A model generated the notes under the pieces. It was not told the DNA's origin. It was given only the letters and a program-made list of their open reading frames with translations, and did no database searches. Positions 1 to 27,519 of a DNA stretch of 27,519 bases are shown piece after piece. The stretch is taken from positions 1-27,519 of the IMG/VR virus record IMGVR_UViG_3300037237_000246. One strand, given 5' to 3'. The DNA is from a virus. The position numbers and the translations under genes are program-made. Every line of letters starts with the position of its first letter. Within the stretch, counting starts at the first letter, position 1.

Positions 1-297
1 CTTTACCATTATGGAATTAACCCCGTCTCAAAACAATGGGAATTGTCCGGCACCTACGGTGGGAAATTAGTAGAAAACGTAGTGCAGGGAGTAGCCCGAG
101 ATGTAATGGCTTGGGCTATGTTGCGTCTTGACGATAAAGGCTATGATACATTACTAAGCGTACACGATGAAATTTTATCAGAAAAAGAAAACGGGAATTT
201 AGAGGAATTTAAAATGATAATGTCGGAAATTCCCAAATGGGCAGAGGGGCTCCCTATTGAGGTTTCCGGATGGAAAGGTAAAAGGTATCGAAAATGA
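1..297 (+). CDS. DNA polymerase, family A (C-terminal part)
   Basis: The reading frame is open from base 1, so this is the C-terminal 98 residues of a longer protein. It has the end of a family A (Pol I/T7-like) palm domain: a YGGKLVENVVQ stretch followed by VARDVMA, then the motif C signature VHDEI, in which the histidine and aspartate belong to the polymerase active site. The sequence ends normally after a short basic tail (KGKRYRK), so the 3' end is intact. In the phage it would replicate the genome. Its TGA overlaps the ATG of the next gene (ATGA), implying translational coupling. A TTG at 43 is not a real start because the family-specific sequence begins upstream of it. The assignment is secure; the polymerase subtype cannot be judged from this part. 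Confidence 0.93.
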   Translation, partial: LYHYGINPVSKQWELSGTYGGKLVENVVQGVARDVMAWAMLRLDDKGYDTLLSVHDEILSEKENGNLEEFKMIMSEIPKWAEGLPIEVSGWKGKRYRK

Positions 298-617
298 TTA
301 ACCCCGGAGCTCTTATTTATATCGAACGGTGCAAACGTCGCCCCTATCGAAATGAACCACAGATTCAATTTAAAAACGGTTCTCTAGGTTTCGCCATGCT
401 TTTAGGCCATATGCAACCAGGTATGGAACAACCTTCACCTGAACACTTAATGTGTATGCTTGGAAAATTGGGTTTTGTTTCTTGGGATGTAATCATTGAA
501 GCCCTTGGGAAAGAACTAGCCGATAAAGCTTTAAAAGTTTGGTCCGATAAGTACGTACCAAAAGCCACCGTACCTGAAATCTTAGATAAAGACGGACAAC
601 CAATAATAGTAAAATGA
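294..617 (+). CDS. Hypothetical phage protein (107 aa)
   Basis: I do not recognise this protein. It begins at an ATG that overlaps the polymerase stop codon (ATGA) and ends in another ATGA overlap with the membrane protein downstream, so it belongs to a tightly coupled operon and is very probably translated. It has no signal peptide or membrane segment and looks like a soluble mixed alpha/beta protein. The middle (about residues 36-60) is rich in Met, Gly and Pro, and the rest is helical and Lys-rich. A conserved-looking stretch GFVSWDVIIEALGKELADKA suggests a helical pair. No catalytic motif is visible. Its place beside the polymerase hints at DNA metabolism, but that is inference from position only. 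Confidence 0.7.
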   Translation: MINPGALIYIERCKRRPYRNEPQIQFKNGSLGFAMLLGHMQPGMEQPSPEHLMCMLGKLGFVSWDVIIEALGKELADKALKVWSDKYVPKATVPEILDKDGQPIIVK

Positions 618-1696
618 TTCCTCTTTTTTTAATAATTCTTTTAGTGCCGTTTGTAACGCATCTTCAAATGACTCATGCACAATGGGGGGATTCCTACGAT
701 GTCCTATTTTTCTGGAAAGACAAAACGCTTTGGGTTCTCTCCTTTCTTGCTCTTTTCTCTATTCGTCGCCGTTTGCCTTCTCCTATCGTCTTATTTCTTG
801 GGTTTCTATTGTTTGCGACAATACATTCGCCGGACTTGTATCTCAGTATGTGGGGAATGCCAAACTACTCTGAAGGTGCCGTCAGCTTCCTTTGCTACTG
901 TATCCTATTCACCGTAGCGGCGGATTTTCCCGATTTGATGTTTGAAGAAGCGGCATCTTTAGCGGTTTATGGAATGGGGTTTCTAGCCGTGATTCAACTC
1001 CTATTTAAAAACTATCTCCTTTTTCCACCAATTCATTATTTAAGTGGGCTCTCAGGGGCTACACTTTCAAGTTACGGTAGACTTCCTTTCTACATGTCTT
1101 TAGCAAACCCGAATCACTTGGGTCTTTTTTGTGCTCTTTTATTTCCCTATTTCATTAGGGTTCCAAATTATTATGCTGCAGGAATTTTGGCAGCCCTCTC
1201 TGCAGGTTGTGGTTCACGTGCGTCTTGGATAGCCATTCTTCTCACCCTTCCGTTAAAAGCATGGAGATGGGTGGGGCCAAGTCTTTTAGTTTTAGTGATT
1301 TGTTTTTATCCCGTCATATTGCCCAGACTTTTTACTTGGGGTGGTAGTGATCGATTTTTTATCTGGGAAAACACCTTGCCCTTAATTAATCTCTTAGGTC
1401 ACGGTCCCGCTACGTTCATTTTAGATTTTCCCCAAAAACTAGTTGAAACGGTAAACCTCTGGCCTAAAGGGACTTTAGTCGATAGACCTCATAATATGTA
1501 TCTTCAAATCGCTCACGCGATGGGGGTTTTGTCTCTTATCCCTTTAGGGTGGATAGTTTGCAAATCGATACGAAAAGAATCGATTTACCGTTACGGGGTT
1601 TTGGGTTTTCTTATTTGTGGGTTATTCACCGATTCGATGGTGGGGGTCAGTCCTCTTTTTTGTATCATGATCGGTATGAATTATGAATGCGATTGA
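614..1696 (+). CDS. O-antigen ligase/polymerase-like polytopic membrane protein
   Basis: This 360-residue protein has about ten hydrophobic segments. The C-terminal half carries the pattern of the Wzy_C/WaaL family: a large loop with R-FFIWENTLPLI, then LGHGPATF, then RPHNMYLQIAHAMG followed by a hydrophobic helix. In that family the loop Arg and the H-N-x-(Y/F)-L-Q box lie at the active site that transfers or polymerises undecaprenyl-linked glycans at the periplasmic face of the inner membrane. By analogy with the O-antigen polymerases of Salmonella phage epsilon15 and Pseudomonas phage D3, it may alter host surface polysaccharide during infection. It starts at ATG 614, overlapping the previous stop (ATGA). 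Whether it is a ligase, a polymerase or an interfering homologue cannot be told. Family assignment is good, substrate unknown. Confidence 0.8.
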   Translation: MIPLFLIILLVPFVTHLQMTHAQWGDSYDVLFFWKDKTLWVLSFLALFSIRRRLPSPIVLFLGFLLFATIHSPDLYLSMWGMPNYSEGAVSFLCYCILFTVAADFPDLMFEEAASLAVYGMGFLAVIQLLFKNYLLFPPIHYLSGLSGATLSSYGRLPFYMSLANPNHLGLFCALLFPYFIRVPNYYAAGILAALSAGCGSRASWIAILLTLPLKAWRWVGPSLLVLVICFYPVILPRLFTWGGSDRFFIWENTLPLINLLGHGPATFILDFPQKLVETVNLWPKGTLVDRPHNMYLQIAHAMGVLSLIPLGWIVCKSIRKESIYRYGVLGFLICGLFTDSMVGVSPLFCIMIGMNYECD

Positions 1697-1796
1697 GATA
1701 GCGAAACGGGAAGTTGACCACTGGCACATTAGGAAGCGGTTAGAATTTTGGATAAGGAGACTGGGAAATGATTTTAGCTGCGGCGGCAGACTCTAG
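1683..1796 (+). CDS. Small ORF, basic peptide (37 aa)
   Basis: A short ORF beginning at an ATG that overlaps the last 14 bases of the O-antigen ligase-like gene in another frame. The peptide (MNAIEIAKREVDHWH, then basic and aromatic residues) is amphipathic for its first 28 residues and looks protein-like there. The last nine residues (FSCGGRL end) look less so. No strong ribosome binding site precedes it; translation would rely on coupling to the gene above. It is the first of several tiny overlapping ORFs. It may be a real small protein or chance. Confidence 0.4.
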   Translation: MNAIEIAKREVDHWHIRKRLEFWIRRLGNDFSCGGRL

Positions 1797-1930
1797 AGGC
1801 ACTGCCGGACGATGAGTGTGGTGCGAATGGTTCTTGGTGCGACCAAGGGGTGAGTAGCACACCTTCGAAAGACGAAGGTAGGAATGGTGCAAGACCATTA
1901 TCGTTCGCTGTCCCCAAGCCCGCAGCTTAG
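1768..1930 (+). other. Chain of tiny coupled ORFs / possible structured RNA
   Basis: Two readings are possible. As protein, an AAGGAG at 1754-1759 precedes ATG 1768, which opens a 15-residue ORF ending at 1815. Its TGA overlaps ATG 1812 (13 residues, ends 1853), whose TGA overlaps GTG 1850 (26 residues, ends 1930). Each junction is ATGA or GTGA, the coupling used by real genes here. As RNA, the stretch has three compact hairpins: CTTGGT/ACCAAG around 1833-1847, CCTTCG/CGAAGG around 1862-1878, and AATGGT/ACCATT around 1883-1899. An outer pairing GGAC (1807) with GTCC (1910-1913) could close them. I recognise no known RNA family. No other gene was seen in this stretch. Confidence 0.4.
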
Positions 1931-1939
1931 GAGAATAAA

Positions 1940-2029
1940 ATGACAATGCGAGACCTAGGATTCTGTATTTTCATGGTTGGCCAGGCGATAGCTTTCGCGG
2001 GGATGTTTATTCAGGCGGTGGCGAAATGA
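1940..2029 (+). CDS. 29-aa single-pass membrane peptide
   Basis: A good TAGGAG ribosome binding site (1928-1933) precedes ATG 1940. The TGA overlaps the ATG of the next gene (ATGA at 2026-2029), so the ORF is both initiated and coupled like a real gene. After five residues (MTMRD) the peptide is one continuous hydrophobic stretch with small residues (LGFCIFMVGQAIAFAGMFIQ) and ends AVAK, enough for a single inner-membrane helix. Function is unknown. Small phage membrane peptides can act in lysis inhibition or superinfection exclusion, but nothing here tests that. Confidence 0.6.
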   Translation: MTMRDLGFCIFMVGQAIAFAGMFIQAVAK

Positions 2030-2337
2030 CGATAGAAGAACTTCGAAAGATAGCTGAAAGCGCGACGCCTGCGCCGTATGAAACAGTGCCTTGGATGTGT
2101 AGTGGAAGTATAGCTTACGCAAATGCAGATGCTAAATTTATAAACACATTCTCCCCCGCCCGCATACTCAAAATGTTAGAGCAACTGGAAGTGGCGAAGG
2201 AGGTTGCTAGAAAAGCAGTAACACTTTGTGCGCGCCAAATTGACCCACGAAAACCTTTTATGAAAACCGGCGATATCCTATGTGCAATGGACGAAATCAA
2301 TAAAGCCCTATCCCGCATCGAGGAGTTGGAGAAATGA
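2026..2337 (+). CDS. Ead/Ea22-like phage protein
   Basis: The 103-residue protein starts with the familiar arrangement of Ead/Ea22-like phage proteins: EELRKIAESATPAPYE (a helix, then A-x-P-x-P before an aromatic), then a Cys/Trp stretch, then ANADAKFINTFSPARILKMLEQLE. Such proteins are frequent in the accessory early regions of phages and have no defined biochemical role. The C-terminal part is a helical segment ending RIEELEK. The start ATG overlaps the stop of the 29-residue peptide. It is the last clear plus-strand gene before the convergent tail operon. Short open stretches after it (2338-2391) were not called. Confidence 0.65.
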   Translation: MTIEELRKIAESATPAPYETVPWMCSGSIAYANADAKFINTFSPARILKMLEQLEVAKEVARKAVTLCARQIDPRKPFMKTGDILCAMDEINKALSRIEELEK

Positions 2338-2391
2338 ACGAACCCGTGGGCAGACGATAGCCATAGACTGCCTCAAAGCCGTGGATGAACT

Positions 2392-2763
2392 TCAAACCAC
2401 TTCGTAGACTGATAGGGCTTGAGAATAAGGAATGGTGAAAGTGTTCGCTCCGATCGTAAAGGTCACAGAGAAAGTCTGATTCACCCCTTCATTTAAAAGA
2501 AGAGAAACAGCGGTTGAGATCGAAACCGTAAATTGCCCCAAAACTGCCGGAGAAGTTACCACTACCGCCCCACCGGATAGGGTGAGTTCTGATATTGTCC
2601 CATCGGCATTGGGGAGAAATACCCCAATTTCAGTGCAAGAAGTTAAATCCACCGGCACCCCGTTATTTGGTGCATCTTGAATAAGAGACAAATTCATCGT
2701 AACAGCGTCGCCTAAAAATAAAGAGAACGTCGTTTGGTTATTAAAAAGTTGTCCTACTGGCAT
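2392..2763 (-). CDS. Small Ig-like baseplate/tail tip protein (BppU-N-like)
   Basis: This 123-residue, almost entirely beta protein starts with NNQTTFSLFLGDAVTMNLSL and contains PVDLTSCTEIGVFLPNADGT. The combination of low charge, alternating hydrophobics and a 'pdGt' turn resembles the N-terminal Ig-like domain of upper baseplate proteins (BppU) or small Ig domains next to tail fibres. It is the last gene of the tail operon, directly after the glycine-rich fibre, with an AAGGAGAC ribosome binding site just upstream of ATG 2763. A role in the receptor-binding apparatus is inferred from fold and position. It could instead be a fibre assembly chaperone. Confidence 0.6.
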   Translation of the reverse strand: MPVGQLFNNQTTFSLFLGDAVTMNLSLIQDAPNNGVPVDLTSCTEIGVFLPNADGTISELTLSGGAVVVTSPAVLGQFTVSISTAVSLLLNEGVNQTFSVTFTIGANTFTIPYSQALSVYEVV

Positions 2764-2772
2764 AAAGTCTCC

Positions 2773-3831
2773 TTACTGGAAATATTCTTCTACAAATGCT
2801 ACCCCCGACCCACCTGATCCTCCACCACTTCCCCCAGTTCCGCCGGTTCCTATTACAAAGGCATAAGTTGAAAGTACGGTAGTGATAAAAGCACACACAA
2901 AGCCACCTGCACCACCTCCGGAACTTCCTGCAACAGAAGTTGATGAACCTAACCCTCCTCCTCCACTTCCGGTGTTTGCAGCAGCGGATCCACCGTTTGA
3001 TGGACTTGCCCCAGCAAAACCTCCTCCTCCAGCACCGCCGAATACTGAAGATCCACCAGCGCCTCCTGCGATAAGAACTGCGTCTGATGCGGTTCCGCCT
3101 GCCGCACCGGTTAAAGCTACACCGGTAGGACCACTACCTAATGAGGAAGTTCCTCCGGCTCCACCAGTATCAGTAGATCCTGTTCCATAAGCTCCACCCC
3201 CAGCACTTAATAACGCGGTTCCGAAAGTAGTGGCAGCCCCAGAAGATGTACTCCCGGCTCCGGCTCCACCACCACCAACTAGAGTAACCTTAAGAAATAA
3301 AGGCGCCCTAACCGAATAGAAAGTGATAGTTGAATCCCCCGTCCCTGAGGCTTTAGTTAAAGTACCTGAAGTAGTGGGTGCACCATTACCGGTTGCTTGA
3401 AAAACAGTTCCGGTTACCGTTACTGAAACGGTGTACGTCACCCCGTTATTTGTGTACGTCGCTCCCGCAGTCGGTGCCACTGTATATTGAGAGATGAAAA
3501 AATAATAAGTGGCATTCCAAGTCCCTGCACCTGTTGCAGTATAAGCATTTATTACGGGTGGCATTATTTGAATCGCCGCTTGAAGTTGTGCCAGGAACTG
3601 CGCCGATACGCCGTTATCCGAAGCGCTCACACCGGTTTGATTCGCTATAAATTGCGCTAAAGAGCTTGCGACAAAAGACGCTTGCCTAATAGCTTTGTTA
3701 TTGAAAGCGCTTGATGCGATCCCCGGCTGCTGCCCTAAAGAGAGTGCCGGATCAGTAAGATACGTCGCCTGAGATTCGACATTAGCACCTATCCCAATTG
3801 CAACGGGTTGAAAATCATTTGCTACAGACAT
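2773..3831 (-). CDS. Tail fibre protein with glycine-rich adhesin-like tip
   Basis: The N-terminal 100 residues (NDFQPVAIGIGANVESQATY and QQPGIASSAFNNKAIRQASF) are typical of tail fibres that attach to a DUF2612/gpJ baseplate. A beta-rich middle domain follows. From about residue 178 (LFLKVTLVGGGGAGAGS) to the end the protein is made of Gly-, Ser-, Ala- and Thr-rich segments separated by short beta-like stretches, ending SGVAFVEEYFQ. Glycine-rich tips of this kind are known from T2/S16 gp38-type adhesins, where polyglycine helices carry receptor-binding loops. It should recognise the host surface. Ribosome binding site AAGGAGACTC precedes ATG 3831. The glycine repeats are likely places for recombination and host-range change. 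Confidence 0.85.
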   Translation of the reverse strand: MSVANDFQPVAIGIGANVESQATYLTDPALSLGQQPGIASSAFNNKAIRQASFVASSLAQFIANQTGVSASDNGVSAQFLAQLQAAIQIMPPVINAYTATGAGTWNATYYFFISQYTVAPTAGATYTNNGVTYTVSVTVTGTVFQATGNGAPTTSGTLTKASGTGDSTITFYSVRAPLFLKVTLVGGGGAGAGSTSSGAATTFGTALLSAGGGAYGTGSTDTGGAGGTSSLGSGPTGVALTGAAGGTASDAVLIAGGAGGSSVFGGAGGGGFAGASPSNGGSAAANTGSGGGGLGSSTSVAGSSGGGAGGFVCAFITTVLSTYAFVIGTGGTGGSGGGSGGSGVAFVEEYFQ

Positions 3832-3840
3832 AGAGTCTCC

Positions 3841-4506
3841 TTAAGTTGCAGGCGTTACAGTCGCCCAATTTCCTGAATCCCATCCGGCTAAATTTGGTCC
3901 CGCTGCCACATCCCACGCAAAAAACGGCCCCGGACCTGAAAAGTAGTCTATTATTTCCACCCCTTCAGGTCTTAAATCAATGTACCCAGCCGTGATTAAA
4001 GCTAAGGTTAAAGTAGGAATTGTCGCACCTTGAATGCCTAAAGAGTAGGACATATTTTGGTAGTCTTGAATTAAGATCGTAATCCCTTGACCAGCTAAAA
4101 GTTCATTCCAAATTGCATAAGCTCCGTTGGTAGTTCCGTCCCAATTATTTGAAGCGATTTTAGCGAGTATCAAAGTGAGATAAGCGTCATCGGGCAAAGA
4201 TGTGATTTGAGTAGGTGGTGGATTTGGTGCCCATGATCCATAATCCCACCCCAAAGCTTGTCCATCATCCCATGAAAAAAAGATATTGGTTATAATGGCG
4301 ACGTTTCGAGTGACACCAACCCATTGGCCGATAATATCTAATTGATTCCCTACGGGTGGGGTGGATAAATCAAAAAGAGGAATCATCGCCTGAAGTAAAT
4401 TTTGAACTTGAACACAAGGGGATACGACTGCGGAAATGGTCGCAATAAAATTCGGCTGTTGCGCATTAGAAGAGGGAATTAAATTTAGGTAGTCTTGGAT
4501 TTGCAT
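3841..4506 (-). CDS. Baseplate protein, DUF2612 family (gpI-like)
   Basis: The protein has the DUF2612 pattern: QIQDYLNLIPSSNAQQPNFIATI at the start, then LFDLSTPPVGNQLDIIGQWVGV-R, then DDAYLTLILAKIASNNWDGTTNGAY-IW, and finally beta segments ending in a PEGVEIIDYF motif. DUF2612 proteins occupy the place of P2 gpI between gpJ and the tail fibre, linking the wedge to the fibre. The middle has W-rich repeats (FFSWDDGQALGWDYGSW, later FFAWDVA and GWDSGNW) that look like paired beta hairpins. Its ATG overlaps the last base of gpJ, consistent with coupling. Confident family call. Confidence 0.85.
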   Translation of the reverse strand: MQIQDYLNLIPSSNAQQPNFIATISAVVSPCVQVQNLLQAMIPLFDLSTPPVGNQLDIIGQWVGVTRNVAIITNIFFSWDDGQALGWDYGSWAPNPPPTQITSLPDDAYLTLILAKIASNNWDGTTNGAYAIWNELLAGQGITILIQDYQNMSYSLGIQGATIPTLTLALITAGYIDLRPEGVEIIDYFSGPGPFFAWDVAAGPNLAGWDSGNWATVTPAT

Positions 4507-5738
4507 TAGCTTACAGTCACCAGGACATCGCCTCCAGTGGCACCATTACAAACCGGGTTTTGCGCTCCTTGGGTGGGACCTGATCCTTGCATTCCAACTT
4601 GAAGCGTAATCGGATCCGTGGATTGTCCACCACCATTTAAGCCGGTGGTAATTGCTGTGATAGTAAAAGTCCCAGCGGCAGAAGTACCAAATAGATATGC
4701 AGGTACAAAAAGTTGGTTGAAAAGAAGGGCCGATCCTATTGGGAGAGCGTTGATATAGGCTGCAACCGCTTCTTGAATCAAAGGTGAAAAATTGGATGAC
4801 CATCCCGGAAGAGGCGTTAGAGTGACAACGACTTGGATTTCTGCCGTCACTGCTATTGAATAGTAAATATCTATAGGCATACCCGCAGCATCGTAACAAA
4901 GAGTGGGGCCGGTGTTTCCCGAGGTATTGGTGCCTGGAGTTTTCTTAGCGACTATTGCATTGCAAATATCTAATGTGGCACCACCAACGGTAGTCACGTT
5001 AATACTGTGCGCCGGTAATTCTTGGCCCAAATAGTTTGCGCTACTCGTTTGGTTTTCCCATCCAGCAACCTTCGTTACGCCTGCGACATTTGCCACGGCT
5101 CCAAGAGTTGCATCAAAAACGGTTTGTGCTGGAAGCTGAGTCGAAATAGATTGCCGAATCCGTAAAGCCGCGTCGGATTCTACAGCAGCCCCCGGAGTTG
5201 CCGCTGCGGCGTTATTCACCGTCTGCCATCCATTAGTGGGTGTGAAAAGGGTAGTGATAGTATTTAAATCGGCGAATACGGATCCAATATTTGCGGCAAC
5301 GGCTAAGACGTCAATCGTTCCACCGAAAGGGATCGTAACTGATGCAGGCAAAAGCCATTGCTGATTTAAGACATCCGCAGCAACGCCATTTGTGATGACG
5401 GTCCCGTAAGTTCCCGTGATGGTTAGGGTCACTGTGGAATAGGAAGCGGAGAGACGGGTTAGCCCATTTATTGCTACAAGTCTTGAAAGTCCCACCCCTT
5501 GAGCTGAGAGGGGCGAAAAAGAATTATAGGTCGATGCCCCTTGCGCCATCGTATCGTAAAGAGCTTGCACGAATATGGCGAGTAGTTGCCCGTCTTGAGA
5601 ATCGGCTCCTAAATAAACATCGACTCCGTAAATACTTTGATATTGAGAGGTCAACCACGCGAGAGTAGTTGGGTAATCCGGGTAATGATATCCTGTCGCG
5701 TCAATATAGCAAAGAGTGGCAATACTAGTAGGCGGCAT
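4506..5738 (-). CDS. Baseplate J-like protein (gpJ, wedge component)
   Basis: A 410-residue baseplate J family protein. The N-terminus has TTLAWLTSQYQSIYGVDVYLGADSQDGQLLAIFVQALYD, a standard gpJ opening. The middle has the AAATPGAAVESDAALRIRQSIS segment with a TVFDATLGAVANVAGVTKV motif, typical of the conserved gpJ core. The C-terminus is beta rich. It forms the wedge of the baseplate ring together with the gp25-like and DUF2612 proteins. It ends one base into the DUF2612 start. The ATG at 5738 lies 8 bases past the stop of the secreted 127-residue protein. No anomalies were seen; length is normal for the family. Confidence 0.92.
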   Translation of the reverse strand: MPPTSIATLCYIDATGYHYPDYPTTLAWLTSQYQSIYGVDVYLGADSQDGQLLAIFVQALYDTMAQGASTYNSFSPLSAQGVGLSRLVAINGLTRLSASYSTVTLTITGTYGTVITNGVAADVLNQQWLLPASVTIPFGGTIDVLAVAANIGSVFADLNTITTLFTPTNGWQTVNNAAAATPGAAVESDAALRIRQSISTQLPAQTVFDATLGAVANVAGVTKVAGWENQTSSANYLGQELPAHSINVTTVGGATLDICNAIVAKKTPGTNTSGNTGPTLCYDAAGMPIDIYYSIAVTAEIQVVVTLTPLPGWSSNFSPLIQEAVAAYINALPIGSALLFNQLFVPAYLFGTSAAGTFTITAITTGLNGGGQSTDPITLQVGMQGSGPTQGAQNPVCNGATGGDVLVTVS

Positions 5739-5746
5739 AAGACCTC

Positions 5747-6130
5747 TTAGAAATAAGGTAGTTTTTGTGCAACCCCATCAATAATAACCGGAACACATCC
5801 CTTAGCACCGGAGATAGAACCGCAATTGGTGTAAGCGGATGTGGGTACCCTTAAAAAAGTAATATTGGTAAAAACTCCAGAGGGAGAAGTCACTATCCCC
5901 GTAAAAGTTCCAGACGGGGCGGATAAGGCACCTAAAAACGCCGGGGCGTTTAGAGATGGGATTTGATACCACTGAGAAAGTAAAATTTGCCCCGTCGTAT
6001 TAGAAGCCTGATTTACGAAAGGAACCACATCTAATGACCCCACCTGACTTCCCGTAAATGAGGGGAGATTAGTTATTGGAACTTCCGCCAAACAAAGACT
6101 TGAAAAAAGAAGGACGATTAAAAATTTCAT
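5747..6130 (-). CDS. Secreted small fibre-like protein inside the baseplate operon
   Basis: Residues 1-15 (MKFLIVLLFSSLCLA) are a Sec signal peptide with a likely cleavage after Ala15; no lipobox is present. The rest resembles virion fibre or decoration proteins: PITNLPSFTGSQVGSLDVVPFVNQ, then beta repeats of the type FLGALSAPSGTFTGIVTSPSG, then GCVPVIIDGVAQKLPYF, a common C-terminal ending of phage structural proteins. GGGGAGAA is a good ribosome binding site and the ATG overlaps the previous stop (ATGA). An exported protein between gp25 and gpJ is unusual. It may act in the envelope of the infected cell or use the hydrophobic N-terminus differently. Function not known. Confidence 0.7.
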   Translation of the reverse strand: MKFLIVLLFSSLCLAEVPITNLPSFTGSQVGSLDVVPFVNQASNTTGQILLSQWYQIPSLNAPAFLGALSAPSGTFTGIVTSPSGVFTNITFLRVPTSAYTNCGSISGAKGCVPVIIDGVAQKLPYF

Positions 6131-6582
6131 GTTTTTAGGTTCTCCCCATTCTGAGTTGTAATGAAAAATCCGTCTTGAGTGATTAATTCGGGAATTAAAA
6201 CGGGTATTACAATGATACCATTATTAGGATTTTGAGAAATTGAAAGTACGGTTTGGCCATACACAGTATTGATTACCGCTGTGGCTGAATATAATCTGGT
6301 GGTTGAATTTATGGAACTAGCATAAGAGGCAATATTTAATACTCCTTGGGCAGACAATATTGTATTCTGAATATTTCTATCAGCTATCGCTTGTGAATAT
6401 TTTCCTAAAATACCTAGAAAATACGGAGTTCCCAATGCGGTATTCAAGTACCATTCCCCAAGAAAAAGACGCAAGGAAGTTCCTACTACCTGTCCAGGAG
6501 CTGCCGGTACATTAATATAGAAATTCAGCAATGAATTGCCGAAAGTATAATCCCCGGTTGCACTGAGTGATCTTACTTTCAT
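6127..6582 (-). CDS. Baseplate wedge protein, gp25-like
   Basis: The start MKVRSLSATGDYTFGNSLLNFYINVP, followed by LRLFLGEWYLNTALGTPYFLGILGK, is the characteristic pattern of gp25/gpW-like baseplate wedge proteins in small-baseplate myophages (the EW-L-x-x-x-x-GTPY box). It seeds sheath assembly onto the baseplate in characterised relatives. The protein is 151 residues, normal length. It overlaps the spike gene upstream and the secreted protein downstream by ATGA junctions. The C-terminus (ITQDGFFITTQNGENLKT) repeats a T-Q-x-G motif also found at the C-terminus of the neck terminator protein at 20.0 kb. Confidence 0.85.
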   Translation of the reverse strand: MKVRSLSATGDYTFGNSLLNFYINVPAAPGQVVGTSLRLFLGEWYLNTALGTPYFLGILGKYSQAIADRNIQNTILSAQGVLNIASYASSINSTTRLYSATAVINTVYGQTVLSISQNPNNGIIVIPVLIPELITQDGFFITTQNGENLKT

Positions 6583-7259
6583 GATGGAACCCCCGTCGTT
6601 CCTGGAGCTGTAGTTACCGCGTGTGTGTGTGTCGTTAACGGCACAGTACCACCTTCAACGGTTGTGGCGACTAATGCACCAGTAATTGTTACCGCTCCTA
6701 TAATACCAACCGCCGGAGCTGTTACATTTATTGCCGTTGGGCTAACTAAGTTTATACCGCCCGCCGCAGTAATTTCAACATATGTTGTTCCTAAAGTATT
6801 TCGTATTTGGAGATTAGAGGAAGAAACTGTTCCCTGTAATGCTGCATTTGGGACTGACATGGGCCCCGGAATTGCAAAACCGTCAGATAGGTCATGCATT
6901 CTTGATTCCATAGCAGGGTTATTTATTCCGCCTAACTGCCACCATGCGTCGATACATCTGGAGGCAATTATCACTAATACTTCACTTCCGGCAGGCAGCG
7001 GCATCGTTATAAGGAACCCCCCCGCCTGAGGAAAAATGATTGGGACATCTTGCAAAAGAGGCAGTGGAAATGGGGTTGTATTCCCCTCATCATCGGTCGT
7101 GGTGAGAGCTATCGAGGGTTGAACAGTGCATGTCATTTTTGAAAAATTAACAGATTGAACAATCCCCGGTATAGCTGTCCAGATATCGGTTTGTCTGCCG
7201 TCAAGAATCTGGCGAGCCGTCTCCTCAATATCATTTAAAAGTTGTACGTTATTGTTCAT
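6579..7259 (-). CDS. Central spike protein, Gp138-N/gpV-like
   Basis: Residues about 25-130 match the Gp138 N-terminal (OB-like) pattern: IPGIVQSVNFSKMTCTVQPS, LQDVPIIFPQAGGFLITMPL, GSEVLVIIASRCIDAWW and SDGFAIPGPMS. The C-terminal third is a repetitive beta-helix type sequence ending THTHAVTTAPGTTGVPS. The HTH pair near the end matches the metal-binding tip of P2 gpV and phi92 gp138 spikes. It punctures the outer membrane at contraction. I chose ATG 7259 (MNNNVQLLND) over a TTG at 7301 because the extra residues would overlap the hub gene by 53 bases and are not spike-like. It overlaps the hub stop by 11 bases. Confidence 0.88.
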   Translation of the reverse strand: MNNNVQLLNDIEETARQILDGRQTDIWTAIPGIVQSVNFSKMTCTVQPSIALTTTDDEGNTTPFPLPLLQDVPIIFPQAGGFLITMPLPAGSEVLVIIASRCIDAWWQLGGINNPAMESRMHDLSDGFAIPGPMSVPNAALQGTVSSSNLQIRNTLGTTYVEITAAGGINLVSPTAINVTAPAVGIIGAVTITGALVATTVEGGTVPLTTHTHAVTTAPGTTGVPS

Positions 7260-8196
7260 AAGTAACCGGAATTGAATTTTGCATAGGGAGAGACGGATCA
7301 ATAAAAAGAGTTATTACATTCGTATACCATTCAACTCCCCTGGTGTCTCCGACATGCTCTGCGACTGATACGTAATACACCCCATCAGTATTTATAGGAG
7401 CGGGAATAGATGCCGCCGTTCCTGGTGCAGATAGATTAATAGCTAATCTCTGAATAGAATTCTGATTCAATTGTACTTTTCTGGAGATTTGCAAATTTGG
7501 GTTTAAAAGACATTTAAAGTTTATTCCCTCTAGAGTTTGCTGTGGTGAACCAACCATTCCTGTTTCGCTATTTATTATTATTACTTCGCCAGGTAAGAAA
7601 GATTTAGTAGGAACAAAAACTAATTTCTCGTTTTGAATTGACCAAGGGCTTCCTGTTGTTTGCGTCACATCTCTTAAACATTTTTTTGTCTGCCCAAAAA
7701 GTACTTTAGCCCGATACCTTGCTCTAGCTTGAGTTACAGTAACGTTTCCGCTGGCCATAACACCGTAATCGGATAAACTTTTAATACAAGCCGCGATATC
7801 AGCTTGTGATGTTGTGTTTGCTGGAAGCGGCTGACTAATAACTGCATAATTATAAGCAAGGTGCCCGTCTCCCGCAATTATTTCAATAAAAGTATCGGTA
7901 GCGCTTTCTCTGCCAACAATTACTTGTTTTATATCACCTTGAAAGATGGTTCCAGTATTTCCTACATATCCCGCCTGAAGCTGGACTGTTGTGAATACTG
8001 TAGTGTTGGCTAATGAAAGGGCGGTATCGGGGGCGAGATTGTAAATCCTAATATCTGCCGCATTCGGTGTCTGAGAGTTGGAACGTTTAATTGAAAATAC
8101 GATCCTAAACTCTGATAAATCTACAACCTGACCCGCATCGGTAGAAACCAGAAGTTTACAATACCTACTGAATTGAACTCCCGGATTAGGGCTCAT
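7249..8196 (-). CDS. Baseplate hub protein (gp27/gpD-like)
   Basis: The 315-residue protein starts with PNPGVQFSRYCKLLVSTDAG and continues with DLSEFRIVFSIKRSNSQTPNAADIRIYNL and GYVGNTGTIFQGDIKQV. This is the first half of the hub proteins of small-baseplate myophages (gp27/gpD/Pam3 hub type). It forms the trimeric hub between tube and spike. The second half has SLSDYGV, RARYRAKVLFGQTKKCLRDV and SPWSIQNEKLVFVPT, also usual for the family. It sits between the plug and spike genes in the expected order. Its ATG overlaps the plug gene stop (ATGA). Confidence 0.85.
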   Translation of the reverse strand: MSPNPGVQFSRYCKLLVSTDAGQVVDLSEFRIVFSIKRSNSQTPNAADIRIYNLAPDTALSLANTTVFTTVQLQAGYVGNTGTIFQGDIKQVIVGRESATDTFIEIIAGDGHLAYNYAVISQPLPANTTSQADIAACIKSLSDYGVMASGNVTVTQARARYRAKVLFGQTKKCLRDVTQTTGSPWSIQNEKLVFVPTKSFLPGEVIIINSETGMVGSPQQTLEGINFKCLLNPNLQISRKVQLNQNSIQRLAINLSAPGTAASIPAPINTDGVYYVSVAEHVGDTRGVEWYTNVITLFIDPSLPMQNSIPVTYEQ

Positions 8197-8510
8197 GTTG
8201 ACACCACGAAATATAAATTAGAATCTATTCCTAGGTTGTCATAGGTTGGAACTGCATCTGGCATCCCATTAGTATAGATATATAATGACCCCCCAATTCC
8301 CAAATAACCAAGACCGGCTAGGCAATCTGCTCCTGTGATGAATGGTAACCCTGCTGCGATTTCCAATCCGGTAGCCGGATCCCCTAAATCAAATTCCCAT
8401 CCTCCGTCTGGTGCGTCATTCCAGTAAACAGTCATCTGATAACTAACGCCAGCAAGGACTATTTGAAAACTAGTAGCGTAGTTTTGTAACTGAATCAAAA
8501 ACCAATTCAT
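8193..8510 (-). CDS. Baseplate plug protein, Pam3 gp18-like
   Basis: A 105-residue protein with the pattern of the cyanophage Pam3 gp18 plug family: FQIVLAGVSYQMTVYWNDA near the N-terminus, GGWEFDLGDPATG, GLPFITGADCLAGLGYLGIGGSLYI, and DAVPTYDNLGIDSNLYFV at the C-terminus. In Pam3 this protein closes the baseplate channel before infection. Length and gene position (between Dit-like and hub genes) agree. The ATGA overlap with the hub indicates coupled translation. Confidence 0.85.
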   Translation of the reverse strand: MNWFLIQLQNYATSFQIVLAGVSYQMTVYWNDAPDGGWEFDLGDPATGLEIAAGLPFITGADCLAGLGYLGIGGSLYIYTNGMPDAVPTYDNLGIDSNLYFVVST

Positions 8511-8512
8511 GA

Positions 8513-9100
8513 TTATCCGCCACCTTTAAATAGCGCGCTGACTCCTTGCGCGCCAGTATTAATAAGAGAGGGGCTTCCAGTGTTTTGAATTCCTTGATTT
8601 GATGCCGGGTTTAATTGTTGAGATGCTGATATTTGACCAGTATTAATTGAGACAAATATGACCTGTTGAAGGGTTATATCTAGCGATAGGATATTTTCCG
8701 TTGTCTTATCAGTAACGCATCTTAACCCGGCCATGAGCATATTTGGGTATATTCGTTTAAGAGTAGTAACGGTGAAGGGAGTTCTATCGCTCTGCAAATC
8801 CAAAAACTGTTGGTAAAGCTGTGCTAATGCTGATTCTCCAGCTCCTGCAAAAATATTTGTGAAGCTGGATAACAAACTAGGCTGCTGAAGTATTGTCATT
8901 CTAAGAACGGTAGGTTCTTTAAAAGCATGGTCGGTGATGGCAGCGCCTGTTTGAACAGGTTGTTTAGTAATTGTAAGTTGGTCGTTAGTTTCTTCTTGAA
9001 TTATAACGCTTATTTCTATGTCATCGATGATACGCTTATTTACAAAAATACCACTAAGAGTCACCGGCACTAAGGCGGCTGCGCTTTCAAAATTACTCAT
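8513..9100 (-). CDS. Dit-like phage tail protein
   Basis: The protein has the N-terminal pattern of Dit-like tail proteins of contractile phages: PVTLSGIFVNKRIIDDIEIS, EETNDQLTITKQPVQTGAAITDH and FKEPTVLRMTIL, then a helix with LYQQFLDLQSDRTPFTVTTLKR and a beta segment NILSLDITLQQVIFV. It lies at the junction of tube and baseplate, after the tape measure in gene order. The C-terminal 40 residues (SQQLNPASNQGIQNTG onward) are low-complexity and probably flexible. It starts at ATG 9100, overlapping the tape measure stop (ATGA). Confidence 0.85.
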   Translation of the reverse strand: MSNFESAAALVPVTLSGIFVNKRIIDDIEISVIIQEETNDQLTITKQPVQTGAAITDHAFKEPTVLRMTILQQPSLLSSFTNIFAGAGESALAQLYQQFLDLQSDRTPFTVTTLKRIYPNMLMAGLRCVTDKTTENILSLDITLQQVIFVSINTGQISASQQLNPASNQGIQNTGSPSLINTGAQGVSALFKGGG

Positions 9101-10410
9101 GCTATGACTCCAGCACCAATATTATTTTGCATATTAGCAACAAGAGTGAAATTTGTTTTTGTGGTGTCTCCAGATACCCTGCCGATAGTTTGAGCATCGG
9201 CTCCAGGCTGGGTATATATGTTAGTTTGTGAGTGGAGGTTATTTGTTTTTGAATTAGAACCACCTTTAGGGCTAAAAAGAGGCGGAACTCCTAAGCCGGG
9301 ACCGCCACTTTCACCCCTTCCCGGTGTGGTCATTCCTGGTGTGGCTTCTATGTTCTTCCAAATATTATCAAACATATTTTCAATAAGATGTCCGCCGGTA
9401 GACCAAGACCATTTCCCTAAATCTAAAACGGAAAGCATTTCTTTTTTACTTGCCTCAGATAGATCTTTCATCCATTTTGATAATTCAAAACCCGCCTTTA
9501 CCAGTGGTTTTTTCCATGAATCGCCGATTCCATTAAAATATAAATTTATGCTCTGACCCACATCTTTAATTACAGCCCATAAATCCTGGATAACTTTTGA
9601 TACTGATTTTATTGCGTCTCTAACAGCATAAATAGTGGGAACGAAACTTGACCAATCAAAGAAAGATCCTTTTGGCCCTTTCCCTACTTTTTCCCATACT
9701 TTAAAATCATCCCATAATGAAATAATAGTTCCGATTGCCAGAATTAGTTTTCCTAGTGGTGATTTTTCAAATACCCCATTTAGTATTTTCCAAGCTAGTC
9801 CTATAGCGGCAACTTTCAACGGCAACCCATCTAATGACTTATTAAACCTTACAAGGTAGTCATAAACGCTAGAAAATAGTTTCCACAACCTTAGGAATAG
9901 CTGCGTAAATGAGTCCACCATTTTGAAAATAAAGTTTACTAAATGCTCAAGAATAGATTGTATCTTGGGCATGTTTCCATAAAGTATTTTTCTAAAGTTG
10001 TCAGATTGTTTAGTGATTAATCCGAAAAACTTAGCGCCGACAGATTTATAAATAGCATCTAATGCATACTTTGTTTTGGTGAGACTCATATTGAGCCTAA
10101 GTGCAGACAAAACAGTTCTTTGAATATTTATTCCAGCGGCCCCATAAGCCTTAAAAAGCTCTCTTCTTAGAATGATGGCTTTGTTTATTGCTGGAGTAAT
10201 AATTCTGTATTGATATCCCAATTCTTCAAAATCTGAAGAAATATTGGTTATACCTTTTGCGATGATTCCGGCAGTGGCTTCTATGGAAACTGCTAGTGCG
10301 GTTACTTTCGCTGAGGCAACGGCAATTGATTTTACGAATGCAGCAAGGGATTTTTCATCTACATCGAAGCCTAAATTAACGAGAAAGGATTTTATGACTT
10401 CTGGGTTCAT
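9097..10410 (-). CDS. Tape measure protein (short)
   Basis: The N-terminus (EVIKSFLVNLGFDVDEKSLAAFVKSI) is the typical start of tape measure proteins in DUF3383-sheath phages. The body is mostly helical with hydrophobic segments at about residues 190-240 (LKVAAIGLAWKILNG, LGKLILAIGTIISLW), as expected for a protein that enters the membrane at DNA ejection. The C-terminal 80 residues are a Gly/Pro/Asn-rich linker and a beta segment. At 437 residues it is short; by the usual rule of about 0.15 nm per residue the tail would be around 65 nm. It follows the chaperone pair, and its ATG overlaps their stop (ATGA). Confidence 0.88.
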   Translation of the reverse strand: MNPEVIKSFLVNLGFDVDEKSLAAFVKSIAVASAKVTALAVSIEATAGIIAKGITNISSDFEELGYQYRIITPAINKAIILRRELFKAYGAAGINIQRTVLSALRLNMSLTKTKYALDAIYKSVGAKFFGLITKQSDNFRKILYGNMPKIQSILEHLVNFIFKMVDSFTQLFLRLWKLFSSVYDYLVRFNKSLDGLPLKVAAIGLAWKILNGVFEKSPLGKLILAIGTIISLWDDFKVWEKVGKGPKGSFFDWSSFVPTIYAVRDAIKSVSKVIQDLWAVIKDVGQSINLYFNGIGDSWKKPLVKAGFELSKWMKDLSEASKKEMLSVLDLGKWSWSTGGHLIENMFDNIWKNIEATPGMTTPGRGESGGPGLGVPPLFSPKGGSNSKTNNLHSQTNIYTQPGADAQTIGRVSGDTTKTNFTLVANMQNNIGAGVIA

Positions 10411-10658
10411 TGTGGATTAGCTTTCGAGTAACGTCTTTCATTTTCTGCTTTCACATCTAAAGCGTCATTCATTTTAGCTATGTGTTCAAGGTCTAAGGTA
10501 CAATCGATTAAACTCTCAAACTTGCACAACCCTTCCAGTACTGGCCTCAGTAACCAATCTTCACCGTCTCCCAGTATTACCCAATCTACCGGATTCTTGG
10601 ATTCAATACCAATCCATCCGTTTATTTTTGAGCTGGAACGAAAAAAAAACCAGAACAA
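10407..10658 (-). CDS. Tail assembly chaperone extension (T part), made by -1 frameshift
   Basis: This frame carries the second chaperone domain (RSSSKINGWIGIESKNPVDW, GILGDGEDW-like VILGDGEDWLLRPVLEGLCK, LEHIAKMNDALDVKAENERR). It overlaps the short chaperone by 37 bases in the -1 frame. It has no ATG; the first usable codon is a TTG inside the upstream gene with no ribosome binding site. The expected product is a fusion: 136 residues of the upstream gene followed by about 78 residues of this frame, 214 in all, spanning 10407-11050. This is the arrangement of lambda gpG/gpGT. Only the sequence downstream of the slip site (from about 10643) is expected in the protein. Confidence 0.8.
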   Translation of the reverse strand: MFWFFFRSSSKINGWIGIESKNPVDWVILGDGEDWLLRPVLEGLCKFESLIDCTLDLEHIAKMNDALDVKAENERRYSKANPQ

Positions 10659-11050
10659 TTGAACATAAATGCTTTGCTAGCAATCTGAGTAATCATAGGT
10701 AATTCTAAATCCTGCATCATTAACATAGTTGGAGTCGAGACCTTAGCCCAATTACCAGAGGATTGCTGCACTTCAACTGAGGCTAAAAGGTTGTGTAGAA
10801 CGAAATCAGAATCAGCATCTGATAATTTAGAAAGCCCGGTCATTGCTGGGCCAAGCAATTTTGACAACATGACCCAGCTATCTGCTTCTGTTATTTTTTC
10901 TGGTTCTTTAGCGTCTTTACTTATTTCTTTTAAATGCGGAACCAATTCAGAAAGAATTGGGGCCATTCTTTTAAGGATGTGTGTTTGTTTGAATGCGTCT
11001 ATTTTATTTAGTTTGAATTTCCGCCCATTGATTTCGAACTCTGTTTCCAT
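10622..11050 (-). CDS. Tail assembly chaperone, short form (G-like)
   Basis: The 142-residue protein begins METEFEINGRKFKLNKIDAF and continues with KQTHILKRMAPILSELVPHL, the pattern of phage tail assembly chaperones (TAC_15 type) encoded between tube and tape measure. It is helical and soluble and would coat the tape measure during tail assembly. The last residues before the stop are SGFFFVPAQK, read from a run of nine T. Slippage there moves ribosomes into the -1 frame and makes the longer GT-like form. Upstream is a moderate ribosome binding site in the gap after the tube gene. Good family call from sequence and gene order. Confidence 0.8.
   Translation of the reverse strand: METEFEINGRKFKLNKIDAFKQTHILKRMAPILSELVPHLKEISKDAKEPEKITEADSWVMLSKLLGPAMTGLSKLSDADSDFVLHNLLASVEVQQSSGNWAKVSTPTMLMMQDLELPMITQIASKAFMFNCSGFFFVPAQK
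10640..10651 (-). promoter_or_regulatory. Programmed -1 frameshift slip site
   Basis: On the minus strand the coding sequence reads GGT TTT TTT TTC in the zero frame, containing nine consecutive T (10649-10641). A heptamer T TTT TTT is in correct phase for simultaneous P- and A-site slippage by -1, after which reading continues TTT CGT TCC AGC into the extension frame. Both frames stay open through the overlap. Confidence 0.75.
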
Positions 11051-11061
11051 TGCTCACCTTA

Positions 11062-11502
11062 TTATGTTCCTGATCCTAAAATGGTATTAGCCGAAATTCC
11101 ATCAAAAAGCCATTCGTTCATTCCGCCTTCTTTAGCGTATACGAGTTTCACTCGTTTTTGGAATGCAACATTTTGAACAACGGTTATATCATTTCTTCCA
11201 GAATCGACTACCGTGATTGTGTTTATACCCCAAAGCGCTGAAGAAATGCTCTGAGCGTCATACATGATTTGAAGCGCCTGATTAGCTGGAGACGTTTTCA
11301 GAAGTCTCACGGCAAGTTTCACTGCGTCGGATGCGATAAGGGAATGTTGCCCCTGTCCATCAGCTCCTATAACCATTGTGTTTTTATCTTCGACAGGGTC
11401 TATATCAATACCCTCTTCTGCTACAGCGGCTCCAGCCCCTAAATTAACAATTCCACCAGGTCCCGCAATAGTGCAGTTAACGTTGAGGAAGCTATAAACC
11501 AT
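11062..11502 (-). CDS. Tail tube protein (DUF3277 family)
   Basis: The 146-residue protein has the DUF3277 pattern: YSFLNVNCTIAGPGGIVNLG, GAAVAEEGIDIDPVEDKNTM, IGADGQGQHSL, VRLLKTSPANQALQIMYDAQ and YAKEGGMNEWLFDG. Members form the inner tail tube through which DNA passes. It follows the sheath gene by 26 bases with an AAGGAGAAATAATT ribosome binding site before ATG 11502. Order sheath, tube, chaperones, tape measure is the standard one. No anomalies. Confidence 0.87.
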   Translation of the reverse strand: MVYSFLNVNCTIAGPGGIVNLGAGAAVAEEGIDIDPVEDKNTMVIGADGQGQHSLIASDAVKLAVRLLKTSPANQALQIMYDAQSISSALWGINTITVVDSGRNDITVVQNVAFQKRVKLVYAKEGGMNEWLFDGISANTILGSGT

Positions 11503-11528
11503 AATTATTTCTCCTTAATTAAAATATT

Positions 11529-13358
11529 TCACTGATTTACGTTAACCGCTATCAAAACTTCTTGAATTGCACCGGCCAATTTAACAGCTACTTGAATTGG
11601 AGGACAAATTCTTGCCGCTCTATTAGCCTGCGGTTGAAGCGCCACACTTTGAGCGTAGATATAAAATCCAGTTTTCAAATACTGGCCCGTAGTAATTTGT
11701 CCGAATGAAGGACCGTTCCACGTTCCACCCGCGATAAGACCGTTTTCCACACCCTCATTACAGGCAGCTCCGATACTGTTAGTGATTTGAGTAACGCCCG
11801 CATCCGTTTGTGGGATCTTGGTTGTTGTCGTATAGAGGACATTGAAAACAGCAGTCTGAATCGCGTTTTGCAACCAATCAACACCCTGAATGGTGTCAAT
11901 ATATTGACCGTTCGCAACCACACCGAATTGGATGATAAAAGTTCCGTTCACATAGGCGACGAATACGTTGATGTTTTTCGCCTGTAATGTCGTCGCCTGC
12001 GCGGGAGTGAGAACTTCTGCTGTGACCCCAGGTTCTTGTTTGAACATCAAGCAAATGGTTGTAGATGTCCCTTGGAAATTCACACTAAAAGCTCTTCCAA
12101 AAAGAGAAGCTACCGCATAGGGGTTCGTACTCGAGTACTGAGTGAATGATTGCGAGTAACCCAATGCCTGAAGTTGTGATCCTAAATCGTTTGTGACTAG
12201 AGAACTCAAAGCACCCGTCTCTTGAGTCGTCGCACCAAACAACCGAGTAATCGTTTGCGCTTGGATAAACGCGGCCACTGCCACGTATTGGGTATCGGTG
12301 ATGGACGTCAATGCGGCAAACATTAACCCGTACCAAGTCGATGAGGCATTAGCCAAAGCAGAAGCGCAAGCTGCCGGAGATTCAGAATTGAATGCAGGCA
12401 CCAAGGCTTGCGCAAGACCAGAAGTCATTTGAAGCATTGTCGAGATATCAGTCCCCGATGCAGGAGAAGTGGCAAAACCGACCGAAGACGACACCGTTCC
12501 ACCAGCCAAATCGGCAGCAGAGAGAGTGATATTGGTACTCGATTTCGACATCGCAAAACTATTTCCGGCCGTCCCTACTACCCCGTAGGTGATAGTCAAA
12601 ACGGAGAGAAGAGTGGAATAAGTCGCGACGTTTAAATCAGAATCGGCTGCGGCATTTGCATTCAAATAAAGTTGAAGATTCGCAGCAGTCGCGGCGGAAG
12701 TCGCTCCAATCAAAACTTGATGGGTAGAAGGTGCCGAGGAAACGAAAGTGATTGTTCTTCCGTTTAGAGTCAAAGTGTCATTGGCAGTCGTAGTGCCTGT
12801 AAAAGTCACGGTCCCCGTTGCCTGAAGTCCTAATCCCGTGGTGCCGGATGTGATAACGAAATTCGTTCCATTCCAGGTGCACGTGGCCGTTCCGCCGGCA
12901 GAAGTGATTCCCGCCGTAATGACTGAAGCGACACCATTCAAATTGGTTTGGGCCGTGAAATTAAGGCCGGTGACGGTGAGAGCGGCACCATCGATTGTCA
13001 TGTCAAAACCGCCAGAGGCAATTGCAGTCCAGAGGGCTAAAGTCTGCTGCGTCGAGGAAAGAATTCCACCATCATTTAAAGCTGCGGTATTGGCCGCGAT
13101 CCACCTTCCCACCATGCACTGCGCGGGTTGAGGAGACTGAGAGAAAAAGAGTTGAGCGGCGAGATATTCAGGTGCTGTGATTCCAAAGTCTGTCGCAACT
13201 GCTCCGATTGCCGTATAAGAACGAAAACGCTGAGTTCCATTTATCACATTGGAATCACCGGCTATCATCAAAACGCCGAAAGTAAGTTCTGCGACTCCAC
13301 TAGGGGTTAGACTCACCGTGACGTTAACTAAGTTCGATACGGAAAGTCCTTGTGACAT
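11529..13358 (-). CDS. Tail sheath protein (DUF3383 family) with inserted beta domain
   Basis: The sheath pattern of DUF3383 is clear: SQGLSVSNLVNVTVSLTP at the start, FRSYTAIGAVATDFGITAPEY, CMVGRWIA, and in the C-terminal half ADTQYVAVAAF-like TDTQYVAVAAFIQAQT, RLFGATTQE and ANRAARICPPIQVAVKLAGAIQ. At 609 residues it is about 100 longer than usual. The excess lies at about residues 181-288, a beta-rich domain (ATGTVTFTGTTTANDTLTLN ... NSFAMSKSSTNITLSA) of a type that recurs in phage structural proteins. It splits the usual TSGTTG - SSVGFAT junction. It contracts to drive the tube. Ribosome binding site AAAGGGAAAAC precedes ATG 13358. Confidence 0.88.
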   Translation of the reverse strand: MSQGLSVSNLVNVTVSLTPSGVAELTFGVLMIAGDSNVINGTQRFRSYTAIGAVATDFGITAPEYLAAQLFFSQSPQPAQCMVGRWIAANTAALNDGGILSSTQQTLALWTAIASGGFDMTIDGAALTVTGLNFTAQTNLNGVASVITAGITSAGGTATCTWNGTNFVITSGTTGLGLQATGTVTFTGTTTANDTLTLNGRTITFVSSAPSTHQVLIGATSAATAANLQLYLNANAAADSDLNVATYSTLLSVLTITYGVVGTAGNSFAMSKSSTNITLSAADLAGGTVSSSVGFATSPASGTDISTMLQMTSGLAQALVPAFNSESPAACASALANASSTWYGLMFAALTSITDTQYVAVAAFIQAQTITRLFGATTQETGALSSLVTNDLGSQLQALGYSQSFTQYSSTNPYAVASLFGRAFSVNFQGTSTTICLMFKQEPGVTAEVLTPAQATTLQAKNINVFVAYVNGTFIIQFGVVANGQYIDTIQGVDWLQNAIQTAVFNVLYTTTTKIPQTDAGVTQITNSIGAACNEGVENGLIAGGTWNGPSFGQITTGQYLKTGFYIYAQSVALQPQANRAARICPPIQVAVKLAGAIQEVLIAVNVNQ

Positions 13359-13409
13359 ATTGTTTTCCCTTTGTTTTTAAAGTGGAGAGTTCTTTTCCTA
13401 ACCATGGAA

Positions 13410-13430
13410 ATGCTCCTCGAACGGGAGCAT
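13410..13430 (-). promoter_or_regulatory. Hairpin in the sheath leader
   Basis: ATGCTCC (13410-13416) and GGAGCAT (13424-13430) form a 7-bp stem with a 7-base loop, 52 bases before the sheath start. There is no U-tract after it in either direction, so it is not an obvious terminator. On the minus strand the distal arm contains GAGGAG, which could serve as a ribosome binding site for a 25-codon ORF (ATG 13405 to stop 13328). A TATAAG lies at 13446-13441 on the minus strand, a weak -10 candidate. Function is inferred only. Confidence 0.35.
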
Positions 13431-13482
13431 CTCGTCAATACTTATATTAAGTCATTTTTCTCTTTTGTGGTACCATTAATTC

Positions 13483-13827
13483 ATGCCCTCAATTGAATCG
13501 GAAAAAAACCACGGTGCGTGCCGATCCTCGCGTTGGCCATCGGTACGTAAAGCGTTTCTTCTAAAAAATCCATTCTGCTTAGTTTGTGAAGGAAATAAAA
13601 AACTAGAAGTTCACCATATAAAACCTTTTCACCTTACTCCGAATTTAGAACTCGACCCGACAAATCTCATTACTCTTTGCGAGAATAATAAAGATGGCGT
13701 TAACTGCCACCTACTCTTTGGCCATCTTGGTAATTTTAAATCTCTCAACGTGAATGTTGTGGGGGACTCGAAAAATTGGCGAGAAAAAATTAGACTTCGT
13801 CCCTCGGGCGATATATTAATGCAGTGA
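13483..13827 (+). CDS. HNH endonuclease
   Basis: This 114-residue protein has the small phage HNH nuclease pattern: FLLKNPFCLVCEGNKKLEVHHIKPF, then LELDPTNLITLCENNKDGVNCHLLFGHLGNF. The first zinc-type Cys pair (FC-LVCE), the HH at the beta hairpin, the catalytic Asn/Asp region (DPTNLITLC) and a final CH--FGH are all present, so it looks active. It is encoded opposite to the tail operon, between lysis genes and sheath, overlapping the 3' end of the small gene at 13790-13990 tail to tail. It could be a homing-type endonuclease or a packaging helper; the terminase is not in this window. No clear ribosome binding site was seen. Confidence 0.85.
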   Translation: MPSIESEKNHGACRSSRWPSVRKAFLLKNPFCLVCEGNKKLEVHHIKPFHLTPNLELDPTNLITLCENNKDGVNCHLLFGHLGNFKSLNVNVVGDSKNWREKIRLRPSGDILMQ

Positions 13828-13990
13828 TTTTTCCTTTTGTATTAAGAGCGAAACTCAAAACGAAATAAGTATTATTCCAGATAACCGCTTTTGGGATTAA
13901 ATCTTCCCCCTCGTTTTCGTTCTCATCTATCCAACAAATGTGCTTACATTGGGGGGAGATCCAAAGATAGGCTTTATATTGTTTTTTCAC
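13790..13990 (-). CDS. Hypothetical protein downstream of M15 peptidase (66 aa)
   Basis: I chose GTG 13990 because it overlaps the stop codon of the M15 peptidase as GTGA, the kind of coupling used throughout this genome. A longer form from ATG 14044 would overlap the peptidase by 58 bases and add residues with no support. The protein (VKKQYKAYLWISPQCKHICW at the start, then an acidic loop ENENEGEDLIP, then beta-like WNNTYFVLSFALNTKGKITALIY) looks like a small beta-sheet protein. Function is not recognised. Its position in the lysis group suggests a helper role, but this is weak. Confidence 0.5.
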   Translation of the reverse strand: MKKQYKAYLWISPQCKHICWIDENENEGEDLIPKAVIWNNTYFVLSFALNTKGKITALIYRPRDEV

Positions 13991-14355
13991 GGGATAAAAA
14001 AACGATTCCCACTTGCGGGGGCTCTGCAAGTTATGTGAGCCCATCGTGGAGTATAAGTACGAGACTCAAGATACAAACCCAAGCGAATAAGGATATCAAC
14101 GTTAGATATACAAAAATCGTAGATTTTACCATCCGAATCAGAAACATCTACCGCCTCCCCGGTTAAATGGGCCGATTTTTTAATACTGGGATTTATCTGC
14201 ATCTGAAGTTGTGGAGTCCTTAATCCACTGGTTACTTGGAAAGGTTTTCCGAAAGACTGTTCTAGTTGAGTTACTAGTCCAGCAAGACCCGTCATATTTT
14301 CTATCTGCTCTTTGGTGGCTATCAACTGGTGATTGTTTATCTGTTCGATTGTCAT
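13987..14355 (-). CDS. Peptidase M15A, endolysin-like cell wall peptidase
   Basis: A 122-residue single-domain zinc peptidase of the M15 (Hedgehog/DD-peptidase fold) family. The sequence has VTSGLRTPQLQMQINPSIKK, then SAHLTGEAVDVSD with the H-x6-D zinc ligands (His63, Asp70), and RWAHITC with the third zinc histidine (His107), ending SGNRFFIP as family members commonly do. It cleaves peptide bonds in peptidoglycan stem peptides or crossbridges and is the best candidate for the phage endolysin. There is no signal peptide, so a holin would be needed. It is coupled by ATGA to the 83-residue gene upstream and by GTGA to the gene downstream. Confidence 0.88.
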   Translation of the reverse strand: MTIEQINNHQLIATKEQIENMTGLAGLVTQLEQSFGKPFQVTSGLRTPQLQMQINPSIKKSAHLTGEAVDVSDSDGKIYDFCISNVDILIRLGLYLESRTYTPRWAHITCRAPASGNRFFIP

Positions 14356-14603
14356 TGTTCCTCTTTAATCTGTGGAGCATTTCCCACTGACGAGCCAAAT
14401 CTCTCAGAGAATTTTTCAAGAGGTAAAGGATGATCCGTTCTAACAGCTGCAACCACCGCTTTTTTAAAATGCCACATAGCCCAGATTTGCCTAAGAAACG
14501 GTAGTTCTTTCCAAACCACATAAGCCCCTTCCACGGCGATTTTAATCGGTGGTGAAATATTAAGGGGGGCTAAGATCATCTGTAGCCAAAAAGGAAGAAT
14601 CAT
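14352..14603 (-). CDS. Hypothetical protein in the lysis group (83 aa)
   Basis: A strong AAGGAGGGGG ribosome binding site precedes ATG 14603, and the stop overlaps the M15 peptidase start (ATGA), so it is certainly part of this operon. The N-terminal half is hydrophobic (MILPFWLQMILAPLNISPPI, then AVEGAYVVWKELPFLRQIWA) and may lie against or in the inner membrane. The C-terminal half is charged and ends with IKEEQ. It could be a holin-like or accessory lysis protein, judged only by hydrophobicity and position. A second frame (14180-14521) overlaps it but has no ribosome binding site and was not called. Confidence 0.65.
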   Translation of the reverse strand: MILPFWLQMILAPLNISPPIKIAVEGAYVVWKELPFLRQIWAMWHFKKAVVAAVRTDHPLPLEKFSERFGSSVGNAPQIKEEQ

Positions 14604-14639
14604 AGCCCCCTCCTTATCTTCGACCGAGGAGTTGAATTT

Positions 14640-14957
14640 TTATTTTTTGATGACCTGCACCAAAGCAGATAATGCCACTGCAGCGTCAAGCACTTTTTGT
14701 AGGTAGTCTTGAACACTCAGATTGGCTGGAAAATTCTCGGAAGAAGAGATGAAACTAAGCAGGTCCGCCCTATCGCTATCTGAGAGATTTTCATACTCGG
14801 ACACGATTAAGGGAGCGGCTGACATGATGGCGGCGGCGTCGACGGCTAACGTCGGCAATTCCGGAAGCACGACTAATAATGAACCCTGACTGATTTGGCT
14901 GATCGCAAGGGCTAGGTCCGAAACCCCTTTTAATACTGCTTTTAGATTGGAATCCAT
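14640..14957 (-). CDS. Hypothetical helical protein in the lysis group (105 aa)
   Basis: AAAGGAGCGCTA gives a strong ribosome binding site at good spacing before ATG 14957. The protein is helical: [20 protein letters not shown], then a hydrophobic stretch [20 protein letters not shown], then an acidic region [20 protein letters not shown] and a C-terminal helix. Small phage proteins with this arrangement are often found next to lysis genes but have no defined role. It overlaps the 3' part of the membrane coiled-coil gene by 167 bases in another frame. One hydrophobic segment could cross the membrane, so a holin-like role is possible but unproven. Confidence 0.7.
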   Translation of the reverse strand: MDSNLKAVLKGVSDLALAISQISQGSLLVVLPELPTLAVDAAAIMSAAPLIVSEYENLSDSDRADLLSFISSSENFPANLSVQDYLQKVLDAAVALSALVQVIKK

Positions 14958-15189
14958 TAGCGCTCCTTTTGTTAGCTGCTTCGTTTCTATTTTGCACCAA
15001 TTCTTTCAAATCTTCTACGGCAACCTGAAGTTTTGCAATTTCTCGACTTTGACGAGATATTTGGTGCGCGGTTTGAGTAAGTGCGTCATCAAAAGATGTG
15101 ATCATTCGGGAAGCAAACCACCCATTTATGGAAACAAGCGTTACAAAAGCAAAACCAAATAGCTTTTTGAAATTCGAATTTGTTTTCAT
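14791..15189 (-). CDS. Membrane-anchored coiled-coil protein (spanin- or holin-like)
   Basis: Residues 1-30 hold a short basic N-terminus and one membrane helix ([20 protein letters not shown]). Residues 33-70 form a heptad-like helix ([39 protein letters not shown]). One N-terminal transmembrane helix followed by a periplasmic coiled coil is the arrangement of inner-membrane spanins. The C-terminal 54 residues overlap the next gene in a different frame and become Arg-rich low complexity (SRRRRRHH), so only the first ~78 residues look selected. No ribosome binding site was seen before ATG 15189. The true end may be shortened by an indel, or this may be a genuine long overlap. Confidence 0.55.
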
Positions 15190-15206
15190 GGTGTGCTAGT
15201 ATTGTA
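15173..15206. promoter_or_regulatory. Divergent overlapping promoter candidates
   Basis: Between the divergent membrane coiled-coil gene and the papain-like protease, the plus strand has an extended -10 (TGCTAGTAT, -10 at 15197-15202) with a weak -35 TTCGAA at 15173. The minus strand has TACAAT (reading 15206-15201), a good -10, with a weak -35. The two -10 elements overlap by two bases, so the two promoters could not be occupied at once. Prediction from consensus only. Confidence 0.4.
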
Positions 15207-15224
15207 TCTCAAAAGGGGAGGAAA

Positions 15225-15956
15225 ATGAAAACTTACACGGTAAAACAATATTCGACGACTCGGGGAAAAGGACTGAAGTGGAAACCCGTGACGGGTCTTA
15301 GGTATTCCACTCGAGAGGAAATTTTATCCATCCCAACAAGCCTAGATTACCGTTCTAAAATCAGCCCCGCTCTAGATCAAGGACAAGCCGGTTGCTGCTA
15401 TGCATTCTCTGTTGCGGGATGCTTGACTGATCAACTTTTAATCGCCGGAAAAGGAAATGGAGTTCTCTCCCCGCAATATTTCATGGACGCCAGCGGTGAC
15501 GGAGTAGAAGGGGGCTGGCTAGATGTGTCACAATTCGCCACTTCCCCTAAAGGTGCACCTACGTTAGCGAGTTATCCCTACAAAGCAGTAGACGAGGATT
15601 TGCAGCCCTTTACGATAGCCTCTAGCTCCTTTGGATGGGCCTATACGGGTAATGGTTCAGCTAGCCCCACCACACAGGATTTAAAGACTGCCCTTGTGAA
15701 ATACGGACCGCTTGCTACCGTGATGTACGCTAGCAATGAATTTGAGCAATACGTTTCAGGAGTCTTTAACGACGACGTTCCTAATCAATCCCCAAATCAT
15801 GCGGTTATGCTTTGCGGTTACGACGATGAAAAACAGGCATGGCTTTGTAAAAATAGTTGGGGCACGGACTTTGGAATCAACGGCTATTTTTGGATAGCCT
15901 ACGGCTGCTGCTCAATTGGAGTGGAAGCAAGTTTTTTTTTACTCAAAAACCCGTAA
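15225..15956 (+). CDS. Papain-like cysteine protease (C1A family)
   Basis: The catalytic set of papain is complete: Q52 in [11 protein letters not shown] with nucleophile Cys58, His192 in [11 protein letters not shown] and Asn210 in [32 protein letters not shown] matches the usual mature N-terminus, and SYPYKAVDE matches the conserved YPY region. The 40-residue leader is far shorter than a normal inhibitory propeptide and there is no signal peptide, so the enzyme would be active in the cytoplasm. I chose ATG 15225 because AGGGGAGG lies just before it; an upstream ATG at 15180 adds unrelated residues. It is plus strand inside the minus-strand operon, with its own promoter candidate. Substrate unknown. 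Confidence 0.88.
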
Positions 15957-16001
15957 TTCCCTGGTATCAAGCAGTGTGGAATTTCCTTTTTGGATGGGTT
16001 T

Positions 16002-16020
16002 AAAAAACGAGTCGTTTTTT
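16002..16020. terminator. Possible bidirectional terminator
   Basis: A palindrome AAAAAACGA-G-TCGTTTTTT lies at the tail-to-tail junction of the protease gene and the Cys-rich secreted protein gene, ending on the stop codon of the latter. The U-run for either direction is inside the stem, and the stem is AT-rich with only two G-C pairs, so it would be weak. Position rather than strength supports the call. Confidence 0.4.
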
Positions 16021-16423
16021 ATTTCAAATGCGCTACCGGAATCACAAGGCATGCCGCTTGCAATGCCGCCATTAATCCACCACCACAAGTTGGATTTGAA
16101 AATCCAGTACATTGCCAACTCGATTGGTTAAGTCTTGAAGACACGAATGCGCTAATTGCATCAACCGCCGAGGGGCAAATAAGGCTTGCAATCGGCCCCC
16201 CTACAGTACAAGTCCCGGCCACATTTAGCACCGAGAAGAATGACGCCGCTACCGCAGTCTGATTACAAGAACAGGCATTGGAAACGGTAGTCGCTAAGTC
16301 CTGGCTAAGTCCTGTGACAGCACCGCAGAGAGGTGCTTTGATGGCAGAGCAACCGGACATTGCGTTTCCCCGAGTAGCGATTAGGCCGAGGAGAATGAGA
16401 GTAACAAGAAGTGGGCTTTTCAT
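16019..16423 (-). CDS. Secreted cysteine-rich protein
   Basis: Residues 1-21 (MKSPLLVTLILLGLIATRGNA) are a Sec signal peptide with cleavage after Ala21. The mature 113 residues contain nine cysteines (25, 33, 51, 53, 72, 83, 105, 113, 125) in an Ala/Ser/Gly-rich sequence, with two similar-looking Cys pairs (SGCSAIKAPLCG and QCTGFSNPTCGGG). Such spacing suggests disulfide bonds in the periplasm or outside the cell. AAAGGAC precedes the ATG. No family is recognised. It might modify or protect the infected cell surface, as the neighbouring exported proteins may. Confidence 0.65.
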   Translation of the reverse strand: MKSPLLVTLILLGLIATRGNAMSGCSAIKAPLCGAVTGLSQDLATTVSNACSCNQTAVAASFFSVLNVAGTCTVGGPIASLICPSAVDAISAFVSSRLNQSSWQCTGFSNPTCGGGLMAALQAACLVIPVAHLK

Positions 16424-16426
16424 TTT

Positions 16427-16840
16427 TTATGTCCTTTGTAAGCTGGCTGTTACTGACACGCCAGAGTATTTTAAGTTTGCATTCATGGAAATCAGTTTGA
16501 GGTATTGGTTGCTGATGTCTAGGCACGCAGTTCCAGTTCCTAATCCATCAAGTACTACGGATACCGTTGCCACGTTCCCATCGACGTGAGTGACGGTCAT
16601 GTGCGCGGGACCAATGTCGACTACCTTGCCAACGGCGCTCGCTGCAGGGGAAAGCAAATCCGAAGGGGGAATGGTGTAGCTAGCCAAGATTGGTTCAGTC
16701 TTGGCAAAAAATCCAACTCCGACTTTCACACTGCCATCGCAGGTAACGACACCACTGTCTAAGTCGACTTTGTACTCGATGTTGCCACCTTCGAGGAGCC
16801 CAGAACCGTTAATCTTGTATTTCTCAATTTGTGTGCTCAT
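16427..16840 (-). CDS. Hypothetical beta-rich protein (137 aa)
   Basis: I chose ATG 16840 because AAGGAGATAAA lies directly upstream and the ATG overlaps the stop of the frameshifted ORF before it (ATGA). A start 24 bases upstream has no such support. The protein is rich in beta strands and Gly/Val (MSTQIEKYKINGSGLLEGGN, VTCDGSVKVGVGFFAKTEPI, VDIGPAHMTVTHVDGNVATV) and has no signal peptide. The strand pattern suggests an OB-like or decoration-type fold. Function not recognised. It is followed three bases later by the Cys-rich secreted protein gene. Confidence 0.65.
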   Translation of the reverse strand: MSTQIEKYKINGSGLLEGGNIEYKVDLDSGVVTCDGSVKVGVGFFAKTEPILASYTIPPSDLLSPAASAVGKVVDIGPAHMTVTHVDGNVATVSVVLDGLGTGTACLDISNQYLKLISMNANLKYSGVSVTASLQRT

Positions 16841-17003
16841 TTTATCTCCTTGGCCAATTCCCATAATCTCTTGGGTTGGTGGTTCGCCTGTTCATTACAG
16901 GCTTTGTCAAATATTTTTGGACCTATATAAGGGGCAACCTTCCAATCGACAAGGATTCAATATCACCAGATGGGAGAACTTTGTACGATTCGGTTTGAGT
17001 CAT
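16837..17003 (-). pseudogene. Frameshifted small gene sharing a C-terminal motif with its neighbour
   Basis: ATG 17003, after a TAGGAG site, opens a frame that stops at 16923 after 26 residues. In the -1 frame, open only from about 16956 after a stop, the sequence reads VDWKVAPYIGPKIFDKACNE and continues to a TGA at 16837-16839 that overlaps the next gene start (ATGA). Joined, they would give a protein of about 55 residues. VDWKVAPYIGPKIFDKAC is clearly related to VDWKIAPALAPRIFERVC at the end of the secreted protein at 17116-17880. Either a single-base indel broke a small paralogous gene, or the two frames are joined by recoding, or the assembly has an error. Confidence 0.5.
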
Positions 17004-17011
17004 TTCATCTC

Positions 17012-17119
17012 CTAGCTAGTAGTGAATACTTTAAAACAATTCGGACAGTAAACTGTCTGTGTTGGTGGATTGAATTTCAAGGTTTCGTTACAATCCGGAC
17101 ATTTTACTTCATCACTCAT
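17012..17119 (-). CDS. 35-aa zinc ribbon protein
   Basis: The ATG at 17119 overlaps the stop of the secreted protein gene (ATGA), and the 35-residue frame has two CPxC knuckles: VKCPDCNETLKFNPP and TVYCPNCFKVF. This four-cysteine zinc ribbon is a well known small fold. It has no signal peptide and would stay in the cytoplasm. Zinc ribbons this small often bind nucleic acid or another protein. It is too short to appear in ordinary gene calls. The zinc-binding residues and the coupling make it very likely a real gene; its partner is unknown. Confidence 0.65.
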   Translation of the reverse strand: MSDEVKCPDCNETLKFNPPTQTVYCPNCFKVFTTS

Positions 17120-17880
17120 TTACAAACCCTTTCAAAAATCCTAGGCGCCAATGCCGGAGCAATCTTCCAGTCTACAAATCTCTCGACGACCATGCTCAGT
17201 GGCCCACAAACGAAGGCCCACCCGGCACCGAACGTTGAAATCGAACAAGTTATGTCTGTAACCCAGTACGACACCACTGGTGCCAGCCCCCGGTAATGAT
17301 TTGGCTTACTTGGGTGTACGTGAGCATCCCCGCAGAAATGCGCTGTGAATTCTCCCAATCCTGTAGGACACGGGTTAAAGCAAATTGGCAGTGCGTAATT
17401 AATCGTTTTGATATCGGATAAACGAAGGGCATAACATACTTCATATCCAAGCAGGTGCTCGATTTTACTGTAAGCCCCCGCAAGCCAACTCGACAACGGC
17501 TTGAAATCCCCGATGTCATAGCCCTTTCGAGAAATAATCCTTTCGATTTCCCCTTCATGGTAAACCATCTCCTGCTCTAATTGTATTGCCTCTTCCTCAA
17601 ATCCTCTGGCACCTAAGTTCCAGGCGGCAATCTTCATTATTCCTTGGATTGCCTTATCTGTGATATGCGCCATTTTAAGTGGAGTATCAAAGGAACGGCC
17701 AAAATTATTAGCCCTACGCTCAGCAAGAAAACAAGACACGTATTTGCCTGCGCTGTAGTTATCGTAATCTGAACAGGTTCCGTCACCATTCACCTCCGCA
17801 TACCATTTATCCGCCTGCTTTTGGTCGGCACCAGCAATATTAGTGAAAATCACAATAAGTGCTAATATTAGTAGTTTCAT
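17116..17880 (-). CDS. Secreted cysteine-containing protein (254 aa)
   Basis: Residues 1-18 (MKLLILALIVIFTNIAGA) are a Sec signal peptide. The mature part has a charged helical region (DKWYAEVNGDGTCSDYDNYS to ISRKGYDIGDFKPLSSW) with cysteines at 36 and 50, and a Cys/His-rich segment (PICFNPCPTGLGEFTAHFCG, DAHVHPSKPNH) at about 165-195. A hydrophobic segment at 199-230 could insert in a membrane. The C-terminus VDWKIAPALAPRIFERVCK repeats a motif in the frameshifted ORF downstream. GAGGACT precedes the ATG. I do not recognise a family. It could be an envelope-located exclusion or lysis-timing factor; that is a guess from export. Confidence 0.65.
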   Translation of the reverse strand: MKLLILALIVIFTNIAGADQKQADKWYAEVNGDGTCSDYDNYSAGKYVSCFLAERRANNFGRSFDTPLKMAHITDKAIQGIMKIAAWNLGARGFEEEAIQLEQEMVYHEGEIERIISRKGYDIGDFKPLSSWLAGAYSKIEHLLGYEVCYALRLSDIKTINYALPICFNPCPTGLGEFTAHFCGDAHVHPSKPNHYRGLAPVVSYWVTDITCSISTFGAGWAFVCGPLSMVVERFVDWKIAPALAPRIFERVCK

Positions 17881-17882
17881 CT

Positions 17883-18848
17883 TTAATAGTCCTCTATCGA
17901 ATCTTCCTGCCGATGAAGCATATACTTTCTGCAGTCATTTATCAGTTTATGGTTTCCAATCACTTTTGTAAGGCCTTGTGTGTCGTGAACCAAGTTTCCA
18001 ATCGGGTCATAGTGGTCATGAACCAAAATCTCCCAACGTTCGCGGTATTTCCTTCTAGCTTTAGGGCCATGAAATTTGTGCTTCAAAAACCCAGGTACAT
18101 AACCTAATTGTCCATTTGTGTGCCTGAAGGCCTTATCCTGCCATTGACCGCAAAGAGTAAAGAAGTTTTTATTCATCCCCTTGTGTATAGTGTTCATCAC
18201 TTCACCAATTGAAGCAAAAGCCATATGGTGGTCAGCACTTCCAAGGATAGCAAAATCCATCAGGCCACCTACCGCCTCCCAGAAATCTCTTCTAGCACAC
18301 CACGCAAAACCACTGTGTGCATATTGATACGGTTGAGAGGGGTGCATTTGTTTTGGGACACCTAATTGATGCTGATAGCATAATGATTTGAATGTTTGAA
18401 GGACCCGGCCTGTAAATCCAAGGTCCAGACAATCGCTCCACGGCTGGATGAGGGAATAGTCCTGCATTTGATGAAGGGATTCCAATGCCCATCCTTCATG
18501 GTCAAAGAACACGTCCGCATCGCACCAGGAGACATATTTCCAATCAAGGGGGAGAAGGTGCTTAACCCCTAGGTTAATCATATTTTCCTTGTGCCATATA
18601 GGCTGGTGGGAGTGAAGCTGAAGATGCTGCGGGTTATCCTTTTCCGTTACTTCAAAACGCCTATCCCCGTAAGCAGTTTCTACAACGTAGACTTTTACGT
18701 TTGGCGTTTTCAACATCGCTGCATACCACTCCCTAAAGAGTCGAATACGCGATTGATACCGCATTGGATTCTCAATGACACCAATCACATGGAGCGTGTT
18801 GTCAGAGTTTAGGTCCGTTTTGTGGATATGTTGAACTAGGTGATTCAT
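17883..18848 (-). CDS. GT-A type glycosyltransferase
   Basis: The protein has a nucleotide-sugar binding start (TLHVIGVIENPMRYQSRIRL), a WKYVSWCDADVFF segment with the D-x-D metal/nucleotide site, and an acceptor-side region with AHSGFAWCARRDFWEAVGGL and GSADHHMAFASIG. The C-terminus has HGPKARRKYRERWEILVHDH, usual in phage GT-A enzymes of this type. It probably transfers a sugar to phage DNA, a virion protein or host glycan. I took ATG 18848 because it overlaps the stop of the tiny ORF upstream (ATGA); ATG 18854 is also possible. It is followed by the secreted protein gene at 17880. The acceptor is not known. Confidence 0.8.
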   Translation of the reverse strand: MNHLVQHIHKTDLNSDNTLHVIGVIENPMRYQSRIRLFREWYAAMLKTPNVKVYVVETAYGDRRFEVTEKDNPQHLQLHSHQPIWHKENMINLGVKHLLPLDWKYVSWCDADVFFDHEGWALESLHQMQDYSLIQPWSDCLDLGFTGRVLQTFKSLCYQHQLGVPKQMHPSQPYQYAHSGFAWCARRDFWEAVGGLMDFAILGSADHHMAFASIGEVMNTIHKGMNKNFFTLCGQWQDKAFRHTNGQLGYVPGFLKHKFHGPKARRKYRERWEILVHDHYDPIGNLVHDTQGLTKVIGNHKLINDCRKYMLHRQEDSIEDY

Positions 18849-18901
18849 TTGCATTTTCCTATTTGACTAAGGCTAAAAACTAAAAGAATTAAAATTTTCA
18901 T
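18845..18901 (-). CDS. 18-aa hydrophobic leader-like ORF
   Basis: MKILILLVFSLSQIGKCK is encoded between the LamG-like gene (stop at 18903) and the glycosyltransferase, with its TGA overlapping the ATG of the latter. The sequence looks like a bare signal peptide with a terminal Cys. It fills an otherwise empty 50-base gap. It may couple translation, may be a remnant of an exported gene, or may be chance. No strong ribosome binding site. Confidence 0.3.
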   Translation of the reverse strand: MKILILLVFSLSQIGKCK

Positions 18902-18902
18902 T

Positions 18903-19688
18903 TTAAAAGCCCCATTTAGCATGTTCATAAGTGCTTAGCTGAGTAATTTCAGGGGCGGTAAGAGCCCTATTGTAAATTTCTATTTCCGAAAGTGTAACAC
19001 TAAACCCAGCGTCTAATAGCGCCTCGTTGAAAAGGAATGCGAAGTTCCACGACGAGAAAGTTCCAGAAGTAAGGGGTGCTACCGCAATTCCGTTGTAGCT
19101 GGCAGCTGCCGTCGTCGTAGTGTTGGGCTGTATGACCAATAAATATGGTACTCCTGTTGAAAGACCTGGACTTACTTTAAATGCGTAATTAGCACCTTGA
19201 TTAATGTTTAACTGTGCCGGCCCAAAACCAATCCAATTCCCGTTGCTGGAATTAGACAACCAAAATCCCAGTGATGACCCGACAAATTCGGCGACCATTA
19301 CTATTGTTGGTAGGTTAATATTTATGTTTGGGAATGACATTCCTTGCCCGGTTCCGCTTGTGGTAAGTCCAGGCAATGCACTATTAAAAGATGTTGCCGA
19401 ATAAATTGGTTTTGCGGCAGTTGTTCCTTGCGTGGCATTATTGCTACCGCCACTTAAATCGTTCCACTGAGAGACTTGATTAGAACCGTTCTTGGTAATG
19501 CTAGGAGAATTCGAAGCATCAAGCCAGAGCGACAAACCCGAAAGACTAGCCGGAGTAAAAGGCGGAGGAGTCGGACTAGCTGTTGCCGTGGGAGAGGGAG
19601 TTAATCCGTGGCTCGTAATACTCCCCGTTAAAAAGGCGAAAGCCCCCGTCACAAAAACGAGGGCTATGAATATTAAACTTAAACGCAT
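18903..19688 (-). CDS. Secreted LamG-like/concanavalin-like lectin
   Basis: An N-terminal hydrophobic segment (LSLIFIALVFVTGAFAFLTG) is followed by a Pro/Thr/Ser linker (TPSPTATASPTPPPFTP). A jelly-roll domain of the LamG/concanavalin type follows: GLSLWLDASNSPSITKNGSN, QWNDLSGGSNNATQ, and a C-terminal LSEIEIYNRALTAPEITQLS ending. The last part is a signature seen in many phage and bacterial LamG modules. The signal and linker suggest an exported or anchored carbohydrate-binding protein. A typical signal peptidase site is not clear, so it could remain anchored. It overlaps nothing and follows the decoration-like gene closely. A terminator-like hairpin lies inside its signal peptide coding region. 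Confidence 0.75.
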   Translation of the reverse strand: MRLSLIFIALVFVTGAFAFLTGSITSHGLTPSPTATASPTPPPFTPASLSGLSLWLDASNSPSITKNGSNQVSQWNDLSGGSNNATQGTTAAKPIYSATSFNSALPGLTTSGTGQGMSFPNININLPTIVMVAEFVGSSLGFWLSNSSNGNWIGFGPAQLNINQGANYAFKVSPGLSTGVPYLLVIQPNTTTTAAASYNGIAVAPLTSGTFSSWNFAFLFNEALLDAGFSVTLSEIEIYNRALTAPEITQLSTYEHAKWGF

Positions 19689-19693
19689 ATATA

Positions 19694-20017
19694 TTATTGT
19701 CCCTCGATGACAGTAGCAAAACTCCCTGTCGGGGAAATTAAATATACTGAATTGGATGGTGCTTTAGCGGGTTCATAATTTCCACCCGCTGGGATAGGAA
19801 CTCCGTCAGAGGTGTTCTGGTTAGAATTTCCGAATCTAGCAAACATCGTATTTGACCCAGTGTTCATGATAATCAAATACGACCTAAGCCCATTTTGTTT
19901 TAAAGCGTTTGTGGAAGTGGTACTCACGGTAATATAGGCGGGGGATCCAAACATCACGTCATTTGCGAAGACCGAATGGGAAAACAGACCAACTAAACCT
20001 ATCATGATATACCGCAT
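19694..20017 (-). CDS. Secreted small decoration-like protein (107 aa)
   Basis: Residues 1-18 (MRYIMIGLVGLFSHSVFA) are a Sec signal peptide. The mature part matches a small beta-barrel found in many phage head regions: ITVSTTSTNALKQNGLRSYL, IIMNTGSNTMFARFGNSNQN, then DGVPIPAGGNYEPAKAPSNS and SFATVIEGQ. In phages that domain normally has no signal peptide and is a decoration or head-fibre protein. AAGGAGA precedes the ATG. It directly follows the neck terminator gene, marking the start of the accessory island. Export of such a domain is the interesting point: it may coat the infected cell or work in the periplasm. Confidence 0.7.
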   Translation of the reverse strand: MRYIMIGLVGLFSHSVFANDVMFGSPAYITVSTTSTNALKQNGLRSYLIIMNTGSNTMFARFGNSNQNTSDGVPIPAGGNYEPAKAPSNSVYLISPTGSFATVIEGQ

Positions 20018-20031
20018 TGGATTTCTTCTCC

Positions 20032-20676
20032 TTAAATACTAATGGGTTCCCCGTTTTGGGTCGTTATTGGATTTCCACCCTGAGTTGATAAAACATTTTC
20101 ATCTACCCCAAAAGGTAAAACTGAATTTGCATCCGGGATATAAATAGTCCCACTGGCTGACGTGATGGTCAATACCGGGTAAACGCGTTGAATCTCTCGA
20201 CGCAAGAAAACGCTTAAGATAATTCTATCGAACCACCGTTCGTTGATTAAATCAGGAACGTGTCTAAGAGTACTCGTTTCCACCATCCCCATATTGGCTA
20301 AAAAGAGGGCCGAAAGATTCGTTGGAATCTGGAACCCATCCACGATAATTCCCGCCGTGTCAATAGCGTTCGGCCCGTAGATATGACACGTTACTTCTAA
20401 AAGTTCATGTCTCTGAGTCTGAACCGCGTTGACTGCGTTCACCCCGATAAAGAGATAAATATTAGGAGAAACTACCTGTATTCCTATCCCCATCCAATCG
20501 ACATTAATATCTGGTTGTTCCGGGGGTTCGGGCTGCCAAAGAGGTCTTACTAGACTCCCCGGGAGTCCTGAAATTCCAACGAACAAAGTTTGGATGAACT
20601 GCGTTAAAGACAAACCTCGGGGGAGAGGTGGTGTACCATTAGGAACGGGTTTGATATAGGGTTGAGGCGTTGTCAT
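20032..20676 (-). CDS. Neck/tail terminator protein (phage neck gp12-like, LIC_12616 type)
   Basis: I chose ATG 20676 because it overlaps the stop of the 122-residue gene (ATGA); the longer frame from 20736 adds residues belonging to the upstream gene region. The sequence has LSLTQFIQTLFVGISGLPGSLVRPLWQPEPPEQP, then WMGIGIQVVSPNIYLFIG, THRHELLEVTCHIYGP-like QTQRHELLEVTCHIYGPNA, and TLRHVPDLINERWFDRIILS followed by REIQRVYPVLTI. It forms the ring closing the tail tube. The C-terminus ends LSTQGGNPITTQNGEPISI, repeating the motif at the gp25 C-terminus. In related phages the sheath gene usually follows; here it is 6.7 kb away. Confidence 0.8.
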   Translation of the reverse strand: MTTPQPYIKPVPNGTPPLPRGLSLTQFIQTLFVGISGLPGSLVRPLWQPEPPEQPDINVDWMGIGIQVVSPNIYLFIGVNAVNAVQTQRHELLEVTCHIYGPNAIDTAGIIVDGFQIPTNLSALFLANMGMVETSTLRHVPDLINERWFDRIILSVFLRREIQRVYPVLTITSASGTIYIPDANSVLPFGVDENVLSTQGGNPITTQNGEPISI

Positions 20677-21041
20677 AGAGTTGGACGCTCTCCTACACAT
20701 ATTCCTTCCGTGTAACCAAGGCCCCATTGACTCCAATCGAAGACCTGCATGACTTGATATCTCACACCTTTGAAAATGAGAATGCTCGAATACTGCCCCG
20801 AAGCGGTGGCGACGATTGTCCCATTAATCCAAAAACTGGACATATTGACCACTCTCATTGCCTCAGGGATTTTTTGAATCTGTCTAAAACTTGCGGGTTG
20901 TACTGACCCGTAAGTTGGTAAATTTGTCTCGTTGAAATTGTTTTCACCTAAGAAATTAACCGTAGGTGTGCGCGTAACTAGGATTACCTTGTCAACAAAA
21001 TCAGGGTCACACATTAGCTGCTGTACGTCGATATTCGCCAT
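20673..21041 (-). CDS. Head-tail connector component (122 aa)
   Basis: Placed between the HK97-gp10-like gene and the neck terminator, where head-closure or stopper proteins are usually encoded. The sequence (DPDFVDKVILVTRTPTVNFL, NLPTYGSVQPASFRQIQKIP, SSILIFKGVRYQVMQVFDWS, GLGYTEGICVGERP) resembles the stopper proteins of DUF4054-type phages, with a C-terminal beta barrel (YQVMQVFDWSQWGLGY). It probably closes the head after packaging. Both ends overlap neighbours by ATGA or a single base. Family recognised by position and pattern; not certain. Confidence 0.65.
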   Translation of the reverse strand: MANIDVQQLMCDPDFVDKVILVTRTPTVNFLGENNFNETNLPTYGSVQPASFRQIQKIPEAMRVVNMSSFWINGTIVATASGQYSSILIFKGVRYQVMQVFDWSQWGLGYTEGICVGERPTL

Positions 21042-21523
21042 CAGCGTTTATCCTTTATGACGTAGGTGATTGCGTTTCGCATTTGCCCCGTGACGAGCCA
21101 ATATTTTTCCCCTTTTGATTTTCTCGCCGCAAGAGTAGCCGGTAATGGCCGTCCTTCAGGCACATCTTCTTGAGTATTGATGACCTTCTTGATAGAGGTA
21201 GATGCAATAATTCCCGCTCGGTTATAGTATTGGGAGATTGCAGCAACGCCTTTAGAAAGCGCACCGATGGCAGCTTTTTTGAATTCTTCTGCCAATTCTT
21301 CTTTTGCATTTTTAATACCTATTTCCATTATCGGCCACGCGGGAATATTGTTAGCAGGACTACCAAAGTTAGCGATGGCAAGAAGACTAGCGTTATTGAT
21401 AGGATCACCGTCTTTTCGTGCAGGATCACCTTCAGGAATTCCAACTAACACCTCCCCTTGAAGTGCTTTAAGATTTTCTTTAAACTTTTTAGTGAGATCC
21501 AAAGTGACTTTTAAGGCTTTCAT
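21041..21523 (-). CDS. HK97 gp10-like connector/tail completion protein
   Basis: The protein has the familiar features of gp10-like proteins: EVLVGIPEGDPARKDGDPIN, NASLLAIANFGSPANNIPAW, a long helix (NAKEELAEEFKKAAIGALSK) and a C-terminal KSKGEKYWLVTGQMRNAITY. These act at the junction of head and tail. It starts with MKALKVTLDLTKKFKENLKA and overlaps DUF4054 upstream by ATGA. Length is normal. Confidence 0.75.
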   Translation of the reverse strand: MKALKVTLDLTKKFKENLKALQGEVLVGIPEGDPARKDGDPINNASLLAIANFGSPANNIPAWPIMEIGIKNAKEELAEEFKKAAIGALSKGVAAISQYYNRAGIIASTSIKKVINTQEDVPEGRPLPATLAARKSKGEKYWLVTGQMRNAITYVIKDKR

Positions 21524-21945
21524 CTGTTACCCCAAAATCCACCACATTGACCCGTGAGTTGAATTGGGCGAGTTCCGAAAATTTTAACTAGAGTAAAAAA
21601 CTGTTTCCCGTAATTCGTGAGATTCCAAAACCCTGCGTCTTTCACTGAAGTAGATTGAGAATCGTATCCGACAGAGGCTCCCCCGACAGTTTTATTATTC
21701 GCTACTCCCCCGAAAGTACCCGGTGCGCCACCAGCTTGTGCGATTTTTTCGTTCTGAGAAGCCAAAACCATTTGGTGAGCGATGTAGAGGGACATTCCCT
21801 GAACCCAACAATTCCCCCAAATAGAGGGGAGAACTAAAAGAGTTCCAAGATTTGCCCAGAATTCGATCGTCTGCGCGGGATAGGCCACCGTATCGGAAAA
21901 TTCAGGAAATAAAGATCGAAAAGCTCCGATATTGAAAGGTGGCAC
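21520..21945 (-). CDS. Head-tail adaptor, DUF4054 family
   Basis: Clear DUF4054 pattern: FRSLFPEFSDTVAYPAQTIE, FWANLGTLLVLPSIWGNCWV, GMSLYIAHQMVLASQNE, then GGVANNKTVGGASVGYDSQS and GFWNLTNYGKQFFTLVKIFG. DUF4054 proteins bind the portal as adaptors. The start at ATG 21945 lies three bases past the stop of the 93-residue gene. Order after the capsid gene is the standard one. Confidence 0.85.
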   Translation of the reverse strand: MPPFNIGAFRSLFPEFSDTVAYPAQTIEFWANLGTLLVLPSIWGNCWVQGMSLYIAHQMVLASQNEKIAQAGGAPGTFGGVANNKTVGGASVGYDSQSTSVKDAGFWNLTNYGKQFFTLVKIFGTRPIQLTGQCGGFWGNR

Positions 21946-21948
21946 TAA

Positions 21949-22230
21949 TCACTCCTTTTTCTTCTTTCCTTTAGGGGATTCATCTTCTTCAACGGGTTCT
22001 GCTTTAGGAACCGGGACTTTTTTCGCCGTCAACTTTGCGTAAAGACGTTTAGCCCTTACGTCGGCAGATTCTTGAACGACTTCTTTTTCCGGTGGCGCTT
22101 CAAACACTAAACCGGCTTTAACCAGCGTCATGAAATAGGGAATCCGTTCTTGCTCATCGGACACGTCCCATTTGCCTACGGGAAAATACTTTCCCTCAAG
22201 CATACAGGCTTGTTTGAAAAAATAACGCAT
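21949..22230 (-). CDS. Hypothetical protein with charged tail (93 aa)
   Basis: A small protein between capsid and DUF4054. The first 45 residues form a compact part (FFKQACMLEGKYFPVGKWDV, SDEQERIPYFMTLVKAGLVF). The rest is a Lys/Glu/Pro-rich tail (RLYAKLTAKKVPVPKAEPVE, ending KGKKKKE). Similar small proteins with a disordered charged tail occur at this place in related phages, with no assigned role; a head-assembly helper is plausible. AAAGAAGGACTTAATGCG supplies a ribosome binding site before ATG 22230. Confidence 0.65.
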   Translation of the reverse strand: MRYFFKQACMLEGKYFPVGKWDVSDEQERIPYFMTLVKAGLVFEAPPEKEVVQESADVRAKRLYAKLTAKKVPVPKAEPVEEDESPKGKKKKE

Positions 22231-22244
22231 TAAGTCCTTCTTTC

Positions 22245-23216
22245 TTAGATTCCGTCCAAATACCCGAGAGTTTCCGGATATGGGAACTCAACCTGTCCGA
22301 ATGCCCAAAGATACGGTGCGATGAACCTGATTCCCTGATAATACGCCGTTTCGCGGCGTAGGGGGACCATCGGGAATCGAACGCGAATTTCATCATTCGT
22401 ATAGCAGAGCATTCGATCCGTTCCGTTCACCCCGGCACCAGCATTCCACTTACACGGCTGAATGTCGAGTTCAACCCCGTTGATCTGAAGTGCAATCGAA
22501 TTCTCTTTTACGAATTTGAGAATCGATACGTTCCCCGCACTTGATACTTTCTGAGATGCAATATAAGAGAACTGGTTTGGGGGGAGAACGATTTTGGATG
22601 GGCAAATCGCATAAGCTGCAGTCAACCAAACTGCTGCGATTTCAGAATTCACATCAGCCAGGATTTCATCCGGGGTTTTATTCACCCAAAGAGGGGAACC
22701 GGAAACTCCGTTTACAGCCGTAGAAGCTGCAACCGTGGATTCGTTCAAAAGCCCCGTCGCTCCGACATCACTGGATCCAAGGTACACCATTTGGTCGGTG
22801 TTCATCTGATAAAGGATATTGAACGCATCGAGTTTTTGAACGTCAATGGGTTGACCCGTTAGTTGCGAACGGTCCAGTTCAACACTCGTGTAACTGATTT
22901 CCCGGGCCAAGAGGCGCAAGGGGTAAACCAGTTTCTCACCGTTGACACTGACGCCGGGGATCGCATTCGTCTCAGCAGATACCCAAGGAAAGTTCCCCGT
23001 GGTGTTCTGCAGTGATCCGGGAGCGGCGAAAGCCGACCGGATGAACGACGTTGATTCCTGACTCATCGTGATCCCGGCGCGGAGTTTGATGTCTCTGCTC
23101 CATGTCACACTAACCAATGGTTCATAGAACCGTTTATCAAGATTCTCAAGCTGATTTACGTAGTAAGCCAGCGATGAATCCTGAGTTCTGTGCCGACCGA
23201 GATTTTTGAGGCCCAT
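22245..23216 (-). CDS. Major capsid protein, DUF2184 type (HK97 fold)
   Basis: The 323-residue protein matches DUF2184 capsid proteins: LAYYVNQLENLDKRFYEPLV, SVTWSRDIKLRAGITMSQES, YPLRLLAREISYTSVELDRS, an ACTIVE-looking P-domain ICPSKIVLPPNQFSYI, and a C-terminal IRVRFPMVPLRRETAYYQGI with PYLWAFGQVEFPYPETLGYL. It builds the icosahedral shell with the cement protein next to it. A ribosome binding site GGAAAGGGAAC precedes ATG 23216. It is in the usual place between cement protein and connectors. No anomaly. Confidence 0.88.
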   Translation of the reverse strand: MGLKNLGRHRTQDSSLAYYVNQLENLDKRFYEPLVSVTWSRDIKLRAGITMSQESTSFIRSAFAAPGSLQNTTGNFPWVSAETNAIPGVSVNGEKLVYPLRLLAREISYTSVELDRSQLTGQPIDVQKLDAFNILYQMNTDQMVYLGSSDVGATGLLNESTVAASTAVNGVSGSPLWVNKTPDEILADVNSEIAAVWLTAAYAICPSKIVLPPNQFSYIASQKVSSAGNVSILKFVKENSIALQINGVELDIQPCKWNAGAGVNGTDRMLCYTNDEIRVRFPMVPLRRETAYYQGIRFIAPYLWAFGQVEFPYPETLGYLDGI

Positions 23217-23243
23217 ATTAAAGTTCCCTTTCCTAGGTTTGGA

Positions 23244-23777
23244 TTATCGCGCTACTCGCAATTCCGCGTTTAAGTTTGCATCAACCCCATCAGACGCCCA
23301 TTCCGCCTGCGTTGCAGTTAATGCAGTGTTATTGGCCGTCGAAGTTGCTTGAAAATCTCCGATTGAAGTTGAACCACCTGCAGAGGTCTGAATGTAAACA
23401 GTACCTCCGCGTGCTGGAGTTCCTAAAGTGCAGAGTACCGAAATGTACCCACGAACCAGGAATCCATTGACTTGAGTACCCAAAGGAGCGGTTGGTGTGT
23501 ACTGAGTATCGGATGTGGTACTTCCGGCTTCGCTCGGAACTTCTCGCACCAAAACACCGGCAAAGACAGTAGCCGCTTCTCCACCGCTGAATTGCTGAAT
23601 GCCATTTGGTTGTCCCGCGGCACCCACGACATACTTCATGGGAATTCCATAAGCCGTCGGAAACACGCCGGCCAAGGGAACTAGCATTGCCGGTTCAACG
23701 TTTGACTCATCAACTCTGGTTACATCCCCCGGGACGCCCGTGGGAGCTTGCTTCAAATAAGCTGGTGACATAATCAC
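23244..23777 (-). CDS. Capsid cement/decoration protein (Gp24-like)
   Basis: The sequence has the phage cement protein pattern: APTGVPGDVTRVDESNVEPA, YGIPMKYVVGAAGQPNGIQQ, FAGVLVREVPSEAGST, TQVNGFLVRGYISVLCTLGT and RGGTVYIQTSAGG. These bind the outside of the capsid and stabilise it. ATG 23777 follows an AAAGGAGTG site. It is located between protease/scaffold and capsid, as in relatives. A second possible start (M3) is two codons downstream. Confidence 0.83.
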   Translation of the reverse strand: MIMSPAYLKQAPTGVPGDVTRVDESNVEPAMLVPLAGVFPTAYGIPMKYVVGAAGQPNGIQQFSGGEAATVFAGVLVREVPSEAGSTTSDTQYTPTAPLGTQVNGFLVRGYISVLCTLGTPARGGTVYIQTSAGGSTSIGDFQATSTANNTALTATQAEWASDGVDANLNAELRVAR

Positions 23778-23801
23778 TCCTTTAAATGGCGTTCCCGCCG
23801 G

Positions 23802-25184
23802 TTATTTATTTGCAGTCCTTTTGGCCCAATATTCTTCATTAATTTTGTTTATCTCTTCAGGCGTTTTCGCACCTTTGGGATTCAGAGCAGCTCTTGCGAG
23901 ATTGATATCTGTCGTTCGAGTTCTCGCTAAGTCCTGAGATCTCGTGACTTTTAACATCTCACTCGCTCCGATAAAAACGGCATCAATCGTTTTCGCGTTC
24001 TTCACATCCAAAGGCTTCCCACCCGTGAATTGTTCGATAATCTTTTTCCCGTCTTTCGTCGCATAAGCGGCAAGAAGGGCTCTGACTTTAGCGTTGCCTT
24101 TTCCGGCATGTTTCATCCCGGGAGCAAGTATTTCGACTCGAGACGCTGTATCCCCAACCATAGTGGACTCTTCAAAATCGTCATCTTCAGACTCTTTTGG
24201 CTCTCCATTTTTTCCTTTTCCTTCTTTGGCTCCTGGCTCTTCTTCATCCGTCGCCTCTTCTTCCTCGTCATCATCTTCGGATTCTTCGGCATCTTTCGCC
24301 ATCATCGCGTCTATCCAGGCATCTCGTGCCATTTTTTTGTCTTCCATTTCCTTGTCTTTGGCTTTCTTGGCTTTTTCTTCTTCACTTTCATCATCTTTGG
24401 CTTCGATATGAGCGGGCTGATTTTGGGTGGGTTGAGTGGAGGCATCTTTTCCGCCGTCTTTTTTCCCACCCATGAAAGCATCAATCTTATCCATCGCGGC
24501 TTTAAAATCATCATAGGCGACAAAACCTTTCTCCGGAATCGTCGCAGCAGAGGCACCTGCGTCTTTCGTCTCGGCTGCGGCTTTGAGGGCTTCATCTTGA
24601 GCTTTTCCAAAAATTCCTTTGATTTTTTCTGCGAGTGTCATTTCAATACCCTTTCCTTTATGGTCATTTATAGCGTAAGAGGAGCCCGCTCTTCCCTCTT
24701 CAACGAGAGCGAGATGGTTTCCGATAATTTTCGATTGAGATCCTCTACCAATTCCGAGCTGCGTATATTCGGCTTCATAGCCACAAGAAACTTCCCGAAG
24801 TCCTTTTTTAACAAGGCTAATGGCCTCTTTATCGGTAATGAGTAAATCTGCGACCAAATCGTTCTCGGCGATCCCCGTCCCTCTTCGGATATTTTGCAAA
24901 ATACCTTTAGTAAGCTCTGCCCAGTTTTTGGGTTCAACAAAATCTGGTGGGTGAGTAATGGTAACCGGCTTTCCCTCGAAAGAAGCGATTGTCTCAGGGC
25001 GGAATACTTCTTCGCTATTTCTCTGAACGATAGCTTTTCCATCTGCCCCGACTTCAAGTGGCGTCTCCCCTTGTCCGTAAATCATTTCGCCCGTGCGAGC
25101 AATCGAGACCCCGACACAGACGAGATACCCCTCGGGCGTTTCGTGCATGTTTTCTGAAATCTTTGATGTCGTGTAAAATTTCAT
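23802..25184 (-). CDS. Prohead protease fused to scaffold (DUF2213)
   Basis: Residues 1-170 form the DUF2213 protease: ETPEGYLVCVGVSIARTGEM, GKPVTITHPPDFVEPKNW with probable catalytic His78, and GLREVSCGYEAEYTQ with probable catalytic Ser133. Residues about 180-460 are helical, Lys/Glu-rich scaffold-like sequence with a very acidic central part (DAEESEDDDEEEEATDEEEP) and a C-terminal capsid-binding helix region (LNPKGAKTPEEINKINEEYW). Such fusions act as internal scaffolds that digest themselves after assembly. The ATG is at 25184 in the short gap after the secreted protein gene, and the only visible ribosome binding site (AAGAAAATGA) is weak. Confident. Confidence 0.87.
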   Translation of the reverse strand: MKFYTTSKISENMHETPEGYLVCVGVSIARTGEMIYGQGETPLEVGADGKAIVQRNSEEVFRPETIASFEGKPVTITHPPDFVEPKNWAELTKGILQNIRRGTGIAENDLVADLLITDKEAISLVKKGLREVSCGYEAEYTQLGIGRGSQSKIIGNHLALVEEGRAGSSYAINDHKGKGIEMTLAEKIKGIFGKAQDEALKAAAETKDAGASAATIPEKGFVAYDDFKAAMDKIDAFMGGKKDGGKDASTQPTQNQPAHIEAKDDESEEEKAKKAKDKEMEDKKMARDAWIDAMMAKDAEESEDDDEEEEATDEEEPGAKEGKGKNGEPKESEDDDFEESTMVGDTASRVEILAPGMKHAGKGNAKVRALLAAYATKDGKKIIEQFTGGKPLDVKNAKTIDAVFIGASEMLKVTRSQDLARTRTTDINLARAALNPKGAKTPEEINKINEEYWAKRTANK

Positions 25185-25192
25185 TCATTTTC

Positions 25193-25948
25193 TTAAAGGG
25201 GCGATCCAGCAACCGGTGTTAAGTCAAATTGCAATTCAATAACGCTTCCCGCAGCTGGAGCTGTTGGAGTGAAAGTCGTTGTACTAGAACTCGTAGCCGC
25301 AAGAGCTACCAAAATTATTTGACCACCACTAAGAGAGCCCGTTTGAATTCCTAAAGTTGGTAGTCCGACGACTTCAAGATGATCAATCCCAGAACCCGAA
25401 GCCTTCTGAGTCATTACGACCCCGGTCCCAGTCCCACCGCTTCCGGTGACTGCTAGAAATGCCTGGGATACGGTAGGGAGAAGACCTGCGGGGAGACCTA
25501 AAAATTGCCATTGAGCTTGAGTTGTCGTTCCGACTGAAGAAATCACGTACGGGTTTCCCGCCGAGAGACCGGAAGTCACATTGACTGGAGTTCCAGAAGC
25601 CGGTGCTCCTAAAGAATGAGCATCATTTAAATGGCCTGAATACCCAGTTGCGAATTGAACGACGATATATCCGGGAGAAGGATTAATTAATCCAGCAGGG
25701 GGAGTTCCGGAAGTGTTCATGAAAACTTGAGAAATTCCCTGAAGGGCTTGACCACCTGTTACCGTCAAATTTCTTTGCCCTAAAGGTTGGGTATTATCGA
25801 CGATAAATTTTGCCGTGATTACGCCAGACCCACTTAGAACAAAATCGTTTTGAACTTCACCAAACTGGTTTCTAAGACTCATGGTGGGAAGAGATGCTGC
25901 AAAAAGGACAGGAGAGAGCACAAGGAGGAACAAGAGGAATCTTTTCAT
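25193..25948 (-). CDS. Secreted protein of virion-like sequence between MuF and protease genes
   Basis: Residues 1-17 (MKRFLLFLLVLSPVLFA) are a Sec signal peptide. The remaining 230 residues are beta-rich and low in charge: TVTGGQALQGISQVFMNTSG, PSPGYIVVQFATGYSGHLND, GNPYVISSVGTTTQAQWQFL and GSGIDHLEVVGLPTLGIQTG. Sequences of this kind occur in phage head regions, where they have no signal peptide. TAGGAGACATCACTC is a good ribosome binding site. It lies in the head operon with a promoter-like sequence before it. Function unknown; it may be exported to the periplasm, or the N-terminus may be used as a membrane anchor. Confidence 0.7.
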   Translation of the reverse strand: MKRFLLFLLVLSPVLFAASLPTMSLRNQFGEVQNDFVLSGSGVITAKFIVDNTQPLGQRNLTVTGGQALQGISQVFMNTSGTPPAGLINPSPGYIVVQFATGYSGHLNDAHSLGAPASGTPVNVTSGLSAGNPYVISSVGTTTQAQWQFLGLPAGLLPTVSQAFLAVTGSGGTGTGVVMTQKASGSGIDHLEVVGLPTLGIQTGSLSGGQIILVALAATSSSTTTFTPTAPAAGSVIELQFDLTPVAGSPL

Positions 25949-25988
25949 GAGTGATGTCTCCTAGAGAATCTTTTTAGGTAGTAAATAA

Positions 25989-26025
25989 AGTATAACCTGA
26001 AAACAAAACTTTGAGTGAGGAAAAT
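25989..26025 (-). promoter_or_regulatory. Weak promoter candidate before the secreted protein gene
   Basis: In the 96-base gap between MuF and the secreted protein gene, the minus strand has TATACT (25994-25989), a good -10, with poor -35 matches 17-18 bases further up. The gap is longer than others in the head operon and AT-rich, which supports a separate transcription start. Consensus only. Confidence 0.3.
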
Positions 26026-26044
26026 TTAAATGACAAGAGAAATC

Positions 26045-26818
26045 TTATTCATCTTCAAAAATAGGCTCAGCAAAACATCTACAATTTGGAAAAGTCCCGG
26101 GGTGGCCCGTCATGCCATCTGATAAAGTAGGTGGGTGGTTCCAATCAAAAATCATCCCCTGAAGTTTCTTCCCCTGATAAAATTTATGAGAATCTCTCAC
26201 CGCTGCGTCTCCGGAATTGTGCCAGCGATATTGATTTGAGCCTACAGATCTCGCCCGTGACTCATTAATCGCAGCCGTAGCTCTTGCTGTCTCAGTGCGT
26301 GCAATAAGCATGGCCCTAGATGTAGCGACTTCAGTGGACATACCCATTTGCTTTTCAAGTTCACTCACCGTATCGGTATCAACTTGAGCACGAGTTCCTT
26401 CAAGAGCCGCTCGGAATGCAATCTTTTGAGCCCGTAAACCTGCCTCTAAAGGAATAGACTTAATCAAATCGACTTGTTCGAAAAGAAGGGACGCCGCCGT
26501 CATTCCTACCTCAGCGTTTCCGACACCTTCCTTGAAAGCAATTCCCAGCGTTTTGGATTTCACTCTATAGGCTCTGCGATTTGCCTTCTGAACTTTATCA
26601 AGCATTTTAAGGGATTGCCGCGTTGCCCAAGGACCGAGCTTCTCAGAATAGGATTTGAGTTGTTTTTGAAGTTCGAGATTATTCTCTATTCTGGCACCAT
26701 TCGCATGAGTGTCGATGAGATGTCCCGAAGCTTGTGCGACTCTTTTTAATTGCCTATAGAATTGAAGTTCTGCGGCGGTCGAGGGTTTGAACTTTCCTTT
26801 TAATGTTTTCTCAGCCAT
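26045..26818 (-). CDS. Phage MuF-like minor head protein
   Basis: The C-terminal half has the MuF signature: TSRAMLIARTETARATAAIN, QYRWHNSGDAAVRDSHKFYQ, GKKLQGMIFDWNHPPTLSDG and HPGTFPNCRCFAEP, with the usual Cys-Arg-Cys at the end. The N-terminal half is helical. It is a minor head protein involved in head assembly or DNA ejection, found right after portal in Mu-like head modules. I chose ATG 26818; TTG 26824 overlaps the portal stop (TTGA) and would add only two residues. No extra toxin domain follows the MuF part. Family assignment is clear. Confidence 0.87.
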   Translation of the reverse strand: MAEKTLKGKFKPSTAAELQFYRQLKRVAQASGHLIDTHANGARIENNLELQKQLKSYSEKLGPWATRQSLKMLDKVQKANRRAYRVKSKTLGIAFKEGVGNAEVGMTAASLLFEQVDLIKSIPLEAGLRAQKIAFRAALEGTRAQVDTDTVSELEKQMGMSTEVATSRAMLIARTETARATAAINESRARSVGSNQYRWHNSGDAAVRDSHKFYQGKKLQGMIFDWNHPPTLSDGMTGHPGTFPNCRCFAEPIFEDE

Positions 26819-26820
26819 TC

Positions 26821-27519
26821 TCAATCTTCTTCGTCTTCGTCTTCGTCTTCGTCTTTAATTTTAGAAACCCTTTTTAAATAACCTTGGGCTTCCGCTTCAG
26901 TCTTGAATTTTATAGGACTGAAATATTCACCTGTAGGGCCATTAACATCATATTTTGGAAGATGTAATTCAAATCCTTCTGAAGTTTTCTCCATTTTGGC
27001 TAATGATTTCTTTTTTGTTTTGGATTTTCCACCCCCTCCGCCACCTTTTCCAAATTCACCGTTCTCTTTTCGAGGATGGTCGGATTCATTGAAATTGGCA
27101 TCTAAGCTAGGTACCGGTTTCTTCACTACTTTAGATGCGGCGGGAGCCGTTCCCGCTTCGGGTGGAGCCGCCGGTTGAGTCACCGCCGCATCAGGCATGG
27201 GAGGTTCTAATTCCTCCGCCTCTTTGATTTCTTCTTCAGTGATATTATTGAAAATCCCCACTTCTTTAGACATATCCCTCAAATCTTTCATCGCCGCCCC
27301 TACTGACTGAAGGCCTGCCTCGTGTGCCCCGATAATCGTTTCGGTATTGAGTTTTGCGATATTGGCTTTATCCATCGCGTCCATTTGCCAAAGTGGGGTG
27401 AATTTGAATTCTAGATCCTTCGGTGCAGGTTTTCCAAAACATGACCGCCACATGACTTTAATGAGAACTTCAAACGGATTTCTCAATTTCGCTTCTTGTT
27501 GAGAATTAATATTATCGTA
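26821..27519 (-). CDS. Portal protein (DUF1073-like), C-terminal part with disordered extension
   Basis: The frame is open to the window edge, reading YDNINSQQEAKLRNPFEVLI KVMWRSCFG at the start; the apparent TTG at 27486 is internal. The first part (EFKFTPLWQMDAMDKANIAK, LNTETIIGAHEAGLQSVGAA, LRDMSKEVGIFNNIT) is the C-terminal wing/clip region of DUF1073-type portal proteins. After a Pro/Ala linker it has SDHPRKENGEFGKGGGGGGK, a motif seen at the junction of phage head proteins, then a small predicted domain (FELHLPKYDVNGPTGEYFSP) and an acidic tail. This end is longer than the core portal needs. The 5' part of the gene lies outside the window. Confidence 0.8.
   Translation of the reverse strand, partial: YDNINSQQEAKLRNPFEVLIKVMWRSCFGKPAPKDLEFKFTPLWQMDAMDKANIAKLNTETIIGAHEAGLQSVGAAMKDLRDMSKEVGIFNNITEEEIKEAEELEPPMPDAAVTQPAAPPEAGTAPAASKVVKKPVPSLDANFNESDHPRKENGEFGKGGGGGGKSKTKKKSLAKMEKTSEGFELHLPKYDVNGPTGEYFSPIKFKTEAEAQGYLKRVSKIKDEDEDEDEED
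26829..26852 (-). repeat. Hexamer tandem repeat in the portal C-terminus
   Basis: Four perfect CTTCGT units on the plus strand encode the alternating Asp-Glu tail (DEDEDEDEED) of the portal protein. Such short repeats change length easily. Confidence 0.8.

Follow-up and report, generated by a model that had tools for sequence, protein, structure and literature searches.

The locus examined here raises the question of what a papain-like (C1A) protease does in a bacteriophage when it is made without any export signal. The window, i.e., the whole stretch of DNA analyzed, is a 27.5-kb IMG/VR record of a myovirus, in which Pfam identifies a sheath protein (DUF3383), Baseplate J, Mu-F, the end of a portal gene, and the major capsid protein. 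The protease, P0001, has 243 amino acids and is encoded on the plus strand at 15225-15956, with an ATG at 15225, a stop at 15956, and a strong Shine-Dalgarno sequence (GGGGAGG, 15215-15221) ahead of the start. As stated in a preliminary description of this DNA, it lies on the strand opposite to its surroundings, the neighbors from 13.8 to 27.5 kb being on the minus strand; an HNH gene (13483-13827) is likewise on the plus strand.

Results and Discussion

Catalytic Domain

The Pfam profile Peptidase_C1 (PF00112) matches P0001 with an E-value of 5.2e-36 and 125.2 bits against a cut-off of 20.7, a score that cannot be attributed to chance, and its positions 1-216, nearly the whole profile, correspond to residues 36-235. 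Among PDB sequences, cathepsin K matches best (E 8e-24). Q52 of the oxyanion hole (codon 15378-15380), the nucleophile C58 (15396-15398), H192 (15798-15800), and N210 (15852-15854) occur in catalytic order and are invariant in an alignment of 13 phage sequences, as are W212 and G220, and the substrate-binding Gly96-Gly97 pair is kept. The AlphaFold2 model built from this alignment (pLDDT 72.8, pTM 0.78) is of moderate confidence, with a pLDDT of about 58 for leader residues 11-30 and below 50 for residues 100-135. In Foldseek searches it matches procathepsins and cathepsins with E-values down to 1e-16.

P0001 is thus a C1A protease with a modeled two-domain papain fold and intact catalytic residues, and is predicted to be an enzyme. 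The preliminary description had numbered the four active-site positions correctly and had named structure prediction and a homologue search as checks; the former returned the papain fold, and the latter yielded phage homologues, which in the 13-sequence alignment all carry the four residues. The likeness to papain and cathepsins K, L, and S accordingly covers the near-full profile, the Q/C/H/N residues, the Gly-Gly site, and the fold, while the differences lie in the missing signal peptide, a 36-residue leader that has no I29 match, and the absence of the four disulfide cysteines checked.

Relatives of the Protease

The claim that C1A proteases are rare in phages holds, in that a tblastn search with P0001 hits only 6 of 50,697 phage records. 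Caudovirales Peptidase_C1 proteins are also present in the BFVD library. Scanning P0001 alone against viral and genome contigs gave no relatives, and the mixed alignment A1 contained no conserved stretch usable for scanning. Xylellain-type C1A genes of Myoviridae and Siphoviridae were described earlier by Kordis and Turk (2023, PMC10380794), who note that intracellular prokaryotic C1A enzymes lack signal peptides; their xylellain-type remark is the only directly relevant one that we found in the literature on phage C1A proteases.

Membership of P0001 in this short, single-domain, signal-less, phage-borne xylellain type was considered and given little weight. Xylellain (PDB 3ois) is not among its 60 best PDB matches, and in the maximum-likelihood tree, the deep forks of which are weak, P0001 clusters with the signal-bearing papains of phages (90/95), on a long, separate branch (0.97) and away from the xylellain-type group. 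A signal-less protease that does belong to the xylellain type (3ois, E 2.8e-45) is found in the neighbor phage G001, which must then have acquired it independently. Judged from these comparisons, P0001 is a cathepsin-type, apparently cytoplasm-adapted variant, unlike the xylellain-type phage proteases already reported.

The signal-bearing phage papains (G028/L099, L102, L100, L101, L115, and L118) are 26-38% identical to P0001 over the domain and share a short proregion with a Gly motif; their predicted export and their retained disulfide cysteines set them apart. In the myovirus contig L100, a lipoprotein-like trypsin-family (S1) protease gene lies near the papain gene (7999-8874, PF00089 E 3e-12). 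The papains of L106 (9164-10978) and L105 (9164-10770) show the block order B-A-C relative to L103, the His/Asn block preceding the Cys-helix block and the C-terminal block following; the two contigs come from different metagenomes and agree to 99.93% over 10.8 kb.

Signal-less bacterial C1 peptidases with 23-30% identity to P0001 occur on plasmids (Deinococcus pDAETH-2, Priestia), where, unlike in the present case, a chagasin-type (I42) inhibitor gene is nearby. On the Deinococcus aetherius plasmid (L008, 3815-8132), genes for a C1 peptidase, an I42 inhibitor, and a caspase-family protein follow one another. An analogous protease-inhibitor pair was discarded for P0001, as no I42 gene was found in the window or in 13 related phage records and the neighboring protein w16427 matches no inhibitor fold (model pLDDT 83, best fold match E 0.006).

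Compartment

No hydrophobic segment is found in the first 35 residues of P0001, where the best 10-residue Kyte-Doolittle mean is 0.0, compared to 2.2-3.3 in the signal-bearing homologues. The four papain disulfide positions checked are also empty, A55, A89, V94, and L126 taking the places of C22, C56, C63, and C95, respectively. These are papain numbers, C22-C63 being one of the papain disulfides. A clear signal segment is present in nine phage homologues, all nine of which have C22 and eight the complete set, L104 lacking C56 and C95. C22 is missing from six signal-less proteins (P0001, G001, FLC9, Shaeky, Sulfitobacter, and Priestia) and retained in L117, L121, and Deinococcus, such that cysteine loss in signal-less proteins is not a strict rule. 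The difference, 9/9 versus 3/9, corresponds to a one-sided Fisher p of about 0.005, uncorrected for relatedness. L117 (5968-6981) is a phage papain that has no signal peptide but a C-terminal hydrophobic anchor, and comes directly after a homologue of the cassette protein w14640 (see below).

The absence of both signal and disulfide cysteines points to the cytoplasm, and the simplest reading is that their joint loss is an adaptation of P0001 to this reducing compartment. The protein thus probably works inside the bacterium, or exits only when the cell bursts. The cytoplasmic location had been proposed earlier from the missing signal peptide, and the missing cysteines lend it independent support.

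The same losses, together with the long separate branch, could also be the mark of a decaying gene that has shed its signal peptide and its function. We consider this very improbable, the least probable of the readings weighed here, since the domain is complete, the catalytic residues, W212, and Gly96-Gly97 are kept, there is no frameshift, and the Shine-Dalgarno sequence is strong. An envelope or surface protease serving competition is another reading: the exported relatives would strip surface proteins, resulting in superinfection exclusion or receptor clearance, and P0001 would do likewise after its release at lysis. It draws on the occurrence, in other phages, of relatives with a signal, a lipoprotein-like character, or a membrane anchor, on the signal-segment genes adjoining P0001, and on the trypsin-family gene near the L100 papain. 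For a protein having neither an export signal nor the disulfide cysteines suited to an oxidizing compartment, such a function appears unlikely.

Leader

The 36-residue N-terminal leader (15225-15332), which the preliminary description had put at about 40 residues and correctly found to be short and signal-less, is a candidate pro-segment. Its sequence lines up with the short proregions of the secreted phage relatives, with a near-invariant Gly16 and a common K-G-L-K/R pattern. It matches neither I29 nor any other Pfam profile, and an I29 propeptide is thus not recognizable from the sequence. When the P0001 model is compared with the PDB by Foldseek, proforms rank first, and several of them give a TMq (up to 0.82, 3qj3_B) above the values of mature cathepsins, about 0.64-0.72. 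The better superposition on proforms implies that part of the leader is modeled along the propeptide path, which is suggestive only, because the model confidence in this segment is low to moderate.

The length of the leader is no proof that an inhibitory propeptide is missing, since that of cathepsin X has only 38 residues (PMC10650516). Cathepsin X is lysosomal, and the likeness of P0001 to it concerns the length and position of the leader alone. Taken together with the shared Gly motif and the fit to procathepsins, this leaves the earlier statement that P0001 has no inhibitory propeptide unsupported.

Lysis Cassette

P0001 lies in an accessory/lysis island (13359-20031) between the sheath gene (ending at 13358) and the neck-terminator gene (from 20032). 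The neck-sheath gap is 6.7 kb here, compared to 54-1288 bp in the 40 relatives that have both genes on one locus. The island contains an M15 peptidase endolysin (13987-14355; PF08291 E 1.7e-7, phrog_894 E 4.4e-9), an Rz-like spanin candidate, the HNH gene, and several signal-segment genes. The spanin candidate is the gene divergent from P0001 (14791-15189); it matches phrog_739 weakly (E 5.9e-5 on the first 79 residues) and has an N-terminal hydrophobic segment, in line with its earlier designation as a membrane gene. A small hydrophobic protein (14352-14603) is a holin candidate by position, no holin being identified by homology in the cassette. All genes just named except HNH are on the minus strand, as are those that encode the small protein w14640 (14640-14957), a small Cys-containing protein with a signal segment (16019-16423), the beta-rich w16427 (16427-16864), and w17116, which has a signal segment (17116-17880).

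A syntenic cassette is found in G028, whose capsid is 64% identical to that of the window. Its signal-bearing papain, 31% identical to P0001, lies between a w14640 homologue, from which it is divergent, and homologues of w17116 and w16427. A weak endolysin match is located at the other end of the contig and would adjoin the cassette if the record is circularly permuted. With respect to the sheath, the G028 cassette runs the other way, and the mutual orientation of protease and cassette genes is unchanged; they thus appear to move as a unit. Homologues of w14640 and w17116 adjoin papain genes also in L117 and L118, respectively, the w17116 homologue of L118 having a four-base overlap with the start of the protease gene. 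When the w17116 alignment was used for a scan, G028 and L118 were the only other records returned, with patterns derived from these same three sequences. Neither w14640 as a scan query nor w17116 scanned against the phage and plasmid collections gave any match.

The cassette location is compatible with a lysis-related role of P0001. It may also be mere neighborhood, because P0001 is antiparallel to the lysis genes.

Some further genes of the region deserve mention. The product of 17883-18854 and its homologues in L107 (6884-7990) and L101 (9037-10086) have no Pfam match and are glycosyltransferase-like by eye only; members of this group adjoin the C1 protease genes of L101 and G001. Signal-peptide-like starts occur within the structural block at 5747-6130, 16019-16423, 17116-17880, 18903-19688, 19694-20017, and 25193-25948 of the window and at 666-3905 of L123; homologues of the gene at 25193 occur in 19 loci, and in G028 four genes of this kind are consecutive. 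An O-antigen ligase-like membrane gene (614-1696; Wzy_C, below cut-off) has a homologue adjoining the sheath gene in L094.

Promoter Region

The preliminary description had proposed that P0001 and the divergent gene are driven by overlapping -10 elements and used to the exclusion of one another. The overlap is present, the extended -10-like TGCTAGTAT on the plus strand (15194-15202) sharing 2 bases with TACAAT on the minus strand (15206-15201). As promoters, however, these elements find little backing: TGCTAGTAT is not above chance window-wide, 17 copies of TGNTANNAT lie in the window, compared to 14.2 +/- 4.1 for shuffled sequence, i.e., chance level, and no sigma-70-type promoter is found in 14900-16100, where shuffles give 1.8. 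Were transcription of the minus strand to begin about 7 nt below TACAAT, only about 5 nt would remain to the ATG of the divergent gene, without a Shine-Dalgarno sequence. Mutually exclusive use is thus unsupported, and we have down-weighted the promoter switch. By consensus, no convincing terminator was found for P0001. G028 (L091) shares the divergent arrangement, with 113 bp between the starts, and shared regulation of the pair is therefore possible.

These results bear on a role in host takeover, according to which P0001 would be expressed early, under an opposite-strand promoter of its own, and would cleave a single cytoplasmic host factor, or a small number of them, of transcription, metabolism, or defense. 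The missing signal peptide and cysteines suit such a role, as does the antiparallel orientation, which keeps the gene off the transcript of the late genes, and G001 independently carries a signal-less C1 protease. Yet the nearest relatives of P0001 are predicted to be exported, the conserved place of the gene is within a lysis cassette and not an early region, and no promoter rises above chance. We regard host takeover as possible but doubtful; it ranks next after an accessory protease of the lysis cassette.

Distribution among Related Phages

Searching with the capsid gave 13 relatives (capsid identity at least 60%, records of 25 kb or more), of which G001 and G028 have PF00112 genes; L102, found via its protease, is a further carrier. 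P0001 is absent from most close relatives and antiparallel to the surrounding operon, the features by which a phage moron is recognized. A capsid alignment searched against GTDB gave a single match in a Nitrospirota bin; the contig is a phage contig that is itself an IMG/VR record, and the host assignment was dropped.

This distribution weighs on the suggestion, made earlier, that P0001 matures a virion protein, and likewise on the alternative of its ejection with the DNA. P0001 lies among structural genes and a cytoplasmic location would fit. However, the protease is missing from most of the relatives that share these head and tail genes, P0001 is antiparallel to the structural operon, and the DUF2213 gene adjoining the capsid gene (23802-25184) is the better candidate for a prohead component. 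Virion processing is consequently less likely, and we rate it as quite improbable, though not as low as gene decay.

Proposed Role

The reading that we tentatively favor, at slightly short of even confidence, is that P0001 is an accessory, moron-like protease of the lysis cassette that either works in the cytoplasm or leaves through the holin upon lysis. It rests on the adjoining M15 endolysin and Rz-like spanin candidate, the syntenic G028 cassette, and the enlarged island. P0001 would be a cathepsin-type papain, kin to the phage papains that bear a signal but refitted for the cytoplasm. It would probably be made with a short N-terminal pro-segment over the active-site cleft, which is probably removed autocatalytically, and the mature enzyme would degrade host proteins late in infection. 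Alternatively, as leaderless endolysins do, it would pass the holin lesion and then attack envelope proteins at lysis.

A broader proposal, which we regard as rather doubtful, is that P0001 belongs to an undescribed class of lysis-associated phage cathepsin-type papains, accompanied by the lysis cassette and the partner w17116. Like the export variants of endolysins, these would occur in exported, lipoprotein-like, membrane-anchored, and leaderless forms and help to dismantle the host envelope or contents at lysis.

If active, P0001 would be a cathepsin-type cysteine protease at work in phage-infected bacterial cells, a setting from which few proteolytic factors of takeover or lysis are known. 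The G028 protein, an exported form, and the leaderless one of the window, set in syntenic cassettes, offer a natural comparison of a papain moved from the periplasm to the cytoplasm. P0001 makes proteolysis as an added step of phage lysis directly testable.
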